DNA of 64,000 nucleotides from Rhizobiaceae bacterium (GTDB taxonomy: Bacteria > Pseudomonadota > Alphaproteobacteria > Rhizobiales > Rhizobiaceae). The stretch is taken from NCBI GenBank assembly GCA_017644105.1, contig JAEPMD010000002.1:119966-183965 (forward strand). Direction: 5' to 3'. The stretch's first letter is position 1. The number at the start of each line of letters is the position of its first letter. The notes below the pieces were generated by a model. It did not search any database. It saw nothing but the letters and a program-made list of their open reading frames with translations, and was not told the DNA's origin. Below, piece after piece: positions 1 to 64,000 of this stretch. Made by a program: the position numbers and the translations under genes.

Positions 1-512
1 GTCCATATGTTTTGGTCGACCTTCAGTTCCCCTTTTTTCAAAACGGAGATGGCGCTCATATTTGTTCGTTCAGTATGGGTCAGCGTGCGATTAGGCATGG
101 GGGTCAGCCAAATATCCGCATCAAGGCCCACCTGGTGTGATGCGTGACCGGACAACATGGGCCCACCACGCGGCTGCGAAATGTCACCAACTAAAAGGCC
201 CGGCCAACCATCATGTGCTGCTGTTTGTTTTGACAGATCTTTGACCAAGGCAATCAATGTTGGATGGCCCCAGCGTCGGTTACGTTCAAGACGCATTGCC
301 TGCCAAGTTGGTCCATCAATGGGAATGGCAACACCACCTGATAAACAGCCTTTCGTATAAAACCCGTGAGAAGCAGCTTGCGTTGTTGTTGGTAGTTTTT
401 TGGCGCCAAAAAGGAATTTCGCCGCTTGTTCTTCAGCCAGTCCATATTGCGTGGACATAACCAAGACCAACATTGATGAAGCTATCCGTTTGAATTTCGT
501 AGAGAGTTTCAT
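1..512 (-). CDS. mepA: Penicillin-insensitive murein endopeptidase MepA (3' end outside window)
   Basis: Partial gene; 170 codons are visible and the rest lies beyond the left edge. The product begins with a Sec-type signal peptide (about residues 1-26, ending GLA) and carries the MepA/peptidase M74 signature SGHASHQVGLDADIW at residues 121-135. By comparison with E. coli MepA, His126 and Asp133 would be two of the zinc ligands; the third lies in the missing part. The family cleaves D-Ala-mDAP cross-links in periplasmic peptidoglycan. The start is the ATG at 510-512. The next gene upstream on the same strand ends 95 bases away, so an operon link is possible but weak. Family call is secure; catalytic completeness cannot be judged. 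Confidence 0.9.
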   Translation of the reverse strand, partial: MKLSTKFKRIASSMLVLVMSTQYGLAEEQAAKFLFGAKKLPTTTQAASHGFYTKGCLSGGVAIPIDGPTWQAMRLERNRRWGHPTLIALVKDLSKQTAAHDGWPGLLVGDISQPRGGPMLSGHASHQVGLDADIWLTPMPNRTLTHTERTNMSAISVLKKGELKVDQNIW

Positions 513-607
513 TGAATTTCCTATCCGTTTGGACACACAAATCACGCATTCAGCATAGCGTTGATTATAAACCATTCAAGGCTTGGCCCAAGATTACCAA
601 GGATCAG

Positions 608-2395
608 CTATCTCACGCGGTAAACTTGAAGCGCATTTTGAGCGGTTGCTTCGATCAATTCAAGATAGTCTGGTATTTCACCCTTGGCGAGGTTCGCATA
701 AAGCCCATTCTTCGCTGTACGAGAGCTAATCGATACTTGCGGATCTGATTTGCAAAAGGCGATATGCGTTACTTTTGCAGATTTTAGTATTGTCTCTGCC
801 TCAGCTGGATCCGCAATTGAAGACTTGATCTCTGCCAACATTCCTGCCTGATTGCGGTGATAAGGGGCAGAAATTGCATTGTGATGGGTGAAGCGTAATA
901 CAGACGCGCCGAGATTGGAGGGACTTGAGACGACGCCCTTGGGTTCATTTGCAAGGAATTTGAAGGCATCCTGCGATTTACAGGACATTTGTGCGGTATT
1001 ATTGGTTTCTTCAGCTGATGTTCTTTTTGTCTCATTATCGAATATGTTTGATAACCCCAGTCCAATGATGGCCCATACAGCGGGTAACGAAACCAAGACT
1101 GCTAATATAAAGGCAACTGCCAATTTTTGATTTTTAGGGTCAGCGTTTGCTTGTGTGCGCAGATTAGCTACCACAACGGCCATTGGAATCATCGCGATGA
1201 AGTTCGAGAAGATCATCGCACGAACTTGTAAAGCGCCGATCAAACTTGCCAAAATGAGTAACAACAATATTTTTAGATGTTGTTCTGTTTGCTTCCCGGT
1301 GGAAATTTTGATGCAACCAAGGAGGATGGCTAGGAGCGGGACCATATAGTGTCCAAGCGCGGACCACGGTTTCGCGTGCAGTACCATGCTCACCGATTGT
1401 GCTTCTCCCACATTATTCAACCACATTTTAACAAGGAACGGATCAAGCTCAGCAAGCGGGCTTTGAAGACAATGAGGCGCAATTATGAATGCGGTCGCGA
1501 TGACGACAATGCCTATAGCCGCAAGTGCGCCAAAACGAACAGTTCGGCTATGATAGGATAAAAGTGCTGAGGCAAAAAATAGACCCACGGATCCAGTAAT
1601 ACCCAGTGCATAAAATCCCATCGACAATGCATCGCATACAACTTGACTATAAAGATGCGGCGGGGTTGTCCCAAAATATATGATTGTTAATGAAAGCCCC
1701 ATGGAAAGGCTAAACATGCGTGTGGGGCGGCGTAATGTTTTGCCGCCATGCCATGCCCATGTTATGGCAACGATCGCGCAAATTGCCGCAACAAGCGGAG
1801 TTGTTTCCGCACCAATGGCTAGAGTTAATGCGGATAAGAAACCTGCAAAAGCATATGAGATCCAGGGATAAGAGCGGTGAAGTAATACCGCAATTATAAG
1901 GGCAAAAATGGCCAATTGAACATTGTGGTGATCAATCGCACCGGGCTTGAATTTCCCTGTGCCAAGAATAAAAATAACTGCACCGATCGCGCCAACAACA
2001 ACAGCATTTTTATGACCGGTGATGGTCTTTACAGCGAATATAAATCCATAAATCACCGGTATCGCAGTTATTAACGGCCAAATGAATAACGCTGCGATTT
2101 CCGCATTTTCTTGGCTAGTAAAATATGAAAAAACGGTGATCATCAGGGCAATGGGCGCATCAACCAAACGCGACCAATGCATCAAGGTTCCACCATCTAA
2201 GCCAAGACGATATTGGTATAAATCAAACCAGCTTTGGCCAGATAAGAAATCTCTTACTTGGACAAGTCGTAAGACATCATCATTGTCTGCACCCACGTAG
2301 TCTAGTCCTTGCCACACATGCGTAATCGTTAGGATGGCGATTAAGATAAGCCAGGAAACAAAAACAGGATATCTGAGATTTTGAGGTGCGGTCAT
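608..2395 (-). CDS. Polytopic GT-C-fold glycosyltransferase-like membrane protein
   Basis: 595 residues with about 11-13 predicted membrane helices and a soluble C-terminal part of roughly 150 residues. The first periplasmic loop has an acidic pair (ADNDDVLR, about residues 35-42) followed by HWSRLVD, and a later loop has DHHNVQ. Acidic and His motifs in these loops resemble GT-C enzymes (STT3/PglB, ArnT and PMT types), which take sugars from polyprenyl-phosphate donors on the periplasmic side. Its neighbour across a divergent promoter region is a polyprenyl-phosphate-sugar type GT2 gene plus gtrA, which would supply such a donor. Acceptor (protein, lipid or polysaccharide) is unknown. The fold assignment is an inference from motif placement and context, not a recognised named family. 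Confidence 0.6.
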   Translation of the reverse strand: MTAPQNLRYPVFVSWLILIAILTITHVWQGLDYVGADNDDVLRLVQVRDFLSGQSWFDLYQYRLGLDGGTLMHWSRLVDAPIALMITVFSYFTSQENAEIAALFIWPLITAIPVIYGFIFAVKTITGHKNAVVVGAIGAVIFILGTGKFKPGAIDHHNVQLAIFALIIAVLLHRSYPWISYAFAGFLSALTLAIGAETTPLVAAICAIVAITWAWHGGKTLRRPTRMFSLSMGLSLTIIYFGTTPPHLYSQVVCDALSMGFYALGITGSVGLFFASALLSYHSRTVRFGALAAIGIVVIATAFIIAPHCLQSPLAELDPFLVKMWLNNVGEAQSVSMVLHAKPWSALGHYMVPLLAILLGCIKISTGKQTEQHLKILLLLILASLIGALQVRAMIFSNFIAMIPMAVVVANLRTQANADPKNQKLAVAFILAVLVSLPAVWAIIGLGLSNIFDNETKRTSAEETNNTAQMSCKSQDAFKFLANEPKGVVSSPSNLGASVLRFTHHNAISAPYHRNQAGMLAEIKSSIADPAEAETILKSAKVTHIAFCKSDPQVSISSRTAKNGLYANLAKGEIPDYLELIEATAQNALQVYRVR

Positions 2396-2549
2396 AGCGT
2401 TCTGTCACATTTAAGGCAGTTATTCAGTGTGAAAACCAACTTTTCGATGCAAAATTCCCCGATAAGTGTGGAATCTCAACCTAGCTTTAACCTTATCAAT
2501 AAATAGTAAAGACAACTGTAAGATCTATCTAAGCCTCAGGGAAAAGCTT

Positions 2550-3599
2550 ATGACATATTGCCCAAGTGAAGAGCTCGATATTGCTGTTCTTTTACCTTGT
2601 TACAATGAAGCTAAAACCATAGCGGATGTTGTCATTGGGTTTAAGGCCGCTCTACCGCAGGCGCGCATTTATGTATATGACAATAATTCGTCTGATGATA
2701 CAGCGTTATTGGCAGGTAAAGCTGGGGCAATCGTGGTCAAGGAACCGCGCCAGGGCAAAGGTCATGTTGTGCGCCGGATGTTCTCTGATATTGATGCAGA
2801 TGTTTATATCATGGCGGATGGCGATGGCACCTATGCTGCTGACGATGCGCCCGAACTTGTGCGCTTAATACTCACCGAAAACAGTGATATGGTCGTCGGT
2901 ACGCGTAAAGGTGTCACTGATGATGCGGGCCGTAAAGGCCATGCCTTCGGGAATTCAATTTTTAATTTTCTCTATAGGGAAATATTTGGAAAAGATTTCA
3001 CCGATATCTTCTCAGGCTATCGCGCATTCTCGCGACGATATGTGAAAAGCTTTCCAGCATTATCGTCCGGATTTGAAATCGAAACCGAAATGTCGGTTCA
3101 TGCTTCGTCATTGCAATTACCCGTCGTGGAAATTCCACTTGAATACGGTCGTCGCCCGGAAGGGTCAGATAGTAAACTGTCAACATTCAAAGATGGTGCG
3201 AAAATTCTCTTGAAATTTGCAAGCTTAATGAAAGAGACGCGTCCATTATTATTTTTTGGTTATGTCGGTCTCGGATTCTTGAGCGTGAGTCTGATTTTCA
3301 TGATACCAGTTTTGAATGACTATTTCCAAACAGGCTTAGTGGATCGCATGCCGACTTGGATATTATCTATGGCGCTTTTGATGATGTCTATCATGGTTTT
3401 CTGCGCCGGAATTATCTTGGATTCTCTGGCAAAATCTCGCATTGAGCAAAAGCGAATTCTATATATGACAATTGAAAGTTTGCAGTCTGCCCAGCGTCAA
3501 GATAAAGATATCGGGAAACTGAAACAGGCATCACAGGAACTTCAAGCCAAGTTTGACATTGAAGATCCCGATGATGATCAAGCACCGAAAGTTGCATGA
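2550..3599 (+). CDS. Family 2 glycosyltransferase, polyprenyl-phosphate sugar synthase type
   Basis: 349 residues from the ATG at 2550, which follows an AGGGAAA stretch; an upstream in-frame ATG at 2466 has no ribosome site and would add an atypical leader. The N-terminal GT-A domain shows LLPCYNEAKTI (about 14-24), the DNNSSDDT nucleotide-binding segment (about 44-51) and the catalytic metal motif DGDGTY (90-95). Two membrane helices follow at about 230-290, then a charged coiled tail. This layout matches DPM1/GtrB-like enzymes that load a sugar onto undecaprenyl or dolichyl phosphate on the cytoplasmic face. The stop overlaps the next start (ATGA), so it is translationally coupled to the GtrA protein. 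Sugar identity is unknown. Confidence 0.85.
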   Translation: MTYCPSEELDIAVLLPCYNEAKTIADVVIGFKAALPQARIYVYDNNSSDDTALLAGKAGAIVVKEPRQGKGHVVRRMFSDIDADVYIMADGDGTYAADDAPELVRLILTENSDMVVGTRKGVTDDAGRKGHAFGNSIFNFLYREIFGKDFTDIFSGYRAFSRRYVKSFPALSSGFEIETEMSVHASSLQLPVVEIPLEYGRRPEGSDSKLSTFKDGAKILLKFASLMKETRPLLFFGYVGLGFLSVSLIFMIPVLNDYFQTGLVDRMPTWILSMALLMMSIMVFCAGIILDSLAKSRIEQKRILYMTIESLQSAQRQDKDIGKLKQASQELQAKFDIEDPDDDQAPKVA

Positions 3600-3979
3600 A
3601 GAAGATCATATCGTTTTTAATTGCAGGAAGTGTCGGCTTGGTCGTTGATGCGGGTGTTTTACTACTCCTGCTTCGATTTACGTCCTTTGACCCGTTTAGC
3701 GCGCGGATATTTGCAATTGCCGCCGCGATGGGTTGCACCTGGATCATCAATCGTAACTTCACCTTCCAAAAAGGGGGCCGCAGTGTGGCTTCGGAAGGCA
3801 TGCGATATGGCGGCGTGGGATTAAGTTCGGCGCTGCTAAATTACGTTATCTATGCAAGTTTATTATTTGTTTTCGTTGATTTCAGACCCATTTTTGCCTT
3901 GCTAATAGCATCAGGTTTGGCGACCTGTTGGTCGTATTTTGGGTACAATACATTTGTTTATGGCAGCCCCAAAAAATAG
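3596..3979 (+). CDS. GtrA family membrane protein (putative lipid-linked sugar flippase)
   Basis: 127 residues, almost entirely four membrane helices, with the GtrA-family pattern of a first-helix GSVGLVVDAGV segment and an ATCWSYFGYNTFVY ending close to the C terminus. GtrA proteins are thought to move undecaprenyl-phosphate-linked hexose across the inner membrane for modification of surface glycans. It overlaps the GT2 gene by four bases, so the two are coupled. Together with the divergent GT-C gene they would form a synthase-flippase-transferase set. Family identification is good; the transported substrate is inferred only from context. Confidence 0.85.
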   Translation: MKKIISFLIAGSVGLVVDAGVLLLLLRFTSFDPFSARIFAIAAAMGCTWIINRNFTFQKGGRSVASEGMRYGGVGLSSALLNYVIYASLLFVFVDFRPIFALLIASGLATCWSYFGYNTFVYGSPKK

Positions 3980-4008
3980 GGCCGCCAGTTTCTACATTTT
4001 TAGTGATT

Positions 4009-6414
4009 TTATCCGCGTAATTCGCCGCCGGTCGATTTTGCAACATTGGCGATGATCTTTGACGACAAAGCCTCAAAATCTTCCTCTGTCAGCGTGCGCT
4101 CAGTTGGCTGCAAGGTGACTTCAATCGCGATAGATTTCTTACCTTCACCCAATGAAGGGCCTTCAAACATATCAAACACATTCACCGATGAGATCAGCTT
4201 TTTGTCGGCGCCGCTGGCCGCTTTAACCAAAGCCTGAGACTGTACTTCACTGTCCACCACAAAGGCGAAATCGCGACGAACTGCCTGATAAGGTGAGAGC
4301 GAAAGCGCGCCTTTTGTCCGTGTAGGTTTGCGTTTGCCTTCAGGGATAGCATCAAGGTAGATCTCAAATCCGCAAAGAACGCCTGAGACATCCAAAGCTT
4401 TCAATACAGATGGGTGGAACTCACCAAATGTCCCAATCACATTTTTAGGCCCGAGCTTGATCTTGCCAGAACGACCCGGGTGATACCAATCTGGTCCTCC
4501 AGCTTCAATCTGCAGATTTTTAACAGGTGCGCCAGCAGCTTCAAGCGCAGCTAATGCATCCGCTTTTGCGTCGTAAACTCCAACATTTTCTGCATTGCCC
4601 GACCAATGGCGACCCAGCGCTTCCATCTTCGCAGTACCACGACGAATGCCCGATGCCACGCGTCTTTGTTGCTCAGGATCATCACCCTCATAGGTTCCTG
4701 AAACTTCAAAAATCGCTGTATCATTAAAGCCACGATCAGCGTTTCTCTGCGCAGCTAGCAATAAGCCTGGCAATAATGACGGACGCATATCCGACATGTC
4801 AGCAGCAATTGGATTGCTCACTTTAAGCGTCTCCGCACCACCGCCAAAGAGTTTGGACGCTTTTTCTGAAATGAAGGAATATGTCACAGCTTCGGACATG
4901 CCGCGAACCGCAAGCGCACGACGCGCAGCGCGGGTGCGCATCTGAATGGTTGTCAAAATCCGACCATTGACACTTCCCAAGCTTGGCAAAGGTTGAGGCT
5001 CGATTTCATTCACGCCGTAAATGCGCATGATCTCTTCAACCAAATCCGCTTTGCCATCCACGTCAGGACGCCAAGATGGTACGGACACATCAACGACATC
5101 TCCATCGCTGAGAACTTCAAAACCAAGTCGCGACAAGATATCTGTGCTTTGTTCTTTAGATACGTCAAGACCGGTTAGGCGTTTAACTTCGCTAAATGGA
5201 TAAGACACTTGTTTGACATTGGGCTCGGTAAATCCAGTGACTGACAGCTCGGACGGTTCACCTCCACAAAGATCCATCACCAATTGTGTTGCCAATTCGC
5301 AGCCTGCTGCCATGAAATTAGGATCAACACCGCGCTCAAAGCGATAGCGGGCATCGGTGATAATTCCCATATCGCGTCCTGTCCGCGCGATCATCATCGG
5401 ATCCCACAGCGCGCTTTCGATCAATACATTGGTTGTGTTCTCGTCACAGCCTGAATGCTCACCACCCATAATACCGGCAATGGATTCAGGCCCATTATCG
5501 TCTGAGATAACGTTGATCTTGGGATTGAACGCATATTCCTTGCCATCAAGGCCGAGAATTTTCTCACCGTCTTTTGCGGCGCGAACATGCAAGTCTCCAG
5601 CAACTTTATCAGCATCGAAAACGTGCAATGGACGACCACGATCAAAGGTCACATAATTGGTAATATCAACAAGTGCGTTGATCGGACGTAATCCAATCGC
5701 GAGCAAGCGCTGTTGCATCCATTTCGGGCTTGGGCCACTTTTCACGCCTTTAACGAGCCGCAAAGCAAAACCTGGGCAGAAAACCGGGTCATCGATTTTA
5801 ATGGAGACAGGGCAGGCGCCATTGCCGGAAATTGTTGGAACAGCAGGTGTTTTTAATACACCCATGCCAGATGCTGCCAGATCACGCGCGATGCCAGATA
5901 CACCAGTACAATCTGGGCGGTTCGGTGTGAGATTAATCTCAATCACAGGATCACTCAAGCCAGCCCAATCCGCATAGGACGTACCAATTTCGACATCAGC
6001 ATCAATTTCAATAATGCCGTCATGCTCATTGGAAACCATGAGTTCTTTTTCCGAACACATCATCCCGCGGCTTTCAACACCGCGGATATTGCCAACGCTC
6101 AGTGTCACATCAATGCCTGGGACATAGGTGCCCGGTGCAGCAAAAGCACCCACAAGTCCTTCGCGGGCATTGGGTGCGCCGCATACCACTTGCACAGGTT
6201 CGCCTTGGCCTGTGTCAACTTTGAGCACACGTAAGCGGTCAGCATCCGGATGCTGTTCAGCGCTTAAAACTTTGGCGATCACAAATGGTTTGAGTGATGC
6301 TTTATCATCAAGCGATTCCAGCTCAAGCCCGATCATCGTTAAGCGATCACAAATTTCCTCCAAAGACGCGTCTGTTTCGAGGTGGTCTTTCAACCATGAA
6401 AGTGTAAATTTCAT
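4009..6414 (-). CDS. pheT: Phenylalanine--tRNA ligase beta subunit
   Basis: 801 residues, normal length for bacterial PheT. It begins [15 protein letters not shown] and contains the EMAP/tRNA-binding domain (about 40-150, with [11 protein letters not shown]), the B3/4 editing domain (with VDITNYV and RFERGVDP), the B5 domain, the core catalytic-like domain and a C-terminal ferredoxin-fold anticodon-binding domain (from about 705). With PheS it makes the alpha2-beta2 enzyme that charges tRNA-Phe in the cytoplasm and edits Tyr-tRNA-Phe. It is the last gene of the minus-strand set pheS, small orf, pheT; its start directly abuts the stop of the preceding small gene. Confidence 0.97.
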
Positions 6415-6906
6415 CTAAGATGCTCCATCTTCAGAATTGTTTGCATCAGTGCCATCACGTTCTTTTTGGCGATTTGCCAATTCGTCAAAGATAACAAAAC
6501 CAATTTGCAGGCCATCATCGTCTGGCTCTTCGCTCTGGATAGGTTGGGTTAAAAACGATAGCGATAATTGAGACGCGTGAAGAACAGTCGAAGTTGGCGA
6601 ACCATTGCCTATCAAAACACCATCAATGCGCAAGATATCGCCTTCTCCCGGACGCAGCGCGATCACTTTAACTGGACCCGCCGGACCCATCGCAATCACC
6701 TCAAGCGTCTCAGCTTTCGGGTCAATGGATTGCTGAAACGTGAAGATGTGCTTAGCCACTTCCTGGGCAGCTTTTTCAGCCGTATTTTCGCAAGCAACTG
6801 TTTGCCATTCTTCCGGTTTTGGTGCCTCGCGTTTGCCCTGGCGCAATTCAGCGGCCATATGTGCATATTTGCCCTTTAACAATGCGGCATCGGAAAATCT
6901 GCTCAT
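6415..6906 (-). CDS. Conserved-looking hypothetical protein between pheS and pheT
   Basis: 163 residues, soluble, no signal peptide or membrane segment. It starts [21 protein letters not shown], overlaps the pheS stop by four bases (ATGA) and ends exactly where pheT begins, so it is translated as part of the phe operon. The middle (about 70-130) looks beta-rich ([22 protein letters not shown], split by several Gly/Pro) and the C terminus is acidic and low-complexity. I recognise no domain. Its tight placement argues for a real, expressed gene. A role linked to Phe-tRNA synthetase is possible but unsupported by any motif. Confidence 0.75.
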
Positions 6907-7988
6907 GATGACAGACCTCCAAACAAGGTTGGCATATCCAAGGGGCGGAACCCATAATGGTCAATCCAGCGCTGATCCGCTTCAAAGAACGGGCGCAAAT
7001 CTGGCATGCCGTATTTTAACATTGCAATGCGATCAATCCCAATGCCCCAAGCAAAGCCCTGATACACTTCAGGATCTAAACCACCGGCGCGGATCACGTT
7101 CGGATGCGTCATGCCGCAACCTAAAATCTCCATCCAGTCATTGCCTTCACCAAAGCGCACTTCGCCCGGGCGCGAGCGATCGCATTTAATGTCAACCTCG
7201 AGACTTGGCTCAGTAAATGGGAAGAAGGATGGGCGGAAACGCATCTCCAAGCTGTCCACTTCAAAGAAGGCTTTACAAAATTCAACCAAGGTCCATTTCA
7301 AATTGGCAATATTGGCTGATTTATCAATGACCAAGCCTTCAAGTTGGTGGAACATTGGCGAATGCGTTGCATCAGAATCCTGACGGTACGTTTTACCCGG
7401 AATTACAATGCGAATGGGTGGTTCTTGCGCTTCCATAGTGTGAACTTGCACAGGAGATGTATGCGTGCGCAAAACTTTGCGCTCACCTTTTTCATCCGGC
7501 TCAAAGAAGAACGTATCATGCATTTCACGTGCTGGGTGACCTTCCGGGAAGTTCAGCGCGGTAAAGTTATAATAATCTGTTTCGATGTCAGGACCTTCGG
7601 CAACCGAAAATCCAAGATCGGAGAAAATTGCAGTTATTTCATCCGTTACCTGGCTGATCGGATGAATGCGGCCGCGTTCTGCAGGACTTGCAAACACAGG
7701 AAGCGTGACATCAAGCGTTTCTGTTTCTAAACGTTTAGCAATCGCAAGCTCTTGAAGCTCTGTCTTGCGCGCCTGAATTTGGTCGTTAATGCGAACCTTT
7801 AATCCGTTGATTGCCGGGCCAGCAACTTGACGCTCTTCCGGTGTCATTTTTCCCAAGCCTTTAAGCTGCTCAGAAATGACACCTTTTTTGCCAAGGGCGC
7901 TGACGCGAACCGCTTCAATAGATGCTTCATCTTCAGATGATGCAATTGCATCCATGAGTTCTTTTTCTAGTTCAACAAGATCTGTCAT
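6903..7988 (-). CDS. pheS: Phenylalanine--tRNA ligase alpha subunit
   Basis: 361 residues. It has the N-terminal coiled-coil tRNA-binding arm (about 1-90) and the class II aminoacyl-tRNA synthetase core: [10 protein letters not shown] near 112, motif 2 region with [17 protein letters not shown], and motif 3 with [18 protein letters not shown] near the C terminus. It forms the catalytic half of the heterotetramer with PheT, activating Phe and transferring it to tRNA-Phe. First gene of a coupled operon with the unknown small gene and pheT. A terminator separates it from rplT upstream, so it probably has its own promoter in the roughly 120 bases before its start. Confidence 0.97.
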
Positions 7989-8107
7989 AACTCACCATGT
8001 TGTTTGATCGTCCATTTACGCCAACGATCATGCTCGGTTGCGAGAATATTCTCATATCCATCCGTAATCTGCTCCATTCATATGACGTAAATTACGGTGT
8101 TTTAGAC

Positions 8108-8142
8108 AAAAAATCTCGCGCTAGCTTCCGCCAACGCGAGAT
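8108..8142 (-). terminator. Intrinsic terminator after rplT
   Basis: On the minus strand an 8-bp perfect stem (ATCTCGCG / CGCGAGAT, 8135-8142 with 8113-8120) with a 14-base loop runs straight into a U-rich tract (complement of 8108-8112). It lies 37 bases after the rplT stop and before pheS, so it ends the ribosomal-protein transcript. Confidence 0.8.
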
Positions 8143-8178
8143 CCTATTCAAATTTCAATGTTTTAGGAAAACGCTGGC

Positions 8179-8580
8179 TTACTTTACAGCGCTTTCAAAA
8201 GCATTTGGTGTTGTGTCTTTAAGATAAGCAAGCGCTTCTTTAGCAGCTTGAACGAGCGCACCGAAAGCTTCTGCTTCGTTGATCGCCATATCTGACAACA
8301 CTTTACGGTCAACTTCGATACCAGCTTTGTTCAAGCCATCGATGAAACGACCATAAGTTAGACCATGCTCACGAACAGCAGCATTGATACGCTGGATCCA
8401 TAGTGAGCGGAAATCGCGCTTCCGTGTCTTACGGTCGCGATAGGCATATTGCATAGATTTATCAACGGCAGACTTAGCTGTCCGGATTGTATTCTTGCGG
8501 CGGCCGTAAAAGCCTTTTGCCTTTTTAAGAACTTTTTTGTGTTTTGCGTGGGCTGTTACACCGCGTTTTACACGTGACAT
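8179..8580 (-). CDS. rplT: 50S ribosomal protein L20
   Basis: 133 residues, typical of alphaproteobacterial L20. It begins [19 protein letters not shown] and contains the [16 protein letters not shown] segment that contacts 23S rRNA. L20 is an early assembly protein of the large subunit and, in E. coli and Bacillus, represses its own operon by binding the leader. Here it follows rpmI by 36 bases and the pair is closed by a terminator. Confidence 0.98.
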
Positions 8581-8616
8581 GTCATATACTCCTTAAATTC
8601 TAAACGACCAGCAGGC

Positions 8617-8817
8617 TTAAAGGCCGTTTGGAAGAAACTTCTTAACGATGCGCGCATCAGGATCTGAAAGAACCATTGTGCCGCGTGCATCGCGAATGAA
8701 TTTGTTAGAACGTTTGATCATGCCGTGTTGCTTACCAGCAGCAGCAGCTTTCACTTTGCCAGTACCGGTAATTTTAAACCGTTTTTTGGCAGAAGATTTT
8801 GTCTTCATCTTAGGCAT
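8617..8817 (-). CDS. rpmI: 50S ribosomal protein L35
   Basis: 66 residues starting [20 protein letters not shown], which is the canonical L35 start. A longer reading frame opens upstream, but its extra 28 residues match no L35. Gene order rpmI-rplT is standard. The upstream 225 bases to infC hold a strong terminator, so in this genome rpmI-rplT are at least partly uncoupled from infC. The segment between terminator and start (about 8818-8881) must then carry a promoter or a readthrough-dependent leader. Confidence 0.97.
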
Positions 8818-8881
8818 TTCGTCATCTTTCTTTTTGAGAACACACCGAAAATACGCAGCGTGAACCATATTGTTAAAACAT

Positions 8882-8917
8882 AAAAAACCCGAACACGGCA
8901 TGCCCTGCCGGAACGGG
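8882..8917 (-). terminator. Intrinsic terminator or attenuator between infC and rpmI
   Basis: Minus-strand hairpin: the outer stem CCCG/CGGG and inner stem CGGCA/TGCCG, separated by a small internal bulge, close a GGGCA loop, and a six-U tract follows (complement of 8882-8887). It sits about 125 bases after the infC stop and 65 bases before rpmI. It either ends the infC transcript or acts as an attenuator controlling readthrough into rpmI-rplT. Confidence 0.7.
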
Positions 8918-9042
8918 ATAGGGGTCCTATAGGCACATTCTGAGCAGATTGCAAGAAAAATGCTGCCTAAGAGGGATATTTTGTGCCGATGAAACCATCA
9001 GCACAGATAATCAATATCTCAGCTTAGAACCAAAAGCTAATT

Positions 9043-9582
9043 TTATGATTTTGGTGATAACACCATCATCATCTGGCGGCCTTCAAGTTTAGGCTCAGCT
9101 TCAACCTTGGCAATGTCCAGGGTTTCTTCTTTTACACGTTGTAAAAGCTGCATGCCGAGTTCCATATGTGCCATTTCGCGGCCGCGGAATCTCAGCGTTA
9201 CTTTCACTTTATCGCCATTGTCAAAGAATTTATGGATGGCGCGCATCTTAACATCGTAATCATGTTTATCGATATTGGGGCGCATTTTGATTTCTTTGAC
9301 GTCAATCGTCTTTTGCTTTTTACGAGCCTCAGCAGCTTTCTTTTGCGACTGGTACTTCATCTTGCCAAGATCAGTGATTTTACAAACTGGCGCATCGCCT
9401 TTGGACGCAATTTCTACAAGATCTAGGCCGGCGTCGATGGCTCTTTGAAGGGCATCTTCAATTGACACGACCCCCTGGTTTTGGCCTTCTTCGTCGATGA
9501 GCTGTACTTTGGAAGCCTGAATTTCTTCATTGGCGCGAGGGCCCTCTTTTACGGGAGCTGCGGCTCTGGATGGTCTGCGAAT
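9043..9582 (-). CDS. infC: Translation initiation factor IF-3, starting at AUU
   Basis: 179 residues when read from ATT at 9580-9582, the normal IF-3 length. This start gives the usual alphaproteobacterial N terminus ([20 protein letters not shown]) and lies nine bases after a GGAG ribosome site. An in-frame ATG at 9637-9639 would add 19 residues with no family resemblance. IF-3 binds the 30S subunit, discriminates start codons and blocks 50S joining; an AUU start is the known basis of its autoregulation in E. coli. The C-terminal domain shows [17 protein letters not shown] and FRGREMAH. Start choice is inferred from the ribosome site, length and homology. Confidence 0.93.
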
Positions 9583-9778
9583 GGTTCTTATCTCCAAATA
9601 ATTTCTATTAAAGTGGCTTGGTTCCACAGGAAAAAGCAATGTCCCGTTTCACCATGGGATGTCAATAGCATGTTTATGTGAAAAAGCACATAGTTTCCTG
9701 TGAACGTCGAATCTGATTATATAAATACTCAAAATCGCCGGAAACATGGTGAAAGTAACGAGACTTGATAGGTATATA

Positions 9779-10582
9779 ATGAGCATTTTGGATGAAACTA
9801 GTAATTTGCGTGAAATAATTGTCGGCCAGGACGATGAGGCGCGCAAAATCGCCCTCAAACATCGCGCTGCCAAAGAAGGTAAGAGTTCCGATGGTGGTTT
9901 CGTTTGGTTGGGCGGATATCGCTCTGATATGGATGGTTCAAAAGCGATCGCGCTTGATGAACATGCTGGCGACCTGGGATTGGCTTGCACGCGCCATGAT
10001 TATTCAGGTCACGGGGTTTCAGGCGGCGCATTTATCGATGGCACCATCTCGCGGTGGCTTGAAGAAAGTCTCGCGGTTTTTAGAAGCTACACCAAAGGAC
10101 CACAAATTTTGGTGGGATCGTCCATGGGTGGGTGGATTGCCCTGCGAATGGTGCAAGAGCTGGCAAAAAGTGATGAATTAGAGCGCGTGAAAGCCTTGTT
10201 ATTACTGGCGCCGGCACCGGATTTTACCAAAGAGCTTTATGAACCAAAATTGACCGAAGAACAGAAGTCAGACCTAAAAACGCAAGGCTATTTTGAAGTG
10301 CCTACACCCTATGGGCCTGATCCGAATGTGTTTACCAGAAAGCTTTTCGAGGATGGCGCACAAAATCTAGTTCTGTCAGGGCCGCTTGAACTTGGTGTGC
10401 CGGTCCATATCATCCAAGGCATGGATGATCCGGATGTGCCCTGGCAACATGCGATGCGTTTGGTTGAAAATCTTCCGAGCGAAGATGTTGTCATCACTTT
10501 GGTAAAGGATGGTGATCATCGCTTATCCCGTGAGCAAGATATCGAAAAAATACTTGCCTCAATTGATGGTCTTTTGGCGTAG
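9779..10582 (+). CDS. Alpha/beta hydrolase
   Basis: 267 residues from ATG 9779; an in-frame ATG at 9746 would add 11 residues, and neither start has a convincing ribosome site. The fold signature is a nucleophile elbow GSSMGG (Ser in the middle), an earlier HDYSGHG oxyanion-type loop, an Asp in GMDDPDVP and a C-terminal His in DGDHRLSR, giving a complete Ser-Asp-His triad. It is cytoplasmic, with no signal peptide. It resembles the ABHD10/BioH-like group of short-chain (thio)esterases common next to infC in alphaproteobacteria. Substrate is unknown. It is divergent from infC with a gap of roughly 200 bases. Confidence 0.88.
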   Translation: MSILDETSNLREIIVGQDDEARKIALKHRAAKEGKSSDGGFVWLGGYRSDMDGSKAIALDEHAGDLGLACTRHDYSGHGVSGGAFIDGTISRWLEESLAVFRSYTKGPQILVGSSMGGWIALRMVQELAKSDELERVKALLLLAPAPDFTKELYEPKLTEEQKSDLKTQGYFEVPTPYGPDPNVFTRKLFEDGAQNLVLSGPLELGVPVHIIQGMDDPDVPWQHAMRLVENLPSEDVVITLVKDGDHRLSREQDIEKILASIDGLLA

Positions 10583-10689
10583 ATCACAATCTTAACCATG
10601 ATTAATAATTTACTAACCATGTAATTGACTCTTTCAACCTAACGTCGTTTACTCTTTGTTAACTTTTCAGGGGACGAAGGGACGACGAT

Positions 10690-11298
10690 ATGCTGCGTAA
10701 GAGCGGTGCTTATATTGTAATTTGCGTATCAGCTCTCATGGGCTGGACAAGCACTATCGCTGTGGCTGATCATGCCGGAGCATCAATGACGACAGGTTCT
10801 ATCACTTCCCAACCCATTGGGCATTATGAATTCTGTAAACAATTTTCTCATGAATGTTCAGTGCGTTCCAAACGTAAAAATGCGCCACGCGTGACATCTT
10901 ACGGATGGGATATTGTTCATCAGGTCAATTCGACAGTGAATAATAATGTTGCTCCGCTCACGGATTGGGAATTGCATGGCCGCGAGGAAGTGTGGTCCTA
11001 TCCCGGTATCGCAGGGGATTGCGAAGATTATGTTCTCTTAAAACGTCAAATGTTGATCGAGAAAGGTTTTGCGCCTTCTGATCTGTTGATCACAGTCGTC
11101 CGCAAGCCCGATGGTGAAGGCCATGCTGTTTTAACCTTACGGACATCAAAAGGTGATTATGTGCTTGATAACTTGTCGAGCCAGGTCAAGCTTTGGACAC
11201 AGACTCCATATAAATACTTAAAGCGTCAGGCTTCGTTTCATACCGGCCGTTGGGTGAATATCGAAAATGGGAACCCAATCGTTGTTGGATCCTTGTGA
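10690..11298 (+). CDS. Bacterial transglutaminase-like cysteine peptidase (BTLCP)
   Basis: 202 residues with an N-terminal hydrophobic export signal (about 8-27). The BTLCP/DUF920 catalytic triad is intact: Cys111 in GDCEDYVL, His145 in EGHAVLTL and Asp160 in YVLDNLS. The family is found in proteobacterial periplasms; the best-studied relative is LapG, which clips surface adhesins, but this short form lacks an adjacent LapD and its substrate is unknown. Start at 10690 follows GGGACGAAGGG. The promoter region contains two CtrA-like half sites (see findings). Family call is secure, role is not. Confidence 0.88.
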   Translation: MLRKSGAYIVICVSALMGWTSTIAVADHAGASMTTGSITSQPIGHYEFCKQFSHECSVRSKRKNAPRVTSYGWDIVHQVNSTVNNNVAPLTDWELHGREEVWSYPGIAGDCEDYVLLKRQMLIEKGFAPSDLLITVVRKPDGEGHAVLTLRTSKGDYVLDNLSSQVKLWTQTPYKYLKRQASFHTGRWVNIENGNPIVVGSL

Positions 11299-11399
11299 TA
11301 GTATTTTCGCACGTGATATTGCACCCTACTAATTCCTGTAATTGACAAAATAGGCCGCTGAATTACCCTTGGTTGTTTGTATCCAAGGGAGGATTTGTC

Positions 11400-13169
11400 A
11401 TGGCTCATCTACATCAAAAAATATTACGGGCTGCATCGGCGATTGTAATATCGATCTCTTTACCCGCCTATGCGCAACAGGCAGCAGACGCCGTTGCACC
11501 TGAAATTACCAGCGCTTATGAAGCGAAAAGTCAGGGCATGACTGTCACCTCAAAAAATTGGATGATTTCTGCTGCCAATCCGCTCGCGGTTCAAGCGGGT
11601 GCAAAAATTCTGGCAGCAGGTGGCAGTGCAGCAGATGCCATGGTTGCAACACAAGTTGTGCTCGGTCTTGTTGAACCACAAAGTTCTGGGATAGGCGGCG
11701 GCGCTTTCCTTGTTTGGTATGATTCAGTTTCTGGTAACCTCACAACAATTGACGGGCGCGAAACGGCACCAATGAATGTCACGCCAAGGCTTTTTCAAGA
11801 TGAAAATGGTGAACCGTTAAAATTCTTTGATGCCGTGGTGGGTGGTTTATCTGTCGGTACGCCAGGCACCCCTGCGCTTATGGCAAAAGCGCATGAATTA
11901 TGGGGTAACACAAATTGGGATCAGTTATTTGCTGATGGCATTACGCTGGCAGATGATGGCTTTGTGGTTTCCCCAAGATTGGCAACCTTGGTGGCGAGTG
12001 ACGCAGAGCGCCTTTCACGTTTTCAACCAACAGCAGATTACTTCTTGCCGGGCGGTACACCCATCGCAGCCGGGGATACGCTTAAGAATCCAGCATATGC
12101 GGAGACCTTGCGCCAAATTGCAATAGATGGTGTTGCGAGTTTTTATTCAGGTGCGACGGCAGAAGGTATTGTCGATACCGTGCAAAATGCTCCTGGAAAT
12201 CCAGGCGTATTGGAAATGCAGGATCTCGCCGTTTACCAGGTCAAAATCCGTGATGCCGTTTGTGCTGTATATCGCGCGCATGATGTTTGCGGCATGGGGC
12301 CGCCATCATCAGGCGCACTCACTGTGGGTCAAATTCTTGGCATGCTCGATAGCTATGATCTTTCAGGTTTAGGTGCTGAAAATCCGGAGGCTTGGCGCTT
12401 AATCGGAGATGCGTCGCGATTAGCGTTTGCAGATCGCGGTCGCTATATGGCCGACAGCGATTATGTGCCAATGCCAACTAAAGGCTTGGTTGATCCGAGT
12501 TATTTGGCGGAACGTGCGAAACTCCTCGCGGGACCAAATGCTTTGGAAAGTGTTTCTGCTGGCACTCCGACATTTGATCATGCGATGCTTTTTGCCGATG
12601 ATGAATCCATCGAATTGCCATCCACTTCTCATATTTCAATTGTGGATGCTCAAGGCAATGCGCTGTCGATGACCACAACGATTGAAAATGGGTTCGGATC
12701 ACGCTTGATGGCGCCAGGTGGGTTCCTTTTAAACAATGAGCTGACGGACTTTTCTTTCCGCAGTCATCGGGATGGATTTGCGATTGCCAATCGTGTTGAA
12801 CCGGGGAAACGTCCGCGATCATCCATGTCGCCGACCATTGTTTTAAAAGATGGCAAGCCAGTTTTAGTTGTTGGATCTCCCGGTGGTAGCCGTATTATCG
12901 GTTATGTAGCTAAAACCATCATTGGTTATATGGATTGGGGTTTAAACATCCAGTCGGCAATTAATCTGCCGCATTTGGTCAATCGTTTTGGCACCTATGA
13001 TGTTGAAAACGGAACAACTGCAATGGCACTTGAGGCACCATTACAGGCGTTTGGTTTTAAGACCAATGCACGATCGCTGACCTCCGGCATTCATGCCATC
13101 GCCATCACGTCCGATGGGCTAGAAGGTGGTGCGGATCCGCGGCGCGAAGGTATCGTTCTCGGGGAATAA
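11400..13169 (+). CDS. ggt: Gamma-glutamyltransferase / glutathione hydrolase
   Basis: 589 residues from ATG 11400, which sits behind GGGAGG; an in-frame ATG nine codons earlier has none. It has a signal peptide (about 1-26, cleavage near AYA-Q). The autoprocessing site is STSHIS, making Thr409 the N-terminal nucleophile of the small subunit. Substrate-loop features GSSPSS-like (here GPPSSGALT) and the late GSPGGSRIIGY glycine motif are present. It hydrolyses glutathione and other gamma-glutamyl compounds in the periplasm, recovering Glu and Cys-Gly. It stands alone, converging on the thiamine operon with only nine bases between stops. Confidence 0.93.
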   Translation: MAHLHQKILRAASAIVISISLPAYAQQAADAVAPEITSAYEAKSQGMTVTSKNWMISAANPLAVQAGAKILAAGGSAADAMVATQVVLGLVEPQSSGIGGGAFLVWYDSVSGNLTTIDGRETAPMNVTPRLFQDENGEPLKFFDAVVGGLSVGTPGTPALMAKAHELWGNTNWDQLFADGITLADDGFVVSPRLATLVASDAERLSRFQPTADYFLPGGTPIAAGDTLKNPAYAETLRQIAIDGVASFYSGATAEGIVDTVQNAPGNPGVLEMQDLAVYQVKIRDAVCAVYRAHDVCGMGPPSSGALTVGQILGMLDSYDLSGLGAENPEAWRLIGDASRLAFADRGRYMADSDYVPMPTKGLVDPSYLAERAKLLAGPNALESVSAGTPTFDHAMLFADDESIELPSTSHISIVDAQGNALSMTTTIENGFGSRLMAPGGFLLNNELTDFSFRSHRDGFAIANRVEPGKRPRSSMSPTIVLKDGKPVLVVGSPGGSRIIGYVAKTIIGYMDWGLNIQSAINLPHLVNRFGTYDVENGTTAMALEAPLQAFGFKTNARSLTSGIHAIAITSDGLEGGADPRREGIVLGE

Positions 13170-13178
13170 AGATCTGCC

Positions 13179-13910
13179 TTAATGTTTGATCATGCGTTTT
13201 GCGCCCTTATCGACAAGGGCGTGAAGCAATACGGTAAATGCTGCAAGTACAAAAAGCGCTGCAAACATAAGATCGATCTTGGCTCGTCCATTGGCAAGGA
13301 GCATTAAATAGCCCAGGCCTTTGGAGGCTCCCACCCATTCACCGATGACTGCACCGATGGGCGCATAAACGGCGGCCAATCGTAAGCCGGACCCCAAGGA
13401 TGGCAAGGCAGCAGGAATGCGTACATGCCACATCAGCCGCTTGTCATTTGCGCCCATTACCTTGGCGAGATCGAGATAGGCTTTGGGTGTGCGAGTAAGA
13501 CCATCATAAAAAGCTGAGGCAACCGGGAAATAAATTATCAAAACGGTCATGAAGATTTTTGACCATATGCCATAACCTAACCAAAGTGTCAGGATTGGCG
13601 CGAGCGCAAATACTGGCACCGCTTGGGAGAACACCAAAATCGGCCGGATGTAGATCCGAGCGAAAGCGGATGTTGCAAGATTGATCGCGGTGGCCGCGCC
13701 CAGTAAAGCACCTAAGACCAGTCCGATTAAAACTTCGCTGATTGTCACAAGCGCATTTTCAAAAATAATAACGCGGCTCTTCCACATGGTTTCTGCGACC
13801 AATAGTGGTCCGGGAAGAATAAATTTCGGTAGAGAAAATCCTGAGACAATCGCTTGCCAAACGACAATAGCTAAAAGTGCGGAACCAAATGCATTTAATG
13901 TTCTTGTCAT
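13179..13910 (-). CDS. thiX: Thiamine-precursor ABC transporter permease (ThiX-like)
   Basis: 243 residues from ATG 13908-13910, chosen because GAGGTGCGCA lies just upstream and it overlaps the ATPase stop (ATGA). Six membrane helices and the BPD inner-membrane signature (LPSLGSGLRLAAVYAPIGAV) place it with SsuC/TauC/ThiX permeases. In the ThiXYZ system the permease, ATPase and NMT1-like binding protein import the pyrimidine precursor formylaminopyrimidine (FAMP). Last gene of the TPP-riboswitch operon. Substrate is inferred from the operon and from TenA next to it. Confidence 0.88.
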   Translation of the reverse strand: MTRTLNAFGSALLAIVVWQAIVSGFSLPKFILPGPLLVAETMWKSRVIIFENALVTISEVLIGLVLGALLGAATAINLATSAFARIYIRPILVFSQAVPVFALAPILTLWLGYGIWSKIFMTVLIIYFPVASAFYDGLTRTPKAYLDLAKVMGANDKRLMWHVRIPAALPSLGSGLRLAAVYAPIGAVIGEWVGASKGLGYLMLLANGRAKIDLMFAALFVLAAFTVLLHALVDKGAKRMIKH

Positions 13911-14647
13911 TGCGCACCTCCTCGCAACAAACGATAAAGCCGCCCTTGGCATGCAAGCGTATCTTCATCATCATCAGCGCGCACGGGCGCGGTGGTAGGT
14001 GCCTCGACCTGCTCTAAGCCCTGCTGTGTCATCACCTGAATAGAATGCCCAAGTCTTGCCGCTTCAAAAGGGTCATGGGTGACCAATAGCACGGTGTGAT
14101 TGCGCAACAGATCGCCGGCGAGCTCTTGCATTTCGCTGCGCGTTTTCGCGTCTAGCGCAGAAAACGGTTCATCCAGCAAGACAATCGGACGATCTTCCAT
14201 CAATGTGCGGGCGAGGGATACACGTTGTTGCTCCCCACCCGACAATTTTGATGGTTTTTTGTCGATATGTGCGGATAGCCCGACCTTATCGATCACATTA
14301 AGCGCGCGCGTCTGATCAGTTTTCTCACCGCGCAGTTTCGCTCCCAGCATGACATTGTCCACTACGCTCAACCAAGGGAACAATTCACCCCCTTGAGCCA
14401 TATAAGCGATACGTGATGAAATCTCTTGCTGATCGCTAGCGGTGATGTCACCGGTGAATTGAGCGCCAGTATCAAGCCCCGCGATCAAACGAAGGATCGT
14501 TGATTTGCCAACCCCTGATGCACCTAAAAGACATGTGATTTCATTGGCCCGAATGGTCAAATTCAGATCTTGAAATAAAACGCGATTTTCGCCATCGCGT
14601 TCAATTTCTGCTGAACCATTGAAATGTATGTCAGGTGCAATGCTCAT
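13907..14647 (-). CDS. thiZ: Thiamine-precursor ABC transporter ATPase (ThiZ-like)
   Basis: 246 residues. Walker A is GASGVGKST (about 42-50), the signature loop LSGGEQQRVSLA (about 137-148), Walker B IVLLDEPF and the switch His in LLVTHDP. It belongs to the SsuB/TauB/ThiZ group. It is coupled to the permease gene by a four-base overlap and follows tenA by six bases. It powers import of the pyrimidine moiety of thiamine. Confidence 0.9.
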   Translation of the reverse strand: MSIAPDIHFNGSAEIERDGENRVLFQDLNLTIRANEITCLLGASGVGKSTILRLIAGLDTGAQFTGDITASDQQEISSRIAYMAQGGELFPWLSVVDNVMLGAKLRGEKTDQTRALNVIDKVGLSAHIDKKPSKLSGGEQQRVSLARTLMEDRPIVLLDEPFSALDAKTRSEMQELAGDLLRNHTVLLVTHDPFEAARLGHSIQVMTQQGLEQVEAPTTAPVRADDDEDTLACQGRLYRLLRGGAQ

Positions 14648-14653
14648 GGAAAA

Positions 14654-15334
14654 TTATGGGTTTAAACCCATCTCCCAAAAACTCACTTCGAGCCGTGCGG
14701 CAATATCAAATTGTTCTTTGACATTATCCCATAACGGAAGCGTTTCAAAACCATCACCAAAGCGGTTGATCACGGCATTGTCCAAAAGCTCGGCAACACC
14801 CTTACACACATCTTGATATTCTTCACCGGCGTAAGTATCGATCCATTCAAGATAAGTGTCAGATGTTTTATCCTGCTTGAGGCGCAATCCGATTTCGCCA
14901 TAGCCAAACACGCAAGGCGCGAGCGTTGCGAGCAAGGCGATGAAATCACCTGAATAACCAGCTTCCAAAACATAGCGTGTATAGGCAAGATTTTCAGACG
15001 CTTCGACAGTTTCTAAAAGCTTTTTCTCAGAAATGCCGAGCTTAGCACAGGTCTCAACGTGAAACTGCATTTCACCATTCACGAGACCATTCACCGTAGC
15101 CGCACAGGCTTTCATTTCATCGAGACTACCTGCCTTTGCAACTGCTAAGGCCCAGGCGCGTGAGAAATGAATGAGAAACACATAATCTTGTTTTAGATAA
15201 TGTAAAAATGCGTCATGCGGCAATGATCCATCTCGCATGCCTTCCACAAAGGCATGCCGTGTATAGGCATGCCAGTGGTCAGAAGATGCGCGAAGTGATG
15301 CAAAAACGCGACCGTAATTAACATCTTTGCTCAT
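14654..15334 (-). CDS. tenA: TenA family thiaminase II / aminopyrimidine aminohydrolase
   Basis: 226 residues, all-helical TenA family. The catalytic Cys141 lies in LAPCVFGYGEIG, with aromatic and acidic partners in KQDYVFL and WIDTYAGEEY. TenA converts aminomethyl-aminopyrimidine, the deformylated product of FAMP, to HMP, letting cells salvage degraded thiamine from the environment. Its position between thiY and thiZ/thiX fits a complete pyrimidine salvage route: import by ThiXYZ, hydrolysis by TenA, phosphorylation by ThiD. Confidence 0.92.
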   Translation of the reverse strand: MSKDVNYGRVFASLRASSDHWHAYTRHAFVEGMRDGSLPHDAFLHYLKQDYVFLIHFSRAWALAVAKAGSLDEMKACAATVNGLVNGEMQFHVETCAKLGISEKKLLETVEASENLAYTRYVLEAGYSGDFIALLATLAPCVFGYGEIGLRLKQDKTSDTYLEWIDTYAGEEYQDVCKGVAELLDNAVINRFGDGFETLPLWDNVKEQFDIAARLEVSFWEMGLNP

Positions 15335-15342
15335 CAGATCAC

Positions 15343-16287
15343 CTATTCAGAGACATCGACAGAGATTTTTGAAACGGGATTAATGCCAGGGATCAATCCT
15401 TTTTCGTTCAAAAATGCTTCGAATTTTGCATAACGGCCAGCATCATAGGCAAATGGACGGAGCGCGAATCGTGGCAATGTATCCACCCATGCTTTTGCGT
15501 TGAGCTCGTCTTGCAATTCAGCTGATGTGCCTGAGAAAATTTCCCATGATTCTTCAGGATGATTGACGATATATTGTGTCGCAAGCTCTGTTGCAGTGAG
15601 GAAACGTGAGATCTTATCTTTATCCATCTCGTCAGATTTCGCCACATAGATCAATTCGTCATAAGTTGGCAAACCTTCTTCTTCCACAAAGAAACACTTA
15701 CCTTCAACGCCTTCGATTTCCATCTGGTTCAATTCGAAGTTTCTGTAAGCACCAATCACGGCATCCACTTGGTTTGACATCAATGAAGGAGATAATGACC
15801 AGTTCACATTCACAAGTTCAATGTCTGACATTTCAACGCCGTGATTATTCAAGATCGAACCTAATACAGCCTCTTCAACACCAGAAACAGAGAAACCGAT
15901 CTTCTTACCTTTTAGATCAGAGATCTCTTTGATCGGACCGTCTTTTAAAACAAGAAGACAATTAAGCGGCGTTGCAACCAACGTACCGACACGAATGAGC
16001 GGTAGACCTTCATGAATTTGAAGGTGAAGCTGTGGCTGATATGAAACGGCAAGATCAGCTTGGCCAGCAGCAACCAATTTTGGTGGATCAGAAGGGTCAG
16101 CAGGCGCGATAATTTCAACCTCAAGACCTTGATCGGCGAAATAGCCCTTTTCTTGCGCAACGATAATTGGCCCGTGGTCTGGATTGATAAACCAGTCGAG
16201 CATAAGCTTCATTTTATCAGCGGCTGACGCGAGGCTGGTTGATGCAACAGCGAGGGCGCCCGCTAGTACAAGTGATTTGATTTTCAT
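15343..16287 (-). CDS. thiY: NMT1/THI5-like periplasmic thiamine-precursor binding protein (ThiY)
   Basis: 314 residues with a clear signal peptide (1-22, STSLASA-A). The NMT1/THI5 domain is marked by LMLDWFINPDHGPI near the mature N terminus, which forms the pyrimidine-binding site in ThiY, and by GKKIGFSVSGVEEAV. It delivers FAMP/HMP-like pyrimidines to ThiXZ. It sits between thiF and tenA in the TPP-controlled operon. Confidence 0.9.
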   Translation of the reverse strand: MKIKSLVLAGALAVASTSLASAADKMKLMLDWFINPDHGPIIVAQEKGYFADQGLEVEIIAPADPSDPPKLVAAGQADLAVSYQPQLHLQIHEGLPLIRVGTLVATPLNCLLVLKDGPIKEISDLKGKKIGFSVSGVEEAVLGSILNNHGVEMSDIELVNVNWSLSPSLMSNQVDAVIGAYRNFELNQMEIEGVEGKCFFVEEEGLPTYDELIYVAKSDEMDKDKISRFLTATELATQYIVNHPEESWEIFSGTSAELQDELNAKAWVDTLPRFALRPFAYDAGRYAKFEAFLNEKGLIPGINPVSKISVDVSE

Positions 16288-16308
16288 AGATTGATCCTTC
16301 CTTGATCG

Positions 16309-17292
16309 TTATCCTGCGGCAACAAGAACAATGTTCCCGTCCCATTGATTTTGTAATTCTTTAGCTGCGCGATGCGCGCGTAAACCAGATCGGCAAACAA
16401 ACACGGCGCGTTGATTTTCATTGTCTGGAACCAGAACCTTATTCTGATAATCATCAACGTGAATTCGGATTGCGTTTTGATGCGCAGCTTTTAAAGTTTC
16501 GTCCAAGCCCCGTAGCTCAATAACGAAATCCTCATCATTGATTTCGCTTGGCGCAATAAAGGGTAAGCCGCCATTTTTTGGCTCCGGCGCCTTATCAAAA
16601 CGAAAACTTGAAAAGCGGAATGTTTGCGCGTCAAACCGTACCAATTGACCCAGCGGCGAGGGTTCAAGATCCAAAATATGTGACAAAGCCATTTGCGCTT
16701 GCAAACTGCCAATCGTGCCAACAATTGGGCCTAAAACGCCAGCTGTCGCGCAATTCCCCGCTTGGGTCGGTAAATCAGGAAATAGAGCGCGAAGCGAAGG
16801 TGCGCCACCACAAAAACCACCCACATAACCTGAAAGTGCAAGGGCTGATGCGCTCATAAATGGAATGCTATGCGCGTAGCAATGATCCGATAAGATATAG
16901 CTGACAGCGAAACTATCGGCGCAATCAAGCACAATGCAGGCATTAGAACAGTGCTTTTCGACATTGCTGGGATCAAGCGGTCCGTGAACTGCATTGATCG
17001 AGATGCCTGAATTTAGCTTTTGCAGAATTTGCGCGGCCGTCTCAGCTTTTGATGCGCCAAGATATTGCTCGCCATAAAGCGTCTGGCGGTGAAGATTGCT
17101 CAATGAGACGACATCGGGATCAACGATCGTAATTGTGCCAATGCCCGCACCTGCAAGATATTGGAGAACCGGAACACCAAGGCCGCCGGCGCCAATAACC
17201 AAAACATGCGCCTCGGCAAGTTTGAGCTGACCCGCTAAGCCCACTTCGGGCAATACCATTTGGCGCGCATATCTGTTTTCAGAAGTGCTCAT
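16309..17292 (-). CDS. thiF: ThiF/MoeB family adenylyltransferase with C-terminal rhodanese-like domain
   Basis: 327 residues. The E1-like domain shows YARQMVLPEVG at the start, the nucleotide-binding VIGAGGLGVPVLQYLAGAG (about 31-49), the VSLSNLHRQ loop with its Arg, and LDCADSF. The region after 245 resembles a rhodanese domain, including VFVCRSGLRAH with a Cys in the active-loop position. It would adenylate the ThiS C terminus and may also pass sulfur to it. The zinc CxxC pairs of E. coli ThiF are not evident. Overlaps thiE by four bases. A MoeB role is possible, but the operon favours thiamine. Confidence 0.87.
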   Translation of the reverse strand: MSTSENRYARQMVLPEVGLAGQLKLAEAHVLVIGAGGLGVPVLQYLAGAGIGTITIVDPDVVSLSNLHRQTLYGEQYLGASKAETAAQILQKLNSGISINAVHGPLDPSNVEKHCSNACIVLDCADSFAVSYILSDHCYAHSIPFMSASALALSGYVGGFCGGAPSLRALFPDLPTQAGNCATAGVLGPIVGTIGSLQAQMALSHILDLEPSPLGQLVRFDAQTFRFSSFRFDKAPEPKNGGLPFIAPSEINDEDFVIELRGLDETLKAAHQNAIRIHVDDYQNKVLVPDNENQRAVFVCRSGLRAHRAAKELQNQWDGNIVLVAAG

Positions 17293-17885
17293 CGTGTTAC
17301 GTCAATCCAGGCTTTGATCCGAGCTTCGGGATCATCGTTCAAAGTAATATCAGTGACTGCCGAGACGATATCTGCCCCGGCATCAAAGGCACCTTGCGCG
17401 CGTTCAACGCTCATGCCGCCAATCGCAACAAGTGGCGTATCGCCGATCAGTTTTTTCCACTCAGTGACTTTATCAAGCCCTTGTTCCGTCCATTTCATCT
17501 TTTTAAGGATTGTTGGATAAACCGGGCCAAGCGCGAGATATTCAGGCTCATAAGACAATGCACGATCAAGCTCGTCATGATCATGAGTACTTAGACCAAT
17601 TTTAATGCCAGCCGCGCGGATGGCTTTGATATCTGCAACATCCAAATCTTCCTGACCGAGATGGATAAAGTCACATTGTTCTTCGATGGCAATTTGCCAA
17701 TAATCATTGACGATCAATTGTGCGCCATATTGCACACAAAGTGCTTTGCCTTTGATGATCTCGGCGCGTGTTTCCTCATCAGATTTATCTTTGATGCGAA
17801 GCTGCACCAATTTAATGCCTAGTGGCAAAAGCCGTGTCAGCCAATCAGTATTGTCAAAAATGGGGTAAAAACGATCAAGCTGCAT
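17289..17885 (-). CDS. thiE: Thiamine-phosphate synthase
   Basis: 198 residues, TIM-barrel ThiE family: QLRIKDKS near the start, LIVNDYWQIA, IHLGQEDL, GLSTHDHDEL, ALGPVYPT and the phosphate-binding VAIGGMS. It joins HMP-diphosphate and thiazole-phosphate to give thiamine phosphate. Start overlaps the thiG stop (TAATG). HLGQEDL in place of the common VHLGQDD is normal for the alphaproteobacterial branch. Confidence 0.93.
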   Translation of the reverse strand: MQLDRFYPIFDNTDWLTRLLPLGIKLVQLRIKDKSDEETRAEIIKGKALCVQYGAQLIVNDYWQIAIEEQCDFIHLGQEDLDVADIKAIRAAGIKIGLSTHDHDELDRALSYEPEYLALGPVYPTILKKMKWTEQGLDKVTEWKKLIGDTPLVAIGGMSVERAQGAFDAGADIVSAVTDITLNDDPEARIKAWIDVTR

Positions 17886-18658
17886 TATAAGAACGCCTTT
17901 CCAATTACTGGAGTTGAAGGTTCGGCCATATCGCGAGGCTCCATAGGGTCAGCGTCGTAAGCTGCTTTGCCGGCACAAATCGCATCGGCAAATGCTTTGG
18001 CCATCAAAGGCGGGTCGCCGGCTTTGGCAACAGCTGTGTTTAAAAGAATCGCGTCATAGCCAAGTTCCATTGCGTGAGCGGCTTGAGACGGAAGACCAAT
18101 ACCTGCATCAACGACAAGAGGCACATCGGGGAAATGCGCGCGCAACATGCGAAGGCCATGTTCATTGTTCAAGCCAAGCCCTGAACCAATGGGCGCCCCC
18201 CAAGGCATAAGAACCTCACAGCCCACTTCGAGCAATCGTTCAGCGACTACCATGTCTTCTGTTGTATACGGGAAGACCTGAAAACCTTCTTCGCTTAAAA
18301 TACGCGCGCCTTCCACGAGGCCATAAACATCGGGCTGCAGCGTATCCGTATGCCCGATAATCTCGAGTTTGATCCATGGTGTGCCAAAAACCTCGCGGGC
18401 CATATGCGCCGTGGTCACAGCTTCTTTAACCGTATAACATCCGGCCGTATTGGGCAGAACCGGCACATTGAGATCTTTGATCAATTGCCAAAATTCTTGC
18501 CCCGCGCGATCCGCACCGCTCTCGCGACGTAAGGACACCGTTGCTACACCCGCGCCTGACATTTTAAACGCATCTGCCAGGATGGAAGGTGAGGGATATT
18601 GCGCTGTTCCCAGCATCAATGGGTTTTTAAGCTCTGTGTCATAAAAGAGTTTGCTCAT
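17885..18658 (-). CDS. thiG: Thiazole synthase
   Basis: 257 residues, ThiG family. Seen: [27 protein letters not shown], the Schiff-base Lys region [24 protein letters not shown] and [18 protein letters not shown]. It condenses DXP, dehydroglycine and ThiS thiocarboxylate into the thiazole phosphate carboxylate. The glycine imine is supplied aerobically by ThiO from the same operon. Coupled to thiE and four bases after thiS. Confidence 0.96.
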
Positions 18659-18662
18659 TCGA

Positions 18663-18860
18663 TTATCCGCCCTGCATTGGCGCTAAAATTTCAAGACGGT
18701 CGCCATCGTTTAATACGATGGTTGCGCGCAAGGTTTCAGGCACAAATTCTTCATTGAGGGCGGTGGCAATTTTCGCATCCTGATAGCCAAGTTCAACAAG
18801 CGCGTCGATCAGTGATGCGGCCTTGATGTCAACTTTCTCACCATTAAGCACAATGGTCAT
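18663..18860 (-). CDS. thiS: Sulfur carrier protein ThiS
   Basis: 65 residues from the ATG at 18860, which matches the family start ([11 protein letters not shown]). Ubiquitin-like fold ending in the essential Gly-Gly (APMQGG). Its C terminus is adenylated by ThiF and converted to a thiocarboxylate that donates sulfur to ThiG. It overlaps the end of thiO by about 17 bases, indicating coupling. Confidence 0.93.
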
Positions 18861-19863
18861 GATGTACCTCATTCTTCGTGTTTGGCATGTCACCGTCTGA
18901 AAATTCAGGGCGTGTGCCATCAAATAGATAATTTGCAACTTGTTGCGCGACAGATGGCGCTAACAAATAGCCATGGCGGTAAAGCCCATTGGCATAAATT
19001 GTGTTTCCCTCATAACGAATGCGCGGCAAGTTATCGTTAAATGCGGGACGCGCGTCGACGCCGATTTCTAAAATTTCAGCCTCGCCAAAACTTGGGTGAA
19101 GCGCATAGGCAGCTGTCAGCATTTCCAGCATCGATCGCGCGGTAATGCGGCTGCGTTCTCCGGCTTCAATCATCGTTGCGCCGAGCATATAGATGCCGTC
19201 ACCACGCGGGACAATGTAAAGCGGAATTCTGGGGTGCAACAATCGGATCGGGCGTTTTAAATTAAGATCGGGACAATGCAATATCAGCATTTCGCCTTTA
19301 ACGCCCCTCAGATCTGTTAACTTATCTTGCGCTGCCAACCCTCGACAATCGATGATGGTGGAATGAGCATCCGCTTCGCCCGAGGTTTGGATCTCAATAT
19401 TGTTGTGCTTCAATTGAGATACCAATGCATCCAATGCCTGTCTTGGCGCAAGATGAGCTTCAGATGGGAAATAAAGCGCTTTGCGATAGCGTCCTTCAAG
19501 ATCTGGTTCTAATTCAGTGATTTTATCGGCATCAATGTTTTCAAAATTTGATGTGCGGCGGCCAAAGCGGGCAAGTTCTTTAATATCACGGCCCAGCGCA
19601 ATCACCATTGAACCATTATAGGTGATATCCGCGCCGTTTTTCTCCCACCAAGCAATTGCGTCCTGCCCTAAGCGAACGACAGGTTCTTCCGCGCTTTCAC
19701 CCTCGCAAAATGGTGCGAGCATGCCGCCGGCCCACCAGGAGCAACCATGTGGCCCAGGCGCACCATTGGGATCAATAATGGTGACTTTGCCACCGCGCAC
19801 TGAAATTTCAGTCGCGATGCTCAATCCCAAAACACCTGCACCTTTTATGGTAACATCAATCAT
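18844..19863 (-). CDS. thiO: Glycine oxidase ThiO
   Basis: 339 residues from ATG 19863 (another ATG directly precedes it at 19866). The DAO-family FAD fold is shown by IKGAGVLGLSIATEIS at the N terminus, the GCSWWAGGMLAPFCEGE loop and the C-terminal YANGLYRHGYLLAPSVA. It oxidises glycine to the imine used by ThiG, replacing the radical SAM enzyme ThiH of anaerobic pathways. It overlaps thiD by eight bases. Confidence 0.92.
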   Translation of the reverse strand: MIDVTIKGAGVLGLSIATEISVRGGKVTIIDPNGAPGPHGCSWWAGGMLAPFCEGESAEEPVVRLGQDAIAWWEKNGADITYNGSMVIALGRDIKELARFGRRTSNFENIDADKITELEPDLEGRYRKALYFPSEAHLAPRQALDALVSQLKHNNIEIQTSGEADAHSTIIDCRGLAAQDKLTDLRGVKGEMLILHCPDLNLKRPIRLLHPRIPLYIVPRGDGIYMLGATMIEAGERSRITARSMLEMLTAAYALHPSFGEAEILEIGVDARPAFNDNLPRIRYEGNTIYANGLYRHGYLLAPSVAQQVANYLFDGTRPEFSDGDMPNTKNEVHHDHCA

Positions 19864-20668
19864 CATCTGCACCCCAAAGCGCGTAGAAATGATGAACGGG
19901 CCCATGACCAGACCCAATTTTGATCTGATCGCTGGCACGAATAGCACCTTGCAAATATTGATGCGCGCGGCCAACTGCATCTTCAATCTCAAGTCCCTGC
20001 GCTAAGCATGCGGCAATGGATGAAGATAATGTGCATCCAGTGCCATGGGTATTTTTTGTATCAATGCGCTGCGCTTCAAATGAGACTGGTTCGGCGCTCG
20101 TGCCGATGAGCAAATCTGTACAGATGTCATCATCGCTATGGCCACCCTTCATCAAGACAGCTTTCGGCCCCATGGCCAAAAGGTCACTGCCTTGAAACGC
20201 CATTTGCATGGGATTGTCTGCTTGTGTGGAACCCAATAATTTTGCAGCTTCCGGCAGGTTTGGTGTTAATAAAGTGGCAAGCGGCAACAGCTCGCTTTTA
20301 AGTGCTGAAACCGCTTCTTCGCGCAGCAGAGCATCGCCAGATTTGGCCACCATCACTGGATCGAGAACAATTGGGATATCGACGGTTTTCAGCGATGATG
20401 CGACGGCCCCGATGATATCTGGCGAAGACAACATGCCAATTTTGATGGCGTCGACATCTAGGTCTTCGAGAACGGTTTCAATTTGCGCTGACACAACATT
20501 GGGGGAAATTTCTTCGACCGCCGTTACTGCCTTTGTGTTTTGTGCAGTTATGGCGGTAATCACGCTTGCACCATACACACCAAGCGCTGAAAATGCTTTG
20601 AGATCTGCCTGAATTCCTGCGCCGCCGCCACTGTCGGAACCGGCAATTGTCATCGCTATTGCTGTCAC
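19856..20668 (-). CDS. thiD: Hydroxymethylpyrimidine/phosphomethylpyrimidine kinase
   Basis: 270 residues starting at GTG 20668 behind GAGGGAAAGAC. Ribokinase-like fold with AGSDSGGGAGIQADLK near the start, VLDPVMVAKSG and the catalytic NTHGTGCTLSSSIAACLA motif. It phosphorylates HMP twice to HMP-diphosphate, for both salvage and de novo routes. First gene of the ten-gene thiamine operon, immediately downstream of the TPP riboswitch. There is no thiC in the window, so de novo pyrimidine synthesis must be encoded elsewhere or be absent. Confidence 0.95.
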   Translation of the reverse strand: MTAIAMTIAGSDSGGGAGIQADLKAFSALGVYGASVITAITAQNTKAVTAVEEISPNVVSAQIETVLEDLDVDAIKIGMLSSPDIIGAVASSLKTVDIPIVLDPVMVAKSGDALLREEAVSALKSELLPLATLLTPNLPEAAKLLGSTQADNPMQMAFQGSDLLAMGPKAVLMKGGHSDDDICTDLLIGTSAEPVSFEAQRIDTKNTHGTGCTLSSSIAACLAQGLEIEDAVGRAHQYLQGAIRASDQIKIGSGHGPVHHFYALWGADDD

Positions 20669-20741
20669 GTCTTTCCCTCACCAATATGTCATATCCAGAC
20701 ATTTTGGCTTAGGGGGTCCTTGCGCTTTTTGGTAAGTTAGC

Positions 20742-20836
20742 GATGACCGTTCCCTCCGCCGGAATTGCCCGGATCAGGTTCGATGGGTTAGCGAAAACGC
20801 CTCTCAGCCATTGCATGAAAACAAGGCACCCCAACG
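20742..20836 (-). promoter_or_regulatory. TPP riboswitch (THI element)
   Basis: The minus strand carries the conserved THI-box core: GGGGTGCC at the 5' end (complement of 20825-20832), GGCTGAGA, then ACCC, GAACCTGATCCGG and CCGGCGGAGGGAAC at the 3' end. It lies about 75 bases before the GTG of thiD. No clear terminator hairpin with a U tract follows, so control is more likely at translation start by hiding the GAGGG ribosome site, as usual in proteobacteria. It should switch off the whole thiamine synthesis and salvage operon when TPP is high. Confidence 0.95.
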
Positions 20837-20944
20837 GTGTATGATCGACACATAGTGCAGATCGAAATAAAATGCAATGGTTCAAACTGGCATCTGATTG
20901 GACTAGACTAATTCCAAAGTGATTCTGCAAAAAACGAGACTTTC

Positions 20945-21568
20945 ATGACAAAAATTCGACTGCATAAGGGTGATATTTCCACAGAAGCGACTGCGCGTTA
21001 CCAAGGCGATATCGCAATTGATAGCGAAACTTTAGGTCTCATTCCTCGACGTGATCGTTTATGCGTTGTTCAGCTTTCTCCTGGTGATGGAACAGCAGAT
21101 GTCATCCAAATTGCTAAAGGCCAAAAGGAGGCGCCAAACTTAATCGCACTTCTCGAAGATCAAAGCAAAATCAAAATATTTCATTATGGCCGATTTGATA
21201 TCGCCATTTTGCATCACACATTTGGCGTTCAATGTTCACCCGTCTTTTGCACAAAGATTGCGTCAAAACTCACGCGCACATATACAGACCGCCATGGCTT
21301 AAAAGATGTTTGTCGTGAGCTCTTAAGTGTTGATTTATCGAAACAACAACAATCTTCTGATTGGGCAGCAGAAACGCTCACTGAAGCACAATTGGCCTAT
21401 GCGGCATCAGATGTTTTATACTTGCATGCTTTGCGTGATCGTATGACTGCAAATTTAGAACGCGAAGATCGTCTTGAACATGCGAAGGCTTGTTTTGAAT
21501 TTCTGCCAACGCGCGCAAAACTGGATCTCATGGGGTGGGAAGACAGCGATATTTTCGCGCATAGCTGA
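20945..21568 (+). CDS. Ribonuclease D-like 3'-5' exonuclease, catalytic domain only
   Basis: 207 residues. All DEDDy positions are visible: Asp26 and Glu28 in IAIDSETLG, Asp in HYGRFDIAIL, and the Tyr/Asp pair in LAYAASDVLYL. It lacks the HRDC domains of full-length RNase D (about 370-390 residues), which is the common short form in alphaproteobacteria. It would trim RNA 3' ends (tRNA or other structured RNA) in the cytoplasm. Divergent from the thiamine operon; followed 34 bases later by a GNAT gene. Confidence 0.9.
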   Translation: MTKIRLHKGDISTEATARYQGDIAIDSETLGLIPRRDRLCVVQLSPGDGTADVIQIAKGQKEAPNLIALLEDQSKIKIFHYGRFDIAILHHTFGVQCSPVFCTKIASKLTRTYTDRHGLKDVCRELLSVDLSKQQQSSDWAAETLTEAQLAYAASDVLYLHALRDRMTANLEREDRLEHAKACFEFLPTRAKLDLMGWEDSDIFAHS

Positions 21569-21602
21569 CGCTAAACATACTGATACCATGAGGCCTAATT
21601 AA

Positions 21603-21995
21603 ATGCGTTGGATCCACAAATTTGATGAAGAATATCATGATCAATTGTTTGATCTATATATCCAGGAATGGTGGACAAAAGGGCGATTAAAGTCGGATGT
21701 GATTTCAGCTTTTGAAAACTCCGACGTTGTCTTTGGTTGGCTTACGGATGATGATCAACTCATTGCCTGCGCAAGGGTGTTGTCAGATTTTACATTCAAA
21801 GCTTTGCTATTTGATGTGATCATCGCAGATACCCACCGCGGTGAAGGCTTGGGCAGATTATTGCTTGATCAGATCACAGGTCATGAAAGGCTCAAAAATG
21901 TGAAAAGCTTTGAGCTTTATTGCCCAGATCACATCGCGCCATTTTATGAAAAATATGGGTTCAAGAGAAGCAGCTCAAACCTGCTCACACTTTAG
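21603..21995 (+). CDS. GNAT family N-acetyltransferase
   Basis: 130 residues. The acetyl-CoA pyrophosphate-binding loop is THRGEGLGRLLLDQ (R/Q-x-x-G-x-G/A type, about 79-92), followed by FELYCPDHIAPFYEKYGF, the usual C-terminal GNAT strand and helix. It matches the small YjcF/YpeA-like group whose substrates are mostly unknown (small amines or protein N termini). It lies after the RNase D gene and before the FMN riboswitch, so it is probably not part of the riboflavin unit. Confidence 0.85.
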   Translation: MRWIHKFDEEYHDQLFDLYIQEWWTKGRLKSDVISAFENSDVVFGWLTDDDQLIACARVLSDFTFKALLFDVIIADTHRGEGLGRLLLDQITGHERLKNVKSFELYCPDHIAPFYEKYGFKRSSSNLLTL

Positions 21996-22044
21996 CAGTA
22001 AACATCCATCTTGCCTTCCGCACCGGATTATGATTATTTGCACG

Positions 22045-22181
22045 CGTTCTCAGGGCGGGGCGAAATTCCCCACCGGCGGTAATCATTTGATGAAAGCCCG
22101 CGAGCGCTTGTGCTTCGTACAAGGTCAGCAGATTTGGTGAGATTCCAAAGCCGACGGTCATAGTCCGGATGAAAGAGAGCG
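22045..22181 (+). promoter_or_regulatory. FMN riboswitch (RFN element)
   Basis: Full RFN element: TCAGGGCGGGGCGAAATTCC at the 5' end, CCACCGGCGGTAAT, AGCCCGCGAGCG, the GGTCAGCAGATTTGGTGA block, CCGACGGTCATAGTCCGGAT and the closing GAAAGAGAGC. It lies about 85 bases before the start of the RibN-type transporter. No clear terminator follows, so regulation is probably at translation initiation. High FMN should shut down riboflavin import. Confidence 0.96.
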
Positions 22182-22265
22182 GGTGAAACACACATGCTGG
22201 TGGTCAGCGTGGGTGGTCTTTCCTGTTTGCCTTGGGTCTTGTGCGCAACAGAAAGGATAACGCTC

Positions 22266-23177
22266 ATGACTCAGTTCACTATCAAAAACATTCAAAATAG
22301 CAGTGCCTTTAAAGGCGCGTTTTATATGGTGCTCGCTGGCGCCATTTTCGCCATTATCAATACGCTTTTACAATCGCTCACCATGCAAATGGGGCAAAAT
22401 TCGACAACGGTCGTATTCTGGCAATATCTGATTGCGTTGATGTTCAGCTTGCCATGGATCTTGCGGAAATTGCAGGACGGCAAGACAGCGCGTCCCATCT
22501 GGCATGTGTCGCGCGTGGTATTTGCAGCTGTGGGGGTTCAATTATGGGTGCTTGGGCTCTCTTATGTGCCGATCTGGCAAGCGATTGCCTTAATCATGAC
22601 ATCACCGTTTTTTGTCACGATCGGCGCGCGTTTATTCTTGGGTGAACATGTCAGCATGCAGAGGTGGTTTGCGGTTCTTTTCGGTTTCTGCGGTGGGATG
22701 GTTATCCTTGAACCTTGGTCGGATCAGTTCAGCTGGGCCACCCTTTATCCGGTCGCTGCAGCATTTTTCTGGGGGCTTTCAAGCCTAACCACCAAATATC
22801 TCACTCGTTTTGAAAAACCACAGACACTGACATTTTATTTGTTGGTCCTCTTGGCTCCGATCAACGCGTTATTGGCGTTTGATGCCGGCTATACCGTTTC
22901 ATCAAGCAATGCGATCTGGCTGATTGCTGTCACAGGTGTTTTAACCACCATGGCGCAATTCTCGCTGGCAAAAGCCTATTCCATTGCTGATGCCGCTTAC
23001 TTGCAGCCGTTCGATCATCTAAAATTGCCAATGAATGTTGGGCTGGGCTGGCTCGCTTTCGGTTTCTTGCCAACAGGTGCCATGTGGGTCGGAACACTGA
23101 TGATTGTGCTCGCGTCACTCTATCTTTTGAAGAATGAGATGCAGCCCTCATCAAATGCCAAAATGGCAGCGGCTTAA
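22266..23177 (+). CDS. ribN: Riboflavin transporter, EamA/DMT family (RibN type)
   Basis: 303 residues from ATG 22266, behind AAAGGA; an earlier in-frame ATG at 22194 lies directly after the riboswitch and would add a leader without resemblance to the family. Ten membrane helices in two EamA repeats (about 20-145 and 160-290). RibN/ImpX proteins of rhizobia and related bacteria import riboflavin and are typically under FMN riboswitch control, which is exactly the case here. The substrate call rests on the riboswitch plus the family. Stand-alone gene. Confidence 0.9.
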   Translation: MTQFTIKNIQNSSAFKGAFYMVLAGAIFAIINTLLQSLTMQMGQNSTTVVFWQYLIALMFSLPWILRKLQDGKTARPIWHVSRVVFAAVGVQLWVLGLSYVPIWQAIALIMTSPFFVTIGARLFLGEHVSMQRWFAVLFGFCGGMVILEPWSDQFSWATLYPVAAAFFWGLSSLTTKYLTRFEKPQTLTFYLLVLLAPINALLAFDAGYTVSSSNAIWLIAVTGVLTTMAQFSLAKAYSIADAAYLQPFDHLKLPMNVGLGWLAFGFLPTGAMWVGTLMIVLASLYLLKNEMQPSSNAKMAAA

Positions 23178-23194
23178 AATTCATGTCGTTTAAT

Positions 23195-23218
23195 CCCGCT
23201 GGCAGTTTCGTCAGCGGG
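23195..23218 (+). terminator. Probable terminator after ribN
   Basis: A 7-bp perfect stem, CCCGCTG / CAGCGGG with a 10-base loop, is followed by a T-rich but interrupted stretch (CTTGCTTTCATTT). It lies between the convergent ribN and sensor kinase genes. Weak T tract, so moderate confidence. Confidence 0.5.
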
Positions 23219-23239
23219 CTTGCTTTCATTTGCCTATTT

Positions 23240-24820
23240 TCAAGACGCAATTTTCGGCTGGACTTTTTCCGATGGATCAAGAATTTCACAGAGCGCTGGC
23301 TTTAAAATATTCACGCAGAATGGCTTGCTGATAATTTTGCAGTGATCAGAAATTCTGGCGATATCTTCATTACCTGTTTTGGCCACCTGAGCCATCAAGA
23401 TCACCGGGATCTCTTTGAACTTGTCATCGCAGAGTAAATTCTCAACAAACTCTGCTCCGTTGATATTATCCATATGATAATCAACGAGAACTGCATCTGG
23501 GATAAAACCTTTATTGCGCATGGCAAGAAGCATAGCCATGCCTTCATTGGCGCTAACGCAAGCGACATTTTCAATGCCCCAATGTGTTAGGTATTCTTGG
23601 AGAATGTTTCGGCAAAGATCATGGTCATCAATCACCAATACGCGTGCATTTTTACCCTCTACGAATGAAGGCGCTTGCTCTTGAACTTGGCTGGCGAGGG
23701 GCAAATCAATCTCAAACCAAAATGTTGATCCCACATCCAGCTCACTCTCAACGCCAATTTCACCCTCCATAAGTTCAACAAGTGAAGATGCTATGGATAA
23801 TCCAAGACCTGTGCCTTCAAACTTTTTGGTTGCCGAAGAATCAGCTTGAGAAAACTTGCTAAAGATCGTCTCAACCTGATCATCACTTATCCCGATACCT
23901 GTGTCAGTAACGCTAATCCTAATTTGAGAATGATCTTCTTTTACAGATTGTGTTGCATCCACATTGATGAACACATGCCCGTCATCTGTAAATTTGACGG
24001 CATTGCCAACAATATTCGTGATGATTTGACGAATGCGAATATCATCGCCAATCAACCGTTCTGGGATATCCGGCGCAACGCGCAAAATGATTTCCAAGCC
24101 CTTGCTTTTAATGCTTGCAGATACAAGTGTTGCAATGTCATGCGCCGTTTCATAAATCGAGAATGGCTCGAGCGTGAGTTCCATCTGCCCCGCATCAATT
24201 TTGGAAAAATCCAAAATATCATTGATAACGGTCAAAAGCGTTTCACCGGAATTCACGATCGTATTGGCAAACATCTTTTGTTTTGCATCGAGCTCCGTGC
24301 CTTTTAACAATTGCGCCATGCCCATCACACCATTCATGGGAGTGCGGATCTCGTGGCTCATATTCGCGAGGAATTCTGACTTTGCCTGCTCAGCACTTTC
24401 AGCCAATCGACGGGCGTCTTCAAGCTCTGCTTCGCGCTGTTTTAAATCTGTGATATCAAAATAAGTTAGTAGATGCGTGCCATCGACTTTGACGTGGCTA
24501 TGCACGAACACTTTTCCGCTTTCGCGGTACAATATCTCCGGTCCATAATTACCCGCGCGCACCATGTCTTCGCGAACCTTGATCACCTCATCCCAGGAAT
24601 AGTCAGAAAAGCCATTTTCGACGGGATCATTTTCTTCTTGTGACAACTCCATCAATTCGCGCATTGTCAGGTTTTTTTGATCTTGGATGCTTTCGTCAAA
24701 TTCCCACATATCGATGAAACGCGCATTCATATGCAGCACATTGAGGTCTTTGTCTAAAAACAAGATGCCGTAATCGATATTATTCAACACGCTTTCAAAT
24801 TGCTGCTCGCGCCGATGCAT
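23240..24820 (-). CDS. Hybrid sensor histidine kinase, downstream part of an interrupted gene
   Basis: 526 residues: PAS domain (about 3-110), HisKA with phosphoacceptor His in [14 protein letters not shown], HATPase_c with GTGLGLSI, and a C-terminal receiver domain (from about 390) with LVIDDHD, phosphoacceptor Asp in VLVDYHM and Lys in IISKPF. All catalytic residues are present. The frame is open upstream to a TGA at 24965-24967, and continues in the same frame into a 100-codon piece holding another PAS domain. There is no in-frame ATG, GTG or TTG between that TGA and the ATG at 24820, and no ribosome site before this ATG. It is therefore the 3' part of a roughly 675-codon PAS-PAS-HisKA-HATPase-REC gene cut by one stop codon. 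Confidence 0.8.
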
Positions 24821-24964
24821 AAGCGTGATATCGTTAAATGTCAGCAGATAATGGTCATTTAGTTTGATCGAACTTTGAACCAGCGTTTTCTCGCCACGAT
24901 TGACAATTTCAGGCCCAGTATCGCCCAGTCTAAGCGCACCGATAAATCCATTGATAATGCGCTT

Positions 24965-25267
24965 TCATTCAACATCTGTGAGTTCAGTATCGGTAAAATC
25001 TGCTTCATTGAGTGATGCATCAATCAATTCGTAAAGTGTGATATTGTCGTAATCTAATCCATCGGGATATTCCCAAATGTCTTTGCACCTCTGGTTGATG
25101 TAAAGAACATTGAATTCCTTGTCTAAAAATACAATGCCATTATCAACATTGCTCAGAACATTTTGGAATTGAAGTTCACGCAGTTTAGGTGTGTTAAATC
25201 CCCGCTCGGAATGATTAGATTCTGAGGACGGTATTTGTTCATTTATCTGATCAGGCGACTTGTCCAT
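24965..25267 (-). pseudogene. N-terminal PAS fragment of the interrupted sensor kinase
   Basis: 100 codons from ATG 25267 to TGA 24965-24967. It holds a soluble leader and the first part of a PAS domain (FQNVLSNVDNGIVFLDKEF) that is clearly related to the second PAS in the downstream frame ([19 protein letters not shown]). After the TGA the same frame reads on through [20 protein letters not shown], aligning with the second PAS. In that alignment the TGA falls on a Trp of the second PAS (the W of SWDEV). A TGG-to-TGA change in a formerly intact gene is the simplest reading. It could instead be a sequencing error or a strain variant. Confidence 0.75.
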
Positions 25268-25364
25268 TTCTCACTACCCAATGCGTTACTTAAAGATGAT
25301 GCCTTTTTGAAGTTAACAAACGGAAAACATAGAAGGTTTAGATCAAGGGGTTTAGTTTTGACAT

Positions 25365-25397
25365 CAAAAAACCCGCCGGCAAATTTACCGGCGGGTT
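25365..25397 (-). terminator. Intrinsic terminator of rpsA
   Basis: Minus-strand perfect 10-bp stem AACCCGCCGG / CCGGCGGGTT with an 8-base loop, followed by a U run (complement of 25365-25369). It lies 32 bases after the rpsA stop and ends the aroA-cmk-rpsA transcription unit. Confidence 0.88.
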
Positions 25398-25428
25398 ATA
25401 TTGTTTAAAAGCAGTGCTTTTTTAAGGA

Positions 25429-27126
25429 TTACTCGTCGTTGCCTTTAAGTGCAGCGCCAAGAATATCACCCAAAGAAGCACCTGAATCTGATGAACCAAA
25501 CTGTTCAACAGCTTGCTTCTCTTCAGCAATCTCAAGAGCTTTAATTGAAAGTGTAACTTTACGATCTTTCTTAGAGAAGTTTGTTACACGTGCATCAACT
25601 GTCTGACCAACAGAGAAACGCTCTGGGCGCTGCTCATCACGGTCACGAGACAAGTCGCTACGACGGATGTAAGATGAAACTTCTGGGAAGTCGACAAGCT
25701 TAACTTCAAGACCACCATCCTGAACGTCTGTAACTTCAACAGAAACAACTGCGTTTTTACGCAATTCGCCAGAAGCAGCAGCTTCGCCGATATTGTCTTT
25801 AGACAATTGTTTAATGCCAAGTGAGATACGCTCTTTTTCAACATCAACATCCAAGACAACAGCTTGAACAGCGTCGCCTTTGTTGAAGTCTTCAATAGCT
25901 TGCTCACCAGGACGGTTCCAGTCAAGATCTGACAAGTGAACCATGCCGTCAACATCGCCTTCAAGACCAACAAACAAACCAAATTCAGTTTTGTTTTTGA
26001 CTTCACCTTCAACAGTTGCACCAACTGGGAATTGATCAGCAAATGCATTCCAAGGATTATCAAGTGTCTGTTTAAGACCAAGTGAGATGCGGCGTTTTGA
26101 AGGATCCACTTCAAGAACAACAACATGCACTTCTTCAGAAGTTGACAAGATTTTGCCTGGGTGAACGTTCTTTTTCGTCCAAGACATTTCAGACACGTGG
26201 ATGAGACCTTCAATGCCTGGCTCTAGTTCAACAAATGCACCATAATCTGTGATGTTTGTAACAGCACCAGAGATTTTCTTGCCAAGTGGGAATTTCGCAT
26301 CGATACCGTCCCAAGGATCAGTTTCAAGCTGCTTCATACCCAATGAGATGCGGTGTGTATCTTGGTTGATGCGAACGATCTGGACTTTAATTGTTTGACC
26401 AATTGTCAAGATTTCAGATGGGTGGTTCACACGACGCCAAGCCATGTCGGTCACGTGTAGTAGACCATCAATACCGCCAAGATCAACGAATGCACCGTAG
26501 TCAGTGATGTTTTTAACAACACCATCAACTGCCTGACCTTCTTCAAGATTTTGTACGATTTCTGAACGCTGCTCTGCACGGCTCTCTTCAAGAACTGTAC
26601 GACGAGATACAACAATGTTGCCGCGACGCTTGTCCATTTTCAAGATTTCAAATGGCTGCGGGTTATGCATCAAAGGTGTCACGTCACGGATTGGACGGAT
26701 ATCCACTTGTGAGCGCGGCAAGAATGCAACAGCGCCATCAAGATCGACCGTAAAGCCACCTTTAACTTGGTTGAAGATTGTACCTTCAACGCGCTCGCTT
26801 GCTTCGAATTTCGCTTCAAGGCGGACCCAGCTTTCTTCACGACGCGCTTTTTCGCGTGAAAGAACAGCTTCGCCAAGTGCGTTTTCAATGCGCTCAACAT
26901 AAACTTCAACTTCGGCACCCGGTGTGAGTGAACCGTCTTTACCTTGTGCACCAAATTCTTTTAAAGGAACGCGACCTTCAACTTTAAGACCAACGTCAAC
27001 AATTGCGACGTCTTTCTCGATAGCTGTGATCATACCTTTAACAACTGTACCTTCTACACCATCTTGTGTTGCAAAAGATTCTTCGAGGAGAGACGCGAAG
27101 TCCTCCATCATAGGGGTATCTGACAT
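25429..27126 (-). CDS. rpsA: 30S ribosomal protein S1
   Basis: 565 residues with six S1 OB-fold repeats, normal for proteobacterial S1. Repeats 3-4 carry the canonical VVKNITDYGAFVDLGGIDGL and VTNITDYGAFVELEPGIEG. It binds mRNA leaders and helps dock them on the 30S subunit. Order aroA, cmk, rpsA is conserved across alphaproteobacteria. The 166-base gap after cmk probably contains a separate promoter or S1-binding leader, since S1 is autoregulated in studied species. Confidence 0.98.
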   Translation of the reverse strand: MSDTPMMEDFASLLEESFATQDGVEGTVVKGMITAIEKDVAIVDVGLKVEGRVPLKEFGAQGKDGSLTPGAEVEVYVERIENALGEAVLSREKARREESWVRLEAKFEASERVEGTIFNQVKGGFTVDLDGAVAFLPRSQVDIRPIRDVTPLMHNPQPFEILKMDKRRGNIVVSRRTVLEESRAEQRSEIVQNLEEGQAVDGVVKNITDYGAFVDLGGIDGLLHVTDMAWRRVNHPSEILTIGQTIKVQIVRINQDTHRISLGMKQLETDPWDGIDAKFPLGKKISGAVTNITDYGAFVELEPGIEGLIHVSEMSWTKKNVHPGKILSTSEEVHVVVLEVDPSKRRISLGLKQTLDNPWNAFADQFPVGATVEGEVKNKTEFGLFVGLEGDVDGMVHLSDLDWNRPGEQAIEDFNKGDAVQAVVLDVDVEKERISLGIKQLSKDNIGEAAASGELRKNAVVSVEVTDVQDGGLEVKLVDFPEVSSYIRRSDLSRDRDEQRPERFSVGQTVDARVTNFSKKDRKVTLSIKALEIAEEKQAVEQFGSSDSGASLGDILGAALKGNDE

Positions 27127-27292
27127 AAATTTTCCTTAAGTGTCGCAACTTTTGGCAAAAGCGAAATTGTCTGCGAAAGCGCAAAATTGCGGACGGCGTC
27201 GTGGTTCGTGTTTCAAAATATCAGCTAAGGCTCAGATTGTATTAAACAAAGTCCGACGCGATTGAGCGAAAGCTGATCTGATTTAAGTCTGT

Positions 27293-27925
27293 TTATGCGT
27301 TCTTTGCAGCATCAACCATAGCTTTTGCCGCTTGGAACGCTGTCTCTATATCCATTTTACTCGTATCTAGCAAGAGGGCATCGTCCGCTTGACGCATTGG
27401 ACTGTCTTTTCTTTCAGAATCTCGCGCGTCTCGCGCTTTGATATCTGCGAGTACGTGATCATAATTGAGATCTCTGCCCTTGCTGACCGCTTCATCATAC
27501 CGGCGTTTTGCACGAACATCGGCGTCTGCTGTTACAAAAATTTTCACATCCGCATTTGGGCACACCACGGTGCCAATATCGCGTCCATCTAAAACTGCAC
27601 CCGGTAATTTCAGCGAAAAATCCTGTTGCGCTTTAACTAAGATTTTGCGCACAGACGACATGACAGCAACTTTCGATGCCGCATTGCCAATTTCATGAAC
27701 TGCTAGGACCTCAGGATCTAGATCGGATAAATCCAGCTCATACGCAGTTTTTTCTGCAATACTGACATCATCGAGCGGTAAGTTCTGATCGAGAAGTGCC
27801 TTTGCCACCGCGCGATAGGTGAGCCCAGTATCAAGGTGGTGAAATCCGTTTTCACGCGCTAAGCGACGTGAAATCGTTCCTTTCCCAGAAGCTGCAGGAC
27901 CATCTATGGCGATGACAAATGACAT
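27293..27925 (-). CDS. cmk: Cytidylate kinase
   Basis: 210 residues. P-loop [17 protein letters not shown] (about 7-23), the CMP-binding segment [23 protein letters not shown] and the lid [13 protein letters not shown]. It phosphorylates CMP and dCMP with ATP. One base separates its start from the aroA stop, and it precedes rpsA. Confidence 0.97.
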
Positions 27926-27926
27926 G

Positions 27927-29306
<1,380 letters not shown>

Positions 29307-29584
29307 TCACTCCTGTAATTTTAAAAGTTGGATGGTAATTCGCTCTTTATCTATTCCTCTGTTGAGCGCGTCATCCGTCAGTTCGCCGGTGGCAGGTAGC
29401 ACGCTTTGTGCAAAATGTCATCAATAGGGCGCATAAAAATGCTGCTTTTTTCTTGAAGCTGAAAAATTTGCACTTATTCTTTGACATTAGTGCCCTAAGA
29501 TGTTTAAGGGTTCGCAATCTATCATTTATGTCCGGGCTGTTACGTTTGCGTATGAACAGCCATATCAAAAAAGAGGCTATAACC

Positions 29585-29995
29585 TTGGCTAAAGCTGAAC
29601 TTGGAACAAAGCGTGTTTGCCCAGAAACAGAACGCAAATTCTACGATCTAAATCGCGACCCGATTGTTTCACCTTATACGGGTCAGTCATACCCACTCAG
29701 TTTCTTCGAAAAACCTGAAGATGAAGTGGTTGAAGACGAGAAAAAAGAAGAAGAAACAACAGAAGCAGCTGTTGAGCCAGCAACACCTGAGCTTGGTGAA
29801 GATGGTGATGTTGAAATCGTAAGCCTTGAAGATGCTGACGATGAAACCGCAGGTGTGAAAGATATTCCAGACTTGGATGACGACGACGATGATATCGGCG
29901 GTCCATCTGATGATGCATTCTTGGAAACAGATGATGATGAAAATGATGATCTATCAGACATCGTTGTTGTTTCCGACGAAGGTGATGACAGCTAA
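29585..29995 (+). CDS. TIGR02300 family (FYDLN acid) protein, TTG start
   Basis: 136 residues from TTG 29585, which has AAGAGG eight bases upstream and gives the family N terminus MAKAELGTKRVCPETERKFY followed by DLNRDPIVSPYTG. In many relatives the first motif is CPxC and zinc-ribbon-like; here only one Cys (CPETERKF) remains. The rest is strongly acidic, ending in poly-Asp/Glu (DDDDDDIGG, DDDENDDLSD). An in-frame ATG 12 codons upstream exists but lacks a ribosome site. Function unknown; the family is nearly confined to alphaproteobacteria and typically sits between aroA and tRNA-Ala as here. Confidence 0.88.
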   Translation: MAKAELGTKRVCPETERKFYDLNRDPIVSPYTGQSYPLSFFEKPEDEVVEDEKKEEETTEAAVEPATPELGEDGDVEIVSLEDADDETAGVKDIPDLDDDDDDIGGPSDDAFLETDDDENDDLSDIVVVSDEGDDS

Positions 29996-30122
29996 TTTCT
30001 CTAAAAAGCTGAAGTTTTTTGCTTGATCTTCGCGTCAAGCAGCATTAGTAAAAAATCGCTATCGGGTTTGATCCGGTAGCCACCCGCCAGAAAACCAGCC
30101 AGAGTTACCAGACTGGCATGAT

Positions 30123-30198
30123 GGGGCATTAGCTCAGCTGGGAGAGCGCTTCGCTGGCAGCGAAGAGGTCAGCGGTTCGATCCCGCTATGCTCCACCA
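30123..30198 (+). tRNA. tRNA-Ala, anticodon GGC
   Basis: A 76-base cloverleaf with encoded CCA. The acceptor stem is GGGGCAT / ATGCTCC (one G-U pair), the D arm AGCTCAGCTGGGAGAGC, the anticodon stem-loop CTTCGCTGGCAGCGAAG with anticodon GGC, the T loop GGTTCGATCC, discriminator A. It reads GCC and GCU codons. Confidence 0.97.
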
Positions 30199-30232
30199 AT
30201 TTCTCTTATAAAGATTTGCTAAGCGATGAGAC

Positions 30233-30880
30233 CTAATCGTCCCATTCAACGTCAAACCGTGTGACGAGGTCTTTCACTTGTGCTTCCGTTAGCATTTTGG
30301 GGTTATAGCCGCGCATCATAATAGCAAGACGCGCTGTGTCTTCTAACTCTTCAATCGCGTTACACGCAGCTTCAACATCTTTTCCAGCAACCACCGGGCC
30401 ATGATTGGCGAGCATCACCGCCGAGCGCTTGCCAGCTAGTCCACGCACGGCTTCTCCCATCTGTGGATCACCAGGTCTAAAGAAAGGCAAAAGCTTCACT
30501 TTTCCAAGTTTCATAATCGCATAAGGCGTTAACGGTGGTAAAAAATTATCTTCATCCACATCCGGCATCAGCGATAATGCAACCGAGTGGCACGAATGCA
30601 AGTGAACAACGGCGCCGGCTTGGCTTCGTGTGTCATAAAATGCACTATGCAAAGGCATTTCCTTGGTGGGTTGATCGCCTGAGATTAATCGGCCCTTTGA
30701 ATTAAAGCGGCTCAACCGTGCTGGATCCAACCTGCCAAAACTCGTACCAGTTGGTGAAACGAGTAAGCCGCCATCTTCAGTGCGTGCAGAGATATTTCCA
30801 GTACTGCCGCCCGTTAAACCTCGGTCAAACATTGACTTTGCCAATTCACACATCTGTTCGCGAAGTTTGTTTTCACGCAT
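30233..30880 (-). CDS. otnC: Class II aldolase-type 3-oxo-tetronate 4-phosphate decarboxylase (OtnC-like)
   Basis: 215 residues, class II aldolase/adducin fold. Seen: TGGSTGNISAR near the start (phosphate site), metal-binding HLHSCHS, and LANHGPVVAGKDVEAA with the third His. Length and pattern match OtnC rather than fuculose-phosphate aldolase. OtnC decarboxylates 3-oxo-tetronate 4-phosphate to dihydroxyacetone phosphate. The divergent OtnK gene encodes the preceding kinase step, which supports this call. It starts at 30880 and shares a 142-base promoter region with otnK. Confidence 0.87.
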   Translation of the reverse strand: MRENKLREQMCELAKSMFDRGLTGGSTGNISARTEDGGLLVSPTGTSFGRLDPARLSRFNSKGRLISGDQPTKEMPLHSAFYDTRSQAGAVVHLHSCHSVALSLMPDVDEDNFLPPLTPYAIMKLGKVKLLPFFRPGDPQMGEAVRGLAGKRSAVMLANHGPVVAGKDVEAACNAIEELEDTARLAIMMRGYNPKMLTEAQVKDLVTRFDVEWDD

Positions 30881-30942
30881 AAAGCTTCCCTCTTGCTATT
30901 CTTCTATCACTTGCATAAGTCGTTATTGATGTGCAATCAAGA

Positions 30943-30960
30943 ATTAATGTATACATTAAT
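30943..30960. promoter_or_regulatory. Perfect 18-bp palindrome between otnC and otnK (probable GntR-type operator)
   Basis: ATTAATGTATACATTAAT is a perfect palindrome with a TGTATACA core, centred in the region between the two divergent genes. TGTATACA-like cores are typical of FadR/VanR-class GntR regulators. No such regulator is encoded in this window, so it would act in trans. The site lies 62 bases before the otnC start and 62 before the otnK start, placing it to control both promoters. Confidence 0.65.
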
Positions 30961-31022
30961 GAATTATTCTTATATGGAACATTTATATAAATGTACTGAC
31001 ATAAAAAATATGGAGACGCGAT

Positions 31023-32261
31023 ATGCTGTTTGGCGCAATTGGAGATGATTTTACCGGTTCTTCCGATCTTGGTCTAATGCTGGCTGATGGTGGCATGCGC
31101 ACAGTACAATATGTTGGCACGCCAAGTGAGCCTGCCGATGCTGATGTCGATGCAGGTATTGTGGCTCTGAAAACGCGTTCGGTTCCTGTGAAGGAAGCCA
31201 TTGAGAAGTCGCTCGAAGCATATCAGTGGTTAAAAGCGCAAGGCTGTCAGCAGTTCATGTTCAAATATTGCTCAACATTTGACAGCACGGCCGATGGTAA
31301 CATCGGTCAGGTGATTGATGCACTCGTCGACGAGATTGGAACAGACAAACCCATTGTCGTATGTCCGGTATTCCCTGGCGCTGGACGATCCATTTATCAA
31401 GGACACTTATTTGTAAATGATACATTACTGTCTGAATCAGGTATGCAAAACCACCCACTCACGCCGATGACGGATCCAGATATTCGCCGCGTATTGGCAC
31501 CACAAACGGTCCGTAAAGTTGGGCATTTACCGCTTGGCGATATTTTAAAAGGCAATGCACACACAAAATTGCTAACCGAGGCAAATGAAGGCCGTCAGCT
31601 TGTTGTATGTGATGCCGTAAGCGAAGATAATTTATATGACATTGCAAAAGCTGCTGCGAACTTCCCATTAATTACGGGCGGGTCAGGCATTGCGCTTGGC
31701 ATTCCAGCAAACTTCGGCAAAACAGCCGCTAACGCAGCAAACTGGGCAAAAAGCAACGCGCGTGTTCTTTGCCTTTCAGGATCATGCTCAATCGCCACAC
31801 GTGGCCAGATAAAAGAACATGAAAATGTTGGCGGTTCACTTTTAAAGCTAGACGCTGATGAAGTTATTTCAGGTCACATGGATGCACAAAAGGCGTTGAG
31901 CTGGGCGAAAGAACAAACAACATTGCCACTTATTTATTCTTCAGACGATCCTGAGCAGGTGAAAGGTGTTCAAGATAAATATGGTTTGGAAGTTGCCGCA
32001 TCTGCGTTTGAAAATCTTTTCAGCGAGATCGCGAATAAAGCATCCGCCTATGGATTTGGCGCAATCATCTCCGCCGGCGGTGAAACATCTGGCGCTGTCG
32101 TTGAAGCGTTAAATGCCGATGCGCTCGAAATTGGCCCGATGATTGATCCCGGTGTTCCGGCAATTAAAGTGTCCGGCCAAGATTTGGTTCTTGCTCTCAA
32201 ATCAGGAAATTTTGGCGCACCTGACTTTTTCGAAAAAGCTGCTAGAGTTCTTTCAAACTAG
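31023..32261 (+). CDS. otnK: 3-oxo-tetronate kinase (four-carbon acid sugar kinase, OtnK)
   Basis: 412 residues, DUF1537/SBD_N-NBD_C family. N-terminal substrate domain: GAIGDDFTGSSDLGLML, FKYCSTFDSTADGNIG and VCPVFPGAGRSIYQGHLFVN; C-terminal nucleotide domain: CLSGSCSIATRGQI and ISAGGETSGAVVEAL. It phosphorylates 3-oxo-tetronates (from threonate, erythronate or related acids) at C4. The divergent otnC supplies the next step. A dehydrogenase (LtnD type) and isomerase (OtnI) are not in this window. Followed closely by a small kinase gene. Confidence 0.92.
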   Translation: MLFGAIGDDFTGSSDLGLMLADGGMRTVQYVGTPSEPADADVDAGIVALKTRSVPVKEAIEKSLEAYQWLKAQGCQQFMFKYCSTFDSTADGNIGQVIDALVDEIGTDKPIVVCPVFPGAGRSIYQGHLFVNDTLLSESGMQNHPLTPMTDPDIRRVLAPQTVRKVGHLPLGDILKGNAHTKLLTEANEGRQLVVCDAVSEDNLYDIAKAAANFPLITGGSGIALGIPANFGKTAANAANWAKSNARVLCLSGSCSIATRGQIKEHENVGGSLLKLDADEVISGHMDAQKALSWAKEQTTLPLIYSSDDPEQVKGVQDKYGLEVAASAFENLFSEIANKASAYGFGAIISAGGETSGAVVEALNADALEIGPMIDPGVPAIKVSGQDLVLALKSGNFGAPDFFEKAARVLSN

Positions 32262-32281
32262 TTTGTTTGAAAGAGAAAAAA

Positions 32282-32923
32282 TTGCATACAACAACATCTG
32301 AACTTGAAGTGCTGATTAAGGCAATTCAAGACTTGCCGTCCGATGGTCGAAAGATCATCGCGGTGGCTGGCGCGCCTGCATCTGGTAAATCAACAATTTC
32401 CGATGCCATCTGTGATCATTTGAACGACATCGAACCCGACTGCGCTAAGATATTGCCGATGGATGGGTATCATTATGACGATACATTGCTTAAAGCGCGT
32501 GGTATTCATAGCTTAAAAGGCGCCCCGCACACCTTCGATGTTTTAGGGTTTTCTCACACACTTAAACGCCTTGCGGCAAGGGATGAGGACGAGGTAGTGA
32601 CACCCGTTTTTGATCGGTCAATTGAGATCGCGCGCGCCGGCGCTAATCCGATTTCTAAAGATGTCGAATATATCATTGTGGAAGGCAATTATGTTCTGGT
32701 CGATCAAAAACCTTGGTCGGAGCTAAAACCCTATTTTGATCTATCCGTTTTTGTAAGTGTGCCAGTCCCTGTATTAGAACAAAGACTGCGCCAGCGATGG
32801 GTCGACCATGGTTTGGATGAAGTGGGGATCGCTCGCAAATTAAAAGAGGTCGATTTGCCCAATGGTGAATTTATTCGCGCCAATTCATCTTTGCCTGACA
32901 TCACATTTGAAATGAAAAATTAG
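32282..32923 (+). CDS. Small P-loop kinase, uridine/pantothenate kinase-like (FrcK/YggC type)
   Basis: 213 residues from TTG 32282, preferred because AAAGAGA lies upstream; an in-frame TTG at 32267 has no ribosome site and there is no ATG. Walker A is AVAGAPASGKSTISDAI; the substrate region includes LPMDGYHYDD and FDVLGF, and the lid RLRQRWVDHGL. This is the nucleoside-kinase-like family seen with sugar transport genes (FrcK beside fructose/ribose ABC genes). It probably phosphorylates a small sugar or polyol. It lies 20 bases after otnK and before glpK, so may share a transcript; substrate unknown. Confidence 0.8.
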   Translation: MHTTTSELEVLIKAIQDLPSDGRKIIAVAGAPASGKSTISDAICDHLNDIEPDCAKILPMDGYHYDDTLLKARGIHSLKGAPHTFDVLGFSHTLKRLAARDEDEVVTPVFDRSIEIARAGANPISKDVEYIIVEGNYVLVDQKPWSELKPYFDLSVFVSVPVPVLEQRLRQRWVDHGLDEVGIARKLKEVDLPNGEFIRANSSLPDITFEMKN

Positions 32924-32967
32924 AACAAGATAAGGCGCAAATTATTGCCGTTTGGTTCTTGTTCTAA
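32920..32967 (+). repeat. 11-bp inverted repeat (long hairpin) between the small kinase and glpK
   Basis: TTAGAACAAGA (32920-32930) and TCTTGTTCTAA (32957-32967) are perfect complements, with an inner GGC/GCC pairing. The left arm includes the stop codon of the kinase gene. There is no T run after it, so it is not a classical terminator; it may protect the upstream mRNA or serve as an operator for glpK. Confidence 0.55.
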
Positions 32968-33015
32968 AGAATTAGTAGTGATAATTCTGTGGCAAAAATT
33001 TTCTAGGGAGCATTC

Positions 33016-34515
33016 ATGTCGAGTTTTATTCTATCCATTGACCAGGGAACAACATCCACTAGGTCATTAATCTTTGATGAGAACTATAATGTAGTTTCGT
33101 CAGATCAAATGGAATTTACTCAGCATTTCCCTTCATCTGGGCTTGTTGAGCATGCGCCAGAAGAAATCTGGCAAACCGTTTTGACAACGTCTAAAAACGC
33201 CATTGCCAAAGCAGGTATCGAGCCAAGTTCCATCGCCGGGATTGGCATTACCAACCAACGCGAAACTGTTGTTGTTTGGGACAAGCAAACAGGCGAACCC
33301 GTCCACAAGGCGATTGTTTGGCAAGATCGTCGAACATCTGAATTTTGTGCAGGCTTGAAAGCCGATGGTTTAGAAGAGAAGGTGACCGCAAAAACCGGTC
33401 TCCTGCTGGATCCTTATTTCTCTGGCTCAAAGATCCGATGGATCTTGGATAATGTTGAAGGTACCCGCGCCCGCGCTGAAAAAGGCGAGCTGATCTTTGG
33501 AACGATCGACACCTATTTGCTGTGGCATTTAACGGGTGGCGCGTCACATAAAACCGATGCAACAAACGCCTGTCGCACATTGCTTTATAACATTCATGAT
33601 GGTGCGTGGGATGATGAACTCTTGCGAATCTTTGGCGTTCCAAAAGCTATGTTGCCGGAAGTTGAAGATACCGCTGCAGATTTTGGCATGGCAGATCCGT
33701 CACTGCTTGGCGCGAGCATTCCGGTGCTTGGCATTGCTGGTGACCAGCATGCCGCTACGCTCGGTCAGGCCTGCTTTAAGCCTGGCATGGTCAAATCCAC
33801 TTATGGAACGGGCTGCTTTATGATGCTCAATACGGGCGAGGTTGCCGTGCCATCTAAAAACCGCATGCTGACAACGGTCGCCTATCAGCTCAATGGCAAA
33901 ACAACCTATGCGCTTGAGGGCTCGATCTTTATCGCGGGTGCGGCGGTTCAATGGTTGCGCGATGGCATTAAGATCATTGACAATGCCGCACAAACTGGCG
34001 CTTTTGCAGCTCAAGCTGATGACGGTCAAGATGTCATATTAGTGCCAGCATTTGCCGGACTTGGTGCACCTTATTGGCAGGCGGATGTCCGCGGTGCCAT
34101 GTTTGGGTTAACTCGAAATACAGGTCCAAATGAAATCGCTAAAGCCGCGCTTGAAGCCGCATGTTACCAGACGCGCGATTTGATTGAAGCGATGCAAGAT
34201 GATTGGGGTAAAGCGCTTGATGATGTCACGCTGCGCGTTGATGGCGGCATGGTCGCAAGTGATTGGACTATGCAATTCTTGTCAGACATTTTAAATGCCC
34301 CAATTGACCGTCCAACCGTGCTGGAAACAACAGCCTTGGGGGCTGCATGGCTCGCGGGCATGCGCAGTGGCACTTGGCCTGATATGGATGAGTTTGCAAA
34401 TTCGTGGAAATTGCAGCAGCGTTTTGAAACCAAAATGCCAAGCGATCTGCGCGAACAAAAATACAGCAGCTGGAAATCAGCCGTCTCGTGTTTGATCGCA
34501 CGTGAAGGCAGCTAA
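33016..34515 (+). CDS. glpK: Glycerol kinase
   Basis: 499 residues, full-length FGGY kinase. Seen: [41 protein letters not shown], the signature-type [32 protein letters not shown] and [14 protein letters not shown]. It converts glycerol to glycerol 3-phosphate. Start follows CTAGGGAG. No glpF, glpD or glpR is nearby; it lies in a three-carbon/four-carbon polyol region after otnK and the small kinase. Confidence 0.96.
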
Positions 34516-34550
34516 CTGCCTTCATATGATTTTATCTGTGGTGCTATAAA

Positions 34551-34832
34551 CTAAGCCATTAAATGTATCGTGCTTTGCCCTGAATTGCGGCGAAGCGCGT
34601 GCACGTCTTGCAAGTCATCATCATTGATCCAGGCGAGCGCTTTTTCTTTATCAGGAAAGCTTAAGATCGCCGCCATATTGGGTGTTTCAATCGAGCCTTC
34701 CAGCAATGCTACATCTTTGCTGGCAGACACAAGTGTGCCCTCGTGTTTGGCAAGCGCCTGCCCTGCGACATCGCGATATTTCGCAAGGCTATCAGGGTTA
34801 GTGATGTTGAGATGAACATAGGCGTAAATCAT
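34551..34832 (-). CDS. DUF1330 family protein
   Basis: 93 residues, dimeric alpha-beta barrel type. Seen: MIYAYVHLNITNPDSLAKYR at the start, EGSIETPNMAAILSFPDKEK and the closing NDDDLQDVHALRRNSGQS, which match DUF1330. Related ferredoxin-like barrels act as monooxygenases or isomerases of small molecules, but no activity is known for this group. It is divergent from the LysR gene, which suggests regulation by it. Confidence 0.82.
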   Translation of the reverse strand: MIYAYVHLNITNPDSLAKYRDVAGQALAKHEGTLVSASKDVALLEGSIETPNMAAILSFPDKEKALAWINDDDLQDVHALRRNSGQSTIHLMA

Positions 34833-34843
34833 TTTGGTCTCCT

Positions 34844-34880
34844 TATAGATTTACGCAATTCATTAGCATTCAAATCTATA
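34844..34880. promoter_or_regulatory. 9-bp inverted repeat between DUF1330 gene and LysR gene
   Basis: TATAGATTT (34844-34852) and AAATCTATA (34872-34880) are perfect inverted copies 19 bases apart in the 95-base divergent gap. LysR proteins usually bind dyad sites in exactly this location. Candidate autoregulatory site; no experimental support. Confidence 0.4.
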
Positions 34881-34927
34881 TGCAAAAACACGTGATATTG
34901 CGGATATTATATGCAATAATGCATGTC

Positions 34928-35800
34928 ATGGATTTAAACTGGGAAGACTATCGCGCAATACTTCATCTCGTCAGAGAAAAATCACTCGGCGGTGCTGCGC
35001 AGAGATTGGGGTGTAATTACACCACCATCGCTCGACGTATTGCGCGTGCTGAAAATGCGCTGAACCAAGAGTTGTTTGAAAAATTGCCGAGCGGTTACAC
35101 CGCCACAGAACTTGCCTATAAAATTGCTGAACAAGCGGAGAAAATGGAGGAAGCTTCCAATCAGTTCCTGCGCTATGCGTCTTCGCTGGAAGGTGAATTA
35201 TCAGGATCGCTTACGATCACCTCTCCGCAGCTGCTTGTAGCATATTACTTGTCTCCAGTTCTCAAAGAATTCAGCCACAAGCACCCCAATATTGAGATCA
35301 AAATCAAAGCCACCAACGAGCTGCTTAATCTTAATCAGCGCGAGGCTGATTTGGCGATCCGAATTACCAATAAACCGGATGAGAACCTTGTGGGGCAAAG
35401 ATTAACCGAGCAACGCACATCAATTTTTGCGACCGATGAAATTGCGACCAATATCGAGAATGATCCTGACATGCCGCTCAATTGGATTTGGTTTGAACAT
35501 TGGGACAATGTGCCAGAAAAGGTACTGCAATCGCGATCTGTACCCAATCCCAAATATATATTTGACGATATGTCAGCGGTGATCGGCGCGGCACAAGCCG
35601 GGCTTGGAATTGTGAGACTACCTTTGTTTTTAGGTCGACACACACAAGGCTTGCGCCAAGTGAACTTAATCGAGCCACAGCCCTATGTGGATATCTGGAG
35701 TTTGAGCCACGCGGATATGAAGGACGCGCCCAAAGTGCGGGCCTTTAAAGACATCCTCATTCCATTCTTTAAATCCAAACGATTAGAATTCACCGCCTAG
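34928..35800 (+). CDS. LysR family transcriptional regulator
   Basis: 290 residues from ATG 34928 (MDLNWEDYRAIL, the normal start of this subgroup); in-frame ATGs at 34880 and 34919 would extend it. The N-terminal winged helix-turn-helix spans about 1-60 (SLGGAAQRLGCNYTTIARRIARAE), then a linker and the substrate-binding domain (from about 90: GSLTITSPQLLVAYYLSPVL). It probably regulates the divergent DUF1330 gene and possibly the downstream acrylyl-CoA reductase, which begins 113 bases after it. Effector unknown. Confidence 0.92.
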   Translation: MDLNWEDYRAILHLVREKSLGGAAQRLGCNYTTIARRIARAENALNQELFEKLPSGYTATELAYKIAEQAEKMEEASNQFLRYASSLEGELSGSLTITSPQLLVAYYLSPVLKEFSHKHPNIEIKIKATNELLNLNQREADLAIRITNKPDENLVGQRLTEQRTSIFATDEIATNIENDPDMPLNWIWFEHWDNVPEKVLQSRSVPNPKYIFDDMSAVIGAAQAGLGIVRLPLFLGRHTQGLRQVNLIEPQPYVDIWSLSHADMKDAPKVRAFKDILIPFFKSKRLEFTA

Positions 35801-35828
35801 CGCAATCTAAGTTTGTTTTTCCGCAAGT

Positions 35829-35854
35829 GGAAATTTCTTGGCGGAAATTTCTTG
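35829..35854 (+). repeat. Tandem 12-bp direct repeat upstream of acuI
   Basis: GGAAATTTCTTG occurs at 35829-35840 and again at 35843-35854, a 14-base period, about 60-85 bases before the acuI-like start. Tandem copies on one face of the helix in a promoter region suggest a regulator site, possibly for the adjacent LysR protein. Confidence 0.45.
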
Positions 35855-35913
35855 ATTGCAATTTGCGCATTGGATGACATAGTGCAGTGCAAGAAAATAT
35901 TTGGGAGTGAGAT

Positions 35914-36906
35914 ATGAGCTTTAATGCGGTCATCGTTGAAAAAGACGAAGAGGGAAAAACATCGGCGTCGGTAAAATCGATCAATGAGAGCGATCTGCCA
36001 GAAGGCAATGTGACAATTGCCGTTGAATATTCAACGGTCAATTATAAAGATGGATTGTGCATCGGCCCTGGCGGCGGACTAGTGCGCAATTATCCGCATG
36101 TGCCCGGCATTGATTTTGCAGGAACTGTCGAAGCTTCAGATGATGATCGTTATAAGCCAGGTGACAAAGTCGTCCTGACAGGTTGGCGCGTTGGCGAAGC
36201 CCATTGGGGTGGCTATGCGCAAAAAGCGCGTGTGAACGCGGATTGGCTTGTGCCGCTGCCAGAAGGTCTCACAACCCGTCAGGCGATGGCTGTGGGTACC
36301 GCAGGATTTACAGCAATGTTGGCTGTCATGGCGCTTGAAAAACAAGGCATGAAAAAGGGTGCCGGTCCTGTTTTGGTAACTGGTGCTGCCGGCGGTGTGG
36401 GGTCTGTTGCAACAGCAATCTTATCCAATCTTGGTTATGAGGTGGCTGGTGTTACGGGACGCCCAGAAACGTCTGACTACTTAAAATCTTTGGGCGCCAC
36501 CCAAATTGTGCCGCGTGAAGAAATCAACGAAACTACCAAACGACCTTTGGAAAAAGAAACTTGGGCTGGATGCATCGATGCTGTGGGCGGCGATATGATG
36601 GCGCGCGTTTTGGGCCAGATGCAATATGGTGCTTCTGTTGCAGCAGTTGGACTTGCTGGCGGTGCGGCTTTGCCTGCCACAGTGATCCCATTCTTGCTGC
36701 GTGGTGTGAATATCTTAGGTATTGATAGTGTCATGCAGCCTTATGAAAACCGCGTGGAAGCGTGGAAACGCGTGGCCACTGATCTGCCACTCGATAAGCT
36801 GGAAGATATGGTCGTACCCGCAACGCTTGAAGATCTTCCCAAGCTCGGAAAAGATATCCTTAAAGGACAAGTCAAAGGCCGCGTCGTCGTCGACGTCAAT
36901 GCATAA
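35914..36906 (+). CDS. acuI: Acrylyl-CoA reductase (NADPH), AcuI/YhdH family
   Basis: 330 residues, zinc-free medium-chain dehydrogenase/reductase. Seen: VEYSTVNYKDGLCIG, HVPGIDFAGTV, GWRVGEAHWGGYAQ, AVGTAGFTAMLAV and the nucleotide loop VTGAAGGVGSVA, followed by SRP-like GRPE typical of NADPH preference. AcuI reduces acryloyl-CoA to propionyl-CoA and is part of DMSP/acrylate and 3-hydroxypropionate metabolism; the same enzyme detoxifies acrylate. No other DMSP genes are seen here. Start follows TTGGGAGTGAGAT. Confidence 0.9.
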   Translation: MSFNAVIVEKDEEGKTSASVKSINESDLPEGNVTIAVEYSTVNYKDGLCIGPGGGLVRNYPHVPGIDFAGTVEASDDDRYKPGDKVVLTGWRVGEAHWGGYAQKARVNADWLVPLPEGLTTRQAMAVGTAGFTAMLAVMALEKQGMKKGAGPVLVTGAAGGVGSVATAILSNLGYEVAGVTGRPETSDYLKSLGATQIVPREEINETTKRPLEKETWAGCIDAVGGDMMARVLGQMQYGASVAAVGLAGGAALPATVIPFLLRGVNILGIDSVMQPYENRVEAWKRVATDLPLDKLEDMVVPATLEDLPKLGKDILKGQVKGRVVVDVNA

Positions 36907-36912
36907 TAAAAT

Positions 36913-36941
36913 AAAAGCCCGGTCATATGATCGGGCTTTTT
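36913..36941. terminator. Bidirectional intrinsic terminator between acuI and DEAD-box helicase gene
   Basis: AAAAGCCCG and CGGGCTTTTT flank a short AT-rich loop that is itself partly self-complementary (GTCATATGAT). T runs on the + strand and A runs on the - strand make it usable for both convergent genes, whose stops are 51 bases apart. Confidence 0.85.
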
Positions 36942-36957
36942 AATTTGGCTTAAAGTA

Positions 36958-39090
36958 TCAGCTACTTGGTCTCTTACGGCCTTCCATGCCACCAGATTTC
37001 TTTTTCAAACCGGTAAATTTCACCGTCCGGTTTTTCTTGGCTTTCTTTGGCTTTTTCTCAGATGCTTTCTCATCACGACGCTTTGCGCGTTTCGGTTCTT
37101 GCTCATTTTTACCGTCAGTTACAAAGTGGCTGTCATTCGCAAATTGCGCCTCGGGACGTCGATCGCGATTAGGTTTGCGATTGCGTGTGCCCTTACTATC
37201 TTTTGATGCTTTTGAACCGCGCTCGAGCTCCTCCAAAGCCATGTCGCGATTTCGGCGATTCTCATCTTTACGCTTTTGAGGTGGAACATCTCGGCCGGTT
37301 TCTTTGCGAGATCGGCGTTCGCGACGTTCTTCGCTAGAAAATTTTGGCTTATCCCATTTCTTCTCGCCGCCGCGCGGTTCGCGGTCCTTATCGCGTTTGC
37401 CTCTGCCGCGATCACGCGGTGGTTGCTCATGATCAAAATCTGGCATGCCGTCAATTTGCTTAACGCGAATGCTTTTTTCCAAAGTCTGGTTCGGACCGAT
37501 CGCAGTGACAAATGCATCGAAACTATGGTCGGCAATCTCGACGAAGGTTTCCTCATTGCGAATTTTGATCGAACCAATATTGCGTTTCGTCAAACCGCTT
37601 GATTTGCAAAGCATGGGTAATAACCAACGCGGTTCGGCTTTTTGATTGCGACCAATGGAAAGTGAAATCCATTTGCCATTTTCAAATTCAGCCACTTTCT
37701 TCGGCCCACGCGGTGGTGCATCAAAATCACGGTCAGCACCGCGCCCTTGACCTTTTTGATTGCGCGCTGGTTTGACAGTTACATCCATTAATTCTTCAGG
37801 TGCTGATTTCGCATTACGATGTCCGCGCACATAGGCAGCTGCAATTTGCTCAGCTGAATGCGACGCGAGTAGCTGTTCAATAAAGTCCTTCTCAGTATCA
37901 TCAACCGGATCGTTTAATAGAGGGTCAGCCAAAATGCGTTCATCATCGCGCGCTAAAATATCATCCGCTGATGGTGGATTGGCCCATGTTGCTTCCACAT
38001 TGGCCCAGCGCAGCAAACGCTCAGCGCGACCACGAAGATTAACCGGCACAATCAACGCACTCACGCCTTTGCGGCCTGCGCGACCTGTTCGGCCAGAACG
38101 ATGTAGCAAAGTTTCTTTATTGGTTGGCAAATCTGCATGAATAACAAGTTCAAGCTCTGGTAGATCAATCCCGCGTGCAGCAACATCGGTCGCGATACAA
38201 ATTTTTGCGCGCCCATCTCGCATCGCCTGCAGGGCATGACTGCGTTGTTCTTGGCTTAGCTCACCCGACAGCGCGACAACAGAAAACCCACGATTTGAGA
38301 ACCGCGATGTCATGCGCGCAACGGCGGCACGGGTTGCACAAAAGACGATTGTGTTTTTCGCGTCATAATAACGAAGCACATTGATGATGCCGTTCTCGAC
38401 ATCACGGTGATTGACCATCAAAGCACGATATTCGATATCAACATGTTGTTTTTCTTCAGAGGCTGTAGAAATACGCAACGCATCATTCTGGTAGCGCTTG
38501 GCAAGATTGGTAATCGTGCGCGGAACCGTTGCCGAGAACATCAAAGTGCGGCGATCTTCCGGCGTTGTTTCCAAGATATATTCAAGATCATCTCGGAACC
38601 CTAGATCTAACATTTCGTCGGCTTCATCCAAGACAACAGTTTTAATGTCATGTAGTTCGAGTGAACCGCGATCAATATGGTCGCGCAATCGCCCGGGCGT
38701 GCCGACAACAATATGCGCGCCATGTGCTAAGGCACGGCGTTCTTTGCGCATATCCATACCGCCGACGCAAGAGGTGATCACAGCTTTGGTTGGGCCATAA
38801 AGCCATTGCAATTCGCGTTGCACCTGAAGTGCCAACTCACGTGTTGGGGCTACAATAAGTGCAAGAGGGGCGCCAGAATGATCAAACCGTTCAGCTTCAC
38901 CCAATAGGTCGGATGCAAAAGCCAACCCGAAAGCAACAGTTTTACCTGAACCGGTTTGCGCGGAGACCAGAAGGTCGCGACCTACGAGTTCAGGGTTTAA
39001 AACCTCTTCTTGAACGGGTGTGAGAGTTTCATAGCCACGTTTTTCTAATGCATGGCTGAGCGCCGGATGGGCGCCATTAAATTTCAACAT
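36958..39090 (-). CDS. DEAD-box RNA helicase with DbpA-like C-terminal domain
   Basis: 710 residues from ATG 39090 (MLKFNGAHPALSHAL); a longer frame to 39159 has no ribosome site. Motifs: Q motif TLTPVQEEVL, Walker A SAQTGSGKT, DEAD in VLDEADEMLDLG, SAT, and HRSGRTGRAG. A DbpA RNA-binding domain (about 480-550, RNIGSIKIRNEETFVEI) follows, then a 150-residue Arg/Lys/Glu-rich disordered tail. It resembles DeaD/CsdA helicases of alphaproteobacteria, acting in ribosome assembly and cold adaptation. Single gene unit. Confidence 0.94.
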   Translation of the reverse strand: MLKFNGAHPALSHALEKRGYETLTPVQEEVLNPELVGRDLLVSAQTGSGKTVAFGLAFASDLLGEAERFDHSGAPLALIVAPTRELALQVQRELQWLYGPTKAVITSCVGGMDMRKERRALAHGAHIVVGTPGRLRDHIDRGSLELHDIKTVVLDEADEMLDLGFRDDLEYILETTPEDRRTLMFSATVPRTITNLAKRYQNDALRISTASEEKQHVDIEYRALMVNHRDVENGIINVLRYYDAKNTIVFCATRAAVARMTSRFSNRGFSVVALSGELSQEQRSHALQAMRDGRAKICIATDVAARGIDLPELELVIHADLPTNKETLLHRSGRTGRAGRKGVSALIVPVNLRGRAERLLRWANVEATWANPPSADDILARDDERILADPLLNDPVDDTEKDFIEQLLASHSAEQIAAAYVRGHRNAKSAPEELMDVTVKPARNQKGQGRGADRDFDAPPRGPKKVAEFENGKWISLSIGRNQKAEPRWLLPMLCKSSGLTKRNIGSIKIRNEETFVEIADHSFDAFVTAIGPNQTLEKSIRVKQIDGMPDFDHEQPPRDRGRGKRDKDREPRGGEKKWDKPKFSSEERRERRSRKETGRDVPPQKRKDENRRNRDMALEELERGSKASKDSKGTRNRKPNRDRRPEAQFANDSHFVTDGKNEQEPKRAKRRDEKASEKKPKKAKKNRTVKFTGLKKKSGGMEGRKRPSS

Positions 39091-39245
39091 AAAATGCCTT
39101 TTTGGAGTAAGACCGCTTCTGCATGGATTTAACTTGCAACAAACCGGCCATCGCGACACGCGCGATTTTCATAATCTTTGCCCAGCTAGTACAGCGCAAT
39201 TGCACAAATGTATAGCCTTAAAGCTCCAAATGATTGCGTTTTGGG

Positions 39246-41966
39246 TTAATCCGCCGGTTCAATTGTTTCAGCAGGATCTAAAAGCGGTGAAATGCTGTGT
39301 GGTAAAATGATGTTGAACACAGCGCCCGGATTGTTGCCGACATATAAGAGTTTACCACCAAGGTTACGGATAATTTCACGACTGATCGGCAGGCCAAGCC
39401 CCGCGCTCCCAGCACCCTGTTCGGATGAGAGTTTGGCAAATTTTTGGAAGATGATCTCTGCATTTTCAGCGGAAATACCTTTGCCATTATCCATCATTTC
39501 AATCTGTACGGTATGTTCAAAGTGCTCCAGGCTGAATCGTATGATTGGTTTATCAGCATCACTATGTTTGATTGCGTTCGAAATGAGATTGATGAGGACT
39601 TGCGATAGTCGGTCGGCATCGGTTTCAATGACAAGGTTTTTCAGATTATATGGGATCTCAATTTCAGCACCTGATTGCTCGCGCAAAGTCTGCGTTGCGT
39701 TCATGGCGCGTTTCAAGATCTTATCGAACTTCGTGAATGATAATTTCAGCTGAACTTTACCGTGCTCCAAGAAGCTCAGATCGAGAATTTCATCAAGAAG
39801 ATAAGTGAGACGAATACTCTCATCATGAATGATGGATGAAAAATGCGAAATCTGATCTTTGCCCATATGATCTTCATCACGCAGGATTTCGGCAAATGCA
39901 CGAATGGATGTCATCGGCGTGCGCAGCTCATGACTTACCTGACTAAGGAACGCATCTTTCTGCTCACTCAATTCACGCAGTTTCGCATTGGCTTGACGCA
40001 GCTGTTCTGCGGTTTGTTCGATCTCTTTAGACTGCGTTTCAAGCCGCGCGGAATATTCCATAATTTGTGCGGTCTCATCCGCCACCTTGATTAGATCTTC
40101 CACAGAAATGGCTTCGCCACTAGCTATCTGACCAATCATCGCATGTGCGGTTGCTGCACCTACAGAACCTGCAAATTCACGCTCTAAGTCAGTGACAAAA
40201 TCATTGGTCGGATCCGGCAACTGACCGGATAGTTTACCTTGCGTTCGGGCGGCTTTATTAAACAGCTTTTGCGTTATCTCATGTCCAAGAATACGCTGGG
40301 ATAGAATGTGTAATTCTTCTGACGTGGTTTGACGAGACAAGGTGGTGCTGGTCGACGGTTGGTCAAAAATATGAATGAACTGGCTGGCCTGAACTTTCTC
40401 AATTGGTCTCGGCAAGCTGATCATCGACATCACAATAAATGTGATGGTGTTGATACCCAGCGACCAAACGGTAGCATGGACCAGTGGGTCGTCAATCGTG
40501 ACACCAAACAAGGCGTTTGGAATAAGGAATTCAAGCCCAAAAATTCCGTTCGAAATTGCAGATTGGCTAAGGATAAAGTTGCCTTCAAAGCTCGGTAAGA
40601 ACGATGTATAGGCCCAAAGAATAAAGCCTGCGGTGATCCCCCAGATTGCGCCTTTTCGCGTTGAACTTTGCCAGAAAAGACCGCCAATGAGGGCAGGAAG
40701 AACTTGCGCAACACCCAGGAACGCTATGAGACCGATTGATGCAAGTCCACCTGTGCCGGAGGTAAATTGATAATATAAAAATCCGAGCCCTAAAATAACA
40801 GCGATTGAGATACGTCTGCTTCTTAAGAGCAATGTCCGAACGTCTTCACTTGTGGGGCTACGGCTTAAGGTCAGCCAGAGCCACAACGGCAATACGATAT
40901 GGTTGGACACCATGGTCGACAGCGCAATGGCCGCAACAATCACCATTGATGTTGCCGATGAAAAACCGCCTAAAAAGGCAAGCATGGCAAGTGCATCCTG
41001 GTTTTGCGTCAACGGGATGGTCAACACAAACAGATCCGGATTGGCGCCGGCGGGTAGGATGTCAAGGCCAGCGATCGCAATCGGCAGGACGAACAAGCTC
41101 ATTAAAAACAGATAAAGCGGGAATGCCCATGAGGCCATGCTGAGATGCTTTTCATCGGAATTCTCAACCACAATCACTTGGAACATGCGCGGCAAACAGA
41201 TCACTGCTGTTGCGGATAGGAAGATGAGCGTCACCCAACGCGGCGTGAAAATATCTTGAGATTGCATGATCTCTGGCTGGATCCTCGACATGATGTCACT
41301 TGGTCCGTCAGCCACGCCCCATACAACGAAGATACCGACAGCGATGAGCGCTAGAATTTTCACAATCGCTTCCACTGCAATCGCGGAGACCACGCCGTGA
41401 TGACGTTCATTGGAATCAAGATTTCTCGTGCCAAAGATAATGGTAAAAGCTGCCAATCCAACTGCCGCCCATAAAGCTGTAAGCGAGGATGCTGTTGCGG
41501 GATCTTGCCCGCCGAAACCATCAGAAAACACTGAAAAGCTCAGGGTGAGCGACTGCAGCTGGAGCGCAATATAAGGTGTGGAACCAATGACGGATAAAAT
41601 TGTAATGATCACCGCGAGCGTGGTGCTTTTCCCATAACGCGCAGAGATCAAGTCAGCAATGGACGTGATGCGCTGTGTGTTCCCAATGCGCACCAATTTG
41701 CGCAACAGCCACCACCAACCGATAAAGACAAGTGTGGGCCCCAGATAAATGGTAATGAATTCAAGACCATTTCGTGCTGCCGAACCCACAGCACCGTAAT
41801 AAGTCCATGCTGTGCAATAAACCGAGATAGATAAAGTGTAGGTTACCGGAGAAGAGAAGAAGCCAAGTTTCTTTCGTTTTGCGTTCTTCTCAGCCAAAAA
41901 GGCAACGCCGAACAAACCGGCGACATATATTAAACAAACAGTGAGGAGAAGATTAAACGAGAGCAT
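39246..41966 (-). CDS. Sodium/solute symporter-fused sensor histidine kinase (CrbS/CbrA-like)
   Basis: 906 residues. The first 500 or so form about 13 membrane helices of the SSS transporter family, followed by a helical linker (about 560-660) and the kinase: H-box FLSQVSHELRTPMTSI with His near 678, then NLISNAIKHSD, DNGKGIS and GLGLPISREI. The family includes CrbS, which controls acetyl-CoA synthetase genes in Vibrio and Pseudomonas, and CbrA. The receiver gene two positions downstream in transcription order precedes it (42253-42618), and acs lies 8 kb away in the same cluster, so a CrbS-like role in acetate sensing is likely. It overlaps the preceding small membrane gene. Confidence 0.9.
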   Translation of the reverse strand: MLSFNLLLTVCLIYVAGLFGVAFLAEKNAKRKKLGFFSSPVTYTLSISVYCTAWTYYGAVGSAARNGLEFITIYLGPTLVFIGWWWLLRKLVRIGNTQRITSIADLISARYGKSTTLAVIITILSVIGSTPYIALQLQSLTLSFSVFSDGFGGQDPATASSLTALWAAVGLAAFTIIFGTRNLDSNERHHGVVSAIAVEAIVKILALIAVGIFVVWGVADGPSDIMSRIQPEIMQSQDIFTPRWVTLIFLSATAVICLPRMFQVIVVENSDEKHLSMASWAFPLYLFLMSLFVLPIAIAGLDILPAGANPDLFVLTIPLTQNQDALAMLAFLGGFSSATSMVIVAAIALSTMVSNHIVLPLWLWLTLSRSPTSEDVRTLLLRSRRISIAVILGLGFLYYQFTSGTGGLASIGLIAFLGVAQVLPALIGGLFWQSSTRKGAIWGITAGFILWAYTSFLPSFEGNFILSQSAISNGIFGLEFLIPNALFGVTIDDPLVHATVWSLGINTITFIVMSMISLPRPIEKVQASQFIHIFDQPSTSTTLSRQTTSEELHILSQRILGHEITQKLFNKAARTQGKLSGQLPDPTNDFVTDLEREFAGSVGAATAHAMIGQIASGEAISVEDLIKVADETAQIMEYSARLETQSKEIEQTAEQLRQANAKLRELSEQKDAFLSQVSHELRTPMTSIRAFAEILRDEDHMGKDQISHFSSIIHDESIRLTYLLDEILDLSFLEHGKVQLKLSFTKFDKILKRAMNATQTLREQSGAEIEIPYNLKNLVIETDADRLSQVLINLISNAIKHSDADKPIIRFSLEHFEHTVQIEMMDNGKGISAENAEIIFQKFAKLSSEQGAGSAGLGLPISREIIRNLGGKLLYVGNNPGAVFNIILPHSISPLLDPAETIEPAD

Positions 41967-42253
41967 CAGTCTGCCTCATTTGGGCTTTTATCATCCTCGC
42001 GCAAAAAACGCGCCAAGGCATAGGCGGCTAAAATGAGTGCAGCCCAGATGCTGAAAATGTAAAAAGTAGTCCCGCCAATCCCAGACGGGCTGTCACTAGT
42101 GATGGTTGAAATAAGGGGCGTGGCAAAAAACAAAACACCGCAGATTGGTAAAAGTGCGGCTAAATCATTGCGTTTTTGCGCAAGCAGTGGCTTGTCTTCG
42201 CTTCGATTGGAAGAGGTCAAATTTATTTCTGAAGGATCTTCCAATTCAGACAT
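41966..42253 (-). CDS. Small two-helix membrane protein in the crbS-like operon
   Basis: 95 residues: a polar N terminus (1-30), two membrane helices (about 33-52 and 63-85) and a charged tail (FLREDDKSPNEAD). It starts at the stop of the response regulator gene (TAATG) and overlaps the symporter-kinase start. Small membrane partners are known for some SSS transporters (for example DUF4212 with acetate-type symporters), so it may be an accessory subunit of the symporter-kinase. No recognised domain; its link is inferred from overlap and topology only. Confidence 0.75.
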   Translation of the reverse strand: MSELEDPSEINLTSSNRSEDKPLLAQKRNDLAALLPICGVLFFATPLISTITSDSPSGIGGTTFYIFSIWAALILAAYALARFLREDDKSPNEAD

Positions 42254-42618
42254 TAGCTCACCAATTCTCGAATGTTGGCGACAATCTCTTGGTTAGAGAA
42301 AGGCTTCGTCATAAACAGACTTGCGCCCGCATCTTCAGCTGCTTTTCGATCTTTTTGCTGCCCCTTAGCCGTCAGCATAAGGACAGGTGTTTGTGCTGTT
42401 TGCCGGTTCTGCCGGATGTCGTGCAAAATTTCCATGCCGCCAATATTGGGTAACATGACATCTAAAATGACAAGGTCAGGTGTTAATTCTGACACTTTAT
42501 TAACGGCGCCGATCCCATCATTGTGGATCTCTACCTGCCAACTTTCCCGCCTAAGCAAAAATGATAGAGCTTCAACAATGTGAGGCTCGTCCTCAATCAA
42601 GAGAACTTTTTTTGTCAT
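42253..42618 (-). CDS. Receiver-only response regulator paired with the symporter-kinase
   Basis: 121 residues from ATG 42618 behind GGGAGGGAAAG. CheY-like receiver with acidic pocket IEDEPH (Glu9-Asp10), phosphoacceptor Asp53 in LVILDVMLP, Thr in MLTAKG and Lys105 in MTKPF. It has no output domain, unlike CrbR, which carries a LuxR-type DNA-binding domain. It is translationally coupled to the small membrane protein and the kinase. It may act as a phosphate sink or protein-interaction switch, perhaps on the next gene's ScfR-like regulator. Confidence 0.9.
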   Translation of the reverse strand: MTKKVLLIEDEPHIVEALSFLLRRESWQVEIHNDGIGAVNKVSELTPDLVILDVMLPNIGGMEILHDIRQNRQTAQTPVLMLTAKGQQKDRKAAEDAGASLFMTKPFSNQEIVANIRELVS

Positions 42619-42719
42619 CTTTCCCTCCCAGAAATGATGCCGCCATACTAACTCTATTTTATAACCACGCAAGTCTCGATAATACCGCACGGTTACAGCA
42701 GGCCAAGGTCAAAACATAT

Positions 42720-44048
42720 TTAGCTGTCCAGAATTGAGTCTGATCGTCGTGCAGAACAATTGTTCCGCGGACAAATTTCGCAACTCATGCCTACCTTAAT
42801 TGTCGGTAGCGCTCGTCGTTCATGGGTGGGCAAAAATCTTTGATAATCGGATGTGAAAACCATCGCGCTCTTCACGGTCGGCGGCACTGTATAATTGTTT
42901 AACCCAGACCAAACGGCCTGTGATACGGTCAGGAAGCTCTCCCCTGTTGGTGTTTCCATAATGGCACGAACTGGCTGCATGGGCTGGCTGATTGCCCGAT
43001 AGAGCGGCCAGAGCGGGCAGGCGCTACTTTTATGCGGCAGCGAAAGTGTTTTAAGCGGCTTTCGGAAAAGCACGCCTCCTGATCCATCACATTCAATCAA
43101 ACCAAATTGCGGAAGGGTCTGCCCATCATATTCAGAAGGCAGATGCGCAAACCGAAAAAATACATCGTGAAGTTCGCAGTTAAATTTCTGCGCCAGAAAA
43201 ATGGGATTGTAAAGATAATCTACCGCAGCATTCACAAAATCATCCAGAGGCAATTGGTCTGCCACCTTGGCATATCGCTCAACCAGTGCTTCGGCTAACC
43301 TTTGCTCTCCGGATTCCTGAAAATTCCACGCCGCCATCATTTTCTTAATTTGCGCTTTCGGATTGAGCTCGGGCTTTTCCAACTCAAAAAGGTGATAGTC
43401 ATGCATCTCCCAAAACTGATCGAGCTTGGACGGGGCTAGCATGGGCGATTGCGTTTCAGTGCTGGTTGTTTCATCAAAGTAACTCAGCAATTTGGTAATT
43501 GTATCAGAAAGCCGCTCGCTTTCTGTTTTCATGTTTTGAATAAACTTTTGAAACTGCGCCTCTGGAATCTCGTCAGTCGTTGCCAAAATGTCTGACGTAG
43601 AATGCAGCACGGTTACGTTCGACAGCATAAGGTGCATGGCCTCGGAGAAAAAAGGATCGTGACCTAAACGATCTGACAATGCTTGTAGGCGTTGTTCCTG
43701 TTGCTGGATATTTTCATAAAGTTTTGCACAAAGGTTTGACCAACCTGGATAACGCCCGACAAATTCTTCCAAACGATTTAGCTCAACATTCTTTTCGCTG
43801 ATTAGATTTGCAGCTTCTTGCAATTGCGTAAGAACCAAATGATCAGCACCTTCAGTAAGCTCCTTGGGATCGACTTCGAGGCTTTCTGCAATTGACAGCA
43901 AAGTGCGCCCAGCAATAGATCTGTGATTGTGTTCGATGAGGTTCATATAGGATGTCGAAATACCCGCTTTTTCTGCCAGCATGGTTTGACTAAGCTTTTT
44001 GGCACGCCGTCTTTCGCGGATACGAGTCCCAATTAATGATCGAGCCAT
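42720..44048 (-). CDS. XRE-type short-chain fatty acyl regulator (ScfR/RamB-like)
   Basis: 442 residues. N-terminal XRE helix-turn-helix (about 5-62, LSQTMLAEKAGISTSYMNLIE), a coiled middle, and a C-terminal DUF2083 region ending in a Cys cluster GMSCEICPRNNCSARR. ScfR and RamB proteins control acetate, propionate and glyoxylate genes and are thought to sense acyl-CoA levels. It is divergent from the ABC transporter-acs operon, the usual position for its direct regulator. The 223-base gap contains a TTTACACA direct repeat. Confidence 0.9.
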   Translation of the reverse strand: MARSLIGTRIRERRRAKKLSQTMLAEKAGISTSYMNLIEHNHRSIAGRTLLSIAESLEVDPKELTEGADHLVLTQLQEAANLISEKNVELNRLEEFVGRYPGWSNLCAKLYENIQQQEQRLQALSDRLGHDPFFSEAMHLMLSNVTVLHSTSDILATTDEIPEAQFQKFIQNMKTESERLSDTITKLLSYFDETTSTETQSPMLAPSKLDQFWEMHDYHLFELEKPELNPKAQIKKMMAAWNFQESGEQRLAEALVERYAKVADQLPLDDFVNAAVDYLYNPIFLAQKFNCELHDVFFRFAHLPSEYDGQTLPQFGLIECDGSGGVLFRKPLKTLSLPHKSSACPLWPLYRAISQPMQPVRAIMETPTGESFLTVSQAVWSGLNNYTVPPTVKSAMVFTSDYQRFLPTHERRALPTIKVGMSCEICPRNNCSARRSDSILDS

Positions 44049-44097
44049 CCCATTTTTCCTAACGTTTTTCGTAACATATCAAAGTTTAGTAAAAAAA

Positions 44098-44135
44098 TTT
44101 ACACATTTATTTTATGCATATTGCTATTTTACACA
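44098..44135 (+). promoter_or_regulatory. TTTACACA direct repeats 30 bp apart, candidate operator
   Basis: TTTACACA occurs at 44098-44105 and 44128-44135, exactly 30 bases apart (close to three helical turns), in a very AT-rich segment between the ScfR-like gene and the transporter operon. It is a plausible site for the ScfR-like regulator. No ribosomal or terminator function fits it. Confidence 0.4.
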
Positions 44136-44271
44136 AAAAAATCCTTTAAAGACAATAGTTTATTGATCTTTTCACAAAAATGACGCATTCTTGGATGTGC
44201 GAAAATCATCGCATGACATGCCAATGCCTTTGGAGGAAGGACTTGGCTTTAGTCTTTTTAGGAGGAATTTA

Positions 44272-45621
44272 ATGTCAATTATTAAACCAACACGACGTGG
44301 TCTATTAAGAACAAGTGCCGTTGCTGGCGCTGGTCTTGCTATGCCAACAATTTTTACAGGTTCAGCCAGTGCTTATATGAATGAGCCAACTGGTTCATCT
44401 GTAACTTTGGGCTTCAACGTGCCTCAATCAGGTCCTTATGCTGATGAAGGTGCGGATGAGCTACGTGCTTACGAACTTGCTGTTGAACACCTAAATGGTG
44501 GCGGCGACGGCGGCATGATGAACACATTCTCATCAAAAGAGCTTAAAGGTAATGGTATCCTTGGCAAAAAAGTTGAGTATGTAACAGGTGATACTCAAAC
44601 AAAAGCTGATGCGGCTCGTGCGTCTGCGAAATCAATGATCGAAAAAGATGGTGCGATCATGATTACGGGTGGTTCATCATCAGGTGTGGCTGTGGCTGTG
44701 CAGGCTCTATGTCAAGAAGCTGGCATCATCTTTATGGCTGGTTTGACACACTCAAACGATACAACTGGTAAAGATAAGAAGGCGAACGGTTTCCGTCACT
44801 TCTTTAACTCATACATGTCCGGTGCTGCTTTGGCGCCTGTGCTTGCAAATGCGTATGGTAAAGATCGTAAAGCTTATCACCTAACAGCTGACTATAACTG
44901 GGGTTACACAACAGAAGAAGCTGTTCGTGAATCTACAGAAGCTATGGGTTGGGAAACTGTGAATGCGGTGAAAACACCACTTACACAGACTGACTTCTCA
45001 TCTTACATCGCACCGGTTCTTCAGTCAGATGCTGACGTTCTTGTTCTTAACCACTACGGTGGTAACATGATCAACTCACTAACCAACGCTGTTCAGTTCG
45101 GTCTTCGTGATAAGCTTGTTAACGGTAAGAACTTCGAAATCATCGTTCCGCTTTATTCTCGCCTTATGGCTCGCGGTGCTGGTGAAAACGTTAAAGGCAT
45201 CTTCGGTTCAACAAACTGGCACTGGTCACTGCAGGATGAAGGTTCAAAAGCCTTCGTTAAGTCCTTCGGTGAGAAATATGGCTTCCCGCCATCACAGGCT
45301 GCGCATACAACATACTGTCAGACATTGCTTTATGCAGATGCTGCGGAGCGTGCTGGTACATTTAACCCATGCGGTATCGCCGAAGCTCTTGAAGGCTTCG
45401 AGTTCGACGGTCTAGGTAATGGTAAAACACTTTACCGTGCTGAAGACCACCAGTGCTTCAAAGACGTTCTTGTTGTGAAGGGTAAAGAAAACCCAACATC
45501 AGAGTTCGATATTCTTGAAGTTGTGGAAGTTACACCAGTGTCACAAGTTACTTATGACGCTAACATTCCACAAATGGGCGGACCAGAAGCAACATTGGGT
45601 GATTGTAACCCTGGCGCATAA
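44272..45621 (+). CDS. HAAT-type ABC transporter substrate-binding protein with Tat-like signal
   Basis: 449 residues from ATG 44272 behind AGGAGG. The export signal is RRGLLRTSAVAGAGLAMP, with twin Arg at 8-9, a Tat-type signal cleaved near SASA. The mature protein is a periplasmic-binding fold of the branched-chain amino acid/urea/amide class (LGFNVPQSGPYADEGADELR, ITGGSSSGVAVAVQ, LNHYGGNMINSLTN). It feeds the LivHMGF-like transporter downstream. The true ligand is unknown; the position before acs and beside an ScfR-type regulator raises the possibility of a short-chain carboxylate or amide rather than an amino acid. Confidence 0.88.
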   Translation: MSIIKPTRRGLLRTSAVAGAGLAMPTIFTGSASAYMNEPTGSSVTLGFNVPQSGPYADEGADELRAYELAVEHLNGGGDGGMMNTFSSKELKGNGILGKKVEYVTGDTQTKADAARASAKSMIEKDGAIMITGGSSSGVAVAVQALCQEAGIIFMAGLTHSNDTTGKDKKANGFRHFFNSYMSGAALAPVLANAYGKDRKAYHLTADYNWGYTTEEAVRESTEAMGWETVNAVKTPLTQTDFSSYIAPVLQSDADVLVLNHYGGNMINSLTNAVQFGLRDKLVNGKNFEIIVPLYSRLMARGAGENVKGIFGSTNWHWSLQDEGSKAFVKSFGEKYGFPPSQAAHTTYCQTLLYADAAERAGTFNPCGIAEALEGFEFDGLGNGKTLYRAEDHQCFKDVLVVKGKENPTSEFDILEVVEVTPVSQVTYDANIPQMGGPEATLGDCNPGA

Positions 45622-45635
45622 TTTTGCACCATTTG

Positions 45636-45665
45636 AAAAGGGGCAATTTGTGCCCCTTTTCTTTT
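45636..45665 (+). terminator. Intercistronic terminator/attenuator after the binding-protein gene
   Basis: A perfect 10-bp stem AAAAGGGGCA / TGCCCCTTTT with a 5-base loop, followed by CTTTT. It lies in the 88-base gap before the first permease gene. Such hairpins let binding-protein mRNA accumulate above permease mRNA, with partial readthrough. Confidence 0.7.
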
Positions 45666-45709
45666 ACCTATAATATACATAAATCGATAATTACTTTTAA
45701 GGTGATGCA

Positions 45710-46741
45710 ATGGAAGCTATAGTCCTGCAGATACTTAATGGCTTGGATAAAGGATCCGCTTATGCGTTGATCGCTCTGGGCCTGACATTGATCTTTGGTA
45801 CACTCGGTGTCGTGAATTTTGCCCATGGTGCTCTCTTCATGATTGGCGCGTTTTGTGCCGTCACACTCAGCAAAATTTTAACCCTTAGCCACGTTGTTAT
45901 CGATGCGACTAAGAAAGATTTCTTGGGGAATCCGCTTAAAGTTGAGGTTCCTTATATCTATGATTTCGTCGGCGAAAATGCGGGTAACGTGATCATAGAC
46001 TGGGCCGTTCCCTTATCCATATTATTTGCGATCCCGATCATGGTTTTGATCGGCTTCATTATGGAGCGCGGTCTTATTAAACACTTCTATAAGCGTCCGC
46101 ATGCTGACCAAATTCTTGTGACCTTTGGTTTGGCGATTGTGATGCAGGAAGTGATTAAATATTTCTACGGTGCTAACCCAATTCCAACACCGGCGCCTGA
46201 AGCGTTTAAAGGTTCTCTTGATTTTGGGGCAATGCTCGGATTTGAAGCCAACTCCATCATCTATCCTTACTGGCGTCTCGTCTACTTCTCCTTCGCCGCG
46301 GTGATCATCGGCGGTGTGTTTGCCTTCTTGCAATTCACGACCTTCGGGATGGTCGTACGCGCTGGTATGGCGGACCGTGAGACCGTTGGTCTATTAGGGA
46401 TCAATATCGACAAGCGCTTTACAATCATGTTTGGCCTGGCGGCAGCCGTCGCGGGTCTCGCCGGTGTGATGTACACACCCATTAACTCGCCCAACTATCA
46501 TATGGGTATGGACTTTTTGGTCCTAAGCTTCGTTGTTGTTGTGGTCGGTGGCATGGGCTCACTTTCCGGCGCGGTGCTTGCTGGGTTCCTGCTCGGTATT
46601 TTGGAAAGTTTTGCATCCATGACCGCCGTTTTGGAAACGCTTCCGGGCATCAACCAAATTATCATTTACTTAGTTGCTATCATTGTGCTTCTCACACGGC
46701 CACGCGGTCTTATGGGTAAAGCTGGCGTGATGGAGGAATAA
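45710..46741 (+). CDS. HAAT-type ABC transporter permease (LivH-like)
   Basis: 343 residues, about eight membrane helices with the LivH pattern [22 protein letters not shown] at the N terminus (split here by its Gly residues), [13 protein letters not shown] and [17 protein letters not shown] near the end. It is longer than E. coli LivH because of an extra periplasmic loop at about residues 60-95. It pairs with the LivM-like subunit to form the channel. Starts after AAGGTGATGCA; followed by livM two bases later. Confidence 0.92.
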
Positions 46742-46743
46742 TC

Positions 46744-47949
46744 ATGTTTGGACTTAGAAAATCAGATTCAGCTCTGCTTCTTATTGTAATCGCGCTGACG
46801 GTTTTAGCGCCATTTATTCTCAATCCATTTCCGGAAAATTCGGTTATGGCTCAGTTCAATGCGGGTTATCCGGATTTGATGCAACGCCTAGTGATCTTTG
46901 GCATCTTTGCGATTGGATTTAACATCTTGTTTGGTTTGACAGGCTATCTCAGTTTTGGTCACGCAGCCTTTTTGGGTGTCGGTTCTTATGCGGGCGTCTG
47001 GATGATTAAGTTGCTCACGCTAAATGTTATTCCTGCAATCGTCGTCTCTGTGATTGTCGCGGGTGCATTCTCGCTGCTTGTGGGCTGGATTTCGCTCAGA
47101 CGTTCTGGGATTTACTTTTCCATTCTAACGCTTGCATTTGCGCAAATGTCTTATGCTTTGGCCTATTCAGTGCTGACACCGATAACAGGTGGTGAAACTG
47201 GTCTCCAGCCAAAAGTTGGCGATCCGCGCATCCTAGATGCAGCTTTAGAAGAAGGTGTGACACCTCGTGCGAACCTCTTTGGTATGTTTATGAATGATAG
47301 TTATGATATGGTCGTCGGTGGGTGGATATTCACCTTCAATGTTGGCTATTACATTGCCGCGATCTGCATGGTGTTGGCGTTCTATCTTTCAATCCGCATT
47401 TTCAGATCTCCTTTTGGTCTGATGTTGCGTGCGGTTAAATCAAACCAACAGCGTTTGAACTATACAGGCATTGAATCAAAACCTTACACATTGGCTGCCT
47501 TTGTCATCTCAGGCATGTATGCCGGTCTTGCTGGTGGTTTGCTGGTTGCCATGGATACACAAGCAGGTGCTGAACGCATGTTCTGGACAGCCTCAGGTGA
47601 GGTGGTTTTGATGACCATTCTTGGTGGTGCTGGCACATTGATCGGACCGGTTTTGGGTGCAGGTTTCATCAAATATTTTGAGAATATTGTCTCCAAGATC
47701 AATGCTAACATTCTTGAGACCTGGTTCTCATTTATGCCAGATGGCTTAAGCGATGTATTTGTCGGCATTATCTATCCGTTCATCGGTAAAGGCTGGCACT
47801 TAACGCTGGGTATCTTATTCATGCTTGTTGTGATCTTCCTGCCAGGTGGTCTGGTTCAGGGTGGGCAAAAAATTGCTGGCATGTTCAAAAACAAAAAAGA
47901 CGGTTCAGATTCAGCAACAAGCAGCGCATCAGCTGCGCCAGCTGAATAA
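46744..47949 (+). CDS. HAAT-type ABC transporter permease (LivM-like)
   Basis: 401 residues, about ten membrane helices. LivM marks: [20 protein letters not shown], a periplasmic insertion ([13 protein letters not shown]...), [15 protein letters not shown] and [17 protein letters not shown] Ser/Ala-rich tail closes the protein. Start is two bases after the livH stop. It forms the second membrane half of the importer. Confidence 0.92.
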
Positions 47950-47965
47950 CATTTAGGAGTTCATT

Positions 47966-48721
47966 ATGGGTATTTTAGAAGTCCAAAATGTGAATAAGAG
48001 CTTTGGTGGGTTGAAGGCTCTGACCAATGTAAACCTCAATGTCGAAGAGGGAATGATCCACGCGATTATCGGGCCAAATGGTGCGGGTAAATCAACATTG
48101 CTCAACTGTTTTGTTGGCCGGTTGATCCCTGACACAGGCGCAGTGACCTTTGATGGCCAATCGCTTTTGGGTAAAAAGCCACACGAGATCAACCAAACAG
48201 GCGTATCTCGTGTGTTCCAAACACCTGAAATTTTCTCAGACCTTACGGTTTTAGAAAATGTGATGATCCCGTGTTTTGCCAAGCGGGATGGGGCTTATTC
48301 TTTGAACGCCATTAATTCTGTTCGCAATGAAAAAGACATCCTCGAAAAAGCCGAACAGATGTTGGTTGATGTGAACATGGCGGATAAACGCGATATGGTC
48401 GCGTCCTCTATGTCACGTGGTGATAAACGTCGTTTGGAAATGGCCATGTGTTTATCGCAAGATCCGAAGCTGTTGCTCTTGGACGAACCAACAGCGGGTA
48501 TGGCGCGTGCTGACACCAACAACACAATTGAACTACTCGCCGAAATTCAGGAAAAACGACATATCACAATGGTCGTTATTGAGCATGATATGCATGTTGT
48601 GTTCTCACTTGCGCAAAAGATTTCGGTGCTCGCGCAAGGTACGGTGATTGTGGAAGATTTACCTGATAAAATTAAAGGTCACCCAAAGGTTCAAGAAGCC
48701 TATTTGGGTGGTGCACATTAA
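47966..48721 (+). CDS. HAAT-type ABC transporter ATPase (LivG-like)
   Basis: 251 residues. Walker A is [13 protein letters not shown], Walker B LLLLDEPTAGM and switch His in VIEHDMHVV. The signature loop is MSRGDKRRLEMAM rather than LSGGQ, a degenerate form seen in some LivG/UrtD ATPases. It drives the importer with the LivF-like partner 24 bases downstream. Confidence 0.92.
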   Translation: MGILEVQNVNKSFGGLKALTNVNLNVEEGMIHAIIGPNGAGKSTLLNCFVGRLIPDTGAVTFDGQSLLGKKPHEINQTGVSRVFQTPEIFSDLTVLENVMIPCFAKRDGAYSLNAINSVRNEKDILEKAEQMLVDVNMADKRDMVASSMSRGDKRRLEMAMCLSQDPKLLLLDEPTAGMARADTNNTIELLAEIQEKRHITMVVIEHDMHVVFSLAQKISVLAQGTVIVEDLPDKIKGHPKVQEAYLGGAH

Positions 48722-48745
48722 TTGAGAATAAGCTGAGTAGATATT

Positions 48746-49489
48746 ATGTCAGAAAATATGAATGCTAATCATGCAAAAAATGCCCCAGCTTATTTTTCAG
48801 CTTGGGATATCAAAGCCTATTATGGTGAGAGTTACATCGTACAAGGGGTGAGCCTTAATATTCATGAAGGCGAAATCCTCGCGCTCTTGGGTCGAAATGG
48901 TGCGGGTAAAACATCAACCCTCCGAGCGCTCGCGCGGCTTGCTGAGCCAATGGTCACCCATGGTGAAATCTGGCTCGATCACCAGCCGCTTCATATGATG
49001 AAAGCTCATGAAGCATCACAAGCTGGTATTGGTCTGGTGCCAGAAGATCGCAGAATTATTCAAGGTCTCACGGTGGAAGAAAATCTGCAGCTTGCGCAAA
49101 TTGAAAAGCCTATTGGTTGGTCAATCGAGCGCATTTATGAGCTCTTCCCACGTCTCGGTGAACGCGCGAAACAGGAAGGTACGACGCTATCAGGTGGTGA
49201 GCAGCAAATGTTGGCCATTGGTCGTGCATTGGCCCGTGACATTAAATTGTTGTTGCTGGATGAGCCATATGAGGGATTGGCGCCGGTGATTGTTCAGGAG
49301 ATTGAAAAAACACTTCATCTCATTCGCGAGCAAGGCATTACAACGGTGATTGTGGAACAAAACGCGGTTGCTGCGCTAAACCTTGCGGATCGCGCTGTGA
49401 TCCTTGATACCGGCAAGGTGGTGTTTGACGGCACCGCTAAAGAAGTGCTCGATAACGAAGAACTTCGCCACGAATATCTGGCCATTTAG
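48746..49489 (+). CDS. HAAT-type ABC transporter ATPase (LivF-like)
   Basis: 247 residues. Walker A LLGRNGAGKTSTLR, Q-loop VPEDRRIIQGLTVEENL, canonical signature LSGGEQQMLAIGRAL, Walker B LLLLDEPYEGLAP and switch His replaced by Gln in VIVEQNAVAAL as normal for LivF. Last transporter gene; a terminator separates it from acs. Confidence 0.92.
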   Translation: MSENMNANHAKNAPAYFSAWDIKAYYGESYIVQGVSLNIHEGEILALLGRNGAGKTSTLRALARLAEPMVTHGEIWLDHQPLHMMKAHEASQAGIGLVPEDRRIIQGLTVEENLQLAQIEKPIGWSIERIYELFPRLGERAKQEGTTLSGGEQQMLAIGRALARDIKLLLLDEPYEGLAPVIVQEIEKTLHLIREQGITTVIVEQNAVAALNLADRAVILDTGKVVFDGTAKEVLDNEELRHEYLAI

Positions 49490-49498
49490 GGGCTATTC

Positions 49499-49530
49499 AA
49501 AGCCCCATCCTCAGCTGGTGGGGCTTTTAC
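49499..49530 (+). terminator. Terminator/attenuator between the transporter operon and acs
   Basis: A 9-bp stem AAAGCCCCA / TGGGGCTTT with an 11-base loop followed by TTTT. It lies directly after the livF-like stop. Acs may therefore have its own promoter in the next 40 bases or depend on readthrough. Confidence 0.75.
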
Positions 49531-49568
49531 AAATATATACATTTGACTAATAGTGCAGGGAGAACGCT

Positions 49569-51512
49569 ATGAGCGATCCAATTTTTCCACCCGCTGATGA
49601 ATTTGCAAATTCGGCACATATTTCCAAAGCCAAATATGATGAAATGTATGCGTCATCCGTCGCTGATCCTGATAAATTCTGGGGTGAAGTCGGCAAACGT
49701 CTGGATTGGATCGAGCCGTTTACGATCGTAAAAAACACGAGCTTTGCCTATGACAATGTGTCGATCAAATGGTTCGAAGATGGTGTCCTCAATGTCTGTG
49801 CCAATTGCGTAGATCGTCACTTGGAAACACGCGGTGATCAGACAGCCATCATCTGGGAAGGTGATGATCCAACTGTCTCAGAACACATTACATACAACCA
49901 ACTTCATGAGCATGTTTCGCGCTTAGCTAATGGTTATAAATCTTTGGGCGTTGGCAAAGGCGATCGCGTTATTTTATATATGCCGATGATCCCAGAAGCC
50001 GCCTATGCAATGCTTGCTTGTGCGCGTATTGGTGCGGTTCATTCCATCGTCTTTGGTGGCTTTTCTCCAGATGCACTTGCAAGCCGCGTAACTGATTGTG
50101 GCGCAAAACTTCTTGTGACAGCCGATGAAGGCCCGCGTGGTGGTAAAAACATCCCGCTTAAGAAAAATGTCGATGCGGCATTGGAAATTTCAGGCGATGT
50201 AACGACAATTGTCGTCAAACGCACAGGCGGTGGCCCGGGTAACAAACCTGGCCGCGACCATGATTATGGTGAGCTTGTTGCAAGTGTATCAGCTGATTGC
50301 CCTGTGGAGCCAATGAATGCGGAAGATCCGCTATTTATTCTTTATACATCTGGTTCAACAGGCAAGCCAAAAGGCGTGTTGCACACATCAGGGGGCTATC
50401 TCACTTATGCCGCCATGACGCATGAATATGTCTTTGATTATCATGATGGTGATATTTATTGGTGTACTGCTGACGTTGGTTGGGTCACAGGACACAGCTA
50501 TATCGTCTATGGGCCGCTCGCCAATGGTGCGATTACTCTCATGTTTGAAGGGGTGCCGACTTATCCAGATGCGTCACGCTTCTGGCAGGTCTGTGAAAAA
50601 CACAAAGTCAACCAATTCTATACAGCACCAACCGCGATCCGCGCATTGATGGCGCAAGGCAAAGAGCCCGTTGAAAAATGCGATCTTTCAACGCTGAAAG
50701 TTTTGGGCACTGTGGGTGAACCGATCAACCCAGAAGCTTGGAATTGGTACAACGAAGTTGTCGGCAAGGGCAATTGCCCAATCGTTGACACTTGGTGGCA
50801 GACAGAAACGGGCGGTCATATGATTACACCGCTACCAGGTGCAACAGCTGCAAAACCTGGTTCTGCAACCAAACCATTCTTCGGTGTGCAGCCTGTTCTG
50901 CTTGAACCGACAACAGGCGCTGAGATCGATGAAACAGCTGCGGAAGGCGTGCTGTGCATCAAAGACAGTTGGCCTGGGCAAATGCGGACCGTTTATGGTG
51001 ATCATGAGCGTTTTGTTCAAACCTATTTCTCTGACTATAAAGGCTACTATTTCACAGGCGATGGCTGTCGTCGTGATGCCGATGGTTATTACTGGATTAC
51101 AGGTCGTGTCGATGATGTGATCAATGTGTCAGGTCACAGAATGGGTACTGCCGAGGTTGAAAGCGCGCTTGTTGCCCATCCAAAAGTGTCTGAATCAGCT
51201 GTTGTGGGCTACCCGCATGATGTGAAGGGGCAGGGCATTTACTGTTATGTCACGCTTAATGCTGGCGAAGAACCAAGTGATGATCTTCGCGTTGAATTGC
51301 GCAATTGGGTGCGTAAAGAAATTGGCCCGATTGCATCGCCAGACCTCATTCAATGGGCTCCGGGTTTGCCAAAAACGCGTTCTGGTAAAATCATGCGCCG
51401 TATTCTTCGCAAGATCGCAGAGGATGATTTCGGTGCATTGGGTGATACTTCAACGCTTGCTGATCCTTCCGTTGTCGACAATCTGATCGACAACCGAATG
51501 AACCGTTCATAA
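49569..51512 (+). CDS. acsA: Acetate--CoA ligase (acetyl-CoA synthetase)
   Basis: 647 residues, full length. Seen: [20 protein letters not shown], the P-loop [11 protein letters not shown], the core [13 protein letters not shown] and the C-terminal [14 protein letters not shown] with Lys607, the site that Pat-type acetyltransferases modify to switch Acs off. It makes acetyl-CoA from acetate, ATP and CoA. Its position next to a symporter-kinase and an ScfR-type regulator fits control by acetate. Start follows GCAGGGAGAACGCT. Confidence 0.97.
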
Positions 51513-51540
51513 TAATAATAAGAAAAGGCGCCAACCAAGT

Positions 51541-51570
51541 GGGTCGGTCTGAATAGATCGGCCCTTTTTT
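51541..51570 (+). terminator. Intrinsic terminator of acs
   Basis: Ten-bp stem GGGTCGGTCT / AGATCGGCCC (two G-U pairs) with a GAAT loop, followed by six T. It lies 28 bases after the acs stop and just before the convergent SDR gene. Confidence 0.8.
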
Positions 51571-51577
51571 GTGTTAG

Positions 51578-52363
51578 TTATCCAAGTCCGATAACACCGC
51601 CATCAACGGCAATCGATTGACGGGTCAGCATGCGCGAAGCGTCTGAGGCCAAAAACAAGACGATCCCGACCATGTCTTCAGAGACGAGTTTTTCCGGGAT
51701 AGCCTGTGTTTCAAGATGTTTAGAAACCTTCTCTTCTGTCGCCCATAGATCGAGCTGACGCTGGGTAAATACCCATCCTGGAAGAACAGAATTTACGCGG
51801 ATATTGTCCTTGCCAAGCGTATCCGCCAATGCGCGCGTGAGGCCAGCAATCCCCGCTTTAGCGGTGATGTAACCAGGATATTGATCACCGCCCAAATGAT
51901 GTGCAATCGATGAGAAATTGATAATCGATCCGCCACCTAACTTAGCCATGTCTTGAGCTACGTGTTTTGCCGTGAAGAAATGCGGGCGCAAATTGACGTT
52001 AATGAGATGGTCGAAATCATCGATTTCGGTTTCTTCGAGTTTGTGGCGATTGTCAGAAGCTGCATTATTGACCAAGACTTGGATTGGACCATGGGTCTCT
52101 TTTGCTTGATCAAGCGCGGCTTCAAGTGCCGGAATATCTAAAATATCGCACTGAATGAACAAAGGTCGTTCGTGGTATTTGGCTTCCATCTCATCACAAA
52201 ATTCACTTGCGTCACTACGCTGAATAAATGTGACATGTGCGCCTTGCATTAAAAAACTTTCCGTCAGCAACGCACCGATGCCGGAACCGCCACCAGTGAT
52301 AAAAACAGATTTGCCTTTCAGATCAGGAAAAATCGCGCTTGGCATTCGTGATGATTGAGACAT
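51578..52363 (-). CDS. SDR family NAD(P)-dependent oxidoreductase (possible sugar dehydrogenase)
   Basis: 261 residues, classical SDR. Cofactor loop GGGSGIG (24-30), NNA at 99-101, catalytic Ser151/152, Tyr165 and Lys169 (YITAK), and the closing AVDGGVIGLG. The residue after the second strand (QRSDAS) suggests NADP or mixed use. Similar SDRs include xylose, arabinose and galactose 1-dehydrogenases. Last gene of an operon headed by the ROK regulator and divergent from a xylose-type ABC transporter, so an aldose dehydrogenase role is plausible. Start overlaps the CRTAC1 stop (TAATG). Confidence 0.85.
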   Translation of the reverse strand: MSQSSRMPSAIFPDLKGKSVFITGGGSGIGALLTESFLMQGAHVTFIQRSDASEFCDEMEAKYHERPLFIQCDILDIPALEAALDQAKETHGPIQVLVNNAASDNRHKLEETEIDDFDHLINVNLRPHFFTAKHVAQDMAKLGGGSIINFSSIAHHLGGDQYPGYITAKAGIAGLTRALADTLGKDNIRVNSVLPGWVFTQRQLDLWATEEKVSKHLETQAIPEKLVSEDMVGIVLFLASDASRMLTRQSIAVDGGVIGLG

Positions 52364-54000
52364 TAATCCTCCGCAGGGTACCAGTAATTTGCACTTGGGC
52401 TGCCACGTTGAATGATAACATGATTATTGGCAAATACTTTATACGGATGGCTCCAATCTCCATTTGGCCATTGCACACGGATCGTTGCGCGCTCGGCAAC
52501 GCCTAATCCAAAGTGATTAAATCCGAGTTGGCCTGACGCGTGACCGCCGCCAATTTGCACGGTTTTATTCTGCGTTAAATTGCCGGTTTTGACCGAGATT
52601 TTCGCGCCAATCGCGTCCTTATTGATATCGCCATTATCAAGTTCAATCTTGATCCAATTGCCCATTGGGCGATGACCCCAACTGGTTTTTGCGCCTTCAT
52701 TGATGAAGAGGTTCACATTGGTTTTTCGATTGACAACGAGCATATCGAGCATGCCATCCGCGTTGAAATCTTCAATCACAGCGCCGCGCCCGGCAGAATG
52801 AAGCGCAATGCCAGCCTCATCACCCTTTTCGGTGAATTTGTTTTCTATGCCGCCAAGCAACATATTATCCGGATCATAACTTGCAAAATCCGTCATCGCT
52901 TCGACATTGCCTTTTGCAATGTATAAATCTTTATGCGTGTCGTTGTTGAAATCAACAAATTGCGAATGCCATCCAGTTGAAGGCTTCAAGTCGTCACCCG
53001 TATATGGCCGATGCGCGGTTGCACCGCTTTCATAGGCAATATCGCGATAGATCGGGCTTTCTTCATCACCTTCTTCATCCAACGATTGGATTTTCGTATC
53101 GCCCATAGACGTGAGTGCATATTCTGGAAAGCCATCACCGTTGAGATCGGTTTCTGCGATGCCCATGCCCCAGATTTGTAATGTTTCCCAACCATCATTT
53201 TGCGTATAAGCCCGTGGCGTCTCACCAGGTGTTATCTGCCAAAGCTGCTCTTGCCCGCCTCGATAATATTGACGGTCATTGGTAATGCGAAGATCTGGTT
53301 TGCCAGATTTGTTCCAGTCCGTGAACAGCATGGATAAGGAACAATAGCCAGGCTCAAGCGCAAGGGGTTCGGCATAAGTACCGTCTGCATTGGGTCTGAG
53401 CAGCATATTGGGCGAACATGTGCCCCAAGGTGTTCCGGGCGCATCGCGATCAACATAATTGCCGATTGCCATGGTGGGTAAAGCATTATCGCCTTCCCAA
53501 ATGGCGGCAAAACCGGTGCTCCATTCACGACCGCCTTTCATAGCAAACTTTTTATTTGCTTTGGTAAAGCTGCAGTCCGGGCCACCTTTTAAGATCTGAT
53601 TGGCGCCCAAACGCAACAAGACGAGATCCGTATACTCATCATTATCGATATTGATCGGATAGGCGCCAAGCACTTTTAAATTGCTTCGGCCAATATCGAG
53701 TGCTTTTTCGATGAAAGATAAGTTGCCGCCCGCAGATGATGCATTGACGAAAAGTTTTGCTTCGCCTTTGCCGCCGGATAAGAAAACATCAGGCATGCGG
53801 TCGCCATTGCAGTCAAAACTTGCCGCGCCGCCGCCGACAAAATATTCCCATGGTCCAGAATAGGTGTGTGCAATACCAGCTTGTTCGGATTGCTCAATCA
53901 TATTGGGCACATCAAATGGAAATTCACTTGAATGCGCGGTTGATAGTCCGATTGAAAAAACCAAGGCGATGGCAGAACTTATTTTGAGGTTATTCTTCAT
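52363..54000 (-). CDS. CRTAC1 family FG-GAP/VCBS-repeat protein with ASPIC/UnbV domain
   Basis: 545 residues with a signal peptide (1-25, STAHSS). Several VCBS/FG-GAP blades with calcium-type loops (DCNGDRMPDV, DNDEYTDLV, DLNGDGFPEY, DFNNDTHKDLY, DFNADGMLDM) form a beta-propeller, followed by an ASPIC/UnbV domain (about 455-525, DAIGAKISVKTG, GFNHFGLGVAE, VQWPNG). These proteins are exported and bind calcium or ligands; no enzyme activity is established. It lies between the di-heme protein and the SDR in a coupled operon, suggesting a shared periplasmic task. Confidence 0.9.
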   Translation of the reverse strand: MKNNLKISSAIALVFSIGLSTAHSSEFPFDVPNMIEQSEQAGIAHTYSGPWEYFVGGGAASFDCNGDRMPDVFLSGGKGEAKLFVNASSAGGNLSFIEKALDIGRSNLKVLGAYPINIDNDEYTDLVLLRLGANQILKGGPDCSFTKANKKFAMKGGREWSTGFAAIWEGDNALPTMAIGNYVDRDAPGTPWGTCSPNMLLRPNADGTYAEPLALEPGYCSLSMLFTDWNKSGKPDLRITNDRQYYRGGQEQLWQITPGETPRAYTQNDGWETLQIWGMGIAETDLNGDGFPEYALTSMGDTKIQSLDEEGDEESPIYRDIAYESGATAHRPYTGDDLKPSTGWHSQFVDFNNDTHKDLYIAKGNVEAMTDFASYDPDNMLLGGIENKFTEKGDEAGIALHSAGRGAVIEDFNADGMLDMLVVNRKTNVNLFINEGAKTSWGHRPMGNWIKIELDNGDINKDAIGAKISVKTGNLTQNKTVQIGGGHASGQLGFNHFGLGVAERATIRVQWPNGDWSHPYKVFANNHVIIQRGSPSANYWYPAED

Positions 54001-54008
54001 GCCAGCAC

Positions 54009-55421
54009 CTATTTAATTTCAAGCGTGCGCAAAAACGCAATCAGTTGTTGTTGAAGCACTTCATCCAGCGCGAGATAGGCATCTCTTGATGCGCGCGCAT
54101 CACCACCATGGGCGCTAATCACCTCGGTGAGGTCATACATATCATTACGGTGGCCATAGGGAGCGGTTGACGCAACACCCCAAAGTTCAGCGGTGATAAA
54201 GATATTGCGGTCCACAAAACGTTGCGACATCAATTCATTGCCAAAGGCATCGACTTCACTATCGGTCATTGTGTGGCGTTTAAGATCACCAAATAAAGGC
54301 ACCATCACTTGGCCATCATCATTGCGGGGAAGGGCTTCTGCCCATTCGAGCATGGCAAGATCATAAGTGGCCGGTGCTTCCACCTGATAGGTTTGCAAAG
54401 TGCCAGCCACATCAAACAAACCAGGATCATCAAACTGAAGAGAGTTCAAAGGTAACGCTGGCATATGGCATTGCGCGCAGCCAATTTGATCGAATACTTG
54501 TTTGCCGTTTTCCGCTGCCGCTTGCCATTCTGCACTATCCGGTTTGGCAATAATGGGTGGACGCAAAGTCGCTTGCCATGCAACAAGTGCGGAGATGTCG
54601 GCAGAACTTAGCTCGGCTGACATGCCATCCTCATCAAAATCACTTTCACCTGTCCATCTTGCACCAAAACGTTCGGTCGCCTGCATGCCATGGTGATGGT
54701 TTGATGCGTTGACCGTAAATTGCCGTAAGGATGTCATCACACCTTTTTGGCTGAACGGGCGCACCACAAGGTCTGTGTCAATGCCATCAATTTCACCGAG
54801 CTGCAAAACACCATCTTCTTGCGCTGTGATGAACCCATATGAAATGCCTTTAGAGGTGAGTTCAACGCGTGTTGGCTTTTGATCCTCGCGCGCTGATTTC
54901 AATGCATTGCGACGAATGTCATGCAAGTCAGTGGTGATCTCGCGCGCAAGAAGCTCAATCAGCCCAGCACCAAATAAATGATTGGTGCCGCGTTCATTTG
55001 AAAATTGCGGATTGATCGAATCAAAATCCGCATTGGTAAAACCTTCTGAGACGAACACATTGGTGACAAAATCACCTGCGCCACCCAACAGTGGTTCATT
55101 ATGACACGCACCGCAAGATGCTGCATCTGGTCCAGAGGTTCTAGCAAAGGCAGTTTTAGACAAACGTCGCGCTTTGGTCGGCAAGATCGCAGCGGTCGCC
55201 ATTGGACGACCAGCGCCTTCGGACTTTTTAAATTTAGCTTCGAATAATTCTTCGCCCGCTTGCACAAGCACATCTAATTCTTCTCGGCCCAAAAATCCGA
55301 TCGGCATTTGTGTGATCCGGCCAATCGCATCCGTTTTTTCGGCCCAGGGCGGTGTGTTATCTGCAAAGCTAGGAGCTGTGCTTAGACACACTAAGCCCAC
55401 CAAAATAAGTGAAGTACGCAT
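54009..55421 (-). CDS. Di-heme oxidoreductase (DHOR/DUF1111 family) cytochrome
   Basis: 470 residues with a signal peptide (1-20). Two c-type heme sites, CGACHNEP at 103-107 and CAQCHMPAL at 315-319, as in the DUF1111/DHOR family (sometimes called thiol oxidoreductase). It is a periplasmic cytochrome related to MauG-like/di-heme peroxidases. The start overlaps the ROK stop (ATGA), and the CRTAC1 gene follows eight bases later. With an SDR and a periplasmic propeller it may accept electrons from a substrate oxidised outside the cytoplasm, but no substrate is shown. Confidence 0.9.
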   Translation of the reverse strand: MRTSLILVGLVCLSTAPSFADNTPPWAEKTDAIGRITQMPIGFLGREELDVLVQAGEELFEAKFKKSEGAGRPMATAAILPTKARRLSKTAFARTSGPDAASCGACHNEPLLGGAGDFVTNVFVSEGFTNADFDSINPQFSNERGTNHLFGAGLIELLAREITTDLHDIRRNALKSAREDQKPTRVELTSKGISYGFITAQEDGVLQLGEIDGIDTDLVVRPFSQKGVMTSLRQFTVNASNHHHGMQATERFGARWTGESDFDEDGMSAELSSADISALVAWQATLRPPIIAKPDSAEWQAAAENGKQVFDQIGCAQCHMPALPLNSLQFDDPGLFDVAGTLQTYQVEAPATYDLAMLEWAEALPRNDDGQVMVPLFGDLKRHTMTDSEVDAFGNELMSQRFVDRNIFITAELWGVASTAPYGHRNDMYDLTEVISAHGGDARASRDAYLALDEVLQQQLIAFLRTLEIK

Positions 55422-56650
55422 CAGTTAAATTTCCACTTTGTACCGTTTTGTTCGGATATAATATTGCTATCAAGGTCACTCAGACATGACTGTACATTGC
55501 CATTGAAAATGAGATGGCCCTCATCGGTGTGAAAGCTGACATCTGGCATTTTATTGCGTCTGACCTGCAAGGTATTTTGTATGCCGTCTAAGATCGACGT
55601 TTGCATGAGATCGTAGAACAATGTGCCATGACCGGTAATCGCGATCGGCATCGGTCCTAATAATGTGAGCAATCTACCGAGACCTATGCCAAGTGCTTCT
55701 CCAGCACGGCGGAAAGCATATTCAGATTGGTGATCACCATTGCGGGCGCGAACTGCGATATTCTCAATTTCTTTGAGCGGAATAAATTTTGCCGGCACCA
55801 CATCGTCATCCACTTCAAATGCGGTGCGCAATATTCCGTAAAAGCCAGCGATAGATTCAATGCATCCATGTGCACCACAACGACATAAAGGCCCGTTGGG
55901 GTCATGCATCATATGGCCAAATGGTGGTGCAAACGAACTGATCTTCCCATTGGCTTCTTCGGTGGCAATGCCAAGACCAATGGAATGGCTGAGTGAAAGC
56001 GTTGCTAATTTGCGGTTGCTGAACCCGCCGAGTTTTGCAGCGCGCTGTTCAGCAATTGACTGCGCAGCAAATTGCGTATCATTTGTCAGTCTGATTTGTG
56101 CGGGTAAGATCGGTCTGAGCAGATCTTCAAAATTCATCGTATTATCTTCAAAGACAGGCGACCATAATAGTTCTGGTTTGCCCGACGCCACCAATCCTTT
56201 GGTGGTAATAGACACCGTTAAAATTTGTTCTGGCTGCAATTCGCTCCGTTCAATGAGGCGCTGGATATCGTTCTTAAGACGGTTTGAAAATGTATCGATA
56301 TCCGTTTCCGCAGGAGGTCGTTTTTCCTCAAAGCGATCTTTCAAAGTGCCCGCATAATCAACCAGCGAATATTGCACCATCTCTGAGGTGATCCGCACGA
56401 TTGCGACAAAAGCACAATTTGGATTTTGGCGAAATTTAACACGTGGTCGTCCGCGGCCCGCAGAGGGTGCTTGTTCCTCACGTAACAAGATGCCTTCTTT
56501 TTCAAGCTCAGTGGTAATCGTTGAAACGGTTGCTGAGCTTAAACTTGTCCATTGCGACAATTCCGTATGGGAGACCGAGCCAAGCCGACGCAGGGCCGAT
56601 AAAATCAAGCCTCGATTCTGCTTCCTTAAATTCTCAGTACTTGCCTTCAT
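55421..56650 (-). CDS. ROK family transcriptional regulator
   Basis: 409 residues from ATG 56650 (another ATG lies two codons upstream). N-terminal winged helix (about 5-65, SLSSATVSTITTELEKEG), then the ROK domain with the zinc motif CRCGAHGCIE (about 265-274). ROK repressors of the XylR/NagC type respond to sugars. It heads a coupled operon with DHOR, CRTAC1 and SDR genes and is divergent from xylFHG-like genes, with two matching operator-like boxes in the gap. It probably controls both units. Confidence 0.9.
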   Translation of the reverse strand: MKASTENLRKQNRGLILSALRRLGSVSHTELSQWTSLSSATVSTITTELEKEGILLREEQAPSAGRGRPRVKFRQNPNCAFVAIVRITSEMVQYSLVDYAGTLKDRFEEKRPPAETDIDTFSNRLKNDIQRLIERSELQPEQILTVSITTKGLVASGKPELLWSPVFEDNTMNFEDLLRPILPAQIRLTNDTQFAAQSIAEQRAAKLGGFSNRKLATLSLSHSIGLGIATEEANGKISSFAPPFGHMMHDPNGPLCRCGAHGCIESIAGFYGILRTAFEVDDDVVPAKFIPLKEIENIAVRARNGDHQSEYAFRRAGEALGIGLGRLLTLLGPMPIAITGHGTLFYDLMQTSILDGIQNTLQVRRNKMPDVSFHTDEGHLIFNGNVQSCLSDLDSNIISEQNGTKWKFN

Positions 56651-56715
56651 TAGCATCGAAAGAATAACCCATTATAATCTAAAAGCTATTTAGAGCCAAA
56701 AAGAGAATTTGTCAA

Positions 56716-56733
56716 TTTTCTCGTGACTCGAAA
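56716..56733 (+). promoter_or_regulatory. Candidate ROK operator, copy 1
   Basis: TTTTCTCG-TGAC-TCGAAA, which recurs in inverted form at 56774-56791 with a different 4-base centre. It lies about 66 bases before the ROK start. Paired copies in the divergent promoter gap are typical of ROK regulators such as NagC and XylR. Confidence 0.55.
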
Positions 56734-56773
56734 TAAATATGTTGACTCGCAGAAAAAAATTTGGCAAACATTT

Positions 56774-56791
56774 TTTCGACTGTCGAGAAAA
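56774..56791 (-). promoter_or_regulatory. Candidate ROK operator, copy 2 (inverted)
   Basis: On the minus strand TTTTCTCG-ACAG-TCGAAA, identical to copy 1 in all 14 outer positions. Centres are 58 bases apart, so looping or cooperative binding is possible. It lies 87 bases before the xylF-like start, fitting repression of the sugar transporter. Confidence 0.55.
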
Positions 56792-56877
56792 TTAATTTTC
56801 GATCGGTTCTAACGACGAAATGAGGGGCTTAGTATTTCGCGTCTCATTATCCATTTTATCATTTGGGAGGAATTCAA

Positions 56878-57915
56878 ATGAACAAATTCGCAACTATGTT
56901 GCTTGCTGGTGCTGCGCTATCTGTTGTCGCTTCAGGTGTCGCCGTCGCTAAAGACAAGGTTATTGGTGTTTCTTGGTCAAACTTCCAGGAAGAGCGCTGG
57001 AAAACTGACGAAGCTGCAATGAAAGCTGCTATTGAAGCAAATGGTGACAGATACATCTCAGCTGATGCGCAAGCTTCTGCTTCAAAACAATTGACAGATG
57101 TTGAAAGCTTGATCGCTCAAGGCGCAAATGCACTTATCATTCTTGCACAAGATTCAGGCGCAATTGGCCCAGCTGTTGATAGCGCTGCAAACGAAGGTAT
57201 TCCGGTTGTTGGTTATGACCGTCTTATCGAAGATGCACGTGCATTCTACCTAACATTCGACAATGTTGAAGTTGGCCGCATGCAGGCGCGCGCTGTTTTG
57301 GCTGCAAAGCCTGAAGGTCGCTACGCTTTCATCAAAGGTTCTTCAGCTGATCCAAACGCTGACTTCCTATTCGGTGGTCAAATGGAAGTTCTGAAAGAAG
57401 CCATGGATGCAGGCAAAATCACCAATGTCGGTGAAGCTTACACAGATGGTTGGAAGCCAGACAATGCTCAGAAAAACATGGAGCAAATCCTAACAGCTAA
57501 CGACAATGGCGTTGATGCTGTTGTGGCATCAAACGATGGTACAGCTGGTGGTGTTGTTGCGGCTCTCGAAGCTCAAGGTCTTGCAGGTTCTGTGCCAGTA
57601 TCTGGTCAGGATGGTGACCATGCTGCGCTAAACCGTGTTGCTCGCGGTACACAAACAGTATCTGTTTGGAAAGACGCCCGTGAGCTTGGTAAAGCAGCTG
57701 GTAACATCGCTGCAATGCTTGCTGACGGTAAAGCAATGGGCGACATTCCAGGTGCAGTCAGCTGGTCAGGTGGCGCGAATGGCGTTGAAATGACAGCTCA
57801 GTTCCTAGCGCCAATCCCAGTAACAAAAGACAACCTAAATGTTGTTATCGACGCTGGCTGGATCGCGAAAGACAAAGCTTGTGAAGGTGCAATGGCTGGC
57901 GTTTCTGGCTGTTAA
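56878..57915 (+). CDS. xylF: Xylose-type sugar ABC transporter substrate-binding protein (XylF-like)
   Basis: 345 residues from ATG 56878 behind GGGAGGAATTCAA. Signal peptide 1-24. The pentose/hexose binding pattern of the XylF family is clear: IGVSWSNFQEERWKTDE, VVGYDRLIEDA, FIKGSSADPNADF, ASNDGTAGGVVAAL and VSGQDGDHAALNR. It binds xylose or a similar aldose in the periplasm and delivers it to XylHG. Exact sugar unproven. A strong stem-loop follows it, consistent with higher expression than the membrane genes. Confidence 0.9.
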   Translation: MNKFATMLLAGAALSVVASGVAVAKDKVIGVSWSNFQEERWKTDEAAMKAAIEANGDRYISADAQASASKQLTDVESLIAQGANALIILAQDSGAIGPAVDSAANEGIPVVGYDRLIEDARAFYLTFDNVEVGRMQARAVLAAKPEGRYAFIKGSSADPNADFLFGGQMEVLKEAMDAGKITNVGEAYTDGWKPDNAQKNMEQILTANDNGVDAVVASNDGTAGGVVAALEAQGLAGSVPVSGQDGDHAALNRVARGTQTVSVWKDARELGKAAGNIAAMLADGKAMGDIPGAVSWSGGANGVEMTAQFLAPIPVTKDNLNVVIDAGWIAKDKACEGAMAGVSGC

Positions 57916-57934
57916 ACTTTATAAATTCAAACTA

Positions 57935-57965
57935 TTCACATCGCACGGTCCTCGTGCGGTGTGAA
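57935..57965 (+). repeat. Stem-loop after the xylF-like gene
   Basis: TTCACATCGCACG / CGTGCGGTGTGAA forms a 13-bp stem (one G-U pair) with a 5-base loop. No T run follows, so it is more likely an mRNA-stabilising hairpin that protects the binding-protein transcript than a terminator. Confidence 0.7.
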
Positions 57966-58042
57966 TTCAATCTAAACTTTCCGCAACTTGGTTCGAATAA
58001 ATCGAGCCTGAGTTGTTGGCATGTTTTTAATTGGAGTCATCG

Positions 58043-59365
58043 GTGAGCAACAATAATAATATGCATCGCGCCAATAAAGTTGAAAACGAAAGCGGATTTA
58101 CAAGGTTCCTTCGTGCAACAGAATTAGACGTGCGTTTGCTTGGCATGATCGCGGCACTCATATTCATTTGGGTGGGCTTTCATCTTTACGGACTATTGGC
58201 AAACGGTTTTGGCGCGTTTCTAACGCCACGAAATCTGTGGAACCTTTCTGTCCAAACATCGTCAATTGGCGTTATGGCATGTGGTATGGTGTTGGTCATC
58301 GTCACCCGGCATATCGATTTGTCGGTTGGTTCAATTCTCGGATTCTCAGCCATGTGTATGGCGATCCTACAAGTGTGGATCCTGCCTGAAATTTTAGGTC
58401 TAGGGCATCCGCTTATCTGGATCATTACTGCCGTTGCAGGTATTTTAATTGGTACCCTCATCGGTGCTTTGCATGGATATTTAATTGCCTATCTCGCAAT
58501 TCCAGCCTTCATCGTCACATTGGGTGGTCTATTGGTCTGGCGTGGTGCTGCATGGTTGCTTGCAAGCGGTGAAACTATCTCTCCTGTTGATCGCACATTT
58601 GCCAAACTTGGCGGCGGACCATTTGGTGCGATCGGTTCAACAGGCAGTTGGATTATCGCACTGCTTGCCTGTGCACTCGTTTTGTTTAGTTTCTGGCAAG
58701 CACGCAAAAAGCGTAAGCGGTTTAATTTCCCACTGCGTCCAATGTGGGCTGAAACTTTCTTAGGCGCCTTAGCATGTTTTGCGATTTTAGGTTTCGCCTG
58801 GATTGTAAACGCCTATCCATGGCCAAAGGGTATCGTGCGTCGCTATGCAGCAGAAAACAACATCACAACTCCAGTTGAAGAAATCTTCATCTCTCATGGA
58901 TTTGCGATCCCTGTTTTGATCATGATCGCGGTAGGCGTAGGTATGACATTTTTGATGAGCCGCACGCGTTTTGGCCGCTACGTATTTGCCATTGGTGGCA
59001 ATCCAGAAGCTGCAGAACTTGCCGGTATTAAAACCAGATGGATCACCGTTAAGATCTTTGCACTTATGGGCGGTCTTTGCGGACTATCAGCCATCATTGC
59101 CAGTGCGCGTCTCAACTCGGCGACCAATGCACTTGGTACATTAGATGAGCTTTACGTCATCGCGGCAGCCGTTATTGGCGGCACATCATTCGCTGGCGGT
59201 ATCGGCACCATTTATGGGGCGATCTTAGGTGCCGTTGTTATGCAATCACTTCAAACAGGTATGATTTTGATCGGATTTGATACAGCCATTCAGCAAATGG
59301 TTGTGGGTGGCGTACTCGTCTTCGCCGTCTGGATTGACACAATCTACCGTAGACGTGCGAAATAA
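58043..59365 (+). CDS. xylH: Xylose-type sugar ABC transporter permease (XylH-like)
   Basis: 440 residues from GTG 58043, which has GGAG six bases upstream; an in-frame TTG at 58031 has none. Around ten membrane helices, XylH/RbsC family: [50 protein letters not shown] and [19 protein letters not shown]. The central loop (about 195-300) is longer than in RbsC, as usual for XylH. It forms the sugar channel with XylG. Confidence 0.92.
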
Positions 59366-59379
59366 GAGGAGTTGGGATA

Positions 59380-60180
59380 ATGACTGATAAAAATTCAAAC
59401 ACATCCTCAAAAACGCCACTTGTTGAGATGAAAAATATTTCAATCGGGTTTGGAGGTATCAAAGCGGTTGATCATGCTGATGTTGATCTATTCCCGGGCG
59501 AGGTCGTTGCGATCCTTGGTCACAACGGTGCGGGTAAATCAACACTGATCAAAATTCTGTCTGGCGCATACAAGCGCGATGAAGGTCAGATTTTTGTAAA
59601 TGGCGAAGAGGCTGTCATCAACAATCCGCGTGATGCGAAAAAATATGGCATCGAGACCATCTACCAGACATTGGCGGTTGCCGATAATGTGGATGCAGCG
59701 GCGAACCTTTATCTGGGGCGTGAAATTCTCACCAATTTTGGGACCTTAGATGATGCAGCGATGGAAGCTGAGGCACGGAAAGTGATGGGTCGATTGAACC
59801 CGAACTTCCAACGCTTTAAAGAGCCTGTCAGCAAATTATCTGGTGGTCAGCGTCAATCGGTGGCGATTGCGAGAGCAATCTTGTTCAATGCCAAAATCCT
59901 GATCATGGATGAGCCGACAGCTGCGTTGGGTCCGCAAGAAACCGAGCAAGTTGGGCAATTGATCCAACAGCTGAAGAAGGATGGCATTGGCATCTTCCTC
60001 ATCAGCCATGACATTCATGACGTGTTCGATCTCGCCGATCGTGTCGCTGTTATGAAAAACGGTCAGGTTGTTGGTTATGCAAGAACCGAAGATGTGACCA
60101 AAGATGAAGTGCTTGGCATGATCATTTTGGGCAAATGCCCTGAAGGTGCAATCCCCGGTCCAGGGGCTATGCAGGAATAG
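59380..60180 (+). CDS. xylG: Sugar ABC transporter ATPase, single-domain (XylG-like)
   Basis: 266 residues with one ATPase domain: Walker [15 protein letters not shown]-loop [13 protein letters not shown], signature [14 protein letters not shown], Walker [12 protein letters not shown] and switch His in [10 protein letters not shown]. coli XylG has two such domains in about 513 residues; this half-size form, which must dimerise, is common for the CUT2 systems of alphaproteobacteria. Starts 14 bases after xylH behind AAGAGGAGTTGGGATA. Confidence 0.92.
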
Positions 60181-60218
60181 ACTTTCCCCCTCCCGGGATA
60201 GTTCGCTTAGACTTTGCA

Positions 60219-60245
60219 ATTTGCGACACATTATGTGTCGTAAAT
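60219..60245. promoter_or_regulatory. 27-bp interrupted palindrome upstream of the dimethylglycine dehydrogenase-like gene
   Basis: Arms ATTTGCGACACAT and ATGTGTCGTAAAT around a single central T match in 12 of 13 positions; the one mismatch would be a G-U pair in RNA. No T run follows. It lies 39 bases after the xylG-like stop and about 100 before the next start, a normal operator position. The regulator is not in the window. Confidence 0.55.
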
Positions 60246-60346
60246 CGCAGAGTTTTTGCGTTTAATGGGTTACAAATCTAACTAGTAATTGAAATATGAT
60301 CTGCTAGTTTGATCGGGCAATCGTTAACTGTGTCGGGAAAGTTATC

Positions 60347-62860
60347 ATGGAAAGTAAAGCACGTGTCGTGGTTATTGGCGGGGGAGTTGTTGGGGTCTCA
60401 ACACTTTATCACTTGGCAAAAAAAGGTTGGTCCGATTGTGTTCTGATTGAACGAAAGGAACTGACCTCCGGTTCCACATGGCATGCTGCTGGATTGCTTC
60501 CGCTGTTTAACATGAGTTATTCCGTTGGCCAGATCCACAAATATTCCGTGAAATTTTATCGTGAGTTGGAAGAAGAAACAGGCGTAAATGTCGGTTTCTC
60601 GAATGTCAGTAATATTCGCCTGGCTAAAACCAAAGATCGCTGGGATGAATATATGTATTATGCAGGCGTTGCGGAAACGCTTGGTATTCCGGTTAACATT
60701 CTAACGCCTGAACAAGTCAAGGAAATCTGGCCTTTATGTGAGACGGAAGGTCTGCTAGGTGCGATCCAACATCCTGACGATGGTTATATTCAGCCAGCAG
60801 ATTTAACCCAGGCCTTGGCTAAAGGCGCACGCGATTTGGGTGCGACGATCCAAAGATACACAACTGTCACCGATATTGAAAAACTGGAAAACGGTCAGTT
60901 CGTGGTTAAAACCGACAAAGGCGATATCACCTGTGATCATGTTGTGTCGTGTACTGGTAACTTTGCGCGCAAAACAGGAGCTATGGTTGGCCTCGATGTG
61001 CCAGTGATCCCAGTTGAGCACCAATATATCGTGACAGAACCGCATCCGGATATTGTCGCACGCAAAGAACAAGGCTTGCCAGAAATGGGTGTTCTTCGCG
61101 AGTCAGATAGCTCTTGGTACATGCGCGAAGAAAATGGTGGTTTGCTGCTTGGACCGTATGAAAAAGGCGCACCTTGTTGTTATGTCGATGGACCAAGCGA
61201 CGAAAGCGAATACGAACTTTTCCAGGAAGATATCGATCGCTTGATGCCGCATATTGAAACTGCGATTGAACGCGTGCCAGCTTTCGGCGAAGTCGGCATC
61301 AAAAAAGTTTATAATGGCGCGATTGCATACACGCCTGATGGTTCGCCCATTATTGGCCCAGCGCCAGGTTTGAAAAACTTCTGGCTCAATGAAGGTCATT
61401 CGTTTGGAATTACGGCTGCGGGCGGTGCAGGCTGGCAATTGGCAGAATGGATTGTCGATGGCGAACCAACCATTGATATGATGGGTGTCGATCCACGCCG
61501 CTTTGGTCCTTATGCGACAGAAGGTTATTTGCGTGAGAAAAACGAAGAAGCCTATGCCAATGTGTTCACCACGCACTATCCGGATGAAGAGCGCGCCGCA
61601 GCGCGTCCTTTGAAAACCACACCAATTTATGATCGCTTGAAAGACCGCGGTGCTGTGTTCGGATCTGTTTATGGTTGGGAACGCGCCAACTGGTTTGCAC
61701 CTGAAGGCTATGAAGTGCCGAAAGAAGAATTGGCTCTCGGCGCAGATGTTTTAACCGATCACAATTATGCGCCGGCTACCGATGATGGCCGTATCGTTGA
61801 AAGATGGTCATTCCGCCGTTCAAACTATTTCGAGCATGTCGGTAATGAAGTTAAAAATGTGAACGAAAATGTCGGCCTTTTGGACATGTCCGCATTTGCC
61901 AAGATCGAAGTCAGCGGCAAAGGTGCGCGTGACTGGCTGAACTATATTTTTGCCAACGCCGTTCCCAAAACACGCGGGCGTGTGGCTTTATGTCATTTGC
62001 TGACAAAATATGGAGGTGTACGTTCAGAATTCACTGTTTTTGAGTTTTCTCCAGACCATTTTTATTTGGTCTCCGCTGGCGCTTATGAGGCGCATGACCA
62101 TGATGTATTAAGGAGGCTACTTCCTGCAGACGGTTCCGTTCAGTTGGGTCCAATCACTGAAAAATATGGTGTGCTGGTTCTAGCTGGTCCAAAGTCGCGC
62201 GAAGTATTGACCAAACTCACTCGCACGAGCTTGTCCAATGATGATTTCAAATGGCTCACGGGTAAGAAAATCTCTGTGGGTCGCGCCACAGCCTTTGCAC
62301 TGCGCGTGAATTTTGTCGGTGAATTGGGTTGGGAATTGCACCATCCTATCGAGCAGCAAAATGCAATCTTCGATGCGGTTATGGAAGCCGGTGAAGAATT
62401 CGGCATCAAGCCATTTGGTATCAGAGCTATGACGGCTATGGCGGTTGAAAAAAGCTACCGCTTGATCCCGCGCGAACTCTCAATTGAGTATAATGCGTTT
62501 GAATCTGGTCTCGATCGATTTGTGAAATTGAGCAAGGAAGATTTCCTTGGCAAAGATGCGCTTGTGAAAGCCAAAGAAGATGGATTGAACTGGAATTTTG
62601 TTACAATGGAAGTTCATGATGTCACAGATGCTGATGCCCGCGGCAATGAAGCGATCTATAAAGATGGCGAGTTGGTTGGTCGTGCAACACATGGTGCTTA
62701 TGGATATAGAATTGGCAAATCTCTAGCACTCGCAATGGTCAAACCAGATGTGTCTACCATCGGAACCCAGCTTGAGATTAAGATCCTTGGTAAAATTCAT
62801 AAAGCAACAATTGTTGAAGAAAGCCCATTTGATCCAGAAAATGTCGCCTTACGCGCTTAG
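60347..62860 (+). CDS. Dimethylglycine/sarcosine dehydrogenase-like FAD-GcvT protein
   Basis: 837 residues. N-terminal DAO-type FAD domain: VVIGGGVVGVSTLYHLAKKG (GxGxxG at 11-16) and SGSTWHAAGL, whose His46 matches the residue that binds FAD covalently in mammalian DMGDH. A FAO_M linker (about 370-430) and a folate-binding GcvT domain plus GCV_T_C (about 440-830) follow. The family oxidatively demethylates dimethylglycine or sarcosine and hands the methylene to tetrahydrofolate. Stand-alone gene with its own putative operator; several paralogs with different methylamine substrates exist, so the substrate is open. Confidence 0.88.
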   Translation: MESKARVVVIGGGVVGVSTLYHLAKKGWSDCVLIERKELTSGSTWHAAGLLPLFNMSYSVGQIHKYSVKFYRELEEETGVNVGFSNVSNIRLAKTKDRWDEYMYYAGVAETLGIPVNILTPEQVKEIWPLCETEGLLGAIQHPDDGYIQPADLTQALAKGARDLGATIQRYTTVTDIEKLENGQFVVKTDKGDITCDHVVSCTGNFARKTGAMVGLDVPVIPVEHQYIVTEPHPDIVARKEQGLPEMGVLRESDSSWYMREENGGLLLGPYEKGAPCCYVDGPSDESEYELFQEDIDRLMPHIETAIERVPAFGEVGIKKVYNGAIAYTPDGSPIIGPAPGLKNFWLNEGHSFGITAAGGAGWQLAEWIVDGEPTIDMMGVDPRRFGPYATEGYLREKNEEAYANVFTTHYPDEERAAARPLKTTPIYDRLKDRGAVFGSVYGWERANWFAPEGYEVPKEELALGADVLTDHNYAPATDDGRIVERWSFRRSNYFEHVGNEVKNVNENVGLLDMSAFAKIEVSGKGARDWLNYIFANAVPKTRGRVALCHLLTKYGGVRSEFTVFEFSPDHFYLVSAGAYEAHDHDVLRRLLPADGSVQLGPITEKYGVLVLAGPKSREVLTKLTRTSLSNDDFKWLTGKKISVGRATAFALRVNFVGELGWELHHPIEQQNAIFDAVMEAGEEFGIKPFGIRAMTAMAVEKSYRLIPRELSIEYNAFESGLDRFVKLSKEDFLGKDALVKAKEDGLNWNFVTMEVHDVTDADARGNEAIYKDGELVGRATHGAYGYRIGKSLALAMVKPDVSTIGTQLEIKILGKIHKATIVEESPFDPENVALRA

Positions 62861-62946
62861 GCAAAGCAATTTCTGCTAAAATCGTGGAAAGATGCAATTT
62901 CGCACAAGTGTGCGGAATATGTCTGGGGGCCACGCTTGTGATATAT

Positions 62947-62960
62947 TGTAATATATTACA
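62947..62960. promoter_or_regulatory. Perfect 14-bp palindrome before the last gene
   Basis: TGTAATATATTACA is perfectly self-complementary and lies about 60 bases before the TTG start at 63018. It is a possible operator; AT-rich composition means chance cannot be excluded. Confidence 0.35.
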
Positions 62961-63017
62961 CTGACGTGTATCTATCGCTTTTAAGGTCAAACTCGCACGT
63001 TGCGTAAAGGGCATAGA

Positions 63018-64000
63018 TTGCAAGGCATTGAGAAAACACTTCGGGACACTCTGGGCAAGTTAGAAAGTCCGGACGAGACCACAAGGATTAAGCTTTATAA
63101 AGCCACAGAAACGATCCTTGAAAGAAGTTTAGCACCCTATCTTGAAACCCAGCCAGACATGGTTGCAGCACGCCGTACGCAATTGGTGGAGATTGTCACG
63201 CGCCTTGAAAGCGAATATCAAAATCCCGCAACTACACCTGAGCCGGCACCTGCGCCAGAGCCCACCATTGAACCGCAAGTCGAGATCAAGGACGAGCAAG
63301 TTCCTGCGTCAATATCCAACGCGAACAGCGCATCGATAGATGAACCATCTTTTGCGGACCAAAATTCTCAAGTGCCAGATGTTGCGGTTGATTTTCCAGT
63401 TATTCAACCTCAGGAAACGCCGGCTGTAAATGAAGCGCCGAGCGTGGATGCGCCTTTAAATGCGCCATCGGAACCACCACAAGTCACTGCACCTGCGGTA
63501 TTACCAGTTCCCGAAAATGTCCAAACACCGCCGTCTGTTGATCCTGTTCTTGCACAAACACATCAAGCTGCGCGCAATGCGCCAAAAGTCGAAGCACCTA
63601 TCGATGATGCTGTTGATCTGACATCTGCACCTGAGATTACGCCTGCGCAACGAAATACAAGAAGTGCAGATGTGGCCTGGCCGGATGCGGCGACGCATCC
63701 AGATCGCCCTGAAACACCTGATCGAACATCTGTCTTTGGTTTCGATAAGAGCGCATCAAAGGCTGCACCCGATAAAAGCCCAAAAGCTGAAAAATCTAAA
63801 GCTGAGCTCCGCGCTGAAAAACGTGCAAAACGCAAACTCCAAAATGAGGAAAAGCGCGCCAAGAAAAAAGATAATCGGCGACGTGGTCGAAGCTTACTCG
63901 ATACGATTGCTGGCTCAATCGTATCAGTCATTTTGATTATCTTTGTAATTGGTGGCGCGTGGATACTCGTCGAGAGCGAATATTTTGATCTGTTCCTGGA
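63018..64000 (+). CDS. Pro/Ala-rich membrane protein, 5' part (runs off the window)
   Basis: 327 codons are visible from TTG 63018, which lies seven bases after AAAGGG; the frame is open back only to a stop at 62982. Residues 1-70 are helical and charged (GIEKTLRDTLGKLES, ERSLAPYLETQPDM), 75-255 are Pro/Ala/Glu-rich and look disordered, 256-295 are Lys/Arg-rich coiled coil (KSKAELRAEKRAKRK), and 298-320 form one membrane helix (GSIVSVILIIFVIGGAWIL). The rest lies outside. Topology suggests a cytoplasmic N terminus and a periplasmic C-terminal domain. No domain recognised. Confidence 0.75.
   Translation, partial: MQGIEKTLRDTLGKLESPDETTRIKLYKATETILERSLAPYLETQPDMVAARRTQLVEIVTRLESEYQNPATTPEPAPAPEPTIEPQVEIKDEQVPASISNANSASIDEPSFADQNSQVPDVAVDFPVIQPQETPAVNEAPSVDAPLNAPSEPPQVTAPAVLPVPENVQTPPSVDPVLAQTHQAARNAPKVEAPIDDAVDLTSAPEITPAQRNTRSADVAWPDAATHPDRPETPDRTSVFGFDKSASKAAPDKSPKAEKSKAELRAEKRAKRKLQNEEKRAKKKDNRRRGRSLLDTIAGSIVSVILIIFVIGGAWILVESEYFDLFL

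Follow-up and report, generated by a model that had tools for sequence, protein, structure and literature searches.

The window, i.e., the whole 64,000-nucleotide stretch of DNA analysed, contains an operon of four minus-strand genes divergent from a sugar transporter. The first gene (55421..56656) encodes a ROK-family regulator (Pfam ROK PF00480, 1.2e-21), a candidate XylR-like protein with a second ATG at 56650, the end point given in the first-pass annotation. The second (54009..55421) encodes a DHOR-like di-haem cytochrome (Pfam DHOR PF06537, 6e-7), putatively exported as judged by eye from an N-terminal hydrophobic stretch. The third (52363..54000) encodes an exported CRTAC1-family FG-GAP propeller with a C-terminal UnbV_ASPIC domain (FG-GAP_3 4.4e-17, UnbV_ASPIC 5.7e-10), and the last (51578..52363) an SDR-family dehydrogenase (adh_short 1.9e-44). 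One-base overlaps join ROK to DHOR (TGATG) and CRTAC1 to SDR (TAATG), and 8 bases separate DHOR from CRTAC1; the positions, strand and tight packing originally described for these four genes are thus confirmed.

The divergent unit, on the plus strand, comprises xylF (56863..57915), a xylH-type sugar permease gene (58031..59365; Pfam BPD_transp_2, 2.6e-34) and a gene for a single-domain sugar ABC ATPase of 266 aa (59380..60180; Pfam ABC_tran), whose best NCBIfam matches are to RbsA and XylG, in each case over the first half of the model only. XylF scores 429.1 bits against the D-xylose ABC transporter binding protein equivalog TIGR02634 (cut-off 389.55), so that the unit, earlier proposed to import an aldose, is of the D-xylose type. 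Two operator-like sites, TTTTCTCGTGACTCGAAATA (56716..56735, plus strand) and TTTTCTCGACAGTCGAAAAA (56772..56791, minus strand), lie between ROK and xylF and are putative targets of the ROK protein, which would use them to control the two divergent units locally in response to xylose. They are the only exact copies in the window genome, and no copy occurs in the xylBA stretch L217. A wider regulon was considered and dropped, as matches with at most two mismatches (16, the two exact ones included) are not clearly above those of a reversed-pattern control (9). Because xylB-xylA is present on another contig, the window genome encodes the usual isomerase pathway, and imported xylose would pass to xylose isomerase and then to xylulokinase. 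Known bacterial loci for xylose isomerase that have a ROK-type regulator also contain xylFHG and xylAB, with the ROK gene divergent, but they are without the exported peroxidase and CRTAC1 pair.

To our knowledge, neither DHOR nor bacterial CRTAC1 proteins have a settled role, and the genomic context of DHOR had been considered a real clue to it. A neighbourhood survey covering 71 named loci that have a close DHOR bears this out. CRTAC1 lies 3' of DHOR in all 70 assessable loci, a divergent xylF is present in 59 of 63 and ROK immediately precedes DHOR in 63 of 68; the first two counts place the arrangement beyond chance. A ROK-DHOR-CRTAC1 operon divergent from a xylose transporter recurs in alpha- and gammaproteobacteria. 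Where at least 8 kb of upstream DNA was available (55 loci), XylA is found in 24, XylB in 23 and either one in 28; one example of each was checked and scores above its own family cut-off, and the xyl genes of some high-GC loci were scored by tblastn, the ORF calls there being antisense frames. DHOR, CRTAC1 and xylB share one strand in 14 Granulosicoccaceae loci and in L074, and L127 reads xylF-H-G-DHOR-CRTAC1-aldose epimerase on one strand. Three loci (L078, L085 and L088) carry the pair without ROK or xyl genes. Other DHOR paralogues (L002, L061-L064) have no adjoining CRTAC1 or xyl match, and more distant DHORs (L135-L138, L140-L143; 42–46% identity), excluded ahead of the close-locus counts, have no CRTAC1 by tblastn, some of them lying on short contigs. 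Judged from gene neighbourhoods, the link of the DHOR/CRTAC1 module to xylose loci is well supported. Gene adjacency, of course, is no proof of common chemistry.

The SDR gene behaves otherwise. In the first-pass annotation, the operon was read as a route handling a sugar or sugar derivative partly in the periplasm, by propeller and cytochrome, and partly in the cytoplasm, by the SDR, taken here as successive oxidations. Consistent with this, the SDR gene overlaps CRTAC1, the best NCBIfam match of its product is D-xylose 1-dehydrogenase (NF053674; 257.7 bits against a cut-off of 400), and at L168 an SDR 50% identical to that of the window is part of an overlapping gene run with 2-dehydro-3-deoxy-6-phosphogalactonate aldolase. 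However, an SDR lies 3' of CRTAC1 in only 2 of 59 relatives, both of the window's genus, and none adjoins CRTAC1 in the same-genus relative G012 (locus L167); moreover, XylA and XylB are encoded elsewhere in the window genome. The co-occurrence count rules out a four-gene pathway as a general unit, and the route ending in the SDR is very improbable. What stands of the sugar reading is the xylose-type transporter and its link to DHOR/CRTAC1; the SDR as fourth member does not. It is a lineage-specific last gene, probably a local add-on of the aldose 1-dehydrogenase type.

The DHOR protein scores 28.7 bits against PF06537 (cut-off 22), with only C-terminal residues 377–467 aligned. Its haem-binding motifs are CGACH (residues 103–107; 55101..55115, minus strand) and CAQCH (residues 315–319; 54465..54479, minus strand), of which C103, C106, H107, C315, C318 and H319 are invariant in 52 sequences. 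The predicted structure, of low confidence around haem 1, matches the di-haem CCP 2vhd (Z 13.8, rmsd 3.6 over 221 residues), MauG 3sjl (Z 13.7) and HZS-gamma 5c2v (Z 13.4); by its model, DHOR is thus a di-haem CCP/MauG superfamily protein with two CXXCH motifs. In this it resembles MauG, which acts on pre-methylamine dehydrogenase, but it differs from the MauG and MbnH maturases in sequence: in the TIGR03791/TIGR04039 test it reaches 21.6 bits against the MbnH equivalog (cut-off 362.85), and the MauG model TIGR03791 gives no match at 0.001.

CRTAC1 has both the FG-GAP propeller and the UnbV_ASPIC domain that define its family, and its model (mean pLDDT 86.9) matches murine CRTAC1 9etn with Z 36.1 and an rmsd of 2.8 over 452 residues. 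The structure comparisons of CRTAC1 and DHOR cover the families listed by VIA. Aldos-2-ulose dehydratase, a sugar enzyme with a Zn site and His in its propeller active site, is matched with Z 28.4; in the models, this likeness is tied with that to LGI1 (29.5) and little above that to other propellers (24–26). No redox cofactor site was recognised in CRTAC1.

The partner of CRTAC1 is exchangeable. CRTAC1 occurs in 85 of 199 family genomes, with DHOR in 50, an adjoining vanadium haloperoxidase in 27 and a CCP/MauG di-haem peroxidase in 6; of the remaining two, one is without partner and one distant and unclassified. All 27 haloperoxidase genes found in the 199 genomes adjoin CRTAC1 and none occurs in a DHOR genome (hypergeometric 6e-12 and 2e-15, the genomes being non-independent). 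The haloperoxidase matches the vanadium-dependent enzyme 4cit at full length (E 5.5e-79, residues 7–433) and keeps the K..RP, SGH and SR..H segments, which we take to form the vanadate pocket, as expected for a member of that family. The CCP/MauG partner is recognised by PF03150 (1e-33). According to these assignments, CRTAC1 is the constant part, and its neighbour comes from one of three peroxide-using families, DHOR, CCP/MauG or vanadium haloperoxidase.

Each version is found beside xyl genes. L223 has xylB, xylA, xylF, xylH, CRTAC1 and haloperoxidase on one strand, in L280 and L281 the CCP/MauG gene lies 3' of xylF-xylH-xylB-xylA, and in Phaeobacter inhibens the CCP/MauG version is beside xylF, its peroxidase gene overlapping one for an aldose epimerase. 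Of the family's 26 haloperoxidase loci, 12 gave no xyl match within the DNA retrieved and another, L177, carries a transporter of a different kind; 2 of 7 CCP/MauG loci are without xyl match. In G004, G425, G254 and G202, CRTAC1 has none of the three partners (DHOR was sought genome-wide in G004 and near CRTAC1 elsewhere), nor has it a partner in the stretch shown of Ruegeria TM1040. No gene annotated CRTAC1 lies in the 15 kb shown around the plasmid iodoperoxidase copy of the Bacteroidota member Adhaeribacter swui. In one genome of another class, a single ORF unites CCP_MauG (3e-25), FG-GAP_3 (3e-45) and UnbV_ASPIC (6e-20), and G639 has CCP/MauG and CRTAC1 as an adjacent same-strand pair; neither is at a xyl locus within the stretches searched. 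A CRTAC1 tree built by a quick method has 2 partner-class changes across 145 rows, left after removal of near-copies (>90%) and of fusion L231. Hand labels were given to nine rows (L272-L280), with L277 set as haloperoxidase although its gene is on another contig, and partner-less rows were not counted as a class. The pairing is stable: each peroxidase class keeps with CRTAC1 across a whole clade.

The peroxidase might guard the cell against H2O2 from plant or algal tissue during xylan use, while CRTAC1, expressed in response to that sugar signal as well, would serve at the surface or in adhesion. A swap among unrelated peroxidases fits H2O2 removal, and Zobellia induces oxidative-stress genes on fresh algae, with vIPO3 expressed more strongly on Ascophyllum than on alginate (PMC9296495). 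Yet the clade-wide pairing of each peroxidase class with CRTAC1, together with one fusion, exceeds what a general scavenger needs, and defence while feeding is distinctly unlikely.

Alternatively, the di-haem protein could act on CRTAC1 as a maturase in the manner of MauG/MbnH, oxidising a Trp or Tyr residue so that a site for a cofactor or metal is formed; once matured, the propeller would bind copper or sugar. The MauG superfamily fold of the DHOR model, the CCP/MauG-CRTAC1 fusion and the G639 pair argue for this. So does residue conservation: W160, W271, W344, H345, M279, M299, M369 and others are at least 90% kept in all three partner classes among the window protein and 164 relatives (120 DHOR, 26 haloperoxidase, 14 CCP/MauG, 4 none), truncated or stop-bearing copies excluded. 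W277 seemed lost only in partner-less CRTAC1, but it is F in the DHOR-bearing L272-L274; its absence thus does not go with absence of a partner, and it was rejected as a maturation target. W51 is missing from L221, L222 and L225, too few for use as a maturation-linked residue. As given above, DHOR scores far short of the MbnH cut-off and has no MauG match, and the two CCP/MauG partners scanned also fall short (MbnH model, 117 and 130 against 362.85; TIGR03791, 92 and 93 against 443.85). Finally, vanadium haloperoxidase is a poor stand-in for a specific maturase because the hypohalite it yields is diffusible. Maturation is rather unlikely.

Related gene pairs are known elsewhere. In MbnP/MbnH of methanotrophs, an exported partner is encoded beside a di-haem CCP-type protein; for the MopE, CorA and MbnP systems, we know of no haloperoxidase exchange. 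MopE/SACCP and CorA/CorB of methanotrophs have the same arrangement, with kynurenine in CorA/MopE and co-transcription with the di-haem peroxidase gene as a parallel to maturation; unlike the present module, they are copper-repressed, and the portion of the source used here describes neither a sugar link nor a CRTAC1 propeller as partner (PMC3912023). Hydrazine-synthase-like clusters of non-anammox bacteria also have a CRTAC1-family gene beside CCP-like di-haem genes, but their alpha and beta-gamma subunits set them apart, and the excerpted account does not describe them as xylose loci (PMC12758564). In the open-access literature searched, no description of a peroxidase-CRTAC1 xylose-locus module was found.

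The chemistry is better indicated by replacement of the partner with other peroxide-using enzymes than by DHOR as such: since the haem protein is swapped for such enzymes, the exchange points to H2O2 chemistry tied to xylose use. We tentatively favor, at somewhat less than even confidence, an exported, H2O2-linked redox module of xylose-utilisation loci in which CRTAC1 faces the sugar and the peroxidase is its partner. Haem protein and CRTAC1 would be active in the periplasm, and periplasmic sugar handling by the pair, as first suggested, is possible and near the best explanation. Most likely, the two would be coupled by H2O2, which the aldose chemistry of CRTAC1 would yield or need and the peroxidase would handle; this H2O2/sugar chemistry is inferred.

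Arenibacter C-21 offers a precedent for sugar-driven H2O2 supply to a haloperoxidase: its iodine uptake requires glucose, O2 and Ca2+, and a membrane-bound glucose oxidase with a haloperoxidase was proposed (PMC5064120). As envisaged here, sugar-, O2- and Ca-dependent H2O2 serves homologues of the Zobellia-type vanadium iodoperoxidase, which match 4USZ, an entry that counts with 4cit as one distinct PDB sequence; the paper, in contrast, does not name the oxidase gene or mention CRTAC1 (PMC5064120). As a long shot, bacterial CRTAC1 propellers could be unrecognised Ca-binding exported sugar oxidases deployed by xylose loci, with a dedicated peroxidase, recruited in evolution from three families, using their H2O2 or oxidatively maturing their active site.

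In several families, DHOR and CRTAC1 are thus tied to a single sugar locus, where CRTAC1 stays and its partner is exchanged. The question of what the DHOR cytochrome is narrows to which H2O2 chemistry CRTAC1 performs and on which sugar, and the CCP/MauG version beside xylF in Phaeobacter inhibens makes it testable in a cultured, named organism. The CRTAC1 module could also be relevant to the sugar oxidase suggested to underlie iodine uptake by Arenibacter.

The first-pass annotation placed the operon correctly, and its four minus-strand genes are real and coupled: ROK (55421–56656), DHOR (54009–55421), CRTAC1 (52363–54000), and SDR (51578–52363). ROK and DHOR share a single base (55421), as do CRTAC1 and SDR (52363), and 8 bases separate DHOR from CRTAC1. 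The annotation's assignment of a xylose-type transporter to the opposite strand is likewise borne out: the XylF equivalog score is 429 bits (cut-off 390), identifying the divergent unit as a D-xylose transporter. Its ATPase (59380–60180) is a single nucleotide-binding domain of 266 residues, against approximately 500 positions in the XylG model, and the ATPase ORFs of relatives are similarly short (median 272). Behind the transporter, on the same strand, lies an 837-residue DAO-GCV_T FAD oxidase resembling dimethylglycine/sarcosine oxidases (60347–62860). It is retained in the same-genus locus L108 and has a 38% relative elsewhere in locus L131, but is no general neighbour. Separately, 31023–34515 holds a row of 3-oxo-tetronate kinase, nucleoside kinase-like, and glycerol kinase genes.

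Named genomes were scanned for DHOR; 110 places were confirmed, of which the best 80 were kept, giving 79 loci. Seventy-one contain a close DHOR (at least 54% identity in the best tblastn segment); the remaining eight (42–46%) gave no CRTAC1 match by tblastn and were set aside. Within this sample from the best 80 of 110, neighbours were counted only where enough DNA was available. CRTAC1 lies directly downstream of DHOR on the same strand in all 70 assessable close-DHOR loci, ROK directly upstream in 63 of 68 (misses L078, L085, L088, L122, and L127), and divergent xylF in 59 of 63 (misses L078, L085, L088, and L127). In L127, xylF, xylH, the ATPase, DHOR, CRTAC1, and an aldose epimerase all share one strand. 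Where at least 8 kb of upstream DNA was present, XylA occurs in 24/55 loci, XylB in 23/55, and either in 28/55; one XylA, one XylB, both aldose epimerases, and glucokinase were profile-checked. CRTAC1 is followed by a same-strand XylB in 14 loci of Granulosicoccaceae and one of Thiotrichaceae (L074). Hoeflea, Nitratireductor, Oricola, Chelativorans, Notoacmeibacter, Amylibacter, and Granulosicoccaceae are among the named carriers.

The SDR, proposed earlier as part of a four-gene set, does not recur in this way: it is the next gene in only 2 of 59 loci from the same best 80 of 110 (L065 and L108), both of the window's genus as judged by matching contigs. In G012 (L167), a third genome of that genus, no SDR match lies beside CRTAC1, and a XylB match sits on the opposite strand, 44 bases behind CRTAC1. 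On a different contig of the window genome itself (L217, G000:C13), xylB-xylA is accompanied by a divergent ROK gene of its own; this ROK is 33% identical to one ROK query and 31% to the window ROK. Downstream of DHOR-CRTAC1 in another locus (L168:15764–18982) runs an overlapping series of SDR, putative sugar kinase, 2-dehydro-3-deoxy-6-phosphogalactonate aldolase, and SMP-30-like genes, a candidate oxidative aldose route by sequence; profile matches cover the SDR and aldolase only.

The ROK–xylF gap of the window contains two exact copies of TTTTCTCGNNNNTCGAAANA, which has no other exact match in the genome; with 3 mismatches or fewer allowed, the window is expected to contain 0.02 matches to the search pattern. 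The 33 such gaps examined come from the window and from relatives carrying a ROK with more than 42% identity to either of two queries, some being copies of one locus. In 25 of them the site, often the palindrome TTTTCTCGACWGTCGAGAAA, is present with at least 13 of 16 positions matching; shuffled sequences gave 0.09 sites on average (count ceiling 4). The eight gaps lacking it are all from Granulosicoccaceae and were all brought in by the second query, and no copy occurs in the xylB-xylA stretch of the window genome. These sites are probably bound by the ROK protein.

Among 199 window-family genomes, DHOR is found in 51, CRTAC1 in 85, and the xylH permease (E up to 1e-80) in 144; the three draws were taken as an identical set on account of their matching handles. 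CRTAC1 is present in 50 of the 51 genomes with DHOR, the exception (G077) having its DHOR at a contig end. DHOR-less CRTAC1 loci number 35 in the tblastn table. In 26, the gene immediately upstream, in the same orientation, encodes an exported-looking protein of about 450 residues; in seven, a di-haem CCP/MauG gene lies directly downstream (six convergent, one same-strand); L164 has neither beside CRTAC1; and L184 is cut by a contig end, its genome (G095) carrying the remainder of CRTAC1 on another contig, next to the 450-residue protein. This protein is a vanadium-dependent haloperoxidase (match to 4cit, E 5.5e-79, residues 7–433), with Pfam PAP2 in all three copies scanned. Searched back at 1e-60, it occurs in 27 of the 199 genomes, by coordinates adjoining CRTAC1 in every one, and in none of the 51 DHOR genomes. 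The 85 CRTAC1 genomes thus divide into 50 with DHOR, 27 with haloperoxidase, six with CCP/MauG, one without a partner found (G004), and one with a distant match left unclassed (G114). Beyond those six, CCP/MauG also accompanies a second CRTAC1 copy in G117. On other contigs, the window genome carries a CCP/MauG homologue (G000:C88:114537–115769, 46% to the partner form) and a weak haloperoxidase-like match (G000:C8:1009–1908, 32%). By eye, the partner-less CRTAC1 genes of L221 and L164 both lie near alpha-glucoside-type GH13 and ABC genes.

The xylose link extends to the other two pairings. In the window's family, xylF or xylH matches occur in 14 of 26 haloperoxidase loci, or 13 after removal of L177, whose match is a different transporter (30–35% identity), and in 5 of 7 CCP/MauG loci. 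Another family of the same order has CRTAC1 in 14 of 149 genomes; there, xylF and xylH diverge from haloperoxidase-CRTAC1 in L275, L276, L278, and L282, and DHOR-CRTAC1 accompanies xylF in L272–L274. A phylum-wide draw found CRTAC1 in 14 of 299 genomes, including L223 from another class, with the one-strand order xylB, xylA, xylF, xylH, CRTAC1, haloperoxidase. In a third family (L224 and L226–L230), ROK-CRTAC1 and xylF are divergent, and a convergent CCP/MauG gene comes immediately after CRTAC1; L225 has no CCP/MauG at that place. L280 and L281 show one-strand xylF-xylH-xylB-xylA followed by CCP/MauG, and L279 has the positions of CCP/MauG and CRTAC1 swapped. Phaeobacter inhibens combines xylF, permease, and ATPase with ROK-CRTAC1 and a convergent, overlapping aldose epimerase/cytochrome c peroxidase pair; in Ruegeria sp. 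TM1040 the transporter, ROK, and CRTAC1 are present, and the 19.5 kb shown contain no such peroxidase.

The CRTAC1 model (mean pLDDT 86.9) is predicted, from its DSSP string, to form seven four-stranded blades and a C-terminal beta domain. Its Z-scores are 36.1 for murine CRTAC1, 28–29.5 for LGI1 and aldos-2-ulose dehydratase, and 24–26 for many other propellers. Conservation reaches at least 90% in each of the three partner classes at W51, Y114, W160, Y182, Y245, W271, W277, M279, M299, W344, H345, M369, R405, H487, H496, W511, and four cysteines, among others; DHOR-bearing loci in later alignment rows add the substitutions W277F and H487D. Propeller blades turn their first strand towards the central channel, and several kept residues appear to lie at the starts of these strands. 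The DHOR model (mean pLDDT 82, low-confidence around haem 1) resembles di-haem CCP (Z 13.8), MauG (13.7), and hydrazine synthase gamma (13.4); in profile comparison with the CCP/MauG partners, only the C-terminal 95 columns align (95% probability).

Two partner classes belong, distantly, to one superfamily; the third is unrelated to them, and H2O2 use is the only feature in common. Mainly because unrelated partners have this in common, H2O2 is placed at the centre of the mechanism: CRTAC1 may make the peroxide, may be oxidised by it, or may only accompany a protective enzyme. In Arenibacter C-21, haloperoxidase-type iodine uptake requires sugar, O2, and Ca, and H2O2 can stand in for glucose (PMC5064120). 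Passages of two further papers describe an oxidised-Trp protein, CorA/MopE, co-transcribed with a di-haem peroxidase gene (PMC3912023), and CRTAC1 genes adjoining hydrazine-synthase-like genes (PMC12758564); the xylose module is described neither in PMC5064120 nor in those passages.

One locus encodes both partners in a single 1089-residue frame (L231:6038–9307) with CCP_MauG (3.2e-25), FG-GAP_3, and UnbV_ASPIC; 24 of 197 genomes of its order match this fusion, 23 over part only. In G639, a two-haem CCP/MauG frame precedes, on one strand, an FG-GAP/UnbV-like frame of 1231 residues. Built by a quick method with SH-aLRT support alone, a CRTAC1 tree of 145 rows needs two changes in all to account for the three partner classes, so partner exchanges were rare and old, and each pairing has persisted.
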